Source of the DNA: Chitinophaga cymbidii
GTDB lineage: Bacteria > Bacteroidota > Bacteroidia > Chitinophagales > Chitinophagaceae
NCBI RefSeq assembly: GCF_007992715.1
Contig: NZ_BKAU01000001.1
Location: forward strand, 1,736,001 to 1,800,000
Direction: 5' to 3'
DNA: 64,000 nt
Both the position numbers and the translations under genes were made by a program. Positions within the stretch are counted from its first letter, which is position 1, and each line of letters starts with the position of its first letter. Below the pieces are notes generated by a model. The model made no database searches, had not been told where the DNA came from, and worked only from the letters and a program-made list of their open reading frames with translations. This document shows, piece after piece, positions 1 to 64,000 of this stretch.

Positions 1-965
1 GTTCACAAAACGTAAATGCTTTTGTATCGGCGCTCGGCGAAAATCATACGATCGCCGCACAGCAATATTTCCTGACCGCGGGTGGGGAAGACAGCCTGGG
101 CGCGGAGCGCAACCTCACGCTCAACACCATCGTGTTTGCGGAAAACCCCGTGTACCTCGATTCTGTGTATTCCATCGAAGGAAAGAAGATCGGCTATTTT
201 ATGTATAACTTCTTTGCTCCGGACAAAGGGGATTCTACCTCCGCTTACGACAACGAAGTGGATGCCGTTTTCTCCCGGTTCAAAGCGCAGGGCGTAACGG
301 ACCTCATCCTTGACCTACGCTACAACCCGGGCGGGGACCAGGTTTCCACGATCAACTTGGGCAGCCAGATCGTCAAGAATTATACGGCGAACAAATTGTT
401 CTTCCGCAGGGAATACAATTCCTTGCTCACCCAGGAGTTCACGGAGGATTACGGGGAAGAATTCTTCAAAATGAATTTCACGCCGGAGGCGGGCAACATC
501 GGCAACACGTTGCAGAACTTCATCATCCTCACCAGCACGGAAACCGCTTCCGCCAGCGAGCTGATCATCAACGGCCTCAAACCTTACATGCCGGTATACA
601 TCATCGGCGATACCACGGCCGGCAAGAACGTCGGCTCCACCACCATCTACGAAGAAAACGACCTCCGCAACAAATGGGGCATGCAGCCGATCATCACCAA
701 GGCATTCAACTCGCAGAATCAATCAGATTATGGGCTGACGGGCTTTTCGCCGGACCAGCGCTTCTTTGAAAGCTTCAACCTCGGTGTGCTCGGCGATACC
801 AAAGAACCTTTATTGAATCTTGCATTGAAGAAGATCGTAGGAGCGCAATGGGGAAGAATGGCGCCCGCGGTGCAAAGCTCCCGCACCAAGGTGGAGAAGG
901 TGGGTTCTTCCAATATGTCGAGGGCTTTTTACCAGAAGATGTTCGAGCGGTTGCCGAAGCGGTAA
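1..965 (+). CDS. S41-family peptidase, 3' part (5' end outside window)
   Basis: The frame is open from base 3, so only the C-terminal ~320 residues are here and the start lies left of the window. The visible part is the C-terminal-processing-protease fold of family S41: a beta-strand/helix segment with the conserved LRYNPGG motif, then a stretch TETASASELIING holding the expected nucleophile serine, then TAGKNVGS holding the expected general-base lysine. Known members are periplasmic or outer-membrane proteases that clip C-terminal tails. The N-terminal part, where a signal peptide and PDZ domain would be, cannot be seen. A strong terminator follows the stop. The next gene is convergent. Confidence 0.9.
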   Translation, partial: SQNVNAFVSALGENHTIAAQQYFLTAGGEDSLGAERNLTLNTIVFAENPVYLDSVYSIEGKKIGYFMYNFFAPDKGDSTSAYDNEVDAVFSRFKAQGVTDLILDLRYNPGGDQVSTINLGSQIVKNYTANKLFFRREYNSLLTQEFTEDYGEEFFKMNFTPEAGNIGNTLQNFIILTSTETASASELIINGLKPYMPVYIIGDTTAGKNVGSTTIYEENDLRNKWGMQPIITKAFNSQNQSDYGLTGFSPDQRFFESFNLGVLGDTKEPLLNLALKKIVGAQWGRMAPAVQSSRTKVEKVGSSNMSRAFYQKMFERLPKR

Positions 966-986
966 TTGCTTATTTATAATTCTGAG

Positions 987-1015
987 GGCCGCATTCAATG
1001 GATGCGGCCTTTTTT
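987..1015 (+). terminator. Intrinsic terminator of the S41 peptidase gene
   Basis: Perfect 8-bp stem GGCCGCAT/ATGCGGCC (987-994 and 1002-1009) with a 7-nt loop and six T. The T-run overlaps the stop codon (1014-1016) of the convergent M28 peptidase gene. Confidence 0.85.
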
Positions 1016-1922
1016 ATGGCCGTTCATTCACCGCTTTCACCACATCGAGAATACTCAACACCGCCTGGTAGAAGAAAGATGGATTGATGCGGCTGAACTC
1101 GTCCGTGACCTTATGATAATCGGGATGATCTTCCACACCGAAATAGAGGAAAGGAATTTTCCGCAGATGAAAAACATGATGATCGCTCTGGCCGGTCCAG
1201 TCCTGCCCGGCATCTTCGGGTTTGTCGTGCCCCATTGGCAAAAGGATCGCGCTCTTCGCCGCGGCGGCGGTAATGTAGGGTTTAAGCTGCGGGTAATGAT
1301 ACGTGCCGCAGACATAGAGTTCACGTTTGTCATTATGGCTGATCATGTCCATATTGATGTTCATGAGCATGCTGGCCGCGGGCACGGGCAGCCGCGCTGA
1401 AAAATCCTTTGCGCCCTGCAATCCCATTTCTTCCGCGTCGAAGGCGGCGAAGATGAGGCTGTACCGCGGTGGATGCGCTTTGAAATATTTCGCTATCGCC
1501 AGGAGGCCCGCCACGCCGGAGGCATTATCGTCCGCGCCATTGTAGATGCTGTCCCCGCCCGAGGGTTGCGCTTTTGTTCCCACATGATCGTAATGCGCGC
1601 TGATCACGATAAAGCTGTCCACTTCCCCTTTAATATAGCCGTAGAGGTTAGTGCCCATGATGCGGCTGCCGCGTGAGTTGAAGAAAAATGATTGCTGATA
1701 GGTGTTGTAGAATTGTTCCAGTCCTGTTTCCTTTAACCGGTCCAGCAGGTAAAACTGCGCCATGCGGTTTCCTTTGGTGCCGGTTTTGCGGCCTTCCATC
1801 TTGTCTGCGGAGAGGGTTTGCACATCTTTCATGAGTTGCGCGGAATCGATCTGCGCGGAGGCGGGTTGCGCGGAGGCGGACAAAGCCATCATGCAGCCGA
1901 TAACGGACAGTAGCTTTTTCAT
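1014..1922 (-). CDS. M28-family zinc aminopeptidase, exported
   Basis: 302 residues from the ATG at 1922; an upstream in-frame start would overlap feoB and lacks a signal peptide, whereas this start gives MKKLLSVIGCMMALSASAQ, a typical export signal. The M28 di-zinc ligands are visible in order: SAHYDH (His, Asp), GADDNASG (bridging Asp), DAEEMG (catalytic Glu and ligand Glu), NMDM (Asp) and a late DYHKVTDE His. Family members are periplasmic or secreted aminopeptidases. A TACATTTG box (complement of 1938-1945) lies 15 nt before the start inside the end of feoB, so the gene may have its own promoter besides readthrough from feoB. Substrate cannot be told from sequence. Confidence 0.9.
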   Translation of the reverse strand: MKKLLSVIGCMMALSASAQPASAQIDSAQLMKDVQTLSADKMEGRKTGTKGNRMAQFYLLDRLKETGLEQFYNTYQQSFFFNSRGSRIMGTNLYGYIKGEVDSFIVISAHYDHVGTKAQPSGGDSIYNGADDNASGVAGLLAIAKYFKAHPPRYSLIFAAFDAEEMGLQGAKDFSARLPVPAASMLMNINMDMISHNDKRELYVCGTYHYPQLKPYITAAAAKSAILLPMGHDKPEDAGQDWTGQSDHHVFHLRKIPFLYFGVEDHPDYHKVTDEFSRINPSFFYQAVLSILDVVKAVNERP

Positions 1923-1953
1923 GCGGGCGTGTTTCTTCAAATGTAGGATAAAA

Positions 1954-4080
1954 TTATTTGAAGAGCTCATAGACGATCCAGCTGCAAACATAGGCCAGTA
2001 CGGTCATGTACACGAACTGAACGATGGGATATTTCCAGGAACGGGTTTCCCTTTTCACGATGGCGAGCGTGCTCATGCACTGCATGGCAAAGGCGTAGAA
2101 GATCATGAGCGAGAGGCCGGTGGCGAGCGTGTAAACCGGAGTGCCGTCTATGCGGGTGGCGGACTCCATTTTTTCGCGCAGCGTGGCATCGTTGTCTTCC
2201 GCGTCGCCCACGCTATACAGCGTGGCCATCGTTCCCACGAACACTTCGCGGGCGGCAAAGGAGGTGATCAGCGCAATGCCTATTTTCCAGTCGAAGCCCA
2301 GCGGTTCCACCGCGGGTTCAATAGCGTGGCCGATGATGCCGGCGTAGGAGTGGGAAAGCTTTTCAGACTGCAGCTGTTTGTCCAGCTCATCCAGCTGCGC
2401 GGGGTCGGTGGTGCCGGCCTGGAGCTGTTCGTATTTCGCGTGTACGGCGTCCATTCTGCCGGAGGGGCCGTATGAGGCCAGGAACCACAGCGCAATGGAG
2501 ATGACCATGATCACCTTACCGGCGTCCATGACGAATATCTTTGCTTTTTCCACCATGGTCACTGCGGCGTTTTTCCAGCGCGGGGCGCGGTATACGGGCA
2601 ATTCCATGATGAAGTAGCTCTTCTCGCGTATTTTGATGAACAGCTTCATGACCGCGGCCACGAGAATGGCCATGAAGAAGCCGAGCAGGTACAGTCCCAT
2701 CATCACCAAGCCCTGCAGGCTGAGAAAGCCGAGCACCATGCGGTCCGGAATCACCAGCGCGATCATGATGGTGTAGATGGGCAGCCGCGCCGAGCAGCTC
2801 ATGAGCGGTGTGATCATGATCGTGATCAGGCGTTCTTTCCTGTTCTCGATGTTGCGGGCGGCCATGATAGCGGGTACGGCGCAGGCCACACCGCTGATGA
2901 GGGGCATCACGGATTTGCCGTTCAGCCCCACCTGGCGCATCAGGCGGTCCGTCAGAAAGCTGATGCGGGCCATGTAGCCGGTATCTTCCAGGATGGTGAT
3001 CAGGCCGAACAGGATCATGATCTGCGGCACAAAGACCGCAATGCCACCGAGGCCGGCGATGATGCCGTTGATGAAGGCATCGCTGACCTTATTGTCCGGC
3101 AGCACCTCTGAAAGCCATCCGCTGAGCGAACCGAAGCCCGCGTCTATGAGGTCCATCGGGTAGGAGGCGATCCAGAATATACTTTGGAAAAGCAGGAACA
3201 GCACCACCAGCAGGATAAGATATCCCCAGAAGCGGTGCAGCAGCACGTTATCGATCCTTTCGGTCTGCAATTGCTGCTGCAGCGGGTCGGTTTCCACTAC
3301 GGTGCCGTTCATGATATGTTTGATGCGGGCGTAGCGCTGCATGATCTCTTCCGCCTGTACTTTTGTTTTGTTGAAGCCGTGCTGCTGCAGGGAATTTCTG
3401 ATGGCGCCCTGCTGCTGTTTGTCGAGGAAATGCAGCTCGTCGTAATTCACGGCCACGTGCAGCGCGGCGTAGTCGCTGGACACAGGGTATATCCGCCGGA
3501 TGTCTTCCACTACGGCCGGCGCCAGCTGGTGATTCTCGATGAAATCCCGCGCGGGGGCGCCGAATTTTTCCTGTGCGATCAGCTCGATATTTTTCTTCAG
3601 CTGCTGCAAGCCCTTGTTGCGGCGCGGGTTGATAGCCACAACGGGCACGCCCAGTTCGCGTTCCAGGCCCGCGAGGTCTACCTCCACACCTTTTTTCTTG
3701 GCGAGGTCCATCATGGTAAGACCGATGATCACGGGCACTTTGAGGTCTATGATCTGGGAGCAGAAGAGCAGGTTGCGCTTGAGGTTGGAGGCGTCGGCGA
3801 TGATCAGGACCATGTCCGGCTTGTCGGCGCCTTTGGGATTGAGAAGCACGTCGTACGTTACAAATTCGTCCGCGCTTTTGGGATACAGGCTGTAGGTACC
3901 CGGCAGGTCAATAATGTTGGCTTCCAGCTGCGGGGCAATGCGGGCAATACCGGTTTTTTTATCTACCGTTACCCCCGGAAAGTTGCTCACCTTCTGGTTT
4001 AAACCTGTAAGCGCATTAAAGAGAGAGCTTTTACCACTGTTAGGATTGCCTACCAGTGCAATATTGATGGGTACCTTCAT
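1954..4080 (-). CDS. feoB: Ferrous iron transport protein B
   Basis: 708 residues from the ATG at 4080; a TTG six codons upstream is possible but the ATG places the G1 motif 10 residues in, as usual. The N-terminal GTPase domain shows G1 GNPNSGKSS, G3 DLPG and G4-like TMMD, followed by a helical regulatory domain and an integral-membrane part with the Gate motifs around SGVACAVPAIMAAR and MSCSARLPIY, the second carrying the Cys of the transport path. It moves Fe2+ across the inner membrane. FeoB normally works with FeoA, but feoA here lies about 34 kb away at 38359-38592 and none is adjacent. M28 peptidase follows 31 nt downstream of the stop. Confidence 0.97.
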   Translation of the reverse strand: MKVPINIALVGNPNSGKSSLFNALTGLNQKVSNFPGVTVDKKTGIARIAPQLEANIIDLPGTYSLYPKSADEFVTYDVLLNPKGADKPDMVLIIADASNLKRNLLFCSQIIDLKVPVIIGLTMMDLAKKKGVEVDLAGLERELGVPVVAINPRRNKGLQQLKKNIELIAQEKFGAPARDFIENHQLAPAVVEDIRRIYPVSSDYAALHVAVNYDELHFLDKQQQGAIRNSLQQHGFNKTKVQAEEIMQRYARIKHIMNGTVVETDPLQQQLQTERIDNVLLHRFWGYLILLVVLFLLFQSIFWIASYPMDLIDAGFGSLSGWLSEVLPDNKVSDAFINGIIAGLGGIAVFVPQIMILFGLITILEDTGYMARISFLTDRLMRQVGLNGKSVMPLISGVACAVPAIMAARNIENRKERLITIMITPLMSCSARLPIYTIMIALVIPDRMVLGFLSLQGLVMMGLYLLGFFMAILVAAVMKLFIKIREKSYFIMELPVYRAPRWKNAAVTMVEKAKIFVMDAGKVIMVISIALWFLASYGPSGRMDAVHAKYEQLQAGTTDPAQLDELDKQLQSEKLSHSYAGIIGHAIEPAVEPLGFDWKIGIALITSFAAREVFVGTMATLYSVGDAEDNDATLREKMESATRIDGTPVYTLATGLSLMIFYAFAMQCMSTLAIVKRETRSWKYPIVQFVYMTVLAYVCSWIVYELFK

Positions 4081-4182
4081 CCTTATCTGATCCTCCAAAA
4101 TTTTGAATATGCAAAACTAGCAATTATCGGGGGATGGGAATGATCGAATCGGGAAAAATACTGTTAAAAGCGGGAAGGCATG

Positions 4183-4208
4183 AAAAAACCGCGGTGGATA
4201 CCGCGGTT
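4183..4208 (-). terminator. Intrinsic terminator of the padR-pspC operon
   Basis: Perfect 9-bp stem AACCGCGGT/ACCGCGGTT (4187-4195 and 4200-4208), loop of four, with a T-run when read on the minus strand, 25 nt past the stop of the PspC-domain gene. Confidence 0.85.
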
Positions 4209-4232
4209 GGCTATCGTTTTTCGAAACTAAAC

Positions 4233-6035
4233 TTATTGTGACGAAGATGGATCGAGTGTTTTGAAGGGATTCAGGAACAAGAAGCTCACAACGGCCATGG
4301 CAATACTTTTTTTGTCGGCTGCCGCTTCTTTGTTGCTGCTGTCGTCAATGGGCGTGGTGTTCTGTTCCTGCTGGCGGGCCGGGCCCCGGTAGCGGTACTC
4401 GTTGCGGGGATTGGCGGTATCCGCGGGTGCGGGGGCTTCCTCCTTTTTCTTTTCCAGCTGGTCCGTTCTTTCCCATCCGCCGGGCGTCATCCGTATATCG
4501 ATCTGCCTGTTTTCATCCCAGTCGTAATGATCATCCCACCATTCCTCGCGCCAGTTGCGGATGAAATTGTAGTGATATCTTACTTCGCGGTCTATGAGGA
4601 TGTGCTTGCCTACGGGCACCCTGATCACCACGGTGATCTGCTGGTTACGGTATTTTGAATTGCGGGGGATGGAGATGCCGGAGGGAATGTACAGCACGGA
4701 GTCCGTCTGCTGCATGTTCACGTTGATGAGGCGGGTGTATGCTTTCGCCTGCGCCACCGTTCTGCCCCGCGCGCTTCTCACCACTTCCACCGCAAAGCTG
4801 TCTGTTTCGCTTTTCAGTACGCGGATGTTGATATCGTCTATGATCACGGTATCGTCCACCACGCGGAGGTTGCCGTCGAACAGGTTCACATCGTCCAGCT
4901 CCAGCACGCTTTCCGCTTTCTTGACGATCAGGCGGCCCTGGCTGGGCTGTGTGATGGAAAGTGTTTCGGTTTCCTTGTAGCGGGTATTGAAATCCCTCGC
5001 CAGTGAAACCACCAGCCATACCGAGAAGAACACCCCGAGCAGCCAGAAAAATCCTAAAGTATATCCTGCATACCTGTTCTGTTGTTTGATGCCGGCCATC
5101 TTGCGCACGAGGAAAGCCACGAGCGAAAGGATCGGAATGCCCACCAGCAAGGCCAGCGCCGGCCAGAAGAGCATTGTTTGCACACCATTGTCCAGTAAAA
5201 GGTCTTTGACTGGGATCAGGACCGCGGAAAAGACAGCTGACATGATGAGGCCAACTACCAATACAAAGAGCATCACTACTGCGAGGAAGAGGAAAAAGCC
5301 TTTTGCAATGTATGCAATGACATTTGCCAGTCCTCTGAAAAACCCTTCTATTGCAGATCCGGCATCTCTACCGAACTGTTTCCCGCGGCCCTCCGAAAAA
5401 TTTCTGACATCATCTCCCATTCTTTCCATGCGTGAGCGGAAGGAGTTCATTTCTTCCTGCACGGCGGCCTTGATGTTGTTCACATCCACACGTTCCCCGC
5501 GCATTTCCAGCTTTTCCGCGGCGGTCACCGCTTCGGGAGTAGCGAACCAGAGGATGAAGTAGAGCAGGATGCCGCCTCCCCACATCACCGCGCCGATGGC
5601 GAAGATGATGCGGAACACCAGGGGGTCCACGTTAAAATATGCGCCGAGGCCGCTGCAGACGCCGCCCAGCACCTTGCCGTCCGGGTCCCGGTAAAACCGT
5701 TTGCGCGGACGGATGAAAGGAGCGAAAGGTTCTGATGCCGTTCTCTGCCTGCTGTCCGCCGTATTGCCGTCTTCCTCCACAAACTGTTCGGGTGTGCCCA
5801 TGGAAGCTTTGATAGCCTGCACATCCTCGTCTGTAATACAATGCGCGCCCTTGCGGATCTTTTCCTGGAAGATCTCCGCAATGCGGCTTTCAATATCTCC
5901 GACGATCTCTTCCGCGCCTTCTTCCTTCGCGAAATACCGCCTCAGGCTATCAAGGTACTGTCGGAGTATCTCGTAAGCACTGTCCTCGATGGGGATCAGG
6001 CGGCTCGACAGGTTTATATTGATAATCTTTTTCAT
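4233..6035 (-). CDS. PspC-domain multi-pass membrane protein
   Basis: 600 residues. Residues 1-90 form a soluble alpha-helical region (YEILRQYLDSLRRYF, then a segment on MGTPEQF) common to Bacteroidota PspC proteins. Residues 112-170 are the PspC domain (GGVCSGLGAYFNVDP followed by a hydrophobic helix). Three or four further membrane helices lie at about 235-345, then a ~250-residue exposed region rich in beta-strand with an acidic/proline-rich end. PspC is the phage-shock-type envelope-stress sensor; the link of this larger protein to envelope stress is inference. It is 42 nt downstream of a PadR-family repressor and almost surely co-transcribed with it, a pairing often seen in this phylum. 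Confidence 0.88.
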   Translation of the reverse strand: MKKIININLSSRLIPIEDSAYEILRQYLDSLRRYFAKEEGAEEIVGDIESRIAEIFQEKIRKGAHCITDEDVQAIKASMGTPEQFVEEDGNTADSRQRTASEPFAPFIRPRKRFYRDPDGKVLGGVCSGLGAYFNVDPLVFRIIFAIGAVMWGGGILLYFILWFATPEAVTAAEKLEMRGERVDVNNIKAAVQEEMNSFRSRMERMGDDVRNFSEGRGKQFGRDAGSAIEGFFRGLANVIAYIAKGFFLFLAVVMLFVLVVGLIMSAVFSAVLIPVKDLLLDNGVQTMLFWPALALLVGIPILSLVAFLVRKMAGIKQQNRYAGYTLGFFWLLGVFFSVWLVVSLARDFNTRYKETETLSITQPSQGRLIVKKAESVLELDDVNLFDGNLRVVDDTVIIDDINIRVLKSETDSFAVEVVRSARGRTVAQAKAYTRLINVNMQQTDSVLYIPSGISIPRNSKYRNQQITVVIRVPVGKHILIDREVRYHYNFIRNWREEWWDDHYDWDENRQIDIRMTPGGWERTDQLEKKKEEAPAPADTANPRNEYRYRGPARQQEQNTTPIDDSSNKEAAADKKSIAMAVVSFLFLNPFKTLDPSSSQ

Positions 6036-6077
6036 CTGCTTAATCTGTTTAGGTTTTAGGTAAACTCGGATTGTATA

Positions 6078-6416
6078 TTATTGGATGGTGTTAGGTTGTG
6101 TGAGCTGGTGAACGGCGTTGGCCAGTTCGTTCCAGGTATTTTCCAGGTCCCGGTAAAAGGTTTCCCCTTTTTCGGTCATGGAAAAATACTTGCGCGGGGG
6201 GCCGGAGCTGCTTTCTACCCACCGGTACGTGAGCAGCTCGGCATTTTTGAGGCGTGTCAAAAGCGGATACAGCGTCCCTTCCAGGATATCCAGCTTTGCT
6301 TCTTTCATTTTTTCAATAATGTCTGAAGGATAAGCCTCGCCTTGCTTGATGATGGAAAGAATGCAGAATTCCAGCACCCCTTTCCGCATCTGCGACTGTG
6401 TATTATCAATGTTCAT
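6078..6416 (-). CDS. PadR-family transcriptional regulator
   Basis: 112 residues. The winged-helix core is clear: MRKGVLEFCILSIIKQGEAY, then LEGTLYPLLTRLKNAELL (recognition helix) and PPRKYFSMTEKG (wing), followed by a C-terminal helix for dimerisation. Family members are small dimeric repressors that respond to a ligand or stress and commonly regulate the membrane protein gene next to them. It is first in a two-gene operon with the PspC protein and has a well-matched promoter at 6481-6510. Autoregulation is likely but no operator was identified. Confidence 0.92.
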   Translation of the reverse strand: MNIDNTQSQMRKGVLEFCILSIIKQGEAYPSDIIEKMKEAKLDILEGTLYPLLTRLKNAELLTYRWVESSSGPPRKYFSMTEKGETFYRDLENTWNELANAVHQLTQPNTIQ

Positions 6417-6480
6417 GGCAAGTGAGCTTTAAAAACCGTTATTTGTTCCGAAGCCAGGGTATTTCCTCAACTTCACGATA

Positions 6481-6510
6481 CAAAGATAGAAAGAATTTAC
6501 TACTATGCAA
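6481..6510 (-). promoter_or_regulatory. Promoter for padR-pspC
   Basis: On the minus strand: TTG (complement of 6508-6510), 19 nt, then a perfect Bacteroidota -7 element TATCTTTG (complement of 6481-6488). Leader of about 60 nt to the padR start. Confidence 0.65.
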
Positions 6511-6760
6511 TACACAATACCAATCAATGCAAAATAACTTGCTTTAAATATTACTGTAGAAAATAGAAATTTCCTTGCCTATATTGCATTTGGGCGGATT
6601 TTGGACTTTCCGGCGGCCAGGACCGAATTGTGATGAGCGGTCATATAGGCGGATGGGGGTGAATGTCGATGATTTCCGTTAAATAATGGATAGATAAGGG
6701 TTTATGATCGATTTAACATTTCTTTGACCCGCCAAAATATGATTTCTGGATCGGAGAGGT
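6511..6760. other. Divergent intergenic region, no gene seen
   Basis: About 250 bp between padR and the small exported-protein gene. AT-rich at its left side, no ORF with coding character on either strand, no strong hairpin. It presumably holds upstream control sites for both genes. Confidence 0.5.
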
Positions 6761-6768
6761 TATTTTTG
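6761..6768 (+). promoter_or_regulatory. -7 element upstream of the small exported-protein gene
   Basis: TATTTTTG matches TAnnTTTG exactly, 31 nt before the ATG. No convincing TTTG is found 17-20 nt upstream, so the promoter call rests on the -7 box alone. Confidence 0.45.
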
Positions 6769-6799
6769 CTTCACATACAAATAAGTGATATAAGTATTG

Positions 6800-7105
6800 A
6801 TGAAAAGACTACTCAGTATATTTCTTCTTAGCCTGATGTGCGTTCAACTGCTCCCGATAGAGCAGATGGGGAAATTACTGTTCAACAACCAGATCGTGGA
6901 AGAGCACGTTGATGGTGGTGGTAGTTGCACATCAAAAGTTAAACTTAGTAATGGCGACATCAATTGTCACCGTTATGCGGATGCGAACGCAGCGCTCAAT
7001 CCCGAGCTTTTCCTCAATACACTTTCTTACCGTTATCACGAGGATATTCCTGCCAGTCCGGTTCAGGAAATCCAGACTCCTCCACCAAACGGTCATCTTG
7101 CTTAA
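6800..7105 (+). CDS. Small exported protein of unknown function
   Basis: 101 residues from the ATG at 6800 (a TTG one codon earlier is less likely). The N-terminus MKRLLSIFLLSLMCVQLLP is a signal peptide or membrane anchor. The rest is short, with a glycine-rich patch GGGSC and a second Cys in GDINCHRY, so a disulphide is possible. It has a -7 box upstream and a hairpin terminator downstream, which supports a stand-alone transcribed gene. I do not recognise the family. The SulP/carbonic anhydrase operon begins 220 bp downstream on the same strand. Confidence 0.65.
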   Translation: MKRLLSIFLLSLMCVQLLPIEQMGKLLFNNQIVEEHVDGGGSCTSKVKLSNGDINCHRYADANAALNPELFLNTLSYRYHEDIPASPVQEIQTPPPNGHLA

Positions 7106-7114
7106 ATGACCCTT

Positions 7115-7144
7115 GTGTACGCCAATTACTGCGTACACGCTTTT
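7115..7144 (+). terminator. Terminator after the small exported-protein gene
   Basis: Perfect 8-bp stem GTGTACGC/GCGTACAC (7115-7122 and 7131-7138), 8-nt loop, followed by a short GCTTTT tract. The weak T-run lowers confidence. Confidence 0.55.
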
Positions 7145-7326
7145 GCATTTTCATTTTCTTATTTGTACAAATTCAGATGAAACGCTGATGTACGCTTAAC
7201 CTTGCTTCGTTATGACCTTTTTACGGGTAATACGGGCCAGCGGGTAATCCGGCAATGCATTGTTGACTGCATGCATGCGCGGAGATGGCTGCATCATCGT
7301 TATGATCTGCTTAAATCCATGCTATC

Positions 7327-8973
7327 ATGAGCAAAAAAATTGGTTTTTTCTCGAATATTAAAGGTGATCTTCCGGCTGGCCTTGTTGTATTTCTGATTGC
7401 GGTACCGCTTTGTCTTGGTATCGCACTGGCGTCTGGCGCGCCTTTGTTCTCCGGTATGATTTCCGGTATTATCGGCGGTCTTGTGATCGGGTTCCTGAGT
7501 GGCTCCAATCTGAGCGTGAGCGGTCCCGCCGCAGGGCTTACCGCCATTGTGCTGAACGCTATCACCACACTGGGCGTATATGAGATCTTTTTGCTGGCAG
7601 TAATGCTGGGCGGTATCATGCAGCTGGTGCTGGGGCTTTTGAAAGCCGGTACGGTGGCCAACTACTTTCCGTCGAATGTAATTACCGGGATGCTGACGGC
7701 CATCGGCCTTATCATCATCCTGAAACAAATCCCTCATGCATTTGGCTATGACGCCGATGCGGAAGGTGATTTTGCGTTTGTGCAGGCAGACGGGGAGAAT
7801 ACGATCTCTTCCCTGTTCAGCATGCTGAACCATGTGCATTTCGGCGCGGTGATCATTACCCTCGTATCTATATTGATCCTGTTGTACTGGAGCAAGGTGC
7901 CGAAAGTGAACGTGATCCCGGCGCCGCTGGTAGCGGTGCTGACAGGGGTGGGGCTTAACCAGCTTTTCCTTGCGGGCGGTTCTCCGCTGGGGCTGGAACA
8001 AAGCCACCTGGTAACGCTGCCGATCGCGGATTCTTTCAGCGATTTCATCGGGCAGTTCACGATGCCGGACTTCTCCCAGATCGGCAACAGCGAAGTTTGG
8101 GTGATCGCCGCCACCATTGCGGTGGTGGCTTCCCTGGAAACCTTGCTGAACCTGGAAGCGACGGACAAGCTGGACCCGCTGAAGCGTTACAGTTCTCCCA
8201 ACCGGGAACTGAGGGCGCAGGGTATCGGCAACATCGTCAGCGGCCTGATCGGCGGTATGCCTATCACTTCCGTGATCGTGCGTTCTTCCGCCAATATCAA
8301 CGCGGGCGGCCGTACCAAACTGGCGGCCATGACGCACGGCGCATTGCTGCTGTTCTGCGCGGCGCTGATCCCCGGCATCCTGAACATGATCCCGCTGGCT
8401 ACGCTGGCAGCCGTGCTGCTGGTAACAGGTTACAAACTTTGTAAACCGGAGATATTCAAGAAGATGTTCCAGAAGGGCAAATACCAGTGGGCGCCTTTCC
8501 TTGTGACGGTTGTTACCATCGTATTCACGGACCTGCTGATCGGTGTAGCCGTGGGCCTTGCCGTGAGCGTGCTCTTCATCATGTGGGGCAATATGAAAAG
8601 CCCCTATTTCTTCCAGAAAGAAAAATACCGTACCGGTGACCTGATCCGCCTGGAACTGTCCCAGGAAGTATCCTTCCTCAACAAAGCCAACATCCTGCTT
8701 ACGCTGGACCGCCTGCCGGAAAACAGCACCGTGGTGATCGACGCCAGCAAAACGCTGTACATCGACCAGGACGTGCTGGACATCATCCGCGAATTCACGC
8801 AGATCAAAGCGCAGCAGAAAAAGATCAAGGTTGTGCTGAAAGGCTTCAAGGAAGCTTACAACATCACCAATACGGACCATCTTTTCCTTGACGCGCCGGA
8901 AAAAGAAAAGCCGGTGTCTGTTGTGACCAACGGTACGCACAAGGAACTGCTGAAAGAACTGACCGTCAATTAA
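7327..8973 (+). CDS. SulP-family anion (probably bicarbonate) transporter
   Basis: 548 residues. The N-terminal ~400 residues form the SLC26/SulP membrane domain, with the signature PAGLVVFLIAVPLCLGIALA near the start and SGPAAGLTAIV in the third helix. The C-terminal ~110 residues form a STAS domain (VVIDASKTLYIDQDVLDII). SulP proteins carry sulfate, bicarbonate or dicarboxylates. The carbonic anhydrase gene 35 bp downstream on the same strand argues for bicarbonate, as in known SulP-carbonic anhydrase pairs; this substrate is inference. The 546-residue antisense ORF across this gene is a codon-composition shadow. Confidence 0.93.
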   Translation: MSKKIGFFSNIKGDLPAGLVVFLIAVPLCLGIALASGAPLFSGMISGIIGGLVIGFLSGSNLSVSGPAAGLTAIVLNAITTLGVYEIFLLAVMLGGIMQLVLGLLKAGTVANYFPSNVITGMLTAIGLIIILKQIPHAFGYDADAEGDFAFVQADGENTISSLFSMLNHVHFGAVIITLVSILILLYWSKVPKVNVIPAPLVAVLTGVGLNQLFLAGGSPLGLEQSHLVTLPIADSFSDFIGQFTMPDFSQIGNSEVWVIAATIAVVASLETLLNLEATDKLDPLKRYSSPNRELRAQGIGNIVSGLIGGMPITSVIVRSSANINAGGRTKLAAMTHGALLLFCAALIPGILNMIPLATLAAVLLVTGYKLCKPEIFKKMFQKGKYQWAPFLVTVVTIVFTDLLIGVAVGLAVSVLFIMWGNMKSPYFFQKEKYRTGDLIRLELSQEVSFLNKANILLTLDRLPENSTVVIDASKTLYIDQDVLDIIREFTQIKAQQKKIKVVLKGFKEAYNITNTDHLFLDAPEKEKPVSVVTNGTHKELLKELTVN

Positions 8974-9008
8974 ACACTAAAACAATCATCGATTAAATAT
9001 ACTGACCA

Positions 9009-9686
9009 ATGAAAGCACACAATAAAACATCTCAAAGCAGCCTGACGCCGCATACGGCCTTAGAGTACCTTCGCGAAGGCAACGAGCGTTTCGTGAGCAA
9101 CCTTCGCATCAACCGTAACCTGCTGCAACAGGTCAACGAAACGAAGGAAGGGCAGTGGCCCTTTGCAGCCGTGGTAAGCTGCATGGATTCCCGCACTTCG
9201 GCAGAGCTTATTTTTGACCAGGGGCTGGGTGACATTTTCAGTATTCGTTTAGCCGGTGCCGTTATCTCCGATAACGTGCTGGGCAGCCTTGAATATGCCT
9301 GCAAGGTAGCAGGATCAAAGATCATTGTGGTATTGGGGCACACCCACTGCGGCGCTATTAAAGGCGCCTGCGACGGCGTGGAAATGGGCAACCTCACCGG
9401 GCTGCTCAACAAGATCCGCCCTGCCGTAATACAGGAAAAAACGATCAAGGGCGATCGTACATCAAATAATCACGCTTTCGTGGATGCCGTGACGCACCTG
9501 CATACAGAACGCTCCGTACAGCAGGTGCTGGAGCAAAGCGCGATCCTCCAGGATATGGTGGAAAAAGGAGAAGTAGGCATCATCGGCGCAGTATACGATG
9601 TAGAAACCGGCGTTGTAACTTTCTGCGAGCACACCAAACGGATCGGACAACCGGCGGATGAAGCGGTGGAAAGTTTAAGCGCGTAA
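9009..9686 (+). CDS. Beta-class carbonic anhydrase
   Basis: 225 residues. Interconverts CO2 and bicarbonate in the cytoplasm. The beta-class zinc site is complete: Cys and the Asp-Arg dyad in SCMDSR, then HTHCGA giving His and the second Cys. The length fits the family. It is the second gene of an operon with the SulP transporter and presumably balances imported or respiratory inorganic carbon. A bidirectional terminator closes the operon. Confidence 0.95.
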   Translation: MKAHNKTSQSSLTPHTALEYLREGNERFVSNLRINRNLLQQVNETKEGQWPFAAVVSCMDSRTSAELIFDQGLGDIFSIRLAGAVISDNVLGSLEYACKVAGSKIIVVLGHTHCGAIKGACDGVEMGNLTGLLNKIRPAVIQEKTIKGDRTSNNHAFVDAVTHLHTERSVQQVLEQSAILQDMVEKGEVGIIGAVYDVETGVVTFCEHTKRIGQPADEAVESLSA

Positions 9687-9703
9687 GCCATGTACAAATA
9701 AGC

Positions 9704-9739
9704 AAAAAGCCGGAAGAGCAGTCACTTCCGGCTTTCTTT
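9704..9739. terminator. Bidirectional terminator between convergent genes
   Basis: Perfect 11-bp stem AAAGCCGGAAG/CTTCCGGCTTT (9706-9716 and 9725-9735), 8-nt loop, with T-rich flanks in both directions. It serves the carbonic anhydrase gene on plus and the guanylyltransferase gene on minus. Confidence 0.85.
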
Positions 9740-9754
9740 ATGCGTTGATGTCTG

Positions 9755-10846
9755 TTAAAGGTATTTCTCTCCTTTATGGCGTTTTACTTCCGCCACATAT
9801 TCCTTGATCTGCTGCTCGTTTTCTTTTTTGCAGACCAGCAGCACGTCGGGCGTATCCACCAGGATGAAGTCATCCAGCCCCTGTAATACCACCAGCTTGT
9901 CGTTCGGCGCTTTCACCATGCATTTGGTGGCGTCTATCACCATCACGTTCTTGCCCTGCACGGCGTTGCCGAGGTAATCTTTTTCGAGGTTCTCGTACGC
10001 GGAAGCCCAGGTACCGAGGTCGCTCCAGCCGAAATTGGCGGGGATGACGTACACGTTGTCCGCCTTTTCCATAATACCGTAGTCGATCGAAATATTGGTG
10101 CACTGGGAATAGATCATTTCGATCATTTCCCGTTCTTTTGGCGAGTTCAGGGCGGCGTTCTCCTGCACGAACAGCTCGTCCATTTCCGGGAGATGGTTGG
10201 CGAACGCCTGGAGGATGCTTTTGGTGTTCCACACGAAGATGCCGGCGTTCCAGAGGAAATCGCCGCTTTTCAGGAAGGTCTTTGCCAGCTCCAGGTTGGG
10301 CTTTTCGGTAAAGGTCTTCACCTTGTACACATTGTCCGCCGCCTGCTCCGTTTCGAACTGGATGTAGCCGTAGCCGGTATCCGGCCGGGTGGGCTTGATG
10401 CCGAGGGTAAGCAGCGCATTGTTCTTTTGTGCGAAGAGCAGGGCGTTGAGGCAGGTTTGCGTGAACTGCGTAGGGTCCATGATCAGATGGTCCGCGGGCG
10501 CGCAGATCATGCTGGCCTTGGGATCTTTCTTATGGATCTTGTGGGAAATATAGGCCACGCAGGGGGCGGTGTTTTTACGGGAGGGTTCGCTGACAACGTT
10601 TTCCTGCGGAAGATTGGGCAATTGCTTGCTCACTGTGGAAGCATATTGATGATGCGTTACCACGTAAATGTTCTCCGCGGGGATGAACTGTGTAAACCGC
10701 TCGTAGGTCCACTGCAGGAGGGTTTTCCCGGTGTTCAGGATGTCCAGGAACTGCTTGGGGTAATCCGTGCGGCTGTAAGGCCAGAAACGGCTTCCGATCC
10801 CGCCGGCCATGATGGCCACGTAAAAGTGATTGTTCAATGGTGTCAT
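9755..10846 (-). CDS. manC: Mannose-1-phosphate guanylyltransferase
   Basis: 363 residues. Makes GDP-mannose from mannose-1-phosphate and GTP. The nucleotidyltransferase signature AGGIGSRFWPYSR and the downstream PKQFL are present near the N-terminus; FTEKPNLELA, GIFVWN and the end-domain VIPANFGWSDLGTW are the usual sugar-binding landmarks. There is no fused phosphomannose isomerase domain, so this is the short monofunctional form. It lies 3 nt downstream of a KpsF/GutQ isomerase gene, suggesting a two-gene unit for cell-surface sugar precursors. The symbol is by family; specificity was not tested. Confidence 0.9.
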   Translation of the reverse strand: MTPLNNHFYVAIMAGGIGSRFWPYSRTDYPKQFLDILNTGKTLLQWTYERFTQFIPAENIYVVTHHQYASTVSKQLPNLPQENVVSEPSRKNTAPCVAYISHKIHKKDPKASMICAPADHLIMDPTQFTQTCLNALLFAQKNNALLTLGIKPTRPDTGYGYIQFETEQAADNVYKVKTFTEKPNLELAKTFLKSGDFLWNAGIFVWNTKSILQAFANHLPEMDELFVQENAALNSPKEREMIEMIYSQCTNISIDYGIMEKADNVYVIPANFGWSDLGTWASAYENLEKDYLGNAVQGKNVMVIDATKCMVKAPNDKLVVLQGLDDFILVDTPDVLLVCKKENEQQIKEYVAEVKRHKGEKYL

Positions 10847-10849
10847 CGC

Positions 10850-11824
10850 TCAAATAATTCCTTCTCTGATTAAATCATGTAAATGTATAATTCCATGATA
10901 CTGATCGCCTTTCATGACCAGTAGCTGTGTAATGTCATATTCCCGCATCAGTTCCAGGGCGTTTACGGCCAGCTCGCCGGCGCCGATGGTCTTGGGATTA
11001 CGGCTCATAATATCGGCCGCTTTCACGCCCGTGGCGTCCATATTCTTCTCGAGCATCCGCCGCAGGTCGCCGTCCGTAATAATGCCTTCCAGTCCGCCTT
11101 TTTCATTCACCACGCCGGTGACGCCGAGCATTTTGGAGGATATCTCCACGATAACTTCCCGCAGGGTGCTGTTCAGCAACACTTTGGGCACCTGGTGCAT
11201 ACGGCTGAGGTCGCCTACTTTAAGGTATAGTTTCTTGCCGAGCGTGCCGCCGGGGTGAAACTTCGCAAAATCCTCCGCAGTAAAGCCTTTCAGCTCAATG
11301 AGGCACACCGCCAGGGCATCGCCCATGACCAGTTGCGCCGTTGTGCTGGACGTAGGGGCCAGGTTGTTGGGGCAGGCTTCCTGGGATACAGTGGTGTTCA
11401 GCACAAAATGTGCCGACTGCGCCAGGTAGGAGTCCATCTTCCCGACCATGGCCACCAGCGTATTTCCCATGTTCTTCAGCAGCGGCACCAGCACCTTGAT
11501 CTCCGGCGATTCCCCGCTTTTGGATATGCAAAGCACCACATCGTCCGGGGTGATCATCCCCAGATCGCCGTGGATGGCGTCTGCAGCGTGCATAAATAAA
11601 GCGGGTGTACCGGTGGAATTGAGGGTGGCAACGATCTTTTGCGCAATAACAGCGCTCTTACCTATTCCGGTGATCACCACCCGGCCCCGGCAATGCGCGA
11701 CCAGGTTCACCGTTTGCTCGAAGTCATCATTGATGAACTGCTCCAAACCCTCAATAGCTAAGGCTTCCAGCTTAACGGTCCTCTTTCCTGTTTCCCGGAT
11801 ATTAACGGTAGTCTTCTGTTTCAT
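10850..11824 (-). CDS. kdsD: KpsF/GutQ-family sugar-phosphate isomerase (D-arabinose 5-phosphate isomerase)
   Basis: 324 residues from the ATG at 11824; an upstream in-frame ATG adds 7 residues. The N-terminal SIS domain shows GIGKSAVIAQKIVATLNSTG, SGESPEI and the HPGGTLGKKL motif. Two CBS domains fill the C-terminus (MHQVPKVLLNSTLREVI..., then DIMSRNPKTI...). The family converts ribulose 5-phosphate to arabinose 5-phosphate, the first step to Kdo in lipopolysaccharide. Stop is 3 nt before the guanylyltransferase start. recQ is divergent. Confidence 0.9.
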   Translation of the reverse strand: MKQKTTVNIRETGKRTVKLEALAIEGLEQFINDDFEQTVNLVAHCRGRVVITGIGKSAVIAQKIVATLNSTGTPALFMHAADAIHGDLGMITPDDVVLCISKSGESPEIKVLVPLLKNMGNTLVAMVGKMDSYLAQSAHFVLNTTVSQEACPNNLAPTSSTTAQLVMGDALAVCLIELKGFTAEDFAKFHPGGTLGKKLYLKVGDLSRMHQVPKVLLNSTLREVIVEISSKMLGVTGVVNEKGGLEGIITDGDLRRMLEKNMDATGVKAADIMSRNPKTIGAGELAVNALELMREYDITQLLVMKGDQYHGIIHLHDLIREGII

Positions 11825-12000
11825 GCGGCACCGCAAATTTATCAATTTTTAATCAAGGCCGGCGATCATATAAATTATATTGTCTTAAAGTAGTTTTTTG
11901 AGTAATTTCGTGTCCCCCAAAAATACATGTTGAATAAATTTCATCTATCGGTTCTGTTGATTTCGTCTCTGGATTACACTAGTACTAAACATTTTACGTG

Positions 12001-14205
12001 ATGGCAGTTGCAAAGGTAAGTTTGTTGGATGCATTACACGAACATTTTGGGTTTGACTCCTTTAAGGGAAACCAGGAGAAGATCATTAAAAATATACTTT
12101 CCGGTAAAGATACTTTCGTGATAATGCCTACCGGCGGTGGTAAATCGCTGTGTTATCAGCTCCCGGCGCTGATGAGCCCGGGTGTGGCGCTCATCGTGAG
12201 CCCGCTGATCGCATTAATGAAAAATCAGGTGGACCTTGTGCGTTCCTACAGCAGTAAAGACAATGTGGCGCACTTCCTCAATTCCACCCTCACCAAGGCC
12301 CAGATCAAAAAAGTACGCACGGACCTGCAGTCCGGCAAAACAAAAATGCTATATGTAGCGCCCGAAACGCTCACCAAGCAGGAGAATATCGACTTTTTCA
12401 AAGAGCTGGAAATATCCTTCATCGCGGTGGACGAGGCGCACTGTATCTCCGAGTGGGGGCACGACTTCCGGCCTGAATACCGCAGGCTGAAAGAGATGAT
12501 CGACATGATCAACGACAAGCTGCCCATCATCGCCCTGACGGCTACCGCTACGCCGAAAGTGCAAAGCGATATTGTAAAGAACCTCGAACTGCGGTCCCCG
12601 CAGATATTCATATCCTCCTTCAACCGCCCTAACCTGTACTACGAGATCAGGCCAAAGCGCAAGAAGGACCACACCATCAAGGAGATCGTCAAGTTCATTC
12701 ATCTGCATAAAGGCAAAAGCGGCATCATCTACACCCTCAACCGCAAAACCACGGAAGAGCTGGCCGATATGCTCGTGGCCAACGGCATCAAGGCCGTAGC
12801 CTACCACGCCGGGCTGGACGCCACTACCCGCGCGCAGCGGCAGGACATGTTCCTGCTGGAAGAAGTGGAAGTGATCGTGGCCACCATCGCCTTCGGCATG
12901 GGGATCGACAAACCGGACGTGCGCTTCGTGATCCACTACAACATTCCCAAAAGCCTCGAAAACTACTACCAGGAAACCGGCCGCGCCGGGCGGGACGGGC
13001 TGGAAGGCATCTGCGTCTGCTTCTATTCATATGAGGACGTGCAGAAGCTGGAACACCTGATGCGCGACAAATCGCTCAGCGAACGGGAAATGGGCGCGCA
13101 GCTCATTAACGAAACCGTAGCGTACGCGGAAAGCGCCGTCTGCCGCCGGAAGGTGATCCTCCATTACTTTGGTGAAAAATACGAGGGGGAGAACTGCGGT
13201 AAATGTGATAACTGCCTGAACCCGAAAGAAAAGATAGAAGTGAAGAACCGCGTGGTGATCGCGCTGAAGGCCATCCAGAAGCTGGAAGAGCGCTTTGGTA
13301 CCGACTATGTGGTGAACATCATCACCGGCAAAACCAACCCGCAGATCACTACTTTCCGCCACGACAAACTGGATGTGTTCGGGGAAGGGAAGGAGTTCGA
13401 CGCGCATTTCTGGAACTCCCTCATCCGGCAAATGATGCTGGAAGGGCTGATAGAAAAGGACATTGAAGAATACGGACTGCTGAAGATCACCGAAAAAGGC
13501 CGCAAGTTCATCAAGAAACCTTTCTCCATCTGGGTGGCGCTGAACCACCAGTTCGAAGAAGAAAGCGGCGTGGACGAAGAAGACGGACAGGCGGGCGAAG
13601 CCCAGGCTTCCGCCGATCCCGTGCTCTTTGAAATGCTGAAAGAGCTGCGCAAGAAAGTAGCGAAAGAAAAGAACCTGCCGCCGTTCGTGATCTTCCTCGA
13701 AACCTCGCTGGAAGACATGGCAACCCAATATCCCACTACCGTTCAGGAACTGGAAAAGATCCAGGGCGTGAGCAAGGGAAAAGCGATCCGCTATGGCAAA
13801 GTGTTCGTAGACGTGATCTCCCGCTTCGTGGAGGAAAACGACATTGTGAAGCCGGACGATTTTGTGATGAAAAGCGTGGTGAACAAGAGCGGCCTGAAAG
13901 TGTTCATCATTCAGAACATCGACAAAAAAATGCCGCTGGATACCATCGCCCGGAACAAGGAACTGAGCATTCCCCAGCTGCTGGACGAAATGGAAACGAT
14001 TGTAGCCAGCGGTACAAAACTGAATCTTGACTATTGCATCGATGAGGAGCTGGACGATTATGCGCAGGACGAGATCATCGAATATTTCAAAGGCTGCGAA
14101 ACCTCCAGCCTGGCCGTGGCCAAGGAAGAGCTGGCGGAAGGTAACTACACGATCGAACAGCTGAAGCTGGTGCGGATCAAGTTCCTGGTGGAATACGGCA
14201 ACTGA
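12001..14205 (+). CDS. recQ: ATP-dependent DNA helicase RecQ
   Basis: 734 residues from the ATG at 12001 (a GTG directly before it is an alternative). Superfamily 2 motifs are complete: FKGNQEKII (motif 0), PTGGGKSLCYQLPA (I), DEAHCISEWGHDFRPEY (II plus the aromatic-rich loop), TATATPKV (III) and QETGRAGRDG (VI). The RQC region carries the zinc cysteines (CRRKVIL then CGKCDNC). An HRDC-like domain lies at about 560-640, and an extra ~90-residue C-terminal segment makes this longer than the ~610-residue E. coli enzyme. It unwinds DNA in recombination and fork repair. A possible TTG/TAATTTCG promoter sits at 11880-11910. Confidence 0.97.
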   Translation: MAVAKVSLLDALHEHFGFDSFKGNQEKIIKNILSGKDTFVIMPTGGGKSLCYQLPALMSPGVALIVSPLIALMKNQVDLVRSYSSKDNVAHFLNSTLTKAQIKKVRTDLQSGKTKMLYVAPETLTKQENIDFFKELEISFIAVDEAHCISEWGHDFRPEYRRLKEMIDMINDKLPIIALTATATPKVQSDIVKNLELRSPQIFISSFNRPNLYYEIRPKRKKDHTIKEIVKFIHLHKGKSGIIYTLNRKTTEELADMLVANGIKAVAYHAGLDATTRAQRQDMFLLEEVEVIVATIAFGMGIDKPDVRFVIHYNIPKSLENYYQETGRAGRDGLEGICVCFYSYEDVQKLEHLMRDKSLSEREMGAQLINETVAYAESAVCRRKVILHYFGEKYEGENCGKCDNCLNPKEKIEVKNRVVIALKAIQKLEERFGTDYVVNIITGKTNPQITTFRHDKLDVFGEGKEFDAHFWNSLIRQMMLEGLIEKDIEEYGLLKITEKGRKFIKKPFSIWVALNHQFEEESGVDEEDGQAGEAQASADPVLFEMLKELRKKVAKEKNLPPFVIFLETSLEDMATQYPTTVQELEKIQGVSKGKAIRYGKVFVDVISRFVEENDIVKPDDFVMKSVVNKSGLKVFIIQNIDKKMPLDTIARNKELSIPQLLDEMETIVASGTKLNLDYCIDEELDDYAQDEIIEYFKGCETSSLAVAKEELAEGNYTIEQLKLVRIKFLVEYGN

Positions 14206-14244
14206 TACCTCCGGGCGTGGCCGGCAAGAAATTATGCAATAAAC

Positions 14245-14275
14245 TTTTGTTTTTTAAAAGATTGTCTTACTTTTG
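14245..14275 (+). promoter_or_regulatory. tRNA-Phe promoter
   Basis: TTTTG (14245-14249), 18 nt, TACTTTTG (14268-14275): a full match to the Bacteroidota housekeeping promoter, ending 26 nt before the mature tRNA. Confidence 0.8.
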
Positions 14276-14301
14276 CAGTCCCCTTTACAAAAGGGGCGTT
14301 T

Positions 14302-14374
14302 GGTGCGGTAGCTCAGTTGGTAGAGCAAAGGACTGAAAATCCTTGTGTCGCCGGTTCGATCCCGGCCCACACCA
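14302..14374 (+). tRNA. tRNA-Phe (anticodon GAA)
   Basis: 73 nt cloverleaf. D-arm GCUC/GAGC, anticodon stem AAGGA/UCCUU with loop CUGAAAA (GAA at 14335-14337), variable GUGUC, T-arm GCCGG-UUCGAUC-CCGGC, discriminator A. CCA is not encoded. The acceptor stem GGUGCGG/CCACACC has a C-A mismatch at positions 5:68 (C at 14306); the other six pairs are canonical. Confidence 0.95.
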
Positions 14375-14376
14375 CG

Positions 14377-14412
14377 AAAAAAGAGATCATTTTCATGATC
14401 TCTTTTTTTATG
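14377..14412 (+). terminator. tRNA-Phe terminator
   Basis: Perfect 14-bp stem built on AGAGATCAT/ATGATCTCT with A/T flanks (14377-14390 and 14395-14408), 4-nt loop, T-run continuing to the end of the hairpin. Confidence 0.85.
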
Positions 14413-14424
14413 CCCTTTTTCCGC

Positions 14425-14470
14425 AGTTCATGCGGAGAATAAGCGCTCTATTCTCCGCATGAACTTTTTT
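14425..14470 (+). terminator. Second tandem hairpin with T-run
   Basis: Perfect 17-bp inverted repeat (14425-14441 and 14449-14465), 7-nt loop that contains the palindrome AGCGCT, followed by T6 on the plus strand. It lies between the tRNA terminator and the convergent FG-GAP protein gene. On the minus strand no T-run follows. Confidence 0.7.
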
Positions 14471-14483
14471 GGAAGGAACCCCA

Positions 14484-16250
14484 TCAGTTTATTCTCGCCT
14501 CAATATTCAGCTCCACCGTATCCTCCTGCGGCGGCAAACACTGGTCATCATTACAGGTCTGAAAAGTCACTTTGCATTTAATGTTGTACACGCCCTTTTT
14601 CACGTAAATCGGCGCGAGGAGCCGTTGTTTAAACGTTACATCCTTTCCTTTGTAGACTTCTGTCAATCCCATCGCCACAGATGCCGGCCATTCGGCAGGG
14701 CCTATTTTATTCCAGAGGCGGGGCAGTTCAAAAGTAACGCTGGTAACGATCATGCCCTGTCCGTTATCTACGCCGGTGGGGGCATAAATGTGCCATCCAT
14801 CTTCAATATCAAAACGAACGGTTACTTCGAACAGCTCTGCACGCCTTACTTCCGCGGGGGCGCTGACGGTGTATTGCACAACCGGGTTGTCGTCTTTTAC
14901 AATGTGCAGCATTTTGCGCTGTATGTCCACCACCGCAGCCGTGTCTGCGGGGGCTGCTTTTGCCGGGTTCTTTTGCCCCAGGAATACATATACGTAACCG
15001 CGGTGGCGCAGGGTCAGGTATTCCGGTTTTCCTTCCTTGCCGAGGTAATGCATTCTTGTTGTGGAATCTTTCGCGATCTTCTCCAGTATCTTTTTCCGGT
15101 CTTCCGCGGAAGTTCTGCCGGGGTCTTTGCCTGCGGCGGCGATGCCTGTTATTTCTTCATACGTCCAGGCGAGGTGTCCGGAAAAAATGCCGTTGTTCAG
15201 CGTGGGTACGCTGGCGCCCATGATAAGGTCATCTATGCCATCGTTGTTCCAGTCCCCGGCAAATACACGGGGGCCGCTGCCGGGGAAAGCTTTGGAGCCG
15301 TCTTTCGCGCGGAAGAGCGGCACACCGCGCTCAAAGCGGATCTTGCCCTGCTTTTTTACGCCGCGGAAAAAAGTAACCGCCGGAAGGTTCGTATAGTGGT
15401 AGCTGTTAGTTACCAGCAGGTCCGGTGTGCCATCGTGATCCCAGTCGGTTATAAAAGGGCTTAGTTTGGTGTCGCCGGAAGGTTCGCGTTTGCCGTATTT
15501 TTCCAGCACGGCGCTGTCTTCCTTTGTGTATTGCACCACGTCCAGCGGATCGCCGTATATGTCCAGCAGCCACTCCCGGTATCCGAATTCGGGATTTGCG
15601 CGGGTGCCAATGTTTTTGCTGACGCGCAGGCTGCTGCCGCCGGTCACCAGGTCGGGAAGACCGTCTCCGTCGATATCGCCGAAGCTGGCGGAGGAATAGT
15701 TCCAGTAATTGAAATCATTATTGGGGGCTTTAGGGTCGCCCGCCTGCTTCAGCTGCACACCGGGCAAAAAACCCTGCTTGCTGCCGCGGAACCAGGTGAC
15801 CTCCCCGGGATGATATTGCCCGGTGATGAGGTCTTTGAAGCCATCCCCATCCAGGTCTGTGAATTGTGGCGTAAACCCGATGCAGCACCATTGCTTTACA
15901 GCGATGTTGGTTCCCTTGATGTCTTTCGCGTAGGTGAAATCATCCGTGAAGCGGGGCTTCCTGTTGCTGCCGGTATTGCGGTATACGCGGATGGTGGAGG
16001 CGGTGTCGCTGGTTTCAAACTCGCCTATCAGCAGGTCGTTCTTTCCATCACCATCCCAATCCCATAAAGCGGGTGCCGCCAGCCCGTGGCGTTCCGCCAT
16101 TACCGGCGCGGTGCTGCCTTTCACGAGGAAAGGCATTTGCAGCCGGGGTGCGCCGGGTATGTCCGTGAAGATCAGCTCCGGAAATTTTTCCTGCGCCTGC
16201 GTGTGCGCAACGCTCAATAATATGCTTGCTAAAACGATCTGTTTTTTCAT
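14484..16250 (-). CDS. FG-GAP/VCBS-repeat protein with C-terminal DsbD-N-like domain
   Basis: 588 residues, signal peptide MKKQIVLASILLSVAHTQAQ. Residues ~50-400 hold at least five FG-GAP/VCBS-type Asp-rich calcium loops (DWDGDGKNDLLIG, DLDGDGFKDLITG, DIDGDGLPDLVTG, DWDHDGTPDLLVT, DWNNDGIDDLIMG), which fold as a beta-propeller. The last ~140 residues match the periplasmic N-terminal domain of DsbD/ScsB-type proteins (FDIEDGWHIYAP..., then TFQTCNDDQCLPP with the cysteine pair). It is the last gene of the sigma/FecR/SusCD locus, 72 nt after SusD, so it probably acts on the same substrate at the cell surface or in the periplasm. The fusion and its role are not something I can assign. Confidence 0.8.
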   Translation of the reverse strand: MKKQIVLASILLSVAHTQAQEKFPELIFTDIPGAPRLQMPFLVKGSTAPVMAERHGLAAPALWDWDGDGKNDLLIGEFETSDTASTIRVYRNTGSNRKPRFTDDFTYAKDIKGTNIAVKQWCCIGFTPQFTDLDGDGFKDLITGQYHPGEVTWFRGSKQGFLPGVQLKQAGDPKAPNNDFNYWNYSSASFGDIDGDGLPDLVTGGSSLRVSKNIGTRANPEFGYREWLLDIYGDPLDVVQYTKEDSAVLEKYGKREPSGDTKLSPFITDWDHDGTPDLLVTNSYHYTNLPAVTFFRGVKKQGKIRFERGVPLFRAKDGSKAFPGSGPRVFAGDWNNDGIDDLIMGASVPTLNNGIFSGHLAWTYEEITGIAAAGKDPGRTSAEDRKKILEKIAKDSTTRMHYLGKEGKPEYLTLRHRGYVYVFLGQKNPAKAAPADTAAVVDIQRKMLHIVKDDNPVVQYTVSAPAEVRRAELFEVTVRFDIEDGWHIYAPTGVDNGQGMIVTSVTFELPRLWNKIGPAEWPASVAMGLTEVYKGKDVTFKQRLLAPIYVKKGVYNIKCKVTFQTCNDDQCLPPQEDTVELNIEARIN

Positions 16251-16322
16251 TGCCGATAAATTTTATCTGACCGGAGCATAAGAATGTTATGCCCGGCAAA
16301 TATTTTTTCATACCCGTGATGA

Positions 16323-17669
16323 TTACTTGTATCCTTCGTGCTGCTTGAGATTTGGATTGGCCAGCAACAGCGTGGTGGCGTATGGCAATACCGTGTCTCT
16401 CGGCTGCCAGGTGGGCTTTTGCGGTTGCAGCCAGTAAGTGGTGCGGCCGGTGCGGTTCAGGTCGAACCAACGGCTGCCGTTTTCCACCATCAGCTCCACT
16501 CTTCTTTCCTGTTCAATTTTCAGCAGCGCATCGGCCATATTGCCGGCGCTGGCATCTCCCAGCCCGGTGCGGCCGCGCAATTCATTTATATCTTCCATTG
16601 CGCCGTCCACATCGTTCAGGTGCGCACGGGCTTCCGCGCGGATCAGGTATTGTTCCGCCAGGCGGAATTGCACGAGATATTCGGTAGCGCCGCCGGAAGA
16701 AGTGGTCTGTGTATATTTATAGGGATAAAAAAGACCGATGCTGTTGCCGCTTCCTTCGCGGGTCCACGCGGCTTTGCGTTTATCGCCCGGTTCAAAGGCG
16801 TTCATTAATCCTTCGCGCAGCGTATATATCACCCTGTTGGGATCGGAGGCTACATAGGACTGCCCCTGCGCCGTATAGTTGTACTGCGACCACAGCTGCC
16901 AGATCGTTTCCGGGCTGTCTTTCTGGAATACGGTATTGAGATCGTCCGGTATGGCGTAAGCGGGATTGGTGATCTGCCGCGTGGCTTCCGTTTCCGCGAG
17001 CTTCCATTCCTTCCTGTACAGGTACACTTTCGCCAGCAATGCGCTTACCGTGGCCTTGTTGGCGCGGGCGCGGTCTGCGGAAGGGTAGTCGGCGTCTATC
17101 AACTCGTAGGCATCTTTCAGATCGCTTACGATCGCTGCATATAACGTTTCCCTCGAAGCATTGCCTGCGTAAGCAGATATGCTGACGGTGGTAGTGGTGA
17201 TCAGCGGCGGATTGCCGTACAGGTTGGCCAGTATAAAATGACAGAAAGCGCGGAGGAATTTGCTTTCGCCCTTGATCTGCCGGGCAGTGGCCGCGCTGAT
17301 GGTGTTATGTGTTTCCACGCCTTCCAGCAGGCTGTTGGCGAGAAAGATGGCTTTGTAATAGTTATTGAAGAACTGGAAGTTGGAGCTTTCCGTATAGGTG
17401 TTCTCCTGCGCTTCCTGTATAAGTCCGCCGGCACCGGGCCTGAAAATATCGTCCCCGAACAGGTCGGTGTGCATGGACATATCCCCGGAAATATTCTGTA
17501 TGGCCTGGTAGGCGCCCAGCAATGCGGATACCGCCGTGGCGTCGTTGGTAAATACCTGGTCCGGCACAATGCTGTTGCCGGGTATCGGCGTGTCCACAAA
17601 TTTCTCGCAGCCGCTGGCCGTTACCAGTAATGCGCTTATCGTTATGCTTGCTATATATGTCAGTTTCAT
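16323..17669 (-). CDS. SusD/RagB-family surface lipoprotein
   Basis: 448 residues from the ATG at 17669. Lipoprotein signal with lipobox ending in TASGC, so lipid-anchored and, in this phylum, surface exposed. The body shows the SusD layout: N-terminal TPR-like helices (VSALLGAYQAIQ, FLRAFCHFILANLYGNPPL) and a C-terminal end with EDINELRGRTGL and ERRVELMVENGSRWFDLNR, the standard SusD C-terminal signature. SusD caps the SusC channel and binds the nutrient. Starts 11 nt after SusC. Ligand unknown. Confidence 0.93.
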   Translation of the reverse strand: MKLTYIASITISALLVTASGCEKFVDTPIPGNSIVPDQVFTNDATAVSALLGAYQAIQNISGDMSMHTDLFGDDIFRPGAGGLIQEAQENTYTESSNFQFFNNYYKAIFLANSLLEGVETHNTISAATARQIKGESKFLRAFCHFILANLYGNPPLITTTTVSISAYAGNASRETLYAAIVSDLKDAYELIDADYPSADRARANKATVSALLAKVYLYRKEWKLAETEATRQITNPAYAIPDDLNTVFQKDSPETIWQLWSQYNYTAQGQSYVASDPNRVIYTLREGLMNAFEPGDKRKAAWTREGSGNSIGLFYPYKYTQTTSSGGATEYLVQFRLAEQYLIRAEARAHLNDVDGAMEDINELRGRTGLGDASAGNMADALLKIEQERRVELMVENGSRWFDLNRTGRTTYWLQPQKPTWQPRDTVLPYATTLLLANPNLKQHEGYK

Positions 17670-17680
17670 GTTGTTCTTTT

Positions 17681-20600
17681 TTACAGTGTACAATTGATCC
17701 CGAAAGTGATCGTGCGCAGGGGCGGCATATTCTGGTTGCCGGATTCAGGATCATACCTGTACTTGTTCCTGTCCGCCACCCAAAGGTTCTGCGCATGCAT
17801 GTACACCTGCAGGTTGGACAAATGCGCCTTTTGCAGCCAGGAACGCGGCAGATCGTAGGAGAGGCTTACATTGCGCAGGCGGATGATATTATAGTCCATC
17901 CAGAAAATATCGGATTGCGAATAAAACCGGGCATTGTAGGTAGATGCGGCGGTGGTGAACCGGGGCGTTTTGGTAAACGCTTCATCACCCGGTTGCTGCC
18001 AGCGGTCCAGCACCTGCGTTAAAGGATTTGCGCCGATGGCGCCCACCCGCGATGCGGAGATGGAATTATCAAATGCGCTGATGTGCGAGTATTCAAAAAA
18101 GAAGCTCAGGTTCACACCCTTGTAGGAAAATTCATTGGAGATGCCGCCAAACATCGGGTTGTTGCTGCCAACAATGGAACGGTCATCGGAAGAAATGCCG
18201 CCGTTCCCGCTCTTGTCTTCCAGCACGGGAACACCTTTATCGTTCAGTCCAAGAAAATGATACGCCTGCATCACCGATAACGGATACCCGATAAAGTACT
18301 GGCTGGAATAGGAGGTCTGCTCAATATTCGGGAAACTCAGCAGTTTATTCCGGCTGATGGAAAAATTCACCAGCGTGCGCCAGCTGAAATCCTTCCGTGC
18401 AATATTGCTGCTGTTCACCTGGAATTCCCACCCGGTATTTTGCAGCAGCGCCGGGAAGTTCGCGGGATAGCTGCCGTAACCGGATTGTGGTGATATGACA
18501 TAGTTGATGAGCTGGTTATCGGTCCGATTGCGGAACCAGGACATGCTGAACAAAAGACGGTCCTGCATGAAACCCGTTTCCAGGGCCGTTTCCAGCTTCC
18601 TGTTCTCTTCCCAGCGGTAATCGGGATTGGCGAGGTTCGTGGGGAGAAGCGTACTGCCCTGGTAAGGTTGACCGCTTGCATAGGTAGTGATATAGCCGTA
18701 ATCATCGATCTGATCATTACCGTTAATACCGTAGCTGGCGCGGAGCTTACCGAAGCTCATAAAAGGCAGCGCTTTTTTTACCGCTTTGTTCTGCGAAAAG
18801 ATCCAGCCTGCGCTGACGGCGCCGAAGTTCCCGAAACGTTTGCCGGGCCCGAAGCGCGATGATCCGTCGCGGCGGAAGCTCAGGTTGGCGAGATATTCCT
18901 GGTTCCAGTTATAGCTGATGCGGCTGAAAAAGGAATTGTAGGCGTACTTGGTATTGTAGCCGTAAGTATAGATCGTTGCGGCGGAGGCGATGTTGTCCAG
19001 CAGCGCATCGTTGGTAAAGCCGGTGCCGTTGGCGCCGAGGGATTTTGTGGTGGTTTTCTGCCAGGTGCCGCCGGCCAGTACATTTACGGTATGGCGGTTG
19101 GCGTAGATGGTATAGTCGAGTTGCGGTTCCGCGATCCAGGTCTTGATGTTGCTGTTCCGGATATTCAGCCTGGCGTCTGCGTTATTCGCCTGGGAAGCGG
19201 ATGGTACTTTCATCGTCTGATCGAGTATGGCATTGTCGATGCCCGCCGTCAGTTTCAGGTTGAGATTTTTCAGCGGAGAAAACCGTATCGCGAGATTACC
19301 ATTATAAGTATTTGTGTTGTTATCGCAAGGCTGCATCAGGTACGCCAGCGGATGGCCGGAAGGCCCGGTGAAATTGGGACTGCCGTCTTCCTTGTACATG
19401 GGATAGCTGGCCGGCAGTCTTACATAAGAGATGAGATCTGATGTCATCAATCCTATAAAAGTGCTGGTAGCCGCGGCAGATGCGCTGATGCCCAGCTTGC
19501 CGCCAACAGCACGGTGATCGATACTCATCCGCACAGATTTGCGGTTGGCGTCAAAATCGCCGGGGTACACGGTGCCGTCCTTATGATAGCTGCCGTTTAC
19601 CAGGAAGGTGGTGTTTGCATTTCCGCCGGATATGGACGCATTTACATCATGCGTAATGGCGGAGCCGCCGATCATTTCTTCCTGCCAGTCTTTCGTGTGC
19701 ACGGTATCCCAGGTGAACAGGTCCGGCGCGCCGTTGGCGGTAGGAGTGAGGCCGTCGCCGGCAAAGGCTTCGCGGCGCATGGCGTTATACTGGTGTACGT
19801 CCATCAACGGCAGGCGGCGTGCTACGGTGCCCACGCCGGTGTAGGCATTTACGGCCACTCTTGTTTTACCTGCCTGTCCTTTTTTGGTGGTGATCAGCAC
19901 TACGCCGTTGGCGCCGCGGGACCCGTAAATGGCCGTGGCTTCGGCATCTTTCAACACTTCAATGCTTTCAATGTCCGCGGGGTTGATGTTCAGCAGGGTG
20001 CTGATCATCTGCAAAGGCCCGCCGAGGTTCGCTTCCGATTCACGCAGGGGTATTCCGTTGAGAATGTATAAAGGCGACCGTCCGGCGTCAATGGAATTGA
20101 TGCCGCGTATTCTCACCTCGGGCACTGCGCCCGGCAGGGAACCGGTGTTGGTGTTGATCTGCATACCGGGCACCCTGCCTTGCAGGGCCAGCAGCACGTT
20201 GTTCACCGGTTGTTTTGCTATTTCTTCCGCACGGATGGTAGTGACGTTCCCAAGGCCCATGCGCCGCGTGGATTGCCCATAAGCGATCACCTGCACCTCA
20301 TCCAGCGGCGATACCGATTTACCGAGATATACGGTCAGCTGTCCGTTTTCACTGTTGGTAAAATAACCCTTCATGGGCTGGCCGGTAGGATATACTTTCC
20401 CGTTATTCACCCTTAACGTCATCGTGGCAAAGCCCACGGCGGAAATTTCAAAAACAAACGGTTCTTCTACGCCGTTGATGGAAAAATTTCCTTCATCATC
20501 GGCCAATATTACTTTGCCTGTGCCCTTCACCGAAATGGTGGCGCGGGGAATGGCTTCATTGTTTTCATTCACTACCCTTCCTGCAATATTGATGCGGACG

Positions 20601-21025
20601 GCGGTCCGGTTAGCGTCCGTTTGCGGGGCCGGTGTTGCCGGTTTGAGGGATAGCACGATGGTTTTCCCTTCTATGATGTAGTTCAGCGGCTGGCCTTTCA
20701 TGACTACATCCAGGAAAGCGACCAGCGGCATATCCTGTACATCCAGACTTACGGGCCGGGCACCGTCCAGGTCCCCGCGGTTGGAAAATACTACATACCC
20801 TGTTTGCTGCTCGATGGCGGCAAATACTTTCTTCAGGCTCAGTTGCCTGCCGGAAAGCGTTACCGACTGCGACAAGCCGGTGGCTGACACGCTCATCAAA
20901 GCAACGGTTAATAAAAGGAAAGTCAATTTCATGACTAACAGGATTTTGGCCATCACCCGGCTCCCCTTCCGCCTGCTGCCCTGCATAGGTATAGCAAGCC
21001 CGGGCCAATTAGCAGTTTTTTGCAT
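17681..21025 (-). CDS. SusC/RagA-family TonB-linked outer-membrane transporter
   Basis: 1114 residues from the ATG at 21025 (another ATG three codons earlier). The ~50-residue N-terminal extension before the hydrophobic signal region MKLTFLLLTVALMSVSATG is usual for this group. After the signal: a secretin/TonB short N-terminal (STN) domain (LSLKKVFAAIEQQTGYVVFS), a carboxypeptidase-regulatory-like domain (INIAGRVVNENNEAIPRATI), the plug domain with GRVPGMQI...VRIRGINSI and EVLKDAEATAIYGSRGANGV, then a ~850-residue beta-barrel. The STN domain and the FecR/sigma genes upstream indicate signal-transducing transport, in which substrate binding releases the sigma factor. Confidence 0.95.
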   Translation of the reverse strand: MQKTANWPGLAIPMQGSRRKGSRVMAKILLVMKLTFLLLTVALMSVSATGLSQSVTLSGRQLSLKKVFAAIEQQTGYVVFSNRGDLDGARPVSLDVQDMPLVAFLDVVMKGQPLNYIIEGKTIVLSLKPATPAPQTDANRTAVRINIAGRVVNENNEAIPRATISVKGTGKVILADDEGNFSINGVEEPFVFEISAVGFATMTLRVNNGKVYPTGQPMKGYFTNSENGQLTVYLGKSVSPLDEVQVIAYGQSTRRMGLGNVTTIRAEEIAKQPVNNVLLALQGRVPGMQINTNTGSLPGAVPEVRIRGINSIDAGRSPLYILNGIPLRESEANLGGPLQMISTLLNINPADIESIEVLKDAEATAIYGSRGANGVVLITTKKGQAGKTRVAVNAYTGVGTVARRLPLMDVHQYNAMRREAFAGDGLTPTANGAPDLFTWDTVHTKDWQEEMIGGSAITHDVNASISGGNANTTFLVNGSYHKDGTVYPGDFDANRKSVRMSIDHRAVGGKLGISASAAATSTFIGLMTSDLISYVRLPASYPMYKEDGSPNFTGPSGHPLAYLMQPCDNNTNTYNGNLAIRFSPLKNLNLKLTAGIDNAILDQTMKVPSASQANNADARLNIRNSNIKTWIAEPQLDYTIYANRHTVNVLAGGTWQKTTTKSLGANGTGFTNDALLDNIASAATIYTYGYNTKYAYNSFFSRISYNWNQEYLANLSFRRDGSSRFGPGKRFGNFGAVSAGWIFSQNKAVKKALPFMSFGKLRASYGINGNDQIDDYGYITTYASGQPYQGSTLLPTNLANPDYRWEENRKLETALETGFMQDRLLFSMSWFRNRTDNQLINYVISPQSGYGSYPANFPALLQNTGWEFQVNSSNIARKDFSWRTLVNFSISRNKLLSFPNIEQTSYSSQYFIGYPLSVMQAYHFLGLNDKGVPVLEDKSGNGGISSDDRSIVGSNNPMFGGISNEFSYKGVNLSFFFEYSHISAFDNSISASRVGAIGANPLTQVLDRWQQPGDEAFTKTPRFTTAASTYNARFYSQSDIFWMDYNIIRLRNVSLSYDLPRSWLQKAHLSNLQVYMHAQNLWVADRNKYRYDPESGNQNMPPLRTITFGINCTL

Positions 21026-21094
21026 AATTTGCATTGGTTTGGTTGATAATAAATGAATGTATAAGCAACTGACATTTGGATAGACCAAACCTCC

Positions 21095-21122
21095 GCCGGG
21101 AGTGGTTCGAAGCACTCCCGGC
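21095..21122. other. Perfect hairpin in the fecR-susC gap
   Basis: Perfect 10-bp stem GCCGGGAGTG/CACTCCCGGC (21095-21104 and 21113-21122), 8-nt loop containing TTCGAA. A T-run follows only on the plus strand, where no gene is upstream. On the minus strand it would form in the RNA between fecR and susC and could limit readthrough or protect the susC mRNA. Confidence 0.6.
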
Positions 21123-21178
21123 TTCTTTTTTAATGGCCGGCGAATCCGCTGTTTAATTTTTTGTTTTTGTTACGCGCC

Positions 21179-22393
21179 TCAAGGCATCACCACCAGCTTG
21201 CGCCCCTGTTCAATTCTGAAATGCACGCGGGTGGCTTCCAGCGCTTTTAATACTCCCGAAAGCGGCATATCCCGGCTTACTTTACCATAGAAGTATTTAT
21301 CCGGTATTCCTTTTTCATATACTACTTCAATGTTGTACCAGCGCTCCAGCTGGCGCATTACTTCCTGCAGGCTGGCATCATTAAAATTAAAGATGCCGTT
21401 CTTCCAGGCCATGGCCTTGTCCACATCCGCAGACTGAACAAGCACCGGCGCTCCGGGCTGCAACACCCCCTGCTGGCCGGGCTGCAATATCACCGGCGCG
21501 GCATCTTCACCACGCAGGCGGATGCTTCCCTGCAGCAGCGTTGCTTTGATAACGGTTTCATTCCCGTATGCATTCACATTAAAATGAGTACCCAGCACTT
21601 CTATGGCGGCGCGGCCCTGTACGCTTACCCTGAACGGTTGCGCGGCGTTTTTGGCCACTTCAAAATATGCTTCGCCCGTCAGCTCCACGACCCTTTCCTT
21701 ACCCGTAAATGCGGTAGGGTATTTCAACGAGCTGGCCGCATTCAGCCATACCCTGGAACCGTCCGGCAGCACGAGGCCGAACTGCCTGCCCTTGGGCGTG
21801 GTCATGGTATTATAGGCCAGGTTTCCGCTGCTTTCATCCACCGGATCATATAATAGCTGCCCGTTCTTCATCACCACCTGCGCACCTTGCTGTGAAGCGA
21901 TGAGGCCATTGTCCGCGCTGTCCAGCACCAACTGGCTGCCGTTTGCCAGCGTTAACACCGCGCCATTGCTGCCCGGTGCAATTTCCTGCGGCACAGCCAC
22001 CACCGGGGGATTGATAGGTTGAGCGAGGTAATAGACCCCGGCTGTCACCACACCCAGGAACACCGCCGCGGCCGCCACCCAGCGCCACTTGCGCAGAACG
22101 CGGACAGGCGCCGCCGGTTGCTTTCCGGTAGTTTCGTGCATCTCCGTTTCCTTCTGCAAGGGAGAACGCTGCTTGCCGGTAATTTCCCGCATCATCGCGT
22201 CTTTCTCCGCGGAAGAAAAAAAGCGGCCAACATCCCCCATCTCTTCATAAACCTGCTGCAAAAGGTCTTCCACAACATGCTTATGCTGCTCATCAGCTAC
22301 CAGCTCATCGAGCCGCAGCCTTTCCTCCTCCGTAGCCTGTCCCGAGATGACGCGCTGCCATAAATGACGGATATGTTCTTGTTCGATGGACAT
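21179..22393 (-). CDS. FecR-family anti-sigma factor
   Basis: 404 residues. Residues 1-80 are the cytoplasmic anti-sigma region (IRHLWQRVISGQATEEERLRLDELV). A single membrane helix (WRWVAAAAVFLGVVTAGVYYL) at about 123-143 leads to the periplasmic FecR domain (TTPKGRQFGLVLPDGSRVWLNAASSLKYP) and a C-terminal DUF4974-type STN-like region (QEVMRQLERWYNIEVVYEKG). It relays the SusC state to the sigma factor. Starts 45 nt after the sigma gene; the 153-nt gap to susC holds a hairpin. Confidence 0.94.
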   Translation of the reverse strand: MSIEQEHIRHLWQRVISGQATEEERLRLDELVADEQHKHVVEDLLQQVYEEMGDVGRFFSSAEKDAMMREITGKQRSPLQKETEMHETTGKQPAAPVRVLRKWRWVAAAAVFLGVVTAGVYYLAQPINPPVVAVPQEIAPGSNGAVLTLANGSQLVLDSADNGLIASQQGAQVVMKNGQLLYDPVDESSGNLAYNTMTTPKGRQFGLVLPDGSRVWLNAASSLKYPTAFTGKERVVELTGEAYFEVAKNAAQPFRVSVQGRAAIEVLGTHFNVNAYGNETVIKATLLQGSIRLRGEDAAPVILQPGQQGVLQPGAPVLVQSADVDKAMAWKNGIFNFNDASLQEVMRQLERWYNIEVVYEKGIPDKYFYGKVSRDMPLSGVLKALEATRVHFRIEQGRKLVVMP

Positions 22394-22438
22394 AATACAG
22401 CTTAAAGACCCCGGAAAAAGCGCCGGGGGGTATGATGA

Positions 22439-23038
22439 TCAAAAAAATAAAAATAAAACAGCCAGCACGGCGGAGGGCACCTTGTCCCGTACGTATTCCC
22501 GTATGGCCTGCAGGGCGAGCTTCATGTATTTTTTTACCGTTTCGGTGGAAAGGCCCATCTCTTCGGCGATCTGCCGGTGAGATAATCCCTGCTTGCGGGC
22601 CAGCTCAAATACTTTTTTTTGCTGCGGTGGTAATTGTTCGATGGCTTTGCCGATGATGGGGAGGTAGCGGGCCAGGCCGTCTTCTTCGTGGATGATATTT
22701 TCCGTGCCGCCCTGGTGCTCCATGTCATGGAGCCATTGCTGGTATTTCAGGGAGGCCCGTGACTGGTCCCTGATATAATTATAGGTGAGGTTACGGGTTA
22801 AAATAAACAGGTACTGACTAAACCGCTCGATGCCCGGCAGGGAAGCGCGGGCATTCCAGATCTTTATGAACACGTCCTGCACGATCTCCTGCGATATTTC
22901 CCGGGAAGCGGTGACCTTGTATACAAAGGCGCCCAGGTGATCGCTGTAGGCATATAGCAGCTCCTTAAATGCTGATTCATCGCCATCCGCTACGCGGAGC
23001 AACAATTCCCGTTCATTATGTAAACCATTGTATAACAA
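22439..23038 (-). CDS. ECF RNA polymerase sigma factor (FecI-like)
   Basis: 199 residues. Region 2 (ESAFKELLYAYSDHLGAFVY, then QEIVQDVFIKIW) and region 4 (LPPQQKKVFELARKQGLSHRQIAEEMGLS) are intact. No ATG exists in frame near the expected N-terminus and a stop lies a few codons upstream, so translation probably starts at the TTG at 23038. The protein ends in an unusual hydrophobic tail, AVLAVLFLFF. It should direct polymerase to susC and possibly itself. First gene of the five-gene minus-strand locus. Confidence 0.92.
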   Translation of the reverse strand: MLYNGLHNERELLLRVADGDESAFKELLYAYSDHLGAFVYKVTASREISQEIVQDVFIKIWNARASLPGIERFSQYLFILTRNLTYNYIRDQSRASLKYQQWLHDMEHQGGTENIIHEEDGLARYLPIIGKAIEQLPPQQKKVFELARKQGLSHRQIAEEMGLSTETVKKYMKLALQAIREYVRDKVPSAVLAVLFLFF

Positions 23039-23315
23039 TCCGCAGGTCTGCTTTCAGTCGGGCTAAAATTAGTAAAAAGTTCGTAATGGCTTTTACGGGG
23101 ATGCAGCCTCCATTTTCCCCGTGTCAACCCAAAAAAATGTTAAAATATGCCTGCCCCGTCTTTCGCCGGAAGAAGCGGCAATGCCCGTCACGCCGCTATA
23201 AAAGCGGAAAAAGGCCGGCGGCCGCTACATTTTCTTCTATTACATGACTAAAAAAGGTTGGATATTTGACGGCGAGAATGATAAAGGCGTCTGCCAGACA
23301 ATTTATATTGATTTT

Positions 23316-25133
23316 ATGAAGGTGTATTTCCGGTTGTTGTCGTTTGCAAAACCAATTTATAAGTATGCGATACCATACGTTTTGTTCACATTGCTGGCTA
23401 TCCTGTTTGGCACATTGAACCTTGCGCTGCTGGCGCCGCTGTTGACAACGTTGTTCGACCACGGCACGAGCGTGCCTGTCCGCCCGGAGAATTCGTACGA
23501 CATCTTCAAGATGTTCAACTATTATACGGCCATCGCCAAATCGAAATATGATCCTTTTGATACCCTGCTCGGCGTTTGCGCGGTGATCGTTACTTCCGTA
23601 CTGCTCAGCAATATCTTCCGTTACCTGTCCGAACGCACGATGGAAAACCTGCGCATTCACACTTTGCTGAACCTGCGCCGCACGGTTTTCAATAATGTGA
23701 TCAACCTGCATCTCGGGTTTTTCAGTAATGAAAGGAAAGGCGACATCATGTCTAAAGTCTCCGCGGACGTGCAGGTGGTGCAGTTTTCCGTAACAGGAAC
23801 GCTGCAGGTGATCTTCAAGGAACCGGTGACGATCATCGTGTACCTGGTATCCCTGTTCATCATCTCCTACAAGCTCACGCTGATAGCATTGCTGGTAGCG
23901 CCGGTGGGCGGTTTTGTGATTTCCCGGATCGTGAAGAAGCTGAAGCACCAGGCAATAGCTTCCCATCAATCCTACGGCACTATGATCAGCTACCTGGATG
24001 AAGCATTGAACGGCATGCGAGTGATCAAGGCGTTTAACGCCATCCGCTTTATCACCAACCGTTTCAACGGTGAGAACGAACGTTACTCGGGCATCATCCG
24101 TTCCATGGTCAAAAGGCAGCAACTGGCATCGCCGGTATCTGAATTCATGGGGGTTTTTATGGTAGCGGGTATTCTGGTATACGGCGGATCGCTGGTGCTC
24201 AACAAACAGGGCGAGCTGGATGCGGCCACCTTCATCGCATACATCGTTCTTTTCTCGCAGCTGCTGCGCCCCGCCAAAGCCATCGGCCTGGCATTTACCA
24301 ATATCCACTCCGGCATCGCGGCGGGCGAGCGCGTACTGGCGCTGATCGACGAGCAGGCGAAGTACCAGGACAGACCGGGCGCGCGGCCGGTGGACGGCTT
24401 TCATGAAAAGATCACTTTCGAGAATATATCTTTTGCCTACGATGGCAAACCGGTATTGAAAGATGTATCCTTCGAAATACCGAAGGGAAAGAAAGTTGCA
24501 TTGGTTGGCCCTTCGGGCGGAGGCAAATCCACGATGATGGACCTGCTTCCCCGTTTTATCCACCCCGATTCCGGGCGTGTGCTGATCGATGGTACGGATA
24601 TGCAGGACGTGCAGGTGGAATCGCTGCGCTCGCTGATGGGCATCGTCAACCAGGATTCCATTCTTTTTAACGATACGATCTTTAACAATATCGCCTTTGG
24701 CAAGCCCGACGCTACGCAGGAAGAGGTGGAAGCGGCGGCGCGCATCGCCAACGCGCATGATTTTATCATGAGCACGGAAAACGGGTACCAGACAAATATC
24801 GGTGACAAAGGTTCCAAGCTGTCCGGCGGACAGCGCCAGCGTTTGTGCATTGCCCGCGCCGTGCTCAACAATCCGCCCATCATGTTGCTGGACGAAGCTA
24901 CTTCCGCGCTGGACACTGCTTCGGAGCGGCTGGTGCAGGATGCGCTGAATAACCTGATGATGAACCGTACCTGCCTGATCATCGCGCACCGCCTCAGCAC
25001 CATCCAGGATGCGGATATTATCCTGGTGCTGGAAAACGGGCGTATCATCGAAAGGGGAACGCATCAGCAGCTGGTGAGCCACCAGGGACAGTACCGTTCG
25101 CTGATAGACATGCAGAAGTTAATGACGCATTAA
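23316..25133 (+). CDS. MsbA-like ABC transporter, fused permease and ATPase
   Basis: 605 residues from the ATG at 23316; the frame is open 24 codons further upstream but that extension lacks family character. Six membrane helices fill residues 1-330. The ATPase half has Walker A GPSGGGKST, Q-loop NQDSILF, signature LSGGQRQR, Walker B IMLLDEAT and the H-loop IAHRLST. This half-transporter architecture fits lipid A/lipid-linked glycan flippases. The neighbouring glycosyltransferases favour export of a glycoconjugate; the exact substrate is unknown. Its last 15 bp overlap the convergent glycosyltransferase gene. Confidence 0.93.
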   Translation: MKVYFRLLSFAKPIYKYAIPYVLFTLLAILFGTLNLALLAPLLTTLFDHGTSVPVRPENSYDIFKMFNYYTAIAKSKYDPFDTLLGVCAVIVTSVLLSNIFRYLSERTMENLRIHTLLNLRRTVFNNVINLHLGFFSNERKGDIMSKVSADVQVVQFSVTGTLQVIFKEPVTIIVYLVSLFIISYKLTLIALLVAPVGGFVISRIVKKLKHQAIASHQSYGTMISYLDEALNGMRVIKAFNAIRFITNRFNGENERYSGIIRSMVKRQQLASPVSEFMGVFMVAGILVYGGSLVLNKQGELDAATFIAYIVLFSQLLRPAKAIGLAFTNIHSGIAAGERVLALIDEQAKYQDRPGARPVDGFHEKITFENISFAYDGKPVLKDVSFEIPKGKKVALVGPSGGGKSTMMDLLPRFIHPDSGRVLIDGTDMQDVQVESLRSLMGIVNQDSILFNDTIFNNIAFGKPDATQEEVEAAARIANAHDFIMSTENGYQTNIGDKGSKLSGGQRQRLCIARAVLNNPPIMLLDEATSALDTASERLVQDALNNLMMNRTCLIIAHRLSTIQDADIILVLENGRIIERGTHQQLVSHQGQYRSLIDMQKLMTH

Positions 25134-26231
25134 GAAGGCTGCGGTCAATAGTAAAAGGATCAGGATCATTTTGATGATCTTCCAGCGGTTCAGGCGGAAG
25201 GCGCTGGGGTGGGGTTTTACAAAACCCATGTCTACCCGCCGCGCGAATTGACGGAAACGGAAAGATTTCAGTACGCCGGTCAACCCGCCCAGCTCATGAC
25301 AGTTTTTGGCCCAGAAAAGATAAAAAGCTACCGCGGGCGATGCCGTTTTCCCCACTTTCACCGCTTTCAGCCAGTTGGTGAAAAGCTCTGCAATTACTAC
25401 GCTCGCGGCGGCCACACTCACCCAGTAAGCCCATCCTCCCCACCAGGCGAACGGCCATAACAGCAGCAGCAAAAAGAGCGTTTCCGCGGTGTTCGTAAAA
25501 TCGCGATAGGTATAGTTTTTTATCGCGGGTTTCGCTGCCATTTCAAAAGCGCCTTCTCCGTAGCGAAACAGGCGCTCGGTCTGCACCGCGCCGTTATTCC
25601 ACCAGGGGTGCTGCACGACGGCTTCCGGCACAGAGATGTACAATTCACCGGACCGCAGGCTGTTGCGCACGAGGAACTCGATATCCTCACCAGCTTTCTT
25701 CAGGGATGCGTCGAACAACGCAGGGTCCAGCCGCTCCCGGTTCAGCACCAGGTTGGTGGTGGGCGCCCAGCGCATCGCGGGTTTGTAGCGCACCAGGTTG
25801 AAATGGCCAAGGGTGCCGTTTATTTTCAGGGCATGCGTAACGGCATTTACGGGTTCGGGGAAATCCGTGACGCCAATAAAGCCGAGGGCAGGGGGGTGTG
25901 CTTCTATCGCTGCAACATAAGCGTGCAGAAGATTTTCGCCGGGCACGATGTCATCGTCCAGCAGCAGCAACCATTGGCCGTTGCCGGCGCGGATGCCTGT
26001 GTTGCGCGTTTCTGAAGGGCCGAGGTTGCGGGTGTTGATGATGAGTTTTATTTTTCCTTCCTGCTCCCAGCGGCGGATGCCGGCGGACACTTGTACGGCG
26101 GGGTTATCTGCTACCAGGAAATAATTGATCGTCCACCCCGGAGGGCGGGAAAGATGAATGATAGGCGACAAAAAGGATTCGGCCAAACGAAAGGAGGGAA
26201 TGACAATGTCAATGCTGCGTAGATCTGCCAT
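25119..26231 (-). CDS. Membrane-associated family 2 glycosyltransferase
   Basis: 370 residues. GT-A fold: IDIVIPSFRLAES at the N-terminus, NLGPSETRNTGIRAGNGQW, then the DDD metal motif (LLLLDDDIVPG), and an acceptor-side motif KKAGEDIEFLVRN. Two hydrophobic segments around 250-285 and a C-terminal helix (MILILLLLTAAFLM) place it at the inner membrane. It transfers a sugar from a nucleotide donor; donor and acceptor cannot be read from sequence. A perfect TAATTTTG box ends 5 nt before the ATG. Confidence 0.88.
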   Translation of the reverse strand: MADLRSIDIVIPSFRLAESFLSPIIHLSRPPGWTINYFLVADNPAVQVSAGIRRWEQEGKIKLIINTRNLGPSETRNTGIRAGNGQWLLLLDDDIVPGENLLHAYVAAIEAHPPALGFIGVTDFPEPVNAVTHALKINGTLGHFNLVRYKPAMRWAPTTNLVLNRERLDPALFDASLKKAGEDIEFLVRNSLRSGELYISVPEAVVQHPWWNNGAVQTERLFRYGEGAFEMAAKPAIKNYTYRDFTNTAETLFLLLLLWPFAWWGGWAYWVSVAAASVVIAELFTNWLKAVKVGKTASPAVAFYLFWAKNCHELGGLTGVLKSFRFRQFARRVDMGFVKPHPSAFRLNRWKIIKMILILLLLTAAFLMRH

Positions 26232-26236
26232 CGCAT

Positions 26237-26244
26237 CAAAATTA
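26237..26244 (-). promoter_or_regulatory. -7 element abutting the glycosyltransferase start
   Basis: TAATTTTG on the minus strand, 5 nt from the ATG at 26231. A transcript from here would have little or no leader. Confidence 0.45.
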
Positions 26245-26290
26245 CTATTATCGCGTCCGCTTTCAAAAATTTAGCCGGTGGTTCCCCTGT

Positions 26291-26471
26291 TTCTGATAGA
26301 AGGCTTTTGCGGTCTGATAGGATATTCGCAAAACCAGCGGCGGATCAAGTCCGCCTCATCTCCACCTCACGTCCACCATGCGCAGTCTTCTTCTTCAGCG
26401 ATCATGGCCGGCTCCTAGTTAAATCCGGCATCAAAAAAGCTGGAAAGATAAAATACTATCAATATCATTGT
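26291..26471 (+). repeat. Dispersed ~180-bp repeat, copy 1
   Basis: Matches the minus strand of 61641-61828. Shared blocks in the same order: GTCTGATAGGATATT; a 37-bp block beginning GATCAAGTCC with one mismatch that contains TCCACCTCA-type 11-bp near-repeats; GTCTTCT; CATGGCC; a 15-nt spacer of equal length; CCGGCAT; and ATATCATTGT. It fills much of the 410-bp divergent gap between two glycosyltransferase genes and points toward the plus-strand one. An open frame through it gives a conserved-looking peptide (LISTSRPP...SDHGR), but no start context supports a gene. Confidence 0.8.
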
Positions 26472-26641
26472 CCCAACGTTTATTCCTTTATCCGGACCGC
26501 ATATTATTCAGGCGGTTTCAGGCCCGTCCTTTCATTTTGGATGATCATGCAGATGGCGGCTATTCTGCTTTTTATTTACTTTTACGCCCCGGCACAAGGC
26601 TTGCCGGTACAAATTAACACCGGCCCAGGGCCGCGGAGCAT

Positions 26642-27823
26642 ATGAAACAGATCCTCTATTTTTTTCCTTTGAATCCGGTTGAACGTAACACCGGCAGCAT
26701 TTCAAGAGTGCTGAACCTGCTGAAGTACTTCAAAAGCCGGCGTTACAATGTGGATTTCATCAGCAAGCAGGATTGGGGGAACTACACGCCGCAGTCCATC
26801 GCCGCCTTTGAGCAATCGGAGTTGGCGGACAACCTTTGGGTGCTGAAGCGGAAACCCGTCAAGAAAAATCCGATTACCTATTTCTTCCGCTACAAATTAT
26901 GGCATGTGCTGTTTGAACGAAAGCTGAAGCTGGCGAAAGGATCATTCCCCAATCACACTACATTACACCTGCGCAACCAGTTTGATGCGATACTCACCAA
27001 AAAGAAATACGACATCATCATCATCAGTTATGCTTACTGGGCAGATCTGATCAAAGACAACCCGCACATCGGGAAAAGCCTGACCATTATTGATACGCAC
27101 GACCTGTTATCGTCACAACATCAGAACGACGTGGGCTTTGACCCAGGCGTGGCGCTGGCGGACGAACTGAGGCGGCTCTCCCATTTCCGGCAGATATGGA
27201 CCATCTCGGCGGAAGAAACCTATTTCTTCCGTCAGTTCTATAAAGAAAAGGTCCGCTACATTCCCATGATGATGGACGATCCCGGCGCGGGCAACACCAC
27301 TTTTGAGCAGCGTGACTTCGACCTGATATATGTAGCAACGGACAATCCGCATAACCTGGCCTCGGCGGAATGGTTCTTTACAAACGTATACCCGCTGCTA
27401 CCCAAAACACTGCGCTTCTGCGTGATCGGCACGATCCTCGGCCATATACCGGAAAACCTGAACAACATTACGCGCGTGCCTTTTGCGGAAGACCTCCACG
27501 CTTACTACCACCGCTCCAGGGTGGCCTTATGCCCCATGCTCACGGGCACCGGCGTTAAAGTGAAAGTAGTGGAAGCCATGGCTCACGGTTTGCCGGTAGT
27601 TTGCTCGGAAGCGGGGGTAGACGGCATGCCGGAGAAAAGCAACAACGGCTGCCTCGTAGCCAATGACGCGGCGGGATTCGCGGAATACATCATGCAGCTG
27701 CTGCGCGACAGGGAACTTTATGAAAAACAGCGGCGCCTCGGCCGGGATTGTTTTATAAGGAATTTTGATACACAGGAAGTATATAAAAAGATCGATCGCG
27801 CCCTGAGCGATTCACTCCACTAA
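26642..27823 (+). CDS. Glycosyltransferase, GT4-like (group 1)
   Basis: 393 residues. GT-B architecture: N-terminal Rossmann half (ILYFFPLNPVERNTGSISRV, DIIIISYAYWADLI, TIIDTHDLLSS) and C-terminal half with the donor-binding region CPMLTGTGVKVKVVEAMAHG followed by PVVCSEAGVDGM. Acts in the cytoplasm on a nucleotide-sugar donor. It leads a three-glycosyltransferase plus-strand run and lies downstream of repeat copy 1. No -7 box was found close to the start. Confidence 0.88.
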   Translation: MKQILYFFPLNPVERNTGSISRVLNLLKYFKSRRYNVDFISKQDWGNYTPQSIAAFEQSELADNLWVLKRKPVKKNPITYFFRYKLWHVLFERKLKLAKGSFPNHTTLHLRNQFDAILTKKKYDIIIISYAYWADLIKDNPHIGKSLTIIDTHDLLSSQHQNDVGFDPGVALADELRRLSHFRQIWTISAEETYFFRQFYKEKVRYIPMMMDDPGAGNTTFEQRDFDLIYVATDNPHNLASAEWFFTNVYPLLPKTLRFCVIGTILGHIPENLNNITRVPFAEDLHAYYHRSRVALCPMLTGTGVKVKVVEAMAHGLPVVCSEAGVDGMPEKSNNGCLVANDAAGFAEYIMQLLRDRELYEKQRRLGRDCFIRNFDTQEVYKKIDRALSDSLH

Positions 27824-27916
27824 CTGCCTGGAAAGAAAGAGAATAAATATGCAGTATCGGCATTTAGGCTAAATCTATTAGGAATAATCATTTAAATATT
27901 TTAATTTTCCATCTGT

Positions 27917-28765
27917 ATGCGCCCCTCAGTATCACTGATAATTTCAACGTATAACTGGCCGGAAGCACTGGCCTTATGCCTGAAAAGTGTATTGCATCAA
28001 CGGGTGCTGCCTGATGAGATCATTGTTGCGGACGACGGTTCGGGTGAAGCCACCCGCCGGGTAGTGGACGCCTTCCGGGAAACTTCTCCCGTCCCCGTAG
28101 TGCATGTATGGCAGGAAGACGAGGGTTTCCGGCTTGCAAGGATCCGGAACAAGGCGATTGCCACGGCAAAGGGGGAATACATCGTTCAGATCGACGGAGA
28201 TATATTGATGCACCCCTGGTTTATCAGCGACCATGCCCGTTTTGCACGCAAAAACGCTTTTGTCCGCGCCAGCCGTGTTTACCTGAACGGCACCCTTTCA
28301 AAACACCTGATGGATACCGGCACCACAGCTGTTTCAATTTTTAGCAAGGGATTAAGTAACTTTTTCAGCGCTCTGCGCGTTCCTTTATTATGGCCTTTAT
28401 TTGCAACGAATTATAAAAACAAAGGGGACGAACGGTATGAGATCCACGGATGCAACATGGCCTTCTGGCGGCAGGATGCAATAGCCGTTAACGGGTATAA
28501 CGAGGATTTCAGCGGATGGGGGCCGGAAGACAAGGAATTTGTGGCCAGATTATTGAACAAAGGAAAAGAGAAGAGGTTTCTGAAGCTGGGTGGGATCGCG
28601 TTTCATTTATATCATAAAGAAAACCCGAAGCCAAACCTTGGGAAAAACGAAGCAATACTGAAGCATACGATATTAAATAACCTGACTAACTGCTCGACGG
28701 GCATTAACAACCATATTGTAAATGCAGAACAAACCTACAGTGGCACTGGTGATAGCCACCTATAA
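27917..28765 (+). CDS. Family 2 glycosyltransferase, first of a tandem pair
   Basis: 282 residues. GT2 motifs: VSLIISTYNWPEALALCLKS, DEIIVADDGSGEATR, then QIDGDI (DxD metal site), and a C-terminal galactosyltransferase-type motif GWGPEDKEFVARL. Closely related in layout and wording to the next gene (TYNWPEAL, PDE.I.ADDGS, EYIVQ.DGDI, CN.AFW, VNGYN), so the two arose by duplication. The last 44 bp overlap the next gene in another frame, which implies translational coupling. Product unknown; a surface glycan is likely. Confidence 0.9.
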   Translation: MRPSVSLIISTYNWPEALALCLKSVLHQRVLPDEIIVADDGSGEATRRVVDAFRETSPVPVVHVWQEDEGFRLARIRNKAIATAKGEYIVQIDGDILMHPWFISDHARFARKNAFVRASRVYLNGTLSKHLMDTGTTAVSIFSKGLSNFFSALRVPLLWPLFATNYKNKGDERYEIHGCNMAFWRQDAIAVNGYNEDFSGWGPEDKEFVARLLNKGKEKRFLKLGGIAFHLYHKENPKPNLGKNEAILKHTILNNLTNCSTGINNHIVNAEQTYSGTGDSHL

Positions 28766-29534
28766 CTGGCCGGAAGCCCTACAACTTGTACTGGACAGCG
28801 TTCTTGAACAAAAAGTCTTCCCGGACGAACTGATCATCGCCGATGACGGTTCAACGGACAGCACCCGGAAACTTATCGACAGGTACCGGGAAAAACTCCC
28901 GATCCCCGTGAAACATTTCTGGCATGCCGATAACGGATTCCAGAAAACGATCATCCTCAACCAGGCCATCGCCGGCACAGACTGCGAATACATCGTACAG
29001 GTAGACGGCGACATTGTGCTGCATCCCTGCTTTATCAAAGACCATCTGCGCGTGGCCGAAAAAGGATATTACATCCGCGGCAGCCGTGTGATGATCAGTG
29101 AAGACAAAAGCAACTTCTTCCTTATCCGCGACAGGATGGACCGCCTTAGCCCGCTTTCCGCCGGCATCAGGAACAGGATCAATGCGCTGCGCGCGCCCGC
29201 GCTCTCTCCGCTGCTGATCAAAAAGAGCAAACGCTCCGATAACGTAGCGGGATGCAACTGTGCTTTCTGGAAAGCTGATTTCGTAACGGTCAACGGTTAT
29301 AACAACGAGATCAACGGCTGGGGGCATGAAGACATAGAGCTGGCCGCACGTTTTATCAACATCGGGCTTTCACAGAAAAAAGTGAAGATGCTCGCGGTTT
29401 GCTATCACCTGCATCACACCACGGTAAACCGGAACCGCGAGCCGATCAATTACCAGATATACGAGCACACCTTGCGGCAGGGGATCCGTTACTGCACGAA
29501 AGGGTACAGCAACTATCAGAAACAGTATAGCTGA
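28722..29534 (+). CDS. Family 2 glycosyltransferase, second of a tandem pair
   Basis: 270 residues. VALVIATYNWPEALQLVLDS, DELIIADDGSTDSTR, QVDGDI (metal site), GCNCAFWKADFVTVNGYN and GWGHEDIELAARF follow the same order as in the upstream paralogue. The ATG lies inside the upstream gene, 44 bp before its stop. The stop TGA abuts the stop of the convergent minus-strand gene: the six bases TGATCA hold both stops. Confidence 0.9.
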   Translation: MQNKPTVALVIATYNWPEALQLVLDSVLEQKVFPDELIIADDGSTDSTRKLIDRYREKLPIPVKHFWHADNGFQKTIILNQAIAGTDCEYIVQVDGDIVLHPCFIKDHLRVAEKGYYIRGSRVMISEDKSNFFLIRDRMDRLSPLSAGIRNRINALRAPALSPLLIKKSKRSDNVAGCNCAFWKADFVTVNGYNNEINGWGHEDIELAARFINIGLSQKKVKMLAVCYHLHHTTVNRNREPINYQIYEHTLRQGIRYCTKGYSNYQKQYS

Positions 29535-29915
29535 TCAACGCTCATAGATCAACACCACTTCATTATTCCGCTGCATATCCGTATTCAGCCCAACCGTTTT
29601 TGTTTTCACCGGCGTTTCTTTCACCGGGTATTTTCCCCTGCCGATCCCGAGCTGCCGGTCATTTTTCTTAGCCAGCAGCACTTCGTAGATACCGGTGAAT
29701 TCCCCGAATTGCATCTGTATTTTCGCGGGATACAAAACACCGTTTTCCGGCGTGCCGATATGCAGTTCCATGATAACAGGGGAGCGCTGTCCGGGTTGTT
29801 TTACCTCCACTTTCCAGGCGCCGGTCCATTTATCCGGCTGAGCGCCGGCGGTTATGGCAAAACAGGTTAACAATAAACAAACAAAGGCCATTTTCCACAT
29901 CGATGTAAAATACAT
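29535..29915 (-). CDS. Small exported protein, unknown function
   Basis: 126 residues from the ATG at 29915, which shares its A with the TGA of the upstream gene (TGATG), a coupling arrangement. Alternative ATGs at 29900 and 29891 give a cleaner signal peptide (MAFVCLLLTCFAITAGAQ). The mature part begins DKWTGAWKVEVK and is rich in beta-strand (ELHIGTPENGVLYPAKIQ). I do not recognise a named domain. It may be a shortened member of a larger exported family, but this is only an impression. Confidence 0.6.
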   Translation of the reverse strand: MYFTSMWKMAFVCLLLTCFAITAGAQPDKWTGAWKVEVKQPGQRSPVIMELHIGTPENGVLYPAKIQMQFGEFTGIYEVLLAKKNDRQLGIGRGKYPVKETPVKTKTVGLNTDMQRNNEVVLIYER

Positions 29916-30166
29916 CAATCCCCCACATCTTCCAACGCATCGTTGCGGCGGTGAACAAGTTTCATCAGCTCGTCAAAGAAAACAGGCTGCAACCACAGCC
30001 GCTCCAGCTTTTCACCAAGACGGCCCGCTTTTTCCAGGTTTTCGTACATTGGTTTCCGGTATGCGCCCAGGTTGTTTTCCATTTGTTTTAACACCCGCTT
30101 TACCTGTGTAAGCCGCATTTCCGCATGCTTTTTTGTATGCCGTTTTCTTGATCTGTCCTTTTGCAT
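29915..30166 (-). CDS. Small basic helical protein, unknown function
   Basis: 83 residues, strongly charged: MQKDRSRKRHTKKH at the N-terminus, then helical segments (LTQVKRVLKQMENNL, KLERLWLQPVFFDELMKL). No membrane segment or recognised domain. It is coupled by a TGATG overlap to the following exported-protein gene, which supports translation of both. Confidence 0.5.
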   Translation of the reverse strand: MQKDRSRKRHTKKHAEMRLTQVKRVLKQMENNLGAYRKPMYENLEKAGRLGEKLERLWLQPVFFDELMKLVHRRNDALEDVGD

Positions 30167-30223
30167 AATGAATATTTTAGTCGCACATATTCCTTATCCT
30201 GCTGCTAATATTTTGCTAAATAG

Positions 30224-30251
30224 TTGTTAAAAGAATGATTATTTATTTTTG
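30224..30251 (+). promoter_or_regulatory. Promoter abutting the kgtP-like gene
   Basis: TTG (30224-30226), 17 nt, TATTTTTG (30244-30251), then four bases and the ATG at 30256. The start site would fall at or beside the start codon. Confidence 0.6.
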
Positions 30252-30255
30252 ACGA

Positions 30256-31557
30256 ATGACCACGAACCAAATTCCACTGAACGCATCCACATCCTGGCGG
30301 TTGAAAGCAATTTTCACCGGCTCCATCGGTAACCTGGTAGAGTGGTACGACTGGTATGCCTATGCCGCGTTCGCCTTATACTTTGCGCCGGTATTTTTCC
30401 CGGAAGGTAATTCCACGGTACAATTGCTGAACACGGCGGCTGTGTTTGCCGTTGGTTTTCTCATGCGGCCTATCGGCGGCTGGCTGTTCGGCAGTATTGC
30501 GGACAGGCAGGGGAGAAAAGCGGCGATGACCTTGTCGGTTTTGCTGATGTCTTTTGGTTCCCTGATGATCGCCTGCACGCCATCCTATGAATCGATCGGG
30601 CTGTTTGCGCCGGTGATGTTATTGCTGGCGCGGCTGCTGCAGGGATTGAGCGTGGGAGGGGAGTATGGTACATCGGCCACTTACCTGAGTGAAGTGGCGG
30701 CGGCCGGCCGGCGCGGATTCTTTTCCAGCTTTCAATATGTTACCCTGATCGGCGGGCAGTTGCTGGCGTTGGGTATTCAGCTGCTGCTGCAGAAAGTTTT
30801 TCTTACGCCCACTGAACTGGCGGAATGGGGCTGGCGCATTCCTTTCGTGATCGGCGCCATCCTTGCACTGGTGGCGTTGTACCTGCGGCGCAACATGCAC
30901 GAATCAGTTTCTTTGGAGCATAAAAAAAAGGAGAGAGGATCGGTGATCGTGCTTTTTTCAAAACATCCGAAAGCGGTGCTTACTGTAGTGGGACTGACGC
31001 TTGGCGGCACCATCGCGTTTTACACCTATACCACCTACATGCAGAAATTCCTGGTGAACACCGTCAAACTTTCCAAAGAACATTCCACGCTGATCTCTTT
31101 TTCGTTGATGCTGATCTACGCGATATTGCAGCCGTTCTTCGGATGGCTGTCAGACAAGATCGGACGAAAACCTTTGCTGATCGGCTTTGGCGTGCTCGGT
31201 ACGCTCTTCACGGTGCCCATATTGACTGCCGTGAGCCAGACTTCCTCGGCATGGACCGCCTTTTTTCTGATACTGGCGGCGCTGCTGATCGTCAGCGGGT
31301 ATACTTCTATCAACGCGGTGGTAAAGGCTGAGTTATTCCCCGCGGAAGTGCGGGCGCTGGGTGTGGGTCTTCCATACGCCCTGACGGTAGCGATCTTCGG
31401 AGGAACAGCGGAATATCTCGCACTGTACTTCAAGAACGCGGGCCATGAACCTTTCTATTACTGGTACGTAACTGCATGTATCTTTGTTTCGCTGCTGGTG
31501 TACATCACGTCCAAAGACAGCCGCAAAACTTCATTCATCGATAAAGAACAATTGTAA
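30256..31557 (+). CDS. kgtP: MFS transporter, alpha-ketoglutarate permease type
   Basis: 433 residues, 12 predicted membrane helices. From memory it closely follows E. coli KgtP along its length: GNLVEWYDWY, TAAVFAVGFLMRPIGGWLFG, ADRQGRKAAM, LLQGLSVGGEYGTSATYLSE, SFQYVTLIGGQLLAL, YTTYMQKFLVNT and FPAEVRALGVGLPYA. Members of this metabolite:H+ symporter group import 2-oxoglutarate or related dicarboxylates. The carotenoid-synthesis gene starts 4 nt after the stop, so the two are probably co-transcribed, though no pathway link is obvious. Confidence 0.88.
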   Translation: MTTNQIPLNASTSWRLKAIFTGSIGNLVEWYDWYAYAAFALYFAPVFFPEGNSTVQLLNTAAVFAVGFLMRPIGGWLFGSIADRQGRKAAMTLSVLLMSFGSLMIACTPSYESIGLFAPVMLLLARLLQGLSVGGEYGTSATYLSEVAAAGRRGFFSSFQYVTLIGGQLLALGIQLLLQKVFLTPTELAEWGWRIPFVIGAILALVALYLRRNMHESVSLEHKKKERGSVIVLFSKHPKAVLTVVGLTLGGTIAFYTYTTYMQKFLVNTVKLSKEHSTLISFSLMLIYAILQPFFGWLSDKIGRKPLLIGFGVLGTLFTVPILTAVSQTSSAWTAFFLILAALLIVSGYTSINAVVKAELFPAEVRALGVGLPYALTVAIFGGTAEYLALYFKNAGHEPFYYWYVTACIFVSLLVYITSKDSRKTSFIDKEQL

Positions 31558-31561
31558 AATT

Positions 31562-32515
31562 ATGCGCCCCTTCGCCGGAATGCCCTATGGTCCCGCTCCC
31601 GGATTCTGTTTTCCACTGACGGAGCTTTGCATGTATGTGTTATTCACTCTTTGCTGTGTGCATGCCTGGAAGCGCGGGGCGGGCAGTGTGGCTTACCTGC
31701 TCGGCGGGCTGGGCTTCGGCCTGCTGCTGGAATACGTGAACGTGGCTACCAGCGCGGGATATGTCTACGGAAAATTCTGGGCGATGCTCGGCGTGCCGCC
31801 AAATGATATTCCGTTGTGCATCGGTATGGGTTGGGCGGTGATCATGTATACGGCAAGACTGATCACCGATGTGCTGGGTGTGCCGCTTTGGGCCGCGGCG
31901 GCGATCGACAGTCTCCTGGCCATTAATATCGATCTGAGCATGGACGTGGTGGCTTATCGTTTGCATATGTGGCACTGGGACTGGGAAAACCGCGCGGGTG
32001 TTGAGTTTTCGTTGACCGGTGGATGGTTCGGCATTCCCTATGGCAACTTTTATGGATGGCTGCTGGTGGTATTTTTCTATTCAACTTTTGCGCGGCTGCT
32101 GGAAAGAACCCCACTGGCGAAACATACGGCCTGGCGCATTCTTACGCCTTTATTATCCATTTTGCTTTCGCAGGTGGCCTTGTATATTTCGCTGTTCCCG
32201 TTGTCTGACTGGCTGAGGATCTTTGGCGTTACCAGCACACACCGGTTCATTGCCGTACTGGTGTTGTTTGCAGGGATCGCTATCATTGGCTTGCGAAAAA
32301 GGAAACCATCGCTATCGCCGCCTGCACTGCCACTGGTCACCTGGCTGGTGCCGGGATGGTTCCACGTGTATTTCATTAGCTGGTTCTTCGGCGCGGGGTT
32401 CTACCTGGAAAACGGGTGGATGACTTTCTGGAGTGTGGCGAATTTCCTTGCCGGCATAGTTATCCACTGGCAACTGCACAGGATACTGACAAAACGCAGG
32501 CCCGCATCCGCCTGA
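31562..32515 (+). CDS. Carotenoid biosynthesis membrane protein (CruF-type family)
   Basis: 317 residues from the ATG at 31562 (the open frame upstream lies inside kgtP). About eight membrane helices. The region LEYVNVATSAGYVYGKF and the block AINIDLSMDVVAYRLHMWHW followed by FGIPYGNFYGW match the carotenoid-synthesis family whose known members include bisanhydrobacterioruberin hydratase and CruF 1',2'-hydratase. A role in carotenoid end-group hydration is family inference; no other carotenoid gene is in the window. Confidence 0.8.
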   Translation: MRPFAGMPYGPAPGFCFPLTELCMYVLFTLCCVHAWKRGAGSVAYLLGGLGFGLLLEYVNVATSAGYVYGKFWAMLGVPPNDIPLCIGMGWAVIMYTARLITDVLGVPLWAAAAIDSLLAINIDLSMDVVAYRLHMWHWDWENRAGVEFSLTGGWFGIPYGNFYGWLLVVFFYSTFARLLERTPLAKHTAWRILTPLLSILLSQVALYISLFPLSDWLRIFGVTSTHRFIAVLVLFAGIAIIGLRKRKPSLSPPALPLVTWLVPGWFHVYFISWFFGAGFYLENGWMTFWSVANFLAGIVIHWQLHRILTKRRPASA

Positions 32516-32534
32516 ATTCCGTAATTTGCACGAC

Positions 32535-33071
32535 ATGTATTACTTCTACATCAAGGCGCTGCATATCATCTTTATCGTTACCTGGTTCGCCGGGTTGTTT
32601 TACATCGTGCGCCTTTTTGTATATCACACGGAAGCACAGGCCGAAGAGGAGCCCCGCCGCAGTATTCTCCAGGAGCAGTTCCGGATCATGATGAAACGGT
32701 TATGGTTCGGCATCACCTGGCCCTCCGCCGTCCTCACCCTGATCTTCGGACCGTGGATGTTGATATTGTATGGATCTGTTCCCGGATGGATGTGGGCAAA
32801 GCTGGCATTCGTATTTGGACTGTACATCTATCATTTCTTCCTGCACAGTATCCACAAAGGGTTGCAGAAAGGGGTGTTCCGTTATACGTCCACGCAGTTA
32901 AGAGTATGGAATGAAGTAGCCACGCTTTTTCTCGTTGCCATCGTTTTCCTCGTTGTGCTGAAAAGCATGCTCAGCATGATCTGGGCGCTGGTAGGACTGA
33001 TTATTTTCGCGGTGGTGCTGATGATCGCTATCCGGGTTTATAAATCGCTAAGAGAAAAAAAATCCCGCTGA
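32535..33071 (+). CDS. hemJ: HemJ/CopD-family membrane protein, probable protoporphyrinogen IX oxidase
   Basis: 178 residues from the ATG at 32535. Four to five membrane helices; the first carries the conserved His (YIKALHIIFIVTWFAGLFYI) and the third the conserved Lys (MWAKLAFVFGLYIYH), the residues known to matter in HemJ. It would oxidise protoporphyrinogen IX in the heme pathway. Starts 19 nt after the carotenoid gene with a TAATTTGC box in the gap. Its stop codon abuts the stop of the convergent gene with no base between them. Confidence 0.78.
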   Translation: MYYFYIKALHIIFIVTWFAGLFYIVRLFVYHTEAQAEEEPRRSILQEQFRIMMKRLWFGITWPSAVLTLIFGPWMLILYGSVPGWMWAKLAFVFGLYIYHFFLHSIHKGLQKGVFRYTSTQLRVWNEVATLFLVAIVFLVVLKSMLSMIWALVGLIIFAVVLMIAIRVYKSLREKKSR

Positions 33072-34295
33072 TTATCTTTTACCCATCGTTACCTGCAGGG
33101 CAAGACCTGCCGAGTAAAGTTTCACCTTCCCTTGTCCAACGCCGCCGAGCGGCACTTTCACATATGGCTGCAGCGACCACTTCAGTCTGCTTCCTGTCTG
33201 CCTTTCCCAATTCACACCGAGGTTCAGCACGGAGAAATAGTGCTGGTTCTGATTTTTGTATGCATGTGAGCGCTTGGTGCCGTTCGCATAGAAATAATCA
33301 TATTTTTCATTGAGCATGAAATAGGAAGATGCGCCGGCCACTGCACTCCACCTGTTACGCTTTTTTTCCAGGAAAGTGTAGCTGACATTCAGCGGAACAT
33401 CCAGCACATTGCAATCCGCATCGATCTTTGTATACGTGACGGGGTAATCGAAGTGATAGTCATCCGGTGTTGCGCCATAGCGTTTTTTGGAAAGAATAGC
33501 GCCGGTCTGCACGCTCCACCTGTCATTAAAATGATATCGCAGGATGATGCCTGCTCCCAAACCGATCCTGCCCATTTTCATGGAAGATGCAATATTCACA
33601 TCCGGACCAATAGTGATGCCGCCTTCAAAACCTTTTCTTTTTTTCTTCGCCGGAAGATCTTCCTGTTGCGGAGCGGGAGATGTGGATATACTGTCCGAGG
33701 GAACGACGGCGGGAGAAGGTAACAGCGGCGTTGGCGACGGTGTTGCTGCTGCGGTAGTTGTACCGGGATCAGTATTGCCGGAACTTAATGATGAAGCTGC
33801 ATTGTTTGACGTTGGCTTATCCTGTGACACATAGGCATTATCCGAAGATATAACTGATCGGTTCGGCTGGCCGTCAGGCGCAGATGTGTGTGCAGGCGAT
33901 GTCTGTTGATGAGTGACTGGCGCCTGCCGGCCAATCTGTTGTATCTGTTGCGCGGCAGGGGAGTTTTTATTCCCTGTCCGTTGGGGGCTGTCGATTTTCA
34001 CAGTGCTATTTACAGAACCGGCTGGCGATGAATTATTTTCTGAAGCTGCGGGCAGACTATCGGCAACGGCCATACGTTGTTCAGTTACCGCCTGATCAGA
34101 TGGCCGGCTCCACCACCAAAGCCCTCCGGCCGCAACAATTACCAGTAAACCGGAAAGCATCCACCAGAAAAATGCGGGACGGCGTCGGCCGGAATCGTCC
34201 AGCCGTTTTTTCATTTGTTCCCAGGCATCGGGATCAAATGGTAGTTCTGCGTCCTGCAGCTTTTTACGGATACTATTTTCAAACTGTTCGCTCAT
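33072..34295 (-). CDS. Anti-sigma-type membrane protein with C-terminal beta-barrel-like region
   Basis: 407 residues. Residues 1-40 are a cytoplasmic segment with LPFDPDAWEQMKKRLDD, typical of Bacteroidota anti-sigma partners. A single membrane helix at about 41-62 is followed by a ~130-residue Ser/Thr/Pro/Gln-rich linker and, from ~225, alternating beta-strands that resemble an outer-membrane beta-barrel (GLGAGIILRYHFNDRWSVQT, ending in GLALQVTMGKR). Starts within a 4-bp ATGA overlap with the upstream sigma gene, so the two are coupled. Role as regulator of that sigma factor is inferred from context. Confidence 0.75.
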   Translation of the reverse strand: MSEQFENSIRKKLQDAELPFDPDAWEQMKKRLDDSGRRRPAFFWWMLSGLLVIVAAGGLWWWSRPSDQAVTEQRMAVADSLPAASENNSSPAGSVNSTVKIDSPQRTGNKNSPAAQQIQQIGRQAPVTHQQTSPAHTSAPDGQPNRSVISSDNAYVSQDKPTSNNAASSLSSGNTDPGTTTAAATPSPTPLLPSPAVVPSDSISTSPAPQQEDLPAKKKRKGFEGGITIGPDVNIASSMKMGRIGLGAGIILRYHFNDRWSVQTGAILSKKRYGATPDDYHFDYPVTYTKIDADCNVLDVPLNVSYTFLEKKRNRWSAVAGASSYFMLNEKYDYFYANGTKRSHAYKNQNQHYFSVLNLGVNWERQTGSRLKWSLQPYVKVPLGGVGQGKVKLYSAGLALQVTMGKR

Positions 34296-34873
34296 TTTTG
34301 CATAGTTGCACCGATCTTGTCGGTGTCGGGATAATTATTAAATGATGATCGTTCTTCTATCTTCTCTTTCAATATTCTCTTTGCCTTGAACAAGTTGGAC
34401 TTGGAAGTACCTTCAGAAATGCCGAGCATGCCGGCGATTTCCTGGTGTTGAAATCCTTCCATGACATATAAATTGAAAACTGTCTTATAAGCAGGAGGCA
34501 GGCTTTGCACTAACAGGAGAATTTCATCGTAAGAAAGTTTGTCCATTGCTGCTTCATCCGTTACGCCGAGATCATAGGCCTGGGTGATATCGTCTGAAAA
34601 AGAAATCTTTTTCTTGCTCCTTAGATGATCGATGGCGGTGTTGGCCATGATCTTGCTTAACCAGCTCTTGAAAGGCCGGGCGGTATCGTAAGAATCGATG
34701 TGGTTAAAAATTTTCAGGAAGCCGTCATTCAGTATTTCTATGGCTTCCTGTTTGTTGCTGGAGTAACGCAAACAGATAGCCATGGCATATCCAAAGAATT
34801 GCCGGTAAAGTGCTTCCTGGCTGCTACGGTTCCATTGCCTGCAGCCATCAATGATGTCGGATATGTCCTGCAC
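34292..34873 (-). CDS. ECF RNA polymerase sigma factor
   Basis: 193 residues. Region 2 (EALYRQFFGYAMAICLRY, EAIEILNDGFLKIFNHI) and region 4 (LPPAYKTVFNLYVMEGFQHQEIAGMLGISEGTSK) are intact. The likely start is GTG at 34873; no ATG lies in frame upstream before a stop. Overlaps its anti-sigma partner by 4 bp. A 12-bp palindrome AACGTATACGTT sits at 34889-34900, 15 nt before the start, and may be an operator or promoter part. Confidence 0.9.
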   Translation of the reverse strand: MQDISDIIDGCRQWNRSSQEALYRQFFGYAMAICLRYSSNKQEAIEILNDGFLKIFNHIDSYDTARPFKSWLSKIMANTAIDHLRSKKKISFSDDITQAYDLGVTDEAAMDKLSYDEILLLVQSLPPAYKTVFNLYVMEGFQHQEIAGMLGISEGTSKSNLFKAKRILKEKIEERSSFNNYPDTDKIGATMQK

Positions 34874-35141
34874 TGTCTGAACTACCTTAACGTATACGTT
34901 TATGTTTCTTCTTACGATCGGGAGAATAAAGGGGTTGCCTTACATGACCGGAAAACATCAGTTTTTTGCTCAAATTTTTGACTGATTGCCCATCTTTCAC
35001 AAAAATCGCATTTTCAGGCGATATTCCGCAATTTACCCGTTTTTGATATTACTACTTTACCCAGGCGCCGATCGTCGAAATTTAGGGGTGCATATTAAGC
35101 CGACTTTTTTAACTGAAAATCAATATTTTATGCGTTTTCAT
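34874..35141. other. Intergenic region upstream of the second sigma gene
   Basis: AT-rich, with the palindrome AACGTATACGTT (34889-34900) near the sigma start. No convincing ORF or TAnnTTTG box was found in the rest. The mnmG terminator borders it on the right. Confidence 0.5.
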
Positions 35142-35164
35142 AAAAAAAGCATCCGTATGGATGC
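35142..35164 (-). terminator. mnmG terminator
   Basis: Stem GCATCC/GGATGC (35149-35154 and 35159-35164), 4-nt loop, and seven T on the minus strand, 30 nt past the mnmG stop. Confidence 0.75.
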
Positions 35165-35193
35165 CTTTATATCGATTTGATTCGCTGAAACTT

Positions 35194-37062
35194 TTACCTT
35201 CCCATATAAACCATGAGAATTTGTACATCACTTGGATTTACGCCGCTGATCCTGCTGGCTTGTCCCAATGTTCGTGGTTTGATTCTCGTGAATTTCTGCC
35301 GGGCTTCGTTGGAAAGTGAAACCAGCTTCGTGTAATCAAAAGCATCCGGTATCACCAGATCTTCCAGCTGGCTCATTCTTTTTACCAGTTCATTTTCCTT
35401 TTCGATATACACATCATATTTCACCTGGATCTCTACCTGTTCCAATACTTCGCGCCCGAAATCCTTTAATGCATCAGCCACTTTAGGCAGACTGTTTTTC
35501 ATGGACATGATATCCAATCCCGGGCGAAGCAATACCTGGTGCGCGCGTTGTTTTTGTGTCAGCGGGGCGGAATTATTTTCATTCAGCCAGGCATTTGTTT
35601 CTTCCGGCTCGAGGGGAAGCTCTTTCAAAATAGATTTCACCTGGTCCACACCCGCCAGCTTGTCCCTTGTTTTTTGCATTCTCTCTTCTGTAGCAAGCCC
35701 CAGTTTATAGCTTCTTTCTGTTAAACGGAGGTCTGCATTATCCTGCCGGAGCAAGGTTCTGAACTCAGCACGGGAAGTGAACATGCGATACGGCTCATCC
35801 GTACCTTTATTGATAAGGTCGTCTATCAGCACACCAATATACGCTTCGCTGCGTTTCAGCACGAGCGGTTCCTGCTCTTTTACCTTGAGGTGAGCGTTGA
35901 TACCCGCCATCAAACCCTGGCAAGCCGCCTCTTCATAACCTGTAGTTCCATTGATCTGCCCTGCAAAAAAGAGGTTTGATACGTGTTTTGTTTCGAGTGA
36001 AAACTGCAATTGGGTAGGGGGGAAGTAATCATATTCGATGGCATATCCCGGCCGGAACATTCTTGCGTTCTCGAATCCGGGTACCAGGCGAAGGGCTTTT
36101 TGCTGCACATCTTCCGGCAGGGAAGTAGAAAACCCGTTCACATAGATTTCCACCGTATTCCAACCTTCCGGTTCTACGAATAACTGATGGCGTTCCCTTT
36201 CCGCAAAACGATTGATCTTGTCTTCAATACTCGGACAATACCTTGGGCCTACGCCCTGAATTCTTCCCTGGAACATGGGGGACCTGTCGAATCCCGTACG
36301 CAGGATGTCATGTACCTGCTCGCTGGTATATGTAATATGACAGCTTCTTTGTTGTTCAGGTTTTATCTTCTCTACGTCCATATAGGAGAACCCAACGATC
36401 TCGTCATCCCCTTTTTGCTCTTCCATTTTGGAATAATCAAGACTTCTTCCATCGATGCGGGGAGGTGTTCCCGTCTTGAGGCGGTCACTTTCAAAGCCGA
36501 GGGACACCAGTTGTTCCGTAATGCCGGTGGCAGCTTTCTCTGCTACGCGGCCTCCTCCAAACTGTTTATCCCCGATATGGATCACCCCATTCAGGAAAGT
36601 TCCATTAGTAAGCACCACCGCTTTTGCCTGGATTTCATGGCCGAGGCCGGTGATCACACCCTGACAAACCCCGTTTTTAATGAGGAGTCCCTTTACCATG
36701 TCCTGATAAAAGTCTACCCCCGAAGTATTCTCCAATGCCTCTCTCCACTTGGCAGCGAATAGCATACGGTCATTCTGGGTGCGCGGGCTCCACATAGCGG
36801 GACCTTTACTCCGGTTCAACATCCTGAACTGGATCATGGACTGGTCTGTTACGATACCAGAATATCCCCCGAGCGCATCGATCTCCCGTACAATCTGCCC
36901 TTTTGCAATACCTCCCATGGCGGGATTACAGCTCATCTGGGCGATGGTCTGCATATTCATTGTGACCAGCAATACGCGGGAACCCATATTTGCGGCAGCG
37001 GCGGCAGCTTCACATCCGGCATGGCCGGCCCCGACAACAATAACATCGTAAGATGGGAACAT
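35194..37062 (-). CDS. mnmG: tRNA uridine-5-carboxymethylaminomethyl modification enzyme MnmG (GidA)
   Basis: 622 residues from the ATG at 37062; a 12-codon in-frame extension is less likely. FAD-binding motif VVGAGHAGCEAA at the N-terminus, CNPAMGGIAKGQIVREIDALGG, the SRAEFRTLLRQDNADLRL motif and a helical C-terminal domain ending in SRISGVNPSDVQILM. With MnmE it modifies U34 of certain tRNAs. gidA genes lie next to the replication origin in many bacteria, and here it is beside parS-like sites and about 3 kb from the predicted oriC. A perfect -7 box is at 37080-37087. Confidence 0.97.
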   Translation of the reverse strand: MFPSYDVIVVGAGHAGCEAAAAAANMGSRVLLVTMNMQTIAQMSCNPAMGGIAKGQIVREIDALGGYSGIVTDQSMIQFRMLNRSKGPAMWSPRTQNDRMLFAAKWREALENTSGVDFYQDMVKGLLIKNGVCQGVITGLGHEIQAKAVVLTNGTFLNGVIHIGDKQFGGGRVAEKAATGITEQLVSLGFESDRLKTGTPPRIDGRSLDYSKMEEQKGDDEIVGFSYMDVEKIKPEQQRSCHITYTSEQVHDILRTGFDRSPMFQGRIQGVGPRYCPSIEDKINRFAERERHQLFVEPEGWNTVEIYVNGFSTSLPEDVQQKALRLVPGFENARMFRPGYAIEYDYFPPTQLQFSLETKHVSNLFFAGQINGTTGYEEAACQGLMAGINAHLKVKEQEPLVLKRSEAYIGVLIDDLINKGTDEPYRMFTSRAEFRTLLRQDNADLRLTERSYKLGLATEERMQKTRDKLAGVDQVKSILKELPLEPEETNAWLNENNSAPLTQKQRAHQVLLRPGLDIMSMKNSLPKVADALKDFGREVLEQVEIQVKYDVYIEKENELVKRMSQLEDLVIPDAFDYTKLVSLSNEARQKFTRIKPRTLGQASRISGVNPSDVQILMVYMGR

Positions 37063-37079
37063 ATTCGAAATTTGAGATG

Positions 37080-37087
37080 CAAAGTTA
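37080..37087 (-). promoter_or_regulatory. mnmG -7 element
   Basis: TAACTTTG on the minus strand, 17 nt before the ATG. The -33 element is poor. Confidence 0.5.
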
Positions 37088-37133
37088 CATATAAACATTG
37101 ATGCGAAGGTGCAAAAACTGCAGGGGGAAGGGG

Positions 37134-37151
37134 ATGTTCCACGTGGAACAT
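37134..37151. promoter_or_regulatory. parS-like ParB-binding palindrome, site 1
   Basis: Perfect 18-bp palindrome ATGTTCCACGTGGAACAT, whose 16-bp core TGTTCCACGTGGAACA (37135-37150) is a one- or two-base variant of the well-known parS consensus. It is identical to the site at 37778-37795. Confidence 0.88.
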
Positions 37152-37735
37152 TGGTTAGGTGTTATATAACATTTCGTTTAGAAGCCAATAACTATTCGGG
37201 CTATAACATAAAGAGAGCTGAAAGATATCAGGAATATTCTCTACTCCACCACCTATGCAAAATTCATCCAAGATTTCATCCCAACCAAAACAACACATTC
37301 TCTTGTTCTTAGAGAAACGGCCATAAACAAACAATGAAACGGGGATACGTCCTTTCCGGAAGAATGCAACATCCAACAGTAAATCCATTTAACTACAATA
37401 TCTCAGTTGATCTAATGATAGCAATATGATAGAATACATTCATCTTCTAATCCAATAGTTCAAAAAGATGGGGTTCAAGACATCCCCCATAAAATATCCA
37501 TATCCTTTGATACGGAAGTTTTAAAATATTGCATTAAGGTAGGTAGACCTTCCAGTGCCGACTATACGTATCCGGCAACCGAAACCGGAACGATTCCATC
37601 CAGCCTGCGCGAAGCTATATTTGAAATTGATATTACAGACGATGACATTCATCGAAATCGATGAAATGATCGTACTTGACTTAGGCGATGGCAACGATGA
37701 CCTGTGGAGTACCAGATATAATTGTAACTTCTCAA
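37152..37735. other. AT-rich interval between the two parS-like sites, no supported gene
   Basis: About 580 bp. Short open frames (77 residues at 37155-37388 minus, and plus/minus frames around 37555-37754) lack start-site context and family resemblance. Base composition is lower in GC than nearby genes. It may be spacer within a centromere-like region or decayed coding sequence. Confidence 0.45.
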
Positions 37736-37765
37736 AAGAAAAAAAGCCGGGCACTAACGACCGGC
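37736..37765 (-). terminator. ybeY terminator
   Basis: Stem GCCGG/CCGGC (37746-37750 and 37761-37765) with a 10-nt loop and a T-run on the minus strand. The second parS-like site lies between the ybeY stop and this hairpin. Confidence 0.65.
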
Positions 37766-37777
37766 ATCTAAAAAGAA

Positions 37778-37795
37778 ATGTTCCACGTGGAACAT
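37778..37795. promoter_or_regulatory. parS-like ParB-binding palindrome, site 2
   Basis: Second perfect copy of ATGTTCCACGTGGAACAT, 644 bp from site 1 and 8 nt past the ybeY stop. Together they bracket the mnmG-ybeY interval. Confidence 0.88.
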
Positions 37796-37803
37796 CTATA
37801 AAG

Positions 37804-38226
37804 CTACTTATCGAAATACAATCTCAAATACTCATCCTCCTTTTGCCGCATCAATTCAATTTCCTTCTTTGTCTTATCCCTATAACCACAAAGATGCAAG
37901 GCCCCATGAAACATCACCCGGTGCAATTCATAATTCTCCGTTACCTCGTATTGTTCGGCGTTCTCCTTTACTCTGTCTATGCTGATGTAAATCTCACCCT
38001 CTGTTACTTCCGGGTCTGGTGACAACTCAAAAGTCACAATGTCCGTATACGTATCATGATTCAAAAACTGCTGATTGATCTGGAGCAGATACTCATCTGT
38101 ACAGAACACATACTGCAAACGGACCAATCCCTGTTCTTCTCTCTTGAACAACTCCCGGATAAATTCTTTGAGCCTGGTTCTCTCTTTCAGACCCACCTTT
38201 ACTTCATGCGCAGAAAAATAAATCAT
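37804..38226 (-). CDS. ybeY: rRNA maturation endoribonuclease YbeY
   Basis: 140 residues. Contains TDIVTFELSPDPEVTEGEIYIS and the metal site HGALHLCGYRD near the C-terminus. The first two His of the family HxxxHxxxxxH motif are present; at the third position the sequence reads D/K rather than His. I recall the same in other Bacteroidota homologues, but this was not checked. It processes 16S rRNA 3' ends and helps ribosome quality control. A near-consensus TAATTTTA ends 4 nt before the ATG. Confidence 0.92.
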   Translation of the reverse strand: MIYFSAHEVKVGLKERTRLKEFIRELFKREEQGLVRLQYVFCTDEYLLQINQQFLNHDTYTDIVTFELSPDPEVTEGEIYISIDRVKENAEQYEVTENYELHRVMFHGALHLCGYRDKTKKEIELMRQKEDEYLRLYFDK

Positions 38227-38266
38227 ATTGTAAAATTATAGTGAAAAGTTGGATACTGCCGCTTCA

Positions 38267-38300
38267 TTTTTTGCATATTGACGTTTGTGCGATACCTTTG
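38267..38300 (+). promoter_or_regulatory. feoA promoter
   Basis: TTTTTTG (38267-38273), 19 nt, TACCTTTG (38293-38300): full match to the housekeeping promoter. Leader of about 50 nt. Confidence 0.75.
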
Positions 38301-38358
38301 CGCTGTAATTACTGAGGCCCTCGTCACAGATTGGTTTTAACTCGCTCAACAAAATAAT

Positions 38359-38592
38359 ATGATCAAATTATCATCCCTCATGATCGGAAAAAGTGCAGTG
38401 ATCCGGGAATTTGAAAAAAGCGACCTTCATATCAAATTGATGGAAATGGGATGTGTTCCCGGAGAAACGGTAAAGGTTGAAAAAATAGCTCCGCTCGGTG
38501 ACCCCATCTGCATCATTGTAGCAGGATATAATTTATCACTCAGGAAGACAGAAGCAGATCATATCTGGGTAGAAGAAATTCTCGCAGTGTAA
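38359..38592 (+). CDS. feoA: FeoA-domain ferrous iron transport protein A
   Basis: 77 residues, one SH3-like FeoA domain: LSSLMIGKSAVIREF at the N-terminus, LMEMGCVPGETVKVEKIAPLG in the centre and NLSLRKTEADHIWVE at the end. A small cytoplasmic partner of FeoB. It stands alone with its own promoter and terminator, 34 kb from feoB and on the opposite strand, rather than in the usual feoAB operon. Confidence 0.93.
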   Translation: MIKLSSLMIGKSAVIREFEKSDLHIKLMEMGCVPGETVKVEKIAPLGDPICIIVAGYNLSLRKTEADHIWVEEILAV

Positions 38593-38614
38593 ATTGAAAA
38601 CTGTAAGATATTTT

Positions 38615-38651
38615 AAGAAGGATGTCCGGGAAAGGCATCCTTCTTTTTTTA
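38615..38651 (+). terminator. feoA terminator
   Basis: Perfect 10-bp stem AAGAAGGATG/CATCCTTCTT (38615-38624 and 38636-38645) followed by a T-run. Confidence 0.85.
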
Positions 38652-38910
38652 CCTTCAAGATTCAGTGGCACATGGGAGCATCCTCTAACATCAGGAGAAA
38701 ACATCCTTCAAAAAATACCCGAAATAAAATACCTAGCTCCCCTATATCCATCCTATGACTAATGCCAGATAAAAAGCCATCTATGATTAATTCCCCCATA
38801 TTACCCGCAATTTCTCATCCAATTTCCCGCTCAAAAAACCACAAAATTGAATTAATAATATGAATATCAAAATAATATATAGTATCAAAAAAATAAACCT
38901 ACACATCACA
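38652..38910. other. AT-rich intergenic region between feoA and nadA
   Basis: Convergent gap. No ORF with coding character on either strand, no DnaA box and no clear repeat; only terminators at both ends. Confidence 0.5.
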
Positions 38911-38936
38911 AAAAAAGCCGCCAAAAACTGACAGCT
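38911..38936 (-). terminator. nadA terminator
   Basis: 8-bp stem with two G-U pairs, AGCTGTCA/TGGCGGCT on the minus strand, loop of five, then a T-run; 23 nt past the nadA stop. Confidence 0.7.
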
Positions 38937-38958
38937 CTATAATCATTCAAAAAACTTC

Positions 38959-39966
38959 CTACAACCCCGCCTTCGCACTGATATCCAGCATGCGATCGAT
39001 CGGCTTCTTCGCAGCGATCCGAAGCTCCTCGTCCATCGTGATCTCCGGCTCCTCGTACTCCATGCACAGGTATAATTTCTCCAGCGTGTTCAATTTCATA
39101 TGCGGACAATCATTACATGCACAGGCATTGTTCGGCGGCGCCGGGATGAAAGTCTTCTGCGGATTTTCCTTTTGCATCTGGTGAAGAATGCCGGTTTCCG
39201 TCACCACGATATATTCCTGCGCATCGTCCCGCTGTGTATATTTCAGCAGTCCCGTTGTAGAACCAATGAAATCAGCAATCGCCAGAACAGCAGCTTCACA
39301 TTCCGGATGCGCAATGATCTTTGCCTTCGGGTGCCGCACTTTCAACCGCGTGATCTTTTCCAGGCTGAAAATCTCGTGCACCATGCAGGCGCCGTTCCAC
39401 AATACCATATCACGACCCGTTTTCTTGATCAGATAAGATCCCAGGTTCCGGTCCGGCGCAAAAATGATCGGCTGGTCCTTCGGAACACTTTCAATGATCT
39501 TTTCCGCATTGGAGCTGGTACAAATAATATCGCTGAGCGCCTTGATGCCCGCGGAACAATTAATATAGGAGATCACGATGTGATCCGGATATTTTTCACG
39601 GAACTTCCTGAACAGCTCCGGCGGAGCGCTGTCTGCCAGTGAGCATCCTGCCTTCAGGTCAGGGAGGAGCACCTTTTTCTGCGGGCTGAGGATCTTTGCC
39701 GTTTCCGCCATGAAGTGAACGCCGGCAAATACGATAATGTCAGCGTCCGTTTTAGCGGCCTGCTGGCTAAGCCCGAGGCTGTCCCCAATATAGTCCGCCA
39801 CGTCCTGTATATCCGGTTCCTGGTAATAATGCGCCAGGATGATTGCATTTTTTTCTTTCTTCAACCGGTCGATCTCCGCGAAAAGATCCAGCTGAACATC
39901 CACCTCTATGTCCAGGAATCCTTTTTTCTGTAAATTTTTTTTCGCTTCCGTTAATGCCGTAATCAT
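38959..39966 (-). CDS. nadA: Quinolinate synthase A
   Basis: 335 residues from the ATG at 39966. An upstream in-frame extension of 32 codons runs into the predicted origin and is not supported. The three Fe-S cysteine regions are visible: [19 protein letters not shown] and [15 protein letters not shown]. NadA condenses iminoaspartate with dihydroxyacetone phosphate to quinolinate in NAD synthesis, using an oxygen-sensitive 4Fe-4S cluster. Neither nadB nor nadC is in the window. A perfect TACATTTG box on the minus strand (40060-40067) may be its promoter. Confidence 0.97.
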
Positions 39967-40720
39967 AATTATAGAATTAATTTTCTTTTTAAAAAGAAGA
40001 AAAAGCCCACTACTATTAGGGGTGTGAATATGGGGGTAACTCCCATTCACTACCATATACAAATGTACTTGTTATATTTTTTTCCGGCACTATCCACATG
40101 AAATTAACAGGCTGATTTCCCGCCACTATTGAATTTGCGCTGCTTTATCCACAGTGTTGACAAGATTTTTCGTGTACAACTTTTCAGCGCGTCCGGTATT
40201 AAGAAAATGTTAAAACAGGGGAGTTATGCACGTCGGTAAATCCGGAATTAATCCGCCGCAGAAAAACAAATTTAGTTTTACCTACTTCCCAACGGCTGTT
40301 TACCCACATAAAATGCGCTTAACCCCATGGTTGTTAACATAAACTGTGGAAAAACAGACCCACTTTTCTGAAATTTTTCCCCGGCCGGATTTTTAAGATT
40401 TTTGGCGGGATAATTCACAAATTTCTGTGGATTATATACAGTATATGCTTATTTTGTGGATAACCGGCGCAGCATTCCACGTTGCCCGCCACCCGCAGAC
40501 CCAGTGATCGCGGGCAAATCAACGGATCTTTAACAACCGGTACCTGTGTATTAAATAAAAACAAAATGTGGATAATGTGTGAATCAAGCCAAAAAACGAC
40601 CCTCCCGAAATACCGCTCAAATCCTTTGCTGTATTGACTTTCCGGGCTTAAAAACCTATTTTGCAGTTACAACTATTTTATTCTATTTTTGCTACCTCTA
40701 AAATTTAGACTATATATTAT
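39967..40720. other. oriC: Probable chromosomal replication origin (oriC)
   Basis: 754-bp gene-free, partly AT-rich interval between nadA and the ppiD-like gene. DnaA boxes: perfect TTATCCACA at 40145-40153 (+), and perfect TGTGGATAA, the reverse form, at 40455-40463 and 40567-40575. One-mismatch boxes are CTATCCACA 40090-40098, TTACCCACA 40300-40308, TGTGGAAAA 40345-40353 and TGTGGATTA 40426-40434; TTATGCACG at 40224-40232 is weaker. Left boxes are mostly in + orientation and right boxes in reverse, so they face each other. AT-rich stretches at 40060-40082, 40391-40403 and 40664-40720 could be unwinding elements. Two parS-like sites and mnmG lie 2.5-5 kb to the left. dnaA is not in the window. 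Confidence 0.78.
40659..40691 (+). promoter_or_regulatory. Promoter of the ppiD-like gene
   Basis: TTTTG (40659-40663), 20 nt, TATTTTTG (40684-40691), 29 nt before the ATG, at the right border of the predicted origin. Confidence 0.65.
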
Positions 40721-42835
40721 ATGTCAGTTATTCAGAAAATCAGGGACAAATATGCCGTTGTCATTATCGTATTGATATGCCTGGCTATTGTGAGCTTTTT
40801 GCTGCAGGATGTTTTTTTCGGTAGAAACTCAATGTTCAATCAATCTACCAAAGTAGGTAAGGTAAATGGAGAAGAGCTGGACTACCGCGAGTATCAGCAA
40901 CGTATCGAGAACATGCAGGAAAGAATGCGCCAGCAAATGCCGGGCGCCAGCCTGGATGACCAGACACAACAATATATCCGTGAACAGGCATGGGACCAGT
41001 TCCTCCGTGAAAAGATAATGCAGGCGCAGTATGAAGAGCTGGGCATAGAAGTAACCCAGGCTGAAGTGACCGACCAGATCTATGGTAAGAACCCCCACCC
41101 CTTGGTTCTCCAGTATTTCGCCGATCCCCAGACCGGACAATTCGACCGCTCCGTATTACAGCGTGTAGCCGAACAGGTTAAGCAGGACCCTACCGGCCAG
41201 ATGAGCCAGCAGCTCCTCGCATTTGACCAGATGATCACTGAATACCAGAAGAATCAAAAATATATCACGCTCGTGCACCAGGGTATCTATTACCCCAAGT
41301 GGCTCGCGCAAATGGAACAGCAGAGCACAGCAGAAAATGCCAACATCAGCTACGTGCAGGTGCCTTACGCTTCTATCGCGGACAGCACCATCAAAGTAAC
41401 CGATGCTGAACTGAATAAATATATACAAGACCACAAAGCGCTCTTCGAAGTAAAAGAAAACCGCAGAGTAGAATATGTAGCTTTCAACGCACTGGCTTCC
41501 GCCGCGGATTCCGCGCTGGCGCTCACAGAATTTGAAAAGCTGAAAGCTGAACTGGATACCACGCCCGACGTTGCCGGATTTATCAAACTCAATTCCGAGC
41601 TTCCTTATTATGATGGTTACGCTCCGCGCAATTCCATTCAGGTGCCTGCAAAAGATTCCATCATCGACCTGCCGGCGGGAAAAATATATGGCCCTTACCA
41701 GGACAACAACCTGCTGGTATACGCAAAAGTGATCGACCGAAAAACATTGCCCGACACGGTGAAGATCCGCCAGATACTGGTGGCCATCCAGCCCGGCCTG
41801 TCTGACTCCCTCGCGAAAAAACGCGCGGACAGCCTCGAATCTGTGATCCGCGGCGGTGGCGATTTTGCAGCACTCGCAGCAACGTTCTCCGATGATCCGA
41901 ACAGCAAACAGAACGGCGGCGAATACACCCTCACCCCGAACGGATATTTTGCCAATGAACTGCAAGCCGTAAAAGACTTTGCTTTTGAAGGTAACAGCGG
42001 TGCGCTGAAAGTGGTGAAAATGCCGATCGGTTACGCAGTGGTGAAGATCACCGAGCAGAAGAACTTCGGACCCGCGCTGAAGATCGCTTACCTCGCCAAG
42101 CGTGTGGACGCCAGCTCCACCACCAGCAGCGAAGCGCTGGCGCTTGCCAATGACTTCGCTTCAAAGAACCGCGACTGGAAAACATTTGAAAAAACAGTAC
42201 AGGAACAAGGTCTGGATAAACGCCAGCAGAACCTCGGCGCGATGGACTTCGTAATCCCGGGCCTCGGCAGCTCCCGCGAAATCGTAAGCTGGGCTTACAA
42301 AGCAGACAAAGGAGAAATAAGCCCTGTGTTCACACTGGAAGATAAATTTGTAGTAGCCGTGCTGACCAGCGCACGTGAAGCCGGCACCGCACCGCTGGAA
42401 GAAGTTCGCCCGCAGGTAGAAGCGGAAGTGAAGAAAAACAAAAAAGCAGATCAGATCATTGCAAAAATGAAATCGCCTGCCACAATAGAAGCTGCCGCCA
42501 GCGCAACCAATCAGCCGGTGCTGACGGTTGACGCTATCAGCTTTGCCACGCCCTTCATTCCGTCCCTCGGCTTCGAGCCCCGCGTAAGCGGCGCCGCTTT
42601 TAACAAAGCATGGGGTACCGCTAAAGCTACCGCTCCGATCCAGGGTAATGGTGGTGTGTACGTGCTGAAAGTGAACACCTACGTTCCTTCCGGCCAGTCC
42701 CCGCTCGATTATGAGCAGCAACGCACAGCCTACGAACAGAACCTCCGCCAGCTGACGGACAACCAGCTGTTTGAAGCGCTGAAAAAGAAGAGCGACGTTA
42801 AGGATGACCGTGCGTCTTTCTTCACAGCAAACTGA
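40721..42835 (+). CDS. PpiD/SurA-type peptidylprolyl isomerase, membrane anchored
   Basis: 704 residues. One N-terminal membrane helix (residues ~13-30), a SurA_N-like chaperone region (KVNGEELDYREYQQRIENM), and a parvulin-type PPIase domain at about 345-450 (VKIRQILVAI, GGGDFAALAATFSDDPNSK, GGEY). The C-terminal part has a second, more diverged parvulin-like or substrate-binding region. Helps outer-membrane protein folding in the periplasm, anchored in the inner membrane. Long for PpiD (~620) but typical of this phylum. Confidence 0.93.
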   Translation: MSVIQKIRDKYAVVIIVLICLAIVSFLLQDVFFGRNSMFNQSTKVGKVNGEELDYREYQQRIENMQERMRQQMPGASLDDQTQQYIREQAWDQFLREKIMQAQYEELGIEVTQAEVTDQIYGKNPHPLVLQYFADPQTGQFDRSVLQRVAEQVKQDPTGQMSQQLLAFDQMITEYQKNQKYITLVHQGIYYPKWLAQMEQQSTAENANISYVQVPYASIADSTIKVTDAELNKYIQDHKALFEVKENRRVEYVAFNALASAADSALALTEFEKLKAELDTTPDVAGFIKLNSELPYYDGYAPRNSIQVPAKDSIIDLPAGKIYGPYQDNNLLVYAKVIDRKTLPDTVKIRQILVAIQPGLSDSLAKKRADSLESVIRGGGDFAALAATFSDDPNSKQNGGEYTLTPNGYFANELQAVKDFAFEGNSGALKVVKMPIGYAVVKITEQKNFGPALKIAYLAKRVDASSTTSSEALALANDFASKNRDWKTFEKTVQEQGLDKRQQNLGAMDFVIPGLGSSREIVSWAYKADKGEISPVFTLEDKFVVAVLTSAREAGTAPLEEVRPQVEAEVKKNKKADQIIAKMKSPATIEAAASATNQPVLTVDAISFATPFIPSLGFEPRVSGAAFNKAWGTAKATAPIQGNGGVYVLKVNTYVPSGQSPLDYEQQRTAYEQNLRQLTDNQLFEALKKKSDVKDDRASFFTAN

Positions 42836-42860
42836 TTTTAACAGGAAAAATATAGTCTGA

Positions 42861-42891
42861 AAGGCCGGGGCATTAATCCCGGCCTTTTTTT
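42861..42891 (+). terminator. Terminator of the ppiD-like gene
   Basis: Perfect 9-bp stem AAGGCCGGG/CCCGGCCTT (42861-42869 and 42878-42886), 8-nt loop, T7. Confidence 0.9.
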
Positions 42892-42925
42892 GTCACAGTG
42901 AGAACGGCGATAATACCGCCCCACC

Positions 42926-43079
42926 CATCACCATCCTGAATTATCACTCCTGCCACACAACCCGCTTCGCCTCCTGCTCGTCAACCCGCCAAATCTCCGC
43001 GACATCACTATCCTGAATTATGACATTCCCGCCACACAACCGCCGGCGCACGACCCCGCCAAATTCCGTAATTTTGCAG
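42926..43079 (+). repeat. Imperfect tandem duplication, unit ~77 bp
   Basis: Two units beginning CATCACCATCCTGAATTAT (42926) and CATCACTATCCTGAATTAT (43003), each followed by CC-GCCACACAAC and later CCCGCCAAAT. The second unit ends in the -7 box and start region of the DUF2480 gene; the first unit has lost that end. Confidence 0.75.
43069..43076 (+). promoter_or_regulatory. -7 element abutting the DUF2480 gene
   Basis: TAATTTTG, then four bases, then ATG at 43081. Any transcript from here would be leaderless or nearly so. Confidence 0.5.
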
Positions 43080-43080
43080 T

Positions 43081-43599
43081 ATGGAAGAAATTGTCAATAA
43101 AGTAGCGCAAAGCGCGCTGACAACGATAGACCTGGAAAAATTCTACCCGCAGGGCGAAACCGCCGTGTTCGACCTGAAGGATCACCTGTTCATGGAACTG
43201 ATCCTGAAAGAAAAGGAGTTCCGGGCGGGATTGCAGGAGCTGGACTGGGAAAAATACCGTGGAAAGAATGTTGCGATAGTTTGTACCGCCGATGCGATCG
43301 TGCCGATCTGGGCTTACATGCTCGTAGCAAGTTACTTGGAGCCCGTGGCGGCATTTTATGCTTTCGGGGATGAGGAATTTGTGCACAAAACGCTTTTCCT
43401 GAAAAACCTCGCGGCCATTGATCCGGAGCAGTACCGGGACGGGCGGGTGGTGATAAAAGGATGTGGAGATAAAACCGTCACCGAAGCAGCTTACGTGGAA
43501 GTGACCCGGTTGCTTCGCCCCGTAGTGAAGAGCATTATGTATGGGGAGCCCTGCTCCACCGTGCCGGTGTTTAAAACCAGCCGCGCTTCCGGAAAATGA
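43081..43599 (+). CDS. DUF2480-family protein
   Basis: 172 residues, cytoplasmic. Matches the Bacteroidota DUF2480 family as I remember it: LTTIDLEKFYPQGETAVFDLKDHLFMEL, LILKEKEFRAGLQELDWEKYRGKNVAI, CTADAIVPIWAYMLVASYLEP, and a C-terminal KSIMYGEPCSTVPVFK with a conserved Cys. Function unknown; the family is often near iron-sulfur assembly genes. The last 29 bp overlap the end of convergent corA. Confidence 0.85.
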   Translation: MEEIVNKVAQSALTTIDLEKFYPQGETAVFDLKDHLFMELILKEKEFRAGLQELDWEKYRGKNVAIVCTADAIVPIWAYMLVASYLEPVAAFYAFGDEEFVHKTLFLKNLAAIDPEQYRDGRVVIKGCGDKTVTEAAYVEVTRLLRPVVKSIMYGEPCSTVPVFKTSRASGK

Positions 43600-44668
43600 T
43601 GATCATGCTCACAAAGATGAACAGCATCACCCCGAGCACAATAAAATAACCGTTAGGATTCCTTAGTTCCGGCATCCGTTCGAAGTTCATCCCATAGATG
43701 CCGGTGATCACCGTGAGCGGCGCGAGCAGCGTTGTCACCACGGCCAGTACCTTCATCACCTCGTTCAGTTTCTGCGACATCTGCGCATGATATAATTCCT
43801 GCAGGTTCATCACCATGTCCCGGTAATTTTCCGCGAGGTCGTTCGCCTGCACAATATGATCGTACACGTCTTTGAAATATTTCCGCGTACTTTCTTCGAT
43901 GAGGTTGTTCTCCGATTTCAACAAACCGTTCGTTAGCTCCCGCACCGGCGCAATGCCGCGTTTGAACAACAGTATCTCTTTCCGCAGATAGTTGATGCGG
44001 GCGAGTGTTCGGTTGTTAGGTTGACGGGGGATGATATCTTCCAGCACTTCTATCCGTTCGCCAAGGCCATCCATCACCATGAAATAATTATCAACGATTT
44101 CATCGAGCAATGCATAAAGCAGATAGTCCGCGCCGGAGTTCCGGAGTTTGGTGCCGTTGCTGCGCAGCCTTTCCCGGATAGGGTTGAAAACGTCGCGGCC
44201 CGGATCGTCCTGGAAAGAGATCACCACATTACCTTTCAGCAGCAGGCTCACCTGCTCCTGGTCCACCGACGCGCTTTCCGGCCGGAAGGTCATCATCGGC
44301 AACAAACAAAAAAGGCTCTCGCCGATCTCGTCCATTTTCGCTCGCTGGCCTTCGCTCATGATGTCTTCCATCAGCAGGTAGTGAATATTGAACTCCCGGC
44401 AGATCGCCTCCACTTCCTGCCGGCGGACGCCATCTACATTGATCCATTTCACGCAATCGCCTTTTGAAAAACGGAAGCAGTCTTCCACCCGGTCCATCAC
44501 CTCTTCCCGCACCGTTTGCGCATCGTATTCAAAAACCGTGATCCTCACGTGCTCCACCGGCTTGCGTGAGCTGGCCGCCGTTACGGGGTTAAAATTCATC
44601 AGCCGTTTCTTCTTTACTTTAAACGGATTGATGAGATCAGGAATGGGCAACAGTCCACGTTTAGCCAT
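43571..44668 (-). CDS. corA: CorA-family magnesium/cobalt channel
   Basis: 365 residues. A large soluble N-terminal part with the long stalk helix (ELYHAQMSQKLNEVMKVLAV) precedes two C-terminal membrane helices with the selectivity motif YGMNFERMPEL between them and a basic tail (FRKRGWF). It conducts Mg2+ (also Co2+ or Ni2+) into the cell. Overlaps the convergent DUF2480 gene by 29 bp, with no terminator between them. Confidence 0.95.
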   Translation of the reverse strand: MAKRGLLPIPDLINPFKVKKKRLMNFNPVTAASSRKPVEHVRITVFEYDAQTVREEVMDRVEDCFRFSKGDCVKWINVDGVRRQEVEAICREFNIHYLLMEDIMSEGQRAKMDEIGESLFCLLPMMTFRPESASVDQEQVSLLLKGNVVISFQDDPGRDVFNPIRERLRSNGTKLRNSGADYLLYALLDEIVDNYFMVMDGLGERIEVLEDIIPRQPNNRTLARINYLRKEILLFKRGIAPVRELTNGLLKSENNLIEESTRKYFKDVYDHIVQANDLAENYRDMVMNLQELYHAQMSQKLNEVMKVLAVVTTLLAPLTVITGIYGMNFERMPELRNPNGYFIVLGVMLFIFVSMIIIFRKRGWF

Positions 44669-44805
44669 AACGGGTGCATTTTAGATACTGCTAAAATACT
44701 TCTTATTAAGTTAAAATTCCCGTAACAAGGGCGTAACATGCCCCGCGTAGCTTTAACACAGGATAAAGCGATCATAGTATATTTTAACCCCTGGAAGTGT
44801 CATCA

Positions 44806-44832
44806 GGTCCTCTCCGGTAAGCGGGGAGGACC
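44806..44832 (+). other. Leader hairpin before the cytochrome-c-peroxidase-like gene
   Basis: 10-bp stem with one G-U pair, GGTCCTCTCC/GGGGAGGACC (44806-44815 and 44823-44832), 7-nt loop, ending 17 nt before the ATG. There is no T-run, so it is not a standard terminator. Confidence 0.5.
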
Positions 44833-44849
44833 AACTAAAAATCCGATGT

Positions 44850-45983
44850 ATGCGCGCAGGTATCTTCTTCCTGGCTGCGATAGCCACCACACTCATTTCC
44901 GTGATCACCGGCCAGCGGGCGCGGCAGTTGCCGCCTGAAGTGAAGCATGTGTTGCAATGGTATTATCTGCAGGCGAAGCAGCTCGACAAAGAAGCGGGAC
45001 TTCTATTGGAGGCGGTGGAGCAGCAGGACAGCCAGCCCGAGATTCAGCAGCAGTTTCTCGAAGCAAGGTTCGCTTACAAGCGGCTGGAACTGCTCGCCAC
45101 ACATTTTCATCCTTCCGGATCCATGATGCTGAACGATCCCGGGATCGAAAAAATGTTGTTCCCCCGCATCGCGGAGCAGGACACGGCGAATCTCCGCAAA
45201 GCCGTGCTGCAGCTGATCTCCGGCACCCGGCTGCTGCAAAGAAATATAGATTCGCTGGAAACCGGCGATGCGGAACTCTTTGATGCGATGCGGCTGGAAA
45301 TCGCGCGGATACTGGCTTTCGGCATCAGCGGCGTTGATTCGCCCGTTGCCGGGGAAAGCATCACGGAAACAAAATATTCCCTGGCGGGGATAAAAGCCGT
45401 CTGGCTTTTTTATAAGGAAAAACTGGAAAAACGTAACCCGGACCTGGCGGACCGTACGCTGGCATTGTTCGTGGAAGCGGACCGGATATTGGATACGTCA
45501 TCGGGACAAACGTTTTCACGGATGGATTTTATCCGGGATTATCTGAACCCGCTTGCCATCCAGATCAAGCTGGCCCGCGAAGCGCTGAAGATACCGTATG
45601 CAACGGCGGATCACTTTTTAGATCCGGCAGCATCCAACGTGTTTGCAAAAGGAGCATTCAATTTGTCCGGCGAAGAATGGGGGATGAACAGCCGGTTTGA
45701 TCAGTTTATGCGGGGGGATGACAGCCGGATGGACGCGCGGGAAGTGAACGGCTTCAATCTTTTTATGGGAAAAGCAAAATGCGGGACTTGTCATTTCGTG
45801 CCCTTGTTCAATGGTGAAACACCATTCGCGAAAGGGGAGGATCACAAAATTATTCCGGCGTCCGCCATCAGAAATTCCACCGGCAACATGCATCATTTCC
45901 AGCATTTGAACGATGCCGAGCAACGGGACGTATTGGCTTTTGTACAAACGCTGCAAAACGCTGAAATAGCAACCAGCCGCTGA
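44850..45983 (+). pseudogene. Cytochrome-c-peroxidase-like gene with internal deletions, one heme motif left
   Basis: 377 residues in one open frame. The first ~255 residues are the helical N-terminal domain seen in long Bacteroidota di-heme peroxidases (LPPEVKHVLQWYYLQAKQLD onward). The full family then has a first CxxCH heme domain and a second one. Here the sequence jumps from ATADHFLDPAASN to MNSRFDQFMRGD and GFNLFMGKAKCGTCHFVPLFNG, so the first heme domain is gone. After the remaining heme motif it jumps again to the closing helix (DAEQRDVLAFVQTLQ), removing most of the second domain. Both losses keep the frame, so a protein is still made, but peroxidase activity is unlikely. Could instead be a mono-heme derivative with a new role. 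Confidence 0.65.
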
Positions 45984-46096
45984 AGTGAGTGACACAACGG
46001 CGGCCGGGCAGCAATAAAATGTTCGCTCCATAAAAATGCAACAAACGTCAGGTCAAGACCGGCATGCATCTTTGGCGGCAGCAGCAACACAAACCG

Positions 46097-47344
46097 TCAA
46101 AACTTCGGCAACTCAATTTCAGGATGCCTGCCCCCCGCCGGACGCTCAAAAACATCCCCCAGCTTCGCATCCGCCGGCATGAAACCCGCCGTCCACAAAT
46201 AGAACCATCCGTCCTCCGCGCCACCGCCGAAATCCAGCCGGTCTTTCGCGCGCGCCGTGGCGTCATTCGTAAAACGCGCTTTCGTTAGCTCGATCCATTC
46301 GCCGGAAGGGGTTTTGATCCAGTGATTGCCGAAAAATCCTTTGCGGTGCAAATACCCGTTTTCAAAGCTGAAATTTTCAAGGAAAGAATATAGCCCGCGC
46401 ATGTACCGGCCATCCTTCGGCGCGCGGAAACTCGCGATGAGCTTCCACTCGCGGTGTTCCGGCACATAGAAATACGCGGTGTACTGCGTGGTAGCCCCCG
46501 AAGGCACCGCATGCATCAGGAAGCGGTACGTTTCGCCGGCCTTCCAGTTGTACACCCAGTGGCTGTGCCCACCGGTACCCTCACCGCCGAATCCATGCGC
46601 GATCACGCTGTCCCCCTTCGCGAGCAGCGTCACCTGGTCCTCATACCGCACCTTCGCGCGATCATCCGGCTCCTTGCCCGCATCCCACACGGAAAAAATG
46701 ATCCGCCTTTCATCTGGGCCATTCACCTGCATGCCGAAGTACCCGCGGTGCCAGCCGCATGACATGAAGTATGTGCCGGTCTTGTCCTCACCCTGCGGCA
46801 CTTTGATCTCGCCATAGAACCACTCCACGGGCGTGTCTTTGGCTACCGGGTAATTCAGGTGCACAGACGCGGAGCGGCGCCAGCTTTTGGGGTTGAACTG
46901 GATATCCTTTGTGGCAGGGCCTTCCAGTGTAACGCCCTGCACATCCGCATACACATTCCCCTGCTTTTCCACACCCTTGAGGGTAATGGTGTAAAAGCCC
47001 GGCTTTTTGATCTTTGTTTGTAAAACAGGAATTTTCGTGTAGTCGGAACCGTTAATACGCACAATTTTTTCCACGCCATTGAGCTGCACTTTGATCCGCG
47101 AAGGCGCGTCGCTTTTGGCTTGCAGCGTGACTTTGAGCGTACCTGTGCTGGCGGCATGAAAATAAAAATGAACGGCGTTGGTACTGTCTGTCCACCGCAC
47201 AACGCCCTGACGCGCGGAGATATCCACACCTTTTTCTTCGGGAACGGCGTAGGCCGTAAAACCGGGGAGCGTTACCTGGGCCTTCACATAATGTCCCGCC
47301 GCCAGGAACCCCAGCAGCAGAAAAGAGTAGCAGCGATTTTTCAT
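46097..47344 (-). CDS. Exported DUF3472 (with DUF5077-like) protein
   Basis: 415 residues from the ATG at 47344; a much longer open frame upstream overlaps the next gene and is rejected. Signal peptide MKNRCYSFLLLGFLAAG. An N-terminal beta-sandwich (~30-150, DUF5077-like, VHFYFHAASTGTLKVTLQAK) precedes the DUF3472 domain (GTYFMSCGWHRGYFGMQVNG, FGGEGTGGHSHWVYNW). Proteins of this kind in gut and soil Bacteroidota are thought to bind or process glycans; the activity is not established. Followed by a convergent peroxidase-like gene. Confidence 0.85.
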   Translation of the reverse strand: MKNRCYSFLLLGFLAAGHYVKAQVTLPGFTAYAVPEEKGVDISARQGVVRWTDSTNAVHFYFHAASTGTLKVTLQAKSDAPSRIKVQLNGVEKIVRINGSDYTKIPVLQTKIKKPGFYTITLKGVEKQGNVYADVQGVTLEGPATKDIQFNPKSWRRSASVHLNYPVAKDTPVEWFYGEIKVPQGEDKTGTYFMSCGWHRGYFGMQVNGPDERRIIFSVWDAGKEPDDRAKVRYEDQVTLLAKGDSVIAHGFGGEGTGGHSHWVYNWKAGETYRFLMHAVPSGATTQYTAYFYVPEHREWKLIASFRAPKDGRYMRGLYSFLENFSFENGYLHRKGFFGNHWIKTPSGEWIELTKARFTNDATARAKDRLDFGGGAEDGWFYLWTAGFMPADAKLGDVFERPAGGRHPEIELPKF

Positions 47345-47411
47345 ACCTGTAAGTAAAAGCACTTCCGGCACACTGTCAATGGCCGCGTCGGAAAATTGAC
47401 AATCGGATGGC

Positions 47412-47942
47412 TCAGGGCGTGTGGATGTTGCAATGGCACCATTGCACGAAGAGCAGGTGGTAGCTCCACATGATCCGGCGTATATCCCTTTCCGCCGTTT
47501 CGTGACCGTTGTGCAGCGCGAGGGATTTGACCACGCCATTTTCCTCCAGTCCATAGTAAAACCCGAAAGGTGTGGATAATGCAAAACCGTTTTTAACAAA
47601 ACCGGGATGGGACTCAAAAGCGATGCTGCCTACGGTGTGACTGCGGAGCAGGGCTTTCAGCTCGAAAAGCGGAATGAAAAGCTCCGCCGCGCCGATCCGG
47701 CGCCGGACGTGCAAACGGAGAAAGGAGCGCAATCCATCAGCAGTGCTTTTGCTGTGGTTGATGCGGATGTCTTTGATCTCGTCCATTTCTTCACCGACGG
47801 TGCACAGCTTGTCGATGTTGATAAACTCGGCCTGCCGCCAGTCATCTCCGCTAAGGGTTACCGTAAAATCCGGGTACGCAGGCAAGTTGGTCATAATAGG
47901 GCGTTCGTCGGAGACGGTAGGCAGGGAAAACCAGGTATCCAT
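47412..47942 (-). CDS. Hypothetical protein
   Basis: 176 residues, no signal peptide and no membrane segment. Contains SGDDWRQAEFINIDKLCTV and a C-terminal end MWSYHLLFVQWCHCNIHTP. I do not recognise the family. Codon use resembles the neighbours and the frame is longer than the antisense alternatives. It lies between the DUF3472 gene (67 bp away) and the rlpA-like gene (54 bp away), all on the same strand, so it may be part of one transcription unit. Confidence 0.6.
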   Translation of the reverse strand: MDTWFSLPTVSDERPIMTNLPAYPDFTVTLSGDDWRQAEFINIDKLCTVGEEMDEIKDIRINHSKSTADGLRSFLRLHVRRRIGAAELFIPLFELKALLRSHTVGSIAFESHPGFVKNGFALSTPFGFYYGLEENGVVKSLALHNGHETAERDIRRIMWSYHLLFVQWCHCNIHTP

Positions 47943-47996
47943 ACATAGAACACATCAATTACCCCGAATATATGACGAAAATTTGTTAAACGGATA

Positions 47997-48353
47997 TCAT
48001 TTTTTGTAGCGGACTTTCACGTTCACCACGCCGTCATTCAGCATGCCGAGCTTGCGGGCCGCTTTTTTGGAAAGGTCGATGATCCGGCCAGCCACAAAAG
48101 GCCCGCGGTCGTTGATCCGCACTTTGATGCTGCGGCCGTTGGAAAGATTGGTGACCCGCACCTTCGTGCCGAAAGGCAGGGTTTTGTGCGCCGCGGTCAT
48201 CCGGCGCTGCCGGAAGATTTCCCCGCTGGCCGTTCTGCGGCCCTGGAACTTGTCCGCATAATATGAAGCTTTGCCGCTTTCAGTGATCTTGCGCGCGCAG
48301 GAGGAAAAGAGGAACAGGGAGATGATGGAAAGTAGGTAGAGTAGTGGTTTCAT
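47997..48353 (-). CDS. rlpA: RlpA-like lipoprotein (double-psi beta-barrel)
   Basis: 118 residues. Lipobox FSSCARK gives a lipidated Cys. The barrel shows GKASYYADKFQGRRTASGE, then MTAAHKTLPFGTKVRVTN and RINDRGPFVAGRIIDLS, the standard RlpA sequence ending. There is no SPOR domain, so this is the short form. Family members are septal-ring lipoproteins, in some species lytic transglycosylases acting on denuded glycan strands. Its ATG overlaps the stop of the upstream GNAT gene by 4 bp. Confidence 0.92.
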   Translation of the reverse strand: MKPLLYLLSIISLFLFSSCARKITESGKASYYADKFQGRRTASGEIFRQRRMTAAHKTLPFGTKVRVTNLSNGRSIKVRINDRGPFVAGRIIDLSKKAARKLGMLNDGVVNVKVRYKK

Positions 48354-48832
48354 AGATCCATTTGCATGATAGTATCGTTCATAAAATATCCGTTGCCGAT
48401 ATCGATGTCTTCTTCCCCGGTTTTTCTGAAGCCGAACCGCTCATAAAATCCGGTGGCTTTGTTATGGCGGTTTACGTTGAGCCATACCTGTTGCATGCCC
48501 GCTTCCTTTGCGATGCGCGCCACTTCCGTGAGCAGCGCTTTGCCCACGCTTTTGCCCTGCATCGAAGGGAGGATGTAGATCTTGTGCAGCTTGCACACCG
48601 CTTTTCCCTGGTAGTTCAGTTCATACGAAGCAAAGCCGCCTGACTCCGCGAGCAGGAATACATGTCCGCTGCGCATCTGCCGCCGCAAAGAAGCGTCATC
48701 GTACATCATCTGCAGCATATAGCGGATCTGCTCCGGTGAAAGAATGTCCCTGAATGTCTCCGGCCAGGTGTTCCGCGCGATCTCCTGTATCTGCGGAATA
48801 TTTTCTTCCCCTGCCTGAATGATCGTTAACAT
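48350..48832 (-). CDS. GNAT-family N-acetyltransferase
   Basis: 160 residues. Acetyl-CoA motif region LHKIYILPSMQGKSVGKALL (motif A, Q-x-x-G-x-G-like), followed by NVNRHNKATGFYERFGF (motif B). The first strand ITIIQAGEENIPQIQEIA is typical. Substrate unknown. Coupled to rlpA by an ATGA overlap. Confidence 0.9.
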   Translation of the reverse strand: MLTIIQAGEENIPQIQEIARNTWPETFRDILSPEQIRYMLQMMYDDASLRRQMRSGHVFLLAESGGFASYELNYQGKAVCKLHKIYILPSMQGKSVGKALLTEVARIAKEAGMQQVWLNVNRHNKATGFYERFGFRKTGEEDIDIGNGYFMNDTIMQMDL

Positions 48833-48892
48833 GTCCGCAATTTACGGCTTATCAACATTGCCCCGTCTTTTTTGTTATTTTATAAAAAAAAC

Positions 48893-49963
48893 ATGCGCAG
48901 CTTTCTATGTGGACTACTGGCCTGCATCTATCTGCCATTGCAGGCGCAGCACCTTCAACCCGGATTTGACCCTGAAGAATGTATGGGGCTGATACAGCTA
49001 CCCATGCAGGAAGACAGCATCACGAATAAAAAATATCCTGAAAATTATACGCCGCTCTACATCAGCCCCGAGGTAGGCTTCTACAACCGCTGGTTCCTGT
49101 GGAAGCGGTCGGACGGGGTGGCTGTTATACAGATCCGCGGTACCATTGGCAAGCTGGAAAGCTGGCTGGCGAACTTCTACTCGGCGATGATACCCGCGAA
49201 AGGTTCGCTGCAGCTGAATGACAGCACCCGTTTTGATTATCAGCTGGCGGCGGATACTGCAACGGCGTTCGTGCATGTGGGGTGGACGATGGCGCTTGGC
49301 TTTATGGCGCCGGATATTGTGGCGCATATCCGGGAATTGTATGCGGAGGGGGTGAAGGAATTTATCATCACCGGTTACAGCCAGGGCGGAGCGATCGCTT
49401 TTCTCACACGTTCTTATCTTGAATACCTGCCGGGCATGCCGGAAGATATTGTGTACAAAACATATTGCTGCGCCGCGCCGAAGCCCGGCAATCTTTATTA
49501 CGCATATGATTTCGACCTGATCACCCGCAATGGATGGGGATACCGTGTGGTGAACAGCGCGGACTGGGTGCCGGAAACCCCGCTGTCGCTGCAGACGGTA
49601 AAAGATTTCAACGCCGTGAACCCTTTCATCAATCTGAAAAACGGCCTGAAGAAACAGAAATTTTTTGTGCGGCTGTACGGCAACATGGTATATAACAAAC
49701 TGACACGCGCCACCGACCGATCTGTGCGGCGCTTCCGGAAATACCTCGGCGGCACGGTGTACAAGATCTCCTCTAAAGGTCTGCCGCAGTTAAAGCAACC
49801 GGCATACGCCCACAGCAATAATTACATGACGGCCGGCACGCCCATCATCCTGATGGCGGATGAAGCCTACCACCAAAAATTTCCTTTTGACGGGGAGAAT
49901 GTATTTGTGCACCACATGCCTGATAAGTACCGGTACCTGCTGAAGCAGTATTATCCGTACTAG
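48893..49963 (+). CDS. Exported lipase, alpha/beta-hydrolase class 3 type
   Basis: 356 residues from the ATG at 48893. Signal peptide MRSFLCGLLACIYLPLQAQ. Class 3 lipase layout: AVIQIRGTIGKLESWLANF (oxyanion region), nucleophile elbow GYSQGGA, RVVNSADWVPETP (catalytic Asp region), and a C-terminal His in FVHHMPDKY. Hydrolyses acyl esters outside the cytoplasm; the substrate is unknown. Its stop overlaps the convergent gene stop by four bases, CTAG. Confidence 0.88.
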   Translation: MRSFLCGLLACIYLPLQAQHLQPGFDPEECMGLIQLPMQEDSITNKKYPENYTPLYISPEVGFYNRWFLWKRSDGVAVIQIRGTIGKLESWLANFYSAMIPAKGSLQLNDSTRFDYQLAADTATAFVHVGWTMALGFMAPDIVAHIRELYAEGVKEFIITGYSQGGAIAFLTRSYLEYLPGMPEDIVYKTYCCAAPKPGNLYYAYDFDLITRNGWGYRVVNSADWVPETPLSLQTVKDFNAVNPFINLKNGLKKQKFFVRLYGNMVYNKLTRATDRSVRRFRKYLGGTVYKISSKGLPQLKQPAYAHSNNYMTAGTPIILMADEAYHQKFPFDGENVFVHHMPDKYRYLLKQYYPY

Positions 49964-50517
49964 ATCTTGTTCAGCCGGACGAAAAGCCCCTCATAGTTTT
50001 TCACCAGGCCCTCGTCGTCTACCGTGATCTCGGCTTTGAAGTCTTTCGCCACGCCTTCGTAGAGGTATTTGTTGTCCGCGAGGCGGGTATACCATTGTTT
50101 GACGGGTTTGATCTCGCCCTTGAAGATGTTGATGTAGAGCACTTCTATTTGCCGGCGTTGCTGCAGCTCCTGGGAGAGGCGGCGGATGGGAAGGGTGTTG
50201 GTGAGCGGGGTGAGGGAAATATCGATGTCGATGCAGTCTTCCCATTCAGGGCGGCTGTGGCCGCTTTGGGTCCAGTGTTCGCCGGGCTCGCGCTGCAGCG
50301 AGACCCAGGAAGTTTCGCCCGATTTTTCGATGGCCATTTCGAGGGAAGTCACCTGCCAGAGCCGGTCCGTGATAATGTCATACGTAACGGAAAAAGGCGT
50401 GTCTTCCCCATAGCCGACGATCGTGCCGTCAATTCGTATGTCTGTATCCGTTATTTCAACGTTACAGTATTCCATCATCTCGTAATGTAAAGCTTTCCAA
50501 ACGAGTTGTCTTTTCAT
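49960..50517 (-). CDS. Putative glycolipid-binding-domain protein (PF06475-like)
   Basis: 185 residues from the ATG at 50517; a 61-codon upstream extension overlaps the metallopeptidase and is rejected. The beta-strand pattern (RQLVWKALHYEMMEYCNVEI, GTIVGYGEDTPFSVTYDIIT, WTQSGHSRPEWEDCIDIDIS, LPIRRL) fits the putative glycolipid-binding family related to LolA/LolB folds. The family assignment is from memory and the role is not known. It lies 25 nt after the metallopeptidase gene. Confidence 0.7.
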   Translation of the reverse strand: MKRQLVWKALHYEMMEYCNVEITDTDIRIDGTIVGYGEDTPFSVTYDIITDRLWQVTSLEMAIEKSGETSWVSLQREPGEHWTQSGHSRPEWEDCIDIDISLTPLTNTLPIRRLSQELQQRRQIEVLYINIFKGEIKPVKQWYTRLADNKYLYEGVAKDFKAEITVDDEGLVKNYEGLFVRLNKI

Positions 50518-50542
50518 GTCAGCCTTATTGGTAGATGTGTGA

Positions 50543-51385
50543 TCATTGCAATTCGTTAAATGTATCACCCTGGCGTATATCGCCGGTATCAAATCCTTTC
50601 TTGAACCAGTACATGCGTTGTTGTGAGGTGCCGTGCGTGAATGCATCCGGCACCACATATCCCTGCGCCTGTTTCTGCAGGCGGTCGTCACCAATGGCAT
50701 TGGCCGCGTTCAGCGCTTCTTCTATATCGCCCGGCTCAATGATGTTCTGCAGTTTTTGCGTGTGATGCGCCCATACGCCGGCGAGGAAATCCGCCTGCAG
50801 CTCCAGTTTTACGGAGAGCTTGTTATATTCCGCCTGGCTTACACGGCCGCGCATGTGCTGCACTTTTTCAGAGATGCCGAGGATGTTCTGTATATGATGC
50901 CCCACTTCATGCGCGATCACATAGGCCATCGCGAAATCCCCCGGGGCATTGAGCTTGTGTTGCAGCTCGTCGTAAAAAGAAAGGTCGATGTACACCTTTT
51001 CGTCGGCGGGACAATAGAACGGCCCGGAAGCGCTGCTGGCATTGCCGCAGGCGGATTCCACGAGGCCGGTAAAAAGCACCAGCGTTGGCTCCCGGTATTG
51101 CTGGTTCATTTCCGAAAAGAGCTTGTTCCACACGTCTTCTGTTTCAGCGAGCACCACTTTCACGAAACTGGCGGCTTCTTCTTCAGCGGCCTGCTGCTCC
51201 GGGGAAAGTTGCTGCTGGGGGCCGGACTGCTGCATGTTCATGACCTGGGAGGGGTCGCCGCCGAGGAAATAGATCAGCAGGGCTATAACAATGCCGCCAA
51301 TGCCGCCGCCAGCGATGAGCCCGCCACGGGAACCGCCGCGGCGATCTTCTACGTTACCGCTTTCGCGGCGTCCTTGCCAACGCAT
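50543..51385 (-). CDS. Neutral zinc metallopeptidase, KPN_02809/YpfJ family
   Basis: 280 residues from the ATG at 51385. Basic N-terminus MRWQGRRESGNVEDRRGG, a Gly-rich stretch and one membrane helix (GIGGIVIALLIYFLGG), then a long soluble domain. Zinc motif AHEVGHHIQ gives HExxH, and a downstream LELQADFLAG provides the third ligand. Physiological substrate unknown. -7-like TAATTTTA (complement of 51412-51419) precedes it. Confidence 0.93.
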   Translation of the reverse strand: MRWQGRRESGNVEDRRGGSRGGLIAGGGIGGIVIALLIYFLGGDPSQVMNMQQSGPQQQLSPEQQAAEEEAASFVKVVLAETEDVWNKLFSEMNQQYREPTLVLFTGLVESACGNASSASGPFYCPADEKVYIDLSFYDELQHKLNAPGDFAMAYVIAHEVGHHIQNILGISEKVQHMRGRVSQAEYNKLSVKLELQADFLAGVWAHHTQKLQNIIEPGDIEEALNAANAIGDDRLQKQAQGYVVPDAFTHGTSQQRMYWFKKGFDTGDIRQGDTFNELQ

Positions 51386-51572
51386 ATGGGATGAGGTTTT
51401 GGTTAGTTGTATAAAATTAAGAAATAAAGTACATGTAAAGACGGGGCGGGACTTAACACCCGGCATAAAAATGAATAAAATGAACAGCGCGCGGGGTGTG
51501 GACTTCCAGTAAATTGCTCCTGTAATTCATAGGCATAGATTCCATAAGTGGGGTTTAACATTTTGAATCTTG

Positions 51573-51603
51573 GCGGGCCGGTATCTACCGCCCGCTTGTT
51601 TTT
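51573..51603 (+). terminator. Plus-strand hairpin terminator with no plus-strand gene before it
   Basis: Stem GCGGG-C-CGGT/ACCG-CCCGC (one bulge, 51573-51582 and 51587-51595), 4-nt loop, then TTGTTTTT. The next plus-strand CDS upstream ends at 49963. Confidence 0.55.
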
Positions 51604-51620
51604 GGAGGATCACCCAAAGC

Positions 51621-51644
51621 AAAAGGCCGGGTAAAAACCCGGCC
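51621..51644 (-). terminator. gltBD terminator
   Basis: Perfect 8-bp stem GGCCGGGT/ACCCGGCC (51625-51632 and 51637-51644), 4-nt loop, T4 on the minus strand, 59 nt past the gltD stop. Confidence 0.75.
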
Positions 51645-51702
51645 CGGCTGAAGGTTACAACAAAATCTAAACCTGCTTATGAGAAATCTTGAAAAAATCT
51701 TT

Positions 51703-53178
51703 TTAAATGGACAATGCCATCACCGAATGGTCCTTGCTTTCCAGCTGGGAGCTGCCCATCAGGAACTCGTCCACCTTCCTTGCACATTCCCGGCCTTCGC
51801 TGATCGCCCATACCACGAGAGACTGGCCGCGGCGCATGTCGCCGGCGGTGAACACCTTCGGAATGGAAGTCTGGTAAGCCTTTTCGGTCGCTTTCACATT
51901 GCCGCGGTCGTCTGTTTCCACACCCAGGTCGTCCAGCATACCTTTATGTTGCGGGTGGAGGAAGCCCATGGCCAGGAACGCCAGCTCGCAGGGAACTTCC
52001 CTTTCAGAACCCGGCACCTCCGAAAAGCGCGCCGGCCGGCCGTCTTCGCTGGAAGTCCATTGCAGGTCTACCAGCAGCAAACCTTTCAGGTTGCCTTTAT
52101 CATCACCCACAAAAGCCTTGGTGGCAATCGCCCACTGGCGGTCGGCTCCTTCGTCATGAGAAGAAGAAGTTTTCAGCACCATGGGATAAGTGGGCCAGGG
52201 CATGTACGGCGTACGTTCGCCCGGAGGTTTCGGCAACAGCTCCAGCTGCGTGATGCTCACCGCACCATGACGGTTGGAAGTGCCCACACAGTCGGAACCG
52301 GTATCACCGCCACCGATCACCACCACATTTTTGCCTTTGGCAATAATATCTTCTCCTTCTACTTTTAAATTGCTGACACGTTTGTTCTGCTGCTTGAGGA
52401 AGTCCATCGCAAAATGCACGCCTTTCAGCTCACGGCCGGGGATCGTAAGATCACGCGGGATCGTGGAGCCGCCGGCCAGCACAACCGCGTTGTATTCACG
52501 CAGAAGGTCGTTCACACTAACGTTCACGCCTACGTTCGCATTGCACTGGAACACAATTCCTTCTTCTTCCATCAACGTGATCCTGCGGTCGATCACCCAT
52601 TTTTCCAGCTTGAAGTCAGGGATGCCGTAGCGGAGCAGTCCGCCGGGCTTGTCGTCACGCTCAAACACGGTCACGTTATGGCCGGCGTAGTTCAGCTGCG
52701 CCGCCGCGGCCAGTCCAGCGGGACCGGAGCCGATCACCGCCACTTTCTTGCCGGTGCGTACGCGCGGCACTTTCGCTTTCGCCAGTCCTTTATCAAATGC
52801 GATCTCGATGATATGTTTTTCTATTTCCTCGATCGCTACCGGCGGCTGGTTGATGCCCAGTACGCAGGCGCTTTCGCAGGGGGCCGGACAAATACGGCCG
52901 GTAAATTCGGGGAAGTTGTTGGTGGACGTAAGAATATCATACGCCTCCTGCCAGTCCTTCCGGTATACGGCATCGTTAAATTCCGGGATCACATTGCCCA
53001 GGGGGCATCCGCTGTGGCAGAAGGGTACGCCGCAGTTCATGCAGCGCGCGGCCTGCTGGTTCAGCTTCGGCTCCGGGAAGCGTTCCACGAATTCATTATA
53101 ATGTTTGATCCGCGCTTTCGGATCAGCCTTGCCGGGAAGCTCCCTTGTAAATTCCAGAAATCCTGTAGGTTTACCCAT
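51703..53178 (-). CDS. gltD: Glutamate synthase (NADPH) small subunit
   Basis: 491 residues. N-terminal Fe-S region with [17 protein letters not shown] and [12 protein letters not shown] (two 4Fe-4S clusters), FAD motif [15 protein letters not shown] motif GGGDTGSDC and the closing [17 protein letters not shown]. It passes electrons from NADPH to GltB. Lies 91 nt after gltB on the same strand. Together they make glutamate from glutamine and 2-oxoglutarate. Confidence 0.97.
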
Positions 53179-53269
53179 ATCTCTTTGCCCCGTGAGGGGA
53201 CGCTTTTTAAAAGTGAATCAAACCGTTCATCGCCTGCGCCCGTCCGGCGCACCGATGATGAAAACCGCG

Positions 53270-56200
53270 TCAGACCTTGTTCTTCACGCCTTTTTGCGCT
53301 GCCGCTTTCAGCGCCGCCTTGTATTCTTTCGGGAATACTTTCACGAAGTGACGGAGCTGGTTCTCCCAGTCTTTCAGGATGAACTTCGCCACCGTACTGT
53401 TCGTATAGGCGTGATGTTTGGTAACCAGGTCCTGCAGTTGCGCTGCATCTTCCTCGTCCAGCGGGTCCAGATCGATCATATCTTTATTGCAACGGCCGGA
53501 GAAGGTGCCATTCACATCGTACACGAAGGCGATACCGCCGCTCATGCCCGCACCAAAGTTGCGGCCCGTTTCACCGAGGATCACCGCCTTGCCGCCGGTC
53601 ATGTACTCACAACCGTGATCGCCGGTGCCTTCCACCACTACGGTTGCGCCGGAGTTCCGCACGCAGAACCTTTCGCCGGCCTTGCCGCGGATGTATGCCT
53701 CACCGGAAGTAGCGCCGTAAAGGGCCACGTTGCCGGCAATGATATTTTCTTCAGCCTTGAAACCCGCTTCGGTAGACGGATAGAGCACCAGCCTGGCGCC
53801 GGACAGCCCTTTACCGAAGTAGTCGTTCGCCTCACCTTCCAGCTCCAGCATTACGCCTTTTGTATTGAAGGCGCCGAAGCTCTGCCCCGCGGAGCCATTG
53901 AATTTGAAGTGAACGGTATCTTCCGGAAGCCCTTCGCTTTTATAGCGCTTGGATATTTCGTTGGAAAGAATGGTGCCGATGGTACGGTCCGTGTTCTTTA
54001 CCTTGAACTGTCCGAATACGCGGGTCTTGCTTTCCAGCGCGGGTTTGGCGGCTTTGAGCAGCTGCCAGTCCAGCACTTCTGCCAAACCGTGGTCCTGTTC
54101 TTCTACTTTGTACAGCGCGGTATCGTCGGAAGCCGGCTCGCGGTACAGGATCGGAGACAGGTCCAGGTGCTTGTATTTCCAGTGGGAAATATTATCCCGT
54201 ACTTTCAGTGCTTCCACTTGTCCCACCATTTCCTGCACGGTACGGAAGCCCAGTTCCGCCATGATCTCACGGAACTCCGCCACCAGGAAGTGGAAGAAGT
54301 TCACCACGTGCGTGGGGTCGCCGGCAAAGCGTTTACGCAGCTCGGGGTCCTGTGTGGCTACGCCAACGGGACAGGTGTTCAGATGGCATTTGCGCATCAT
54401 GATACAACCTTCCACCACCAGCGCGGCGGTAGCAACGCCCCATTCTTCGGCGCCGAGGAGGGTAGCGATGGCAATGTCGCGGCCGGTTTTCAGCTGGCCG
54501 TCCGTTTGCACGGTTACGCGGCCTCTTAATTTATTACGGACAAGTGTTTGATGTGTTTCCGCGAGGCCCAGTTCCCAGGGCAGGCCCGCGTGCTTGATAG
54601 AGCTGATCGGAGATGCGCCGGTACCGCCGTCGTGGCCGGATACCAGGATCACGTCCGCATGCGCTTTGGCAACGCCTGCGGCGATGGTGCCTACGCCGGC
54701 CTTGGATACCAGCTTCACGCTGATGCGGGCCGCGCGGTTCGCGTTCTTCAGGTCAAAGATCAGCTGCGCCAGGTCTTCGATAGAATAAATATCGTGGTGT
54801 GGCGGCGGGGAGATCAAACCTACACCAGGTGTAGCGTGACGTACCTTGCCGATCCACTCGTCCACTTTATGGCCCGGCAGCTGACCGCCTTCACCGGGTT
54901 TCGCGCCCTGCGCCATCTTGATCTGCAGCTCGTCCGCATTCGTGAGGTAATAGCTCGTTACGCCGAAACGCGCGGAAGCTACCTGCTTGATCGCGGAGCG
55001 CATGGAATCGCCGTTGGGCAGCAGCTCGTAGCGGATTTCATCTTCACCGCCTTCACCGGTATTGCTTTTCGCACCGATGCGGTTCATGGCGATGGCCAGC
55101 GTGGAGTGCGCTTCGTGGCTGATGGAGCCAAAGCTCATTGCGCCGGTAGCAAAACGTTTCAGGATGCTTTCAGCGGATTCCACTTCTTCCAGCGGCACAG
55201 AAGGACGGGTACGGTTGAACGTAAACATGCTCCTGAGCGTAGCGGCTTTTTCGCTTTGGTCGTTGACAGCCTTGGAATATTTTTTAAAGATGTTGTAGTC
55301 GTTCATCCGTGTTGAATACTGCAACAGGTGGATGGTGGTGGGATTGAAAAGATGGAACTCGCCTTTTCTTTTCCACTGGTACACGCCGCCGGTGTTGAGG
55401 CGCTGAACGGGCGTTTCCTTGCGGCCATAGCTCGTCCAGTGCTTTGCCAGCGTTTCCTGTGCGATCTGGTCCAGCCCCATGCCCTGAATGCGGGAAACGG
55501 CGCCGGTGAAGTATTTGTCAACAACAGATTTATTAATACCGAGTATCTCGAAGATCTGCGCGCCCTGGTAAGATTGCAGGGTGGAGATGCCCATTTTGGA
55601 GAAGACCTTCAGCAATCCTTCGCAGATCGCTTTGATGTAGTTCTTCTTCAGTTTGTCCACATCCAGGTCTGTCTGGATCTTGCCGTTGAGGCGCATGTCG
55701 CGGATAGTGCTCAGCGCGAGGTACGGGTTGATGGCCGTAGCGCCGAAGCCGAGCAGGCAGGCGATGTGATGCACTTCCCAAACGTCGCCGGCTTCCACAA
55801 TCAGGCCAACCTGGCCGCGGTAACCTTTGCGGATCAGGTGGTGATGCACAGCGGAAAGCGCCAGCAGCGAAGGAATGGCGGCGTGCTCGGAATCAATGGC
55901 GCGGTCAGACAGGATGATCACTTCAAATCCGTCTTCCACCGCATCCACCGCATAACGGCACAGACGGGCGAGACCTTTTTCCAGGGAACCTGGCTTGCCG
56001 TCCGCCTTGAAATAAGTATGGAGCGTTTTAGCCTGGAAGATGCCGGTATCAATGCTGCGGATCTTTTCCAGGTCGTAATTGTTCAGGATGGGATGGGGGA
56101 GCGCAACGCTGTGGCAGTGCAGCGGATCTTCATCCAGCAGGTTGCCGTTGTTGCCCACGAACGTAGCGAGCGACATCACCAGTCTTTCCCGGATGGGGTC

Positions 56201-57799
56201 GATCGGCGGATTGGTCACCTGCGCGAACAGCTGCTTGAAGTAGCTGCTCAGGTGCTGCGGCTGATCGCTCAGCACGGCCAGCGGCACGTCCGTACCCATG
56301 GAACCGATCGGTTCTTTACCGTCGATCGCCATCGGCGCGATAATGGTTTCCAGGTCTTCCGTGGAATAACCGAAAGCGCGCTGGTATTTGAAGATCTGCT
56401 CCTGCTCGAGGTGCGTGAAGGTCACGCGCGGTTCGGGCAGCTCGTCGATGCGGATCTTGTATTTATTGAGCCATTCTGCATAAGGCTGTTGAGAGCAGAT
56501 GGATTGTTTCAGTTCCTCATCACCAATGATGCGGCCCTGTTCCATGTCTACCACGAACATCTTGCCCGGCTGCAGGCGGCCTTTTTCTTTTACATTTTTC
56601 GGATCGATGGGTAATACGCCGGCTTCAGACGCCATGATCACGCGGTCATCTTTCGTTACCACAAAACGGGAAGGGCGGAGACCATTACGGTCCAGCGTTG
56701 CGCCGATCAGCTTACCGTCTGTGAAGGAAATGGAAGCCGGGCCGTCCCAGGGCTCCATCAGGGAAGCGTGATATTCGTAGAACGCTTTCTTCACCGGGTC
56801 CATATCCTCGTTGCCGTCCCATGCTTCGGGGATCAGCATCATCATTACATGAGGGAGGGAACGGCCGGTAAGGTTCAGCAGTTCGATCACATTGTCCAGG
56901 CAGGCGGAATCGGACTGACCATCTTCCACGATGGGGGAGAGCATTTCCATCTCTTCACCGGAGAAGTATTTGGTCAGGAAGCTGCTTTCGCCGGCGCGGA
57001 GCCAGTTGAGGTTGCCTTTGAGCGTATTGATCTCCCCGTTGTGCGCAATGAAGCGGAACGGATGCGCCAGCTTCCAGCTGGGGAAGGTGTTGGTCGCAAA
57101 GCGGGAGTGGATCAGCGCAAAAGCGGAAACGGCGCGCTCGTCGCGGAGGTCTGTATAATAATGACCTACCTGGTAAGTGGTCAGCTGGCCTTTATATACA
57201 ATGGTCCGGGAAGACAGGGAAGCGAAATAGATCTCCGCTTTGTCTTTCGGAATGGAGTTGCGTACCGTTTTGGTAATATAATTACGCAGCACGAACAGCT
57301 TGCGCTCGAATTCGTCCTGGTCGGAGATCTGGTAAGGGCAGGCAATGAACAGCTGTTCTATTTCCGGTTCAACGGACAGCGCGGTTTCACCGATACCATC
57401 GGGACGAACGGGCACCTTCCGGTAGCCGAGAATGTCCAGGCCGATCTTTTCCGCACAGCGTTGTATGATCTCGCGGCACTCTTCGCGCCAGCGCGGTTCT
57501 TTCGGAAAGAATACCATCCCCACACCATATTTACCGGTTTCAGGGAGGCGGATACCGAGTTTAAGACATTCGGCATAGAGAAATTCATGGGGCATCTGGA
57601 TAAGGATGCCGGCACCGTCGCCAGTAGTGCGTTCACATCCGCAGGCGCCACGGTGTTCCATGTTTTCCAGCATTGTTAAAGCATCCTGGATGATCTGGTG
57701 GGATTTGCGTCCCTTGATATGGGCGGTAAAGCCCGTACCGCAGGCATCATGTTCAAATTCCGGTCTGTACAAACCTTGCAATTGGCTCACTTCACGCAT
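53270..57799 (-). CDS. gltB: Glutamate synthase large subunit
   Basis: 1509 residues from the ATG at 57799. A short propeptide ends at the glutaminase nucleophile Cys19 in FEHDACGTGF. Glutaminase class II domain to ~430, then the central and FMN-binding domains (GHDGGTGASPISSIKHAG), the 3Fe-4S cysteines in CIMMRKCHLNTCPVGVATQ, and a C-terminal GXGXG beta-helix (GEAYIRGKAGERFCVRNSGA, GTGDHGCEYM). Standard length. On the minus strand to the right of the predicted origin it would be transcribed head-on to the fork. Confidence 0.98.
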   Translation of the reverse strand: MREVSQLQGLYRPEFEHDACGTGFTAHIKGRKSHQIIQDALTMLENMEHRGACGCERTTGDGAGILIQMPHEFLYAECLKLGIRLPETGKYGVGMVFFPKEPRWREECREIIQRCAEKIGLDILGYRKVPVRPDGIGETALSVEPEIEQLFIACPYQISDQDEFERKLFVLRNYITKTVRNSIPKDKAEIYFASLSSRTIVYKGQLTTYQVGHYYTDLRDERAVSAFALIHSRFATNTFPSWKLAHPFRFIAHNGEINTLKGNLNWLRAGESSFLTKYFSGEEMEMLSPIVEDGQSDSACLDNVIELLNLTGRSLPHVMMMLIPEAWDGNEDMDPVKKAFYEYHASLMEPWDGPASISFTDGKLIGATLDRNGLRPSRFVVTKDDRVIMASEAGVLPIDPKNVKEKGRLQPGKMFVVDMEQGRIIGDEELKQSICSQQPYAEWLNKYKIRIDELPEPRVTFTHLEQEQIFKYQRAFGYSTEDLETIIAPMAIDGKEPIGSMGTDVPLAVLSDQPQHLSSYFKQLFAQVTNPPIDPIRERLVMSLATFVGNNGNLLDEDPLHCHSVALPHPILNNYDLEKIRSIDTGIFQAKTLHTYFKADGKPGSLEKGLARLCRYAVDAVEDGFEVIILSDRAIDSEHAAIPSLLALSAVHHHLIRKGYRGQVGLIVEAGDVWEVHHIACLLGFGATAINPYLALSTIRDMRLNGKIQTDLDVDKLKKNYIKAICEGLLKVFSKMGISTLQSYQGAQIFEILGINKSVVDKYFTGAVSRIQGMGLDQIAQETLAKHWTSYGRKETPVQRLNTGGVYQWKRKGEFHLFNPTTIHLLQYSTRMNDYNIFKKYSKAVNDQSEKAATLRSMFTFNRTRPSVPLEEVESAESILKRFATGAMSFGSISHEAHSTLAIAMNRIGAKSNTGEGGEDEIRYELLPNGDSMRSAIKQVASARFGVTSYYLTNADELQIKMAQGAKPGEGGQLPGHKVDEWIGKVRHATPGVGLISPPPHHDIYSIEDLAQLIFDLKNANRAARISVKLVSKAGVGTIAAGVAKAHADVILVSGHDGGTGASPISSIKHAGLPWELGLAETHQTLVRNKLRGRVTVQTDGQLKTGRDIAIATLLGAEEWGVATAALVVEGCIMMRKCHLNTCPVGVATQDPELRKRFAGDPTHVVNFFHFLVAEFREIMAELGFRTVQEMVGQVEALKVRDNISHWKYKHLDLSPILYREPASDDTALYKVEEQDHGLAEVLDWQLLKAAKPALESKTRVFGQFKVKNTDRTIGTILSNEISKRYKSEGLPEDTVHFKFNGSAGQSFGAFNTKGVMLELEGEANDYFGKGLSGARLVLYPSTEAGFKAEENIIAGNVALYGATSGEAYIRGKAGERFCVRNSGATVVVEGTGDHGCEYMTGGKAVILGETGRNFGAGMSGGIAFVYDVNGTFSGRCNKDMIDLDPLDEEDAAQLQDLVTKHHAYTNSTVAKFILKDWENQLRHFVKVFPKEYKAALKAAAQKGVKNKV

Positions 57800-57847
57800 T
57801 GGCTTAGATTTTTTTTCCTTTATCAGATACCACTTCACGGCAGGCAT

Positions 57848-58098
57848 TGCCTTTCGTGGAACAGTACCGTAATTGTCTTGGGAACGTTTAAAGATACTAA
57901 TAGAATGCGGTATTTTTTACAGAACGTGCTATTAAACCCTAAAAATTTAGAAAAATATAAAAACGGGCGGGAGTTTATTTAAAAAATATCAAAAATTAAA
58001 CGGTCATTTCGGGGCTGGCGGGCGCAAAAAAGGCGACGGCATAAAGATGAAAACGGCCTTCGGAGAATCCCCGCTAATGAAAATTTTGCCGTTGATGA
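57848..58098. other. gltB upstream region
   Basis: AT-rich gap between gltB and the GHL10 gene, both minus strand. A near-consensus TATCTTTA on the minus strand around 57890 may be the gltB -7 element. An imperfect hairpin with a T-rich end around 58026-58062 may end the GHL10 transcript. No ORF supported. Confidence 0.4.
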
Positions 58099-59637
58099 TC
58101 AGGGATCAAAGTGGAATTTCGGCCTGCCGCCGATGATTTCCATCCATAAAGGATAGCTCTGGAGGCTCTCGTTTTGCATACGGTCCAGCGCCGTAACCAC
58201 ATAAGTATATACCCGGCCTTTAATGTATGTGCGGTCCATCCATACGGGGTCCGGCATCTGCGGTACGATGGCCAGGATCTTTGTGGGATCGTTGAGGTTA
58301 GCGGGTTGTTGCGCATCGAAGCGGTATAATACATATTGACGGGTTTGTCCGGACGTATCATCGTCTGACCAGTGGATCTCCAATCCTTCCGGTCTTTCGA
58401 ACGCATCAATAAAATAGGGGGCTTGTGGCGCTACATCGTCCAGCCAGGGCATGGTGGGGCGCAGGGCGGGGTAGCGGTAGAAATGGTTCCGCAGGGAATC
58501 CGTAAAGCCCAGGGGATTGTCCGCGAAGGATTTGGAGCTGTAGAAAATGCTGCCTTGTATGGTGTTCAGGGCGCGGGTGGCCTGTATCTGGCGGGGCATT
58601 TCCTGCGGGCTTCTCCAGCCGGCGGAGCTGCCGATGCGGTAGGGGGCGTGGCCAATATACATATGACGGCCGTACGCATGCTCCGCCCACCAGTTCACCA
58701 GCACTTCAAACGGCACCAGGCGGTGGCCGAATTCCCAGTAGAGCTGTGGCGCGAGGTAGTCGATCCAGCCGAGGCGCTGCCATTTGATCACGTCTGCGTA
58801 GAGGTCGTCGTAGTTGGTGAGGCTTCCGGTGGTGGGGGTGCCATCGGGATCTTTATCGCGGCTCCGCCATACGCCGAACGGGCTGATCCCGAATTTCACC
58901 CAGGGCTTTTCCGCCTTGATGGCGGTGCCCAGCATCTGTATGATCGTGTCTACATTCGAGCGCCGCCAGTCCGCCACATTTTTCCCGCGTCCGTACATGC
59001 GGTAGGAGCGGCTGTCCGGGAAGTCGCGGTTGGCAATGCGGTAAGGGTAGAAATAATCGTCGAAATGTACGGCGTCGATATCGTAGCGGCGGACAACGTC
59101 GCGGATCACATTGGTAACGTAGGTGCGCGCTTCGGGGATGCCCGGATCGAAGTATTTGTTATCGCCGTACGTCACAAACCACTGCGGTTGCAGGATGGAA
59201 ATGTGATTGGGCGCTATCCTGGCCGTGCGGTAGTTGATCACGGCGCGGTAGGGGTTGAACCAGGCATGGAATTCCATTCCCCGTTTATGCGTTTCCGTGA
59301 TCATGAATTCGAGCGGGTCGTAATACGGTGAGGGGGCGCGGCCCTGTGCGCCGGTAAGGTATTCGCTCCAGGGCTCGTATGGCGATGGATAGAATGCATC
59401 CGATGCCGGCCTTACCTGGAAGATAACGGCATTGATACCGTCGCGCTGGTAATCGTTCAGCAGTTCGATCAGCTCCCGTTGCTGTTCCGCGGTGCTCAGA
59501 CCTTTACGGGAGGGCCAGTCGATATTGCTGACGGTGGCGATCCACACCGCCCGGAACTCCCGTTTGGGCGGCATCTGCGCCCTGCCTTGCTGTATAATGC
59601 CGCATATGATTAATCCTGCCAGAAGAGATTTCAACAT
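58099..59637 (-). CDS. Exported GHL10-type glycoside hydrolase with FN3-like C-terminus
   Basis: 512 residues. Signal peptide MLKSLLAGLIICGIIQQGRAQ. TIM-barrel domain ~25-380 of the GHL10/DUF187 type: REFRAVWIATVSNIDWPSR, INAVIFQVRPASDAFY, MEFHAWFNPYRA, IDAVHFDDYFYPY (acidic residues likely catalytic), WVKFGISPFGVWR. The C-terminal ~100 residues (APQAPYFIDAFERPEGLEIH) are fibronectin-III-like. Related DigH-type enzymes cut denuded peptidoglycan strands; the RlpA-like protein nearby has a similar theme, but a shared role is only inference. Confidence 0.9.
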   Translation of the reverse strand: MLKSLLAGLIICGIIQQGRAQMPPKREFRAVWIATVSNIDWPSRKGLSTAEQQRELIELLNDYQRDGINAVIFQVRPASDAFYPSPYEPWSEYLTGAQGRAPSPYYDPLEFMITETHKRGMEFHAWFNPYRAVINYRTARIAPNHISILQPQWFVTYGDNKYFDPGIPEARTYVTNVIRDVVRRYDIDAVHFDDYFYPYRIANRDFPDSRSYRMYGRGKNVADWRRSNVDTIIQMLGTAIKAEKPWVKFGISPFGVWRSRDKDPDGTPTTGSLTNYDDLYADVIKWQRLGWIDYLAPQLYWEFGHRLVPFEVLVNWWAEHAYGRHMYIGHAPYRIGSSAGWRSPQEMPRQIQATRALNTIQGSIFYSSKSFADNPLGFTDSLRNHFYRYPALRPTMPWLDDVAPQAPYFIDAFERPEGLEIHWSDDDTSGQTRQYVLYRFDAQQPANLNDPTKILAIVPQMPDPVWMDRTYIKGRVYTYVVTALDRMQNESLQSYPLWMEIIGGRPKFHFDP

Positions 59638-59797
59638 TAACTGAACTGTTTTACCGGAAATGGTTATGCCCTAAAAAAGTGCGAAAATAAATGTCTGCGG
59701 CTAATTCCCAATACGGAAGCAGCTCATTTCCAGCAAAAGAAGCGCCATATTTTACAAGCGGTAAAAGATTTGTACTTTGTTGGAAGCATCCGCGGTT

Positions 59798-60961
59798 ATG
59801 AAACGAAATCCTTTGCATTATGTTGTTGCGGCGTTGCGCCGGTTCTTCATCCGTGCTGTGCATCTCGCCGGCAACGTTATTTGCCGCCCGCAGCAGGCGT
59901 TGTACAGGCTCTTCTGCTTTATTGGAAATATTGGAAAGCCTCCTGCCGCTATTCTGCTTGTTTCCGGGATGCTTTTCCTGTATTCTTTTCCAGCCCTCGC
60001 CCAGTCCACTTCCCACGATATGGAGGTTGCCGCACAGCAGTTCATCCGCTCGCTGGATACTACATTACGCGCGCAGGCTTGTTTTTCCTGGGAGGATAAT
60101 GAGCGGTTCAACTGGCATTTTGTGCCGAGGGAGCGGAAGGGGCTGCCGCTGAAAGCAATGAGCCCGGCGCAGCGGGATAAGGCGTACCGCCTGCTGAAGA
60201 TCTGCATGAGCAACAGCGGGTACCTCAAAGCGCAGGCGATCGTGGCGAATGAAGAAATACTGCGGGCGCTGGAAGGCCGCGGAACAGATGACGGTTACCG
60301 CGATCCGGGGAAATATTACTTTACGGTCTTTGGGAACCCGGCGCCGGGGAAGCCCTGGGGCTGGCGCATGGAAGGCCACCACCTGTCCCTCAATTTTTCG
60401 GCGGTGGATAAAAGCCTCGTGGCCGGCACGCCCGCGTTCATGGGCGCCAACCCCGCCATCGTTCCGGACGGCCCCGCAAAAGGCCGGCAGATCCTGAAAG
60501 AAGAATCCTCCCTCGCCTTCGATCTGCTGCATTCGCTGGACAGCGGGCAGCTCCGGCAGGCGCTCATCCAGGAAAAAGCCCCGGCGGACATCATCACTGG
60601 CAATAAAAGAAAAGCCTGGCTGCTGGACCCTCCCGGCCTCGCTTACAGCCACCTCACAAAAGCGCAGCAACAGCAGCTGAAACGGATTGTGGCGGTGTAT
60701 GTGGACAGATACACGAAACTGATGGCGGACATTCTCTGGAAAGAAATAACGGCCGCCGGCTGGGAAAACCTTCATTTCGCTTGGGCGGGGGCGCGGCAGT
60801 GGGGAGCAGGGCATTACTACCGCATTCAGGGACCCACCTTTGTAATAGAATATGATAACACGCAGAACAATGCCAACCACGTGCACACTGCGTTCCGGGA
60901 TTTAAAGAATGATTTCGGGGAAGACATGCTGCAACAGCATTATGAGAGGTCGCACCGGTAA
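59798..60961 (+). CDS. Exported DUF3500-family protein
   Basis: 387 residues from the ATG at 59798. A ~50-residue basic N-terminal stretch comes before the hydrophobic segment AAILLVSGMLFLYSFPALAQ, so the true start may be later, near this segment. The rest matches DUF3500: AAQQFIRSLDTTLRAQACFSWED, WHFVPRERKGLPLKAMS, WGWRMEGHHLSLNFS and HVHTAFRDLKNDFGEDML. Function unknown. Confidence 0.85.
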   Translation: MKRNPLHYVVAALRRFFIRAVHLAGNVICRPQQALYRLFCFIGNIGKPPAAILLVSGMLFLYSFPALAQSTSHDMEVAAQQFIRSLDTTLRAQACFSWEDNERFNWHFVPRERKGLPLKAMSPAQRDKAYRLLKICMSNSGYLKAQAIVANEEILRALEGRGTDDGYRDPGKYYFTVFGNPAPGKPWGWRMEGHHLSLNFSAVDKSLVAGTPAFMGANPAIVPDGPAKGRQILKEESSLAFDLLHSLDSGQLRQALIQEKAPADIITGNKRKAWLLDPPGLAYSHLTKAQQQQLKRIVAVYVDRYTKLMADILWKEITAAGWENLHFAWAGARQWGAGHYYRIQGPTFVIEYDNTQNNANHVHTAFRDLKNDFGEDMLQQHYERSHR

Positions 60962-61104
60962 AAGGCGGAAAAGCGGAACGTCCGGGGGAAATCCCTCGGG
61001 ACAAGGCGCGAACGCTACAGCGTGGTAAAAAGCAGGCTCCCACTGCTCTGCAACATCATGAACAAGTTTGTGGAATTTTGCCGGAAAGTCTTACTCCCGT
61101 GGGC

Positions 61105-61557
61105 CTAGACCTTTCTGCCGAGGTATTGCCCGTAATCCGGAAGAATGGCGTCATACTCCTGGTGCATCAGCGGCGAGGTCAGCAGAAAATCCGCGGAAGC
61201 CCGGTTGCTGGCCATGGGGATGTTCCATACCACACCGAGCCGCAGCAGGGCCTTGATGTCCGGGTCATGCGGCAAAGCCTCCATCGGGTCCCAGAAAAAA
61301 ATGATCACATCTATTTTTCCTTCGGCCACCAGCGCGCCGATCTGCTGGTCACCCCCCAAAGGCCCGCTTAACAGCTTGCGGACAGACACGTCCAGCGTAT
61401 CTTCCAGTAGTTTTCCCGTGGTTCCGGTGGCATAGAGCTCGTGGCGCTTCAGAACGGTCTTGTTATAAACAGCCCATTCCATCAGTTCCGCCTTTTTGTG
61501 GTCGTGCGCAATCAGAGCGATCCTTTTGCGTGCTTGCAGGGTCTTGGTTTGTACCAT
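61105..61557 (-). CDS. mgsA: Methylglyoxal synthase
   Basis: 150 residues from the ATG at 61557. The open frame continues upstream through the dispersed repeat for 74 codons; that extension is absent from the family and is rejected. Motifs: IALIAHDHKKAELMEW, ATGTTGKLLE, SGPLGGDQQIGA (phosphate site), FFWDPMEALPHDPDIKALLR with catalytic Asp and His. Converts dihydroxyacetone phosphate to methylglyoxal, a phosphate-relief bypass of glycolysis. TATTTTTG ends 4 nt before the ATG. Confidence 0.95.
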   Translation of the reverse strand: MVQTKTLQARKRIALIAHDHKKAELMEWAVYNKTVLKRHELYATGTTGKLLEDTLDVSVRKLLSGPLGGDQQIGALVAEGKIDVIIFFWDPMEALPHDPDIKALLRLGVVWNIPMASNRASADFLLTSPLMHQEYDAILPDYGQYLGRKV

Positions 61558-61561
61558 ATCA

Positions 61562-61569
61562 CAAAAATA
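61562..61569 (-). promoter_or_regulatory. -7 element abutting mgsA
   Basis: TATTTTTG on the minus strand, then four bases and ATG. No -33 match. Confidence 0.45.
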
Positions 61570-61640
61570 ATCAAATTGATCACAGTTGGATGGCCGTCCT
61601 CTGCGGGCAGTCTCCGCGCCAGCAGGCGTTCGGCGGACAA

Positions 61641-61828
61641 CAATGATATTATTTTGCGCCACCTGCCGGAGACCTGCCTGCCGGATGCCGGACAAGGCCG
61701 GGAATCGGCCATGGTCACTGATGGAGAAGACCAGGTATGGTGGACGTGAGGTGGAGATGAGGTGGACTTGATCTGCCATTGACCCATGTTAATATCCTAT
61801 CAGACAGGACTTCCGGCTTTTATCAGCC
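61641..61828 (-). repeat. Dispersed ~180-bp repeat, copy 2
   Basis: Minus-strand counterpart of 26291-26471, with the same block order. It lies in the divergent gap between mgsA and the NifU-type gene and points toward mgsA, ending about 85 bp before its start. Its open frame (MADQVHLISTSRPP...) runs into mgsA in frame, which has lengthened the mgsA ORF artificially. Confidence 0.8.
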
Positions 61829-61919
61829 CCTGCGCCGGCGGCGGCAAAACAACAAAAAGAAGTTTCGACTGAAACTCCTGCCGTTGCGATTTAGCCCGGG
61901 AACTCTCGTCAAATTTTGC

Positions 61920-61927
61920 TAAATTTG
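61920..61927 (+). promoter_or_regulatory. -7 element upstream of the NifU-type gene
   Basis: TAAATTTG, 19 nt before the ATG. No clear -33 element. Confidence 0.45.
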
Positions 61928-61946
61928 CAGTAGAAAATTGTTAATA

Positions 61947-62528
61947 ATGATTAAAACAGGAAATCCCATCATCAGTATCTATACGGAAATGACGCCAAAC
62001 CCGGAAACGATGAAGTTTGTGGTGAACAAGCTCCTGTATCCGAATAAATCGATAGATTTCCCTGATGCGGCCAGCACCGGTCCGTCTCCCCTGGCGGCCG
62101 AGCTGTTCACGTTCCCCTTCATTCGTGGTGTGTTCATCTGCAGCAACTTTGTAACGCTTACAAAAACGGCTGAAACAGACTGGACAGATGTTATCCCGAC
62201 CATCAAGCAATTCCTGAAGGAATACCTGGAAGATAACCGCGCGGTTATCAATGAAGAAGATATCGTGTCCAACATCACCCTGAGCGGCGATGAAACCGAA
62301 GTGGTGCAACGCATCAAGGAATTGCTCGAGAACTACGTGAAACCTGCAGTTGAAATGGACGGCGGCGCCATCCAGTTCAAGGATTATCACGAAGGTGTGG
62401 TAACCCTCGCCCTGCAAGGCTCATGTTCAGGCTGCCCCTCTTCCATGATCACCCTCAAAGCCGGCATTGAAGGCATGATGAAGCGGATGATCCCGGAAGT
62501 AAAGGAAGTGGTGGCCGAAGCAGAATAA
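61947..62528 (+). CDS. NifU/Nfu-type iron-sulfur scaffold or carrier
   Basis: 193 residues from the ATG at 61947. N-terminal Nfu_N domain (ISIYTEMTPNPETMKFVVN, PLAAELFTFPFIRGVFICSN) and a C-terminal NifU domain (VKPAVEMDGGAIQFKDY, then GSCSGCPSSMITLKAGIE with the CxxC that binds a 4Fe-4S cluster). Delivers Fe-S clusters to apoproteins; client enzymes in this window could include NadA, GltB and GltD. Ends at a strong terminator. Confidence 0.93.
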   Translation: MIKTGNPIISIYTEMTPNPETMKFVVNKLLYPNKSIDFPDAASTGPSPLAAELFTFPFIRGVFICSNFVTLTKTAETDWTDVIPTIKQFLKEYLEDNRAVINEEDIVSNITLSGDETEVVQRIKELLENYVKPAVEMDGGAIQFKDYHEGVVTLALQGSCSGCPSSMITLKAGIEGMMKRMIPEVKEVVAEAE

Positions 62529-62556
62529 GCCATAGTTGAGTGAATGATAGTGTTAT

Positions 62557-62583
62557 AAGCGCAGCAGCAGGCTGCGCTTTTTT
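62557..62583 (+). terminator. Terminator of the NifU-type gene
   Basis: Perfect 9-bp stem AAGCGCAGC/GCTGCGCTT (62557-62565 and 62571-62579), 5-nt loop, T-run. Confidence 0.85.
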
Positions 62584-62624
62584 CGTTTATGATCCTTAGC
62601 TTTACAGCCTTCAAACAACCAGCT

Positions 62625-64000
62625 ATGAGAGGAATTATCATCGCCTGTGCGCTGTGCCTGCTGGCAGCACCACTGTCCGCGCAGCAGGAAGCCGTGGTCA
62701 CCTACGGTTTCCGCAATAACGGGAAGGCGTCCAGGGGAGAGCAGCAGCTGTACATCCGCGGTAACAGGATAAAAGTAGGAAATGCCGGCAGGCAGATGGA
62801 GCAGCAATTCCTGCAGCTGGCGGACAAAGCGAGCTACCAGGTACTGAAAAGTAACGGCGCCGTATATACGTTCAAAAAGCCGTTCAGTGAATATATCAGG
62901 CCGGAACTCCTGCCCGGCGTGGATACCATCCTCGGCATCCCCTGTAAAAAGGCAAAAGCGATCATCCGCTCCAACACCATCGAGATATGGTATACGGATG
63001 CGCTGAAAATAAAAGGCACGCCGAACATCACGGTGGCGCCGGGCCTCGGGCTGGTGCTGAAGATCGTGCGCAACGGCAATTCGGAGACCTTCGCCAAAAA
63101 CATCGAATACCGCAAAGTGAGTGATGCGGAACTGGACTGGCCCGCGCAATGGGGGCGCATCGTGGACGAGCCCACTTACCAGCGCCAGATCATCGAAAGC
63201 AGGTATACCACCCTTACTATCTTTGACCGCGAGCAGATCAGCTTCGGCCATGAAATTAAAAACCCCGCAGATGATCAGCGGGATGTGACCTACCGTTTTT
63301 CCGGCGGCACGGTGATCCTCAAAAAAGTAAAGCTGCCCGCTGCAAGGCGCGGCCAGCAACTGTTTGCGGAGCTGGTGCAGTATTCCAACGGCGATGCGTA
63401 CGACCGCACGGGATCTGTATTCATGATACCCGCGGACCAACCGCTTTCTTTCCTCAACGGACTGAAAGATGGCGTAGCCGCATTGCCGGTGTATGCCGGG
63501 CGTAACGGCAAAAAATACCAGGGCGTTGTTGCTACGGAAAACTATCTGCCGCCGCTGGAGCTGATGCGTTTCTTCACGCCTTTCGGCGTGCGGCATTTCA
63601 ATGCGCAGGCAAAGATCAAAGGATACGACTGGGCGGATTCCGCGGTATACAAACAGGATATTACCGCGCTGCTGCCGCGCCTGCAGGGCGATGTGTGGAT
63701 CGGCGTGTTCATCGGGAATTACGATAAAGGCGGGCACAAGGCCAGCCTTCAGTTCAAATACTATCCCGGTTTTGGAGATGGAGAGGCGCCGCCGGCGGAA
63801 AATAAAACCTGGCTGATGCCGGTTTTCAACAGCACGAATATCATGGAAATGGCGGGACAGGAGTATGGTACGATGTTCGACCAGGATTCGCTGACCGTTA
63901 CGGTAGATATTCCCGCGGGACTGAAGAACCTGAAGCTGCGCTACATCACTACCGGCCACGGCGGATGGGGCGGAGGAGATGAGTTCAACCCGAAGCAGAA
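62625..64000 (+). CDS. GLPGLI-like/PNGase F-like exported protein, 3' end outside window
   Basis: Open from the ATG at 62625 to the window end (458 codons), no stop reached. Signal peptide MRGIIIACALCLLAAPLSAQ. Residues ~20-160 resemble the GLPGLI-type exported domain (QLYIRGNRIKVGN, LGIPCKKAKAII, PGLGLVLKIVRNGN). From ~180 the sequence fits peptide-N-glycosidase F: N-domain strands, then DVWIGVFIGNYDKGGHKASL, and TTGHGGWGGGDEFNPKQ at the edge, a hallmark of the second PNGase F domain. It would remove N-linked glycans from glycoproteins at the asparagine. The remaining C-terminal part of that domain is off the window. Confidence 0.88.
   Translation, partial: MRGIIIACALCLLAAPLSAQQEAVVTYGFRNNGKASRGEQQLYIRGNRIKVGNAGRQMEQQFLQLADKASYQVLKSNGAVYTFKKPFSEYIRPELLPGVDTILGIPCKKAKAIIRSNTIEIWYTDALKIKGTPNITVAPGLGLVLKIVRNGNSETFAKNIEYRKVSDAELDWPAQWGRIVDEPTYQRQIIESRYTTLTIFDREQISFGHEIKNPADDQRDVTYRFSGGTVILKKVKLPAARRGQQLFAELVQYSNGDAYDRTGSVFMIPADQPLSFLNGLKDGVAALPVYAGRNGKKYQGVVATENYLPPLELMRFFTPFGVRHFNAQAKIKGYDWADSAVYKQDITALLPRLQGDVWIGVFIGNYDKGGHKASLQFKYYPGFGDGEAPPAENKTWLMPVFNSTNIMEMAGQEYGTMFDQDSLTVTVDIPAGLKNLKLRYITTGHGGWGGGDEFNPKQ

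Follow-up and report, generated by a model that had tools for sequence, protein, structure and literature searches.

The window analysed here is a stretch of 64,000 nucleotides (bases 1,736,001–1,800,000 of contig C1, which is 2,674,825 bp long) from the genome of Chitinophaga cymbidii, a 6.63 Mb draft in 18 contigs. Within it, a gap of 754 bp (39967–40720) separates the start codon of nadA (ATG at 39966, minus strand) from that of a ppiD-like gene (ATG at 40721), and the genes to the left of the gap are feoA, ybeY and mnmG (Table 1). The ppiD-like protein shares 77% identity with its counterpart in a metagenome bin that carries the name Chitinophaga niabensis, and 73% with that of C. alhagiae.

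The gap contains three perfect and four one-mismatch DnaA boxes in 486 bp (40090–40575). Read from left to right, three forward boxes are followed by four reverse ones. A first-pass annotation made from the sequence had described just this arrangement, with three perfect and at least four one-mismatch boxes within about 490 bp of gene-free DNA, mostly forward on the left and reverse on the right, and it had also noted mnmG and two parS-like sites just to the left and the absence of dnaA. The box at 40426 is half of an inverted pair, whose partner in the alignment is ATTCACA at 40413. The window has one more perfect box, at 47571, which is outside the group.

Both copies of the parS-like palindrome sit between mnmG and ybeY, 2.3–2.9 kb left of the first box. 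They are the only exact copies of TGTTCCACGTGGAACA in the whole genome. They are also the only 16-mers on C1 within two mismatches of TGTTTCACGTGAAACA, which we take to be the parS consensus and used as the search reference; two other places in the genome lie within that distance, on C2 and C4, and neither is identical to TGTTCCACGTGGAACA. The single-copy dnaA gene is at C1:942682, 833 kb from the gap, and its 3.5-kb locus contains no DnaA box with up to one mismatch. The DnaA protein of this genome has a normal DNA-binding domain, the helix-turn-helix domain PF08299.

Table 1. Features of the nadA–ppiD region, in window coordinates
Feature	Position	Strand	Basis and remarks
mnmG (gidA)	35194..37098	-	Pfam PF01134
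parS-like palindrome TGTTCCACGTGGAACA	37135..37150	.	motif search of genome
parS-like palindrome TGTTCCACGTGGAACA	37779..37794	.	motif search of genome
nadA, quinolinate synthase	38959..39966	-	Pfam PF02445
Putative nadA promoter, -7 element TACATTTG	40060..40067	-	read from sequence; conserved in Chitinophaga rows
Predicted oriC core, 7 DnaA boxes (up to 1 mismatch) between presumed nadA and ppiD promoters	40085..40600	.	box scan and column conservation
DnaA box CTATCCACA, 1 mismatch	40090..40098	+	1–2 mismatches in 13/13 Chitinophaga rows
DnaA box TTATCCACA, perfect	40145..40153	+	0–1 mismatch in 13/13 Chitinophaga rows
DnaA box TTACCCACA, 1 mismatch, not conserved	40300..40308	+	2–4 mismatches in other 12 rows
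DnaA box TTTTCCACA, 1 mismatch	40345..40353	-	0–1 mismatch in 13/13 Chitinophaga rows
Candidate unwinding element 1, weak helix inside right box array	40410..40459	.	50-mer stability -55.4 kcal/mol
DnaA box TAATCCACA, 1 mismatch	40426..40434	-	1–2 mismatches in 13/13 Chitinophaga rows
DnaA box TTATCCACA, perfect	40455..40463	-	0–1 mismatch in 13/13 Chitinophaga rows
DnaA box TTATCCACA, perfect	40567..40575	-	0–1 mismatch in 13/13 Chitinophaga rows
Putative ppiD promoter, TTTG-N20-TATTTTTG	40660..40691	+	read from sequence; conserved
Candidate unwinding element 2, overlaps presumed ppiD promoter	40675..40724	.	50-mer stability -50.6 kcal/mol; strongly conserved in Chitinophaga
ppiD/SurA-like peptidyl-prolyl isomerase	40721..42835	+	Pfam SurA_N_2, Rotamase_3

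The box cluster and other elements of the gap

Chance can be rejected as the explanation of the box cluster. The 1.005 Mb of C1 that we read through contains 237 boxes with up to one mismatch, which gives a Poisson P of 1e-9 for seven in 754 bp, and the 41 perfect boxes of the whole 6.63 Mb genome give a P of 2e-8 for three in the gap. The chance expectation is 0.2–0.3 boxes with up to one mismatch; Markov copies of the gap (n=2000) had a mean of 0.26 and a maximum of 3. No other 500-bp stretch of the gapless 1.005 Mb around the window has more than two boxes; nine more samples of 20 kb include one, L005, with four boxes, all of the one-mismatch kind. Dinucleotide shuffles of the whole window reached four perfect-type matches in 10 of 100 cases, so this count alone is unremarkable, and it is the clustering of the boxes, not the number of perfect matches in the window, that is the remarkable feature. 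Two pairs of perfect boxes occur elsewhere in the genome (C7:240890–240954 and C9:124397–124423) and are possibly DnaA titration or regulatory sites.

Promoter elements for nadA and ppiD were called on the basis of TAnnTTTG, which we take to be the relevant consensus. As the two presumed promoters are divergent, an origin in the gap would be flanked by transcription leaving both ways. Several weak 50-mers are found near the boxes, and some of these are also promoters or gene starts. The stretch at 40410–40459 is weaker than the 99th percentile of the window (-57.2 kcal/mol), and that at 40675–40724 is the weakest helix of 39000–42000. Either could function in unwinding, to judge from helix stability, and we make no choice between them. 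We also scanned for DnaA-trios, defined in PMC8287927 by a box, a spacer of up to 16 bp and three or more trios. In the two orientations the mean scores of 49 regions upstream of nadA (described below) were 2.10 and 2.00, versus 1.47 and 1.33 for one shuffle each. A score of 6 was reached by none of the 49 regions, nor by the shuffles, and no clear run was seen.

Other elements accompany the presumed promoters. The block GCCCACTACTATTAGGGSTGTGAATATG at 40005–40032, in the presumed nadA leader, hardly varies within Chitinophaga and can still be recognised in Cnuella. On the minus strand it reads as a short G+C stem closing a loop of 10 bases, with T's after it, and it is possibly a nadA leader element. 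A search of 37000–41000 against Rfam, this block included, gave nothing above threshold; a sub-threshold match to a yeast snoRNA (20.4 bits, gathering 60) was taken as chance. A conserved CTACTATTAG block near 40010 was considered as a trio run and set aside, since its position falls within the presumed nadA leader and no box was seen on the expected side. Upstream of the presumed ppiD promoter, at about 40618–40646, there is an imperfect inverted repeat around TTTACTGTATT. It is decayed in the window and occurs at the homologous place in several of the loci L065–L074, with arms like GAAACCC/GGGTTTY (e.g. L070).

Conservation among relatives and linkage to nadA

At 13 named loci (12 from Chitinophaga and one from Cnuella), nadA, the gap and ppiD are kept, with 5–8 boxes each, and at least one exact parS copy occurs between mnmG and ybeY in all 12 of the Chitinophaga loci. 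In an alignment of 13 Chitinophaga rows, including the window, the box columns have a majority identity of 0.957 versus 0.734 outside them, and none of 501 circular shifts matched the value for the box columns. Six of the seven boxes keep two or fewer mismatches in all 13 rows, the exception being the box at 40300.

The ppiD-like protein was matched in all 117 family genomes searched, in some of them weakly or partially (e.g. G029 and G041). Among the best 30 of the 117 ppiD loci, the window itself included, 27 have a divergent nadA next door, and 22 have at least three boxes, counted in the gap or, if no nadA was seen, over as much as 1 kb of the sequence upstream of ppiD. The loci were the best-scoring ones, or were hand-picked because they were closed or had nadA elsewhere than beside ppiD, and are thus not a random draw. 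The 700 bp upstream of nadA were then counted in 49 distinct genomes, our own included, after removal of seven duplicate loci. Loci with no nadA match fall outside this set (L082, probably at a contig end, L095 and L103), and the genomes of the latter two (G021 and G108) enter it through other loci.

These 49 regions have a mean of 5.2 boxes. The first-pass annotation had held that the same gap without boxes in relatives would speak against an origin; at least three boxes are present in 44 of the 49 regions, and fewer than three in five. Control regions upstream of other genes had three or more boxes in only 3 of 72 cases (mnmG 0/20, ybeY 3/20, corA 0/12 and feoA 0/20). The three ybeY cases (L066, L067 and L071) have a second group of 3–4 boxes in the 700 bp upstream of that gene, possibly an accessory origin element.

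Sites within one mismatch of parS were found in 7 of 10 closed family genomes, each of which has at least one site no more than 15 kb from the gap upstream of nadA. Ten of the 11 sites in these closed relatives are near that gap, and one, in G104, is 185 kb off. No site with up to one mismatch was found in the closed genomes G109, G004 and G106.

Genomes in which nadA and ppiD have parted indicate which neighbour the boxes follow. The two genes are 29–105 kb apart in G021, G109, G017 and G106, and about 3 kb apart in G108 and G020; these six genomes belong to three genera and may therefore represent only three independent events. Upstream of nadA there are 6 boxes in G021, 5 in G109, 12 in G017, 6 in G106, 7 in G108 and 6 in G020. 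Upstream of ppiD, in the five of these genomes that were counted, there are 2 (G021), 1 (G109), 0 (G017), 1 (G106) and 1 (G108). In G017 the 12 boxes, five of them perfect, lie within about 320 bp, and a parS-like site is 4 kb away. Since the box clusters remain at nadA in all six split genomes, the origin is bound to nadA, and its anchor is this gene and not ppiD, mnmG or dnaA. The earlier placement of an origin between nadA and ppiD needs one correction: the boxes travel with nadA when the pair parts, and "upstream of nadA" is the better wording.

Nucleotide skew and rRNA operon orientation

Skew calculated from 20-kb samples of C1 was noisy, and we therefore read through C1:1,215,001–2,220,000. 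Cumulative GC skew across this region is lowest at 1,790,284, a position 14 kb away from the boxes. When the 5-kb skew bins are divided into a left and a right set, the best split falls at 1,790,001 (t 4.3). The trough is about 100 kb broad, with cumulative values of -2644 at 1.695 Mb and -2632 at 1.795 Mb, and an alternative split at 1.690 Mb scores t 3.9. From 34 to 45 kb of the window the skew is negative in every 1-kb bin, to the left of the boxes as well as to the right. A skew minimum at another locus, which the first-pass annotation had named as counterevidence, was thus not seen in the 1.005 Mb of this one contig, within the breadth of the trough.

Two closed genomes were sampled for comparison, and in both the best-fit interval, 155–160 kb wide, includes the place upstream of nadA. 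For the congener G097 (6.31 Mb; 40 samples of 20 kb), the best-fit origin falls in the interval bounded by the 5.535 and 5.690 Mb samples, and the gap is at 5.567 Mb; with 155 kb between these samples, the fit has meaning as an interval and not as a point. The unexplained skew variance is 0.377 for the best fit versus 0.572 with dnaA (4.777 Mb) as the origin. With the terminus fixed opposite, the greatest contrast is at 5.62–5.74 Mb, 50–175 kb from the gap, and the gene-strand bias has its maximum at 5.71–5.74 Mb. For G021 (3.34 Mb; 20 samples), the interval of best fit for the origin runs from the 0.490 Mb sample to the 0.650 Mb sample, with the nadA start at 0.640 and ppiD at 0.669 Mb, and dnaA (2.54 Mb) as the origin gave no fit of the right sign. 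The gene-strand bias of G021 is greatest at about 1.9 Mb, at odds with the place of nadA. In G017, perfect TTATCCACA boxes switch strand near nadA (24:3 on the left versus 13:28 on the right, p 4e-6), with the best strand split at 2.42 Mb and nadA at 2.375 Mb. This 9-mer is thus strand-biased by replichore in G017, and strand counts of perfect boxes could signal the origin.

Eleven genomes were searched for 16S genes, which identified 18 operons in eight closed family genomes. Each of the 18 is directed away from the nadA/ppiD place, and 7 of them are directed away from dnaA. The reference point was nadA in five genomes, and ppiD in three genomes where nadA adjoins it. No 16S match was obtained in G000 (the C. 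cymbidii genome), G097 and G103, so the test covers members of the family outside the genus of the window. In the eight closed relatives dnaA is 0.74–3.0 Mb from the candidate origin and nowhere adjacent to it. In six of the eight it is 0.32–0.43 of the circle away, so that the nadA and dnaA models are well separated there. From the ten dnaA loci of relatives (L105–L114), positions alone were used.

A predicted replication origin upstream of nadA

We conclude that the gap upstream of nadA is very probably the chromosomal replication origin (oriC) of Chitinophaga cymbidii, as the first-pass annotation had proposed; the skew, the boxes of relatives, the rRNA orientation and the proximity of parS in relatives support this. 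From the anatomy of the locus, DnaA, encoded 833 kb away, would bind the two opposed box arrays, three forward boxes on the left and four reverse boxes on the right. The bound protein would oligomerise and melt an adjacent AT-rich stretch (40410–40459 or 40675–40724), after which helicase could be loaded and the origin fire, with two forks departing left and right. ParB would load on both parS sites to the left and segregate the new origins.

It is very improbable that the origin is instead centred nearby, on mnmG/parS or ybeY–feoA, with the nadA boxes as accessory sites or as one part of a bipartite origin. The sampled skew is too coarse to separate places a few kb apart, two flavobacterial origins are given with mnmG as their marker in the sources cited below, and some ybeY-upstream regions do carry boxes. 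In G104, which retains nadA next to ppiD, the gap has five boxes, and a group of six, two of them perfect, lies about 0.8 kb downstream of nadA (L180:12478–13150) and is the richest of the 20 kb read. Against such a centre stand the mnmG-upstream regions, none of which reaches three boxes, the recurrence of the nadA cluster with its constrained box columns, and the Cnuella locus L072, which has boxes at nadA and yielded no mnmG in its 18 kb.

A DnaA-binding site of another kind, for titration or regulation (datA- or DARS-like, or controlling the nadA and ppiD promoters), with the origin elsewhere, is very improbable. DnaA also acts as a transcription factor, and the boxes do sit between two presumed divergent promoters, but in several genomes the skew, the direction of the rRNA operons and the parS sites all point to this place. 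In addition, the 1.005 Mb that was read holds no second cluster, the sample L005 from elsewhere having four one-mismatch boxes, and the locus of dnaA itself is free of boxes. A conventional origin at dnaA, with an incidental box cluster upstream of nadA, is scarcely credible: convention favours it, the sequence of the closed genome G104 starts 0.4 kb ahead of the dnaA domain match, and the 16S orientation also fits dnaA in G078 and partly in G104 and G109, but the dnaA locus lacks boxes, the 16S operons agree in a minority of cases, and the skew has the wrong sign in G021 and fits worse in G097.

An origin upstream of nadA has features in common with known systems and also differs from them. 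Origins of the E. coli/B. subtilis type are DnaA-dependent, intergenic and AT-rich, with clustered TTATCCACA boxes, a GC-skew switch and parS within kilobases. The Chitinophaga gap resembles this type (PMC10225481) in its clustered TTATCCACA boxes, its intergenic, AT-rich setting, its skew switch and the parS sites kilobases away. Unlike it, the gap is not beside dnaA, is flanked by nadA and a ppiD-like gene and has no clear DnaA-trio run. The oriC of E. coli and Yersinia lies between gidA and mioC (PMC10225481). In Chitinophaga mnmG (gidA) is likewise near, but the boxes are about 3 kb from the mnmG end of the parS interval and not at mnmG.

Origins remote from dnaA have been predicted in other Bacteroidota, as the excerpts of the following sources report. 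In Mariniflexile litorale dnaA did not fit the skew, and the Ori-Finder origin was put next to mnmG (PMC11278836; a figure legend there swaps the origin and terminus labels relative to the text). The Ori-Finder origin of Algorimicrobium is also given as mnmG (PMC12843772), and that predicted for Elizabethkingia meningoseptica, which contains three boxes, lies 1.87 Mb away from dnaA according to the stated coordinates (PMC8994065). The Chitinophaga origin is like these in being remote from dnaA or in dnaA being unfit as its place. The three are single-genome software predictions in which, in the excerpted parts, nadA is not named, and the Chitinophaga case differs from them in its nadA anchor, derived from split genomes within one family. 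Further sources report that Blattabacterium has no dnaA and a skew that puts the origin in dapB (PMC2768785), that P. gingivalis is drawn with oriC at dnaA (PMC5771137), and that automated origin annotations are not always accurate (PMC13342612). Among the literature matches listed, none by its title concerned Chitinophaga or a nadA-linked origin, and DoriC may already hold such predictions. Bacteroidota origins remote from dnaA are thus already in print; the place, the nadA marker and the test with split genomes are new as far as our literature search goes.

Relatives of this bacterium seem to have their origin at the corresponding place next to nadA. This places the origin for a much-sequenced family whose closed genomes include at least one (G104) that starts at dnaA, and it yields a simple marker rule, that the origin lies upstream of nadA. 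If true, the rule would correct replichore maps, depth-based estimates of growth rate and origin predictions based on dnaA or mnmG. The gap is also a candidate fragment for a replicating plasmid in Chitinophaga; an oriC plasmid has reportedly been made for Cytophaga hutchinsonii. The parting of nadA and ppiD, in turn, reveals which neighbour an origin stays bound to in evolution.

We suggest, tentatively and with more doubt than confidence, that for much of the Bacteroidia, beyond this one family, the ancestral origin is the nadA-upstream region, passed on jointly with this gene of NAD synthesis, and that the nadA promoter or its strongly conserved leader may couple NAD metabolism to initiation. 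If the class-wide reading is true, the skew minimum should follow nadA wherever nadA exists. A nadA match was found in 38 of 60 genomes of the class, and the 22 without one mean that the rule cannot hold throughout it. In three genomes of the class only perfect boxes were sought, and the link that they provide is suggestive and not more. G135 has no perfect box near nadA, one of the 16 perfect boxes of G168 is 272 bp upstream of nadA, and the closed genome G150, with 77 perfect boxes in 3.9 Mb, has three of them upstream of the nadA match, at distances of 224, 292 and 1074 bp.
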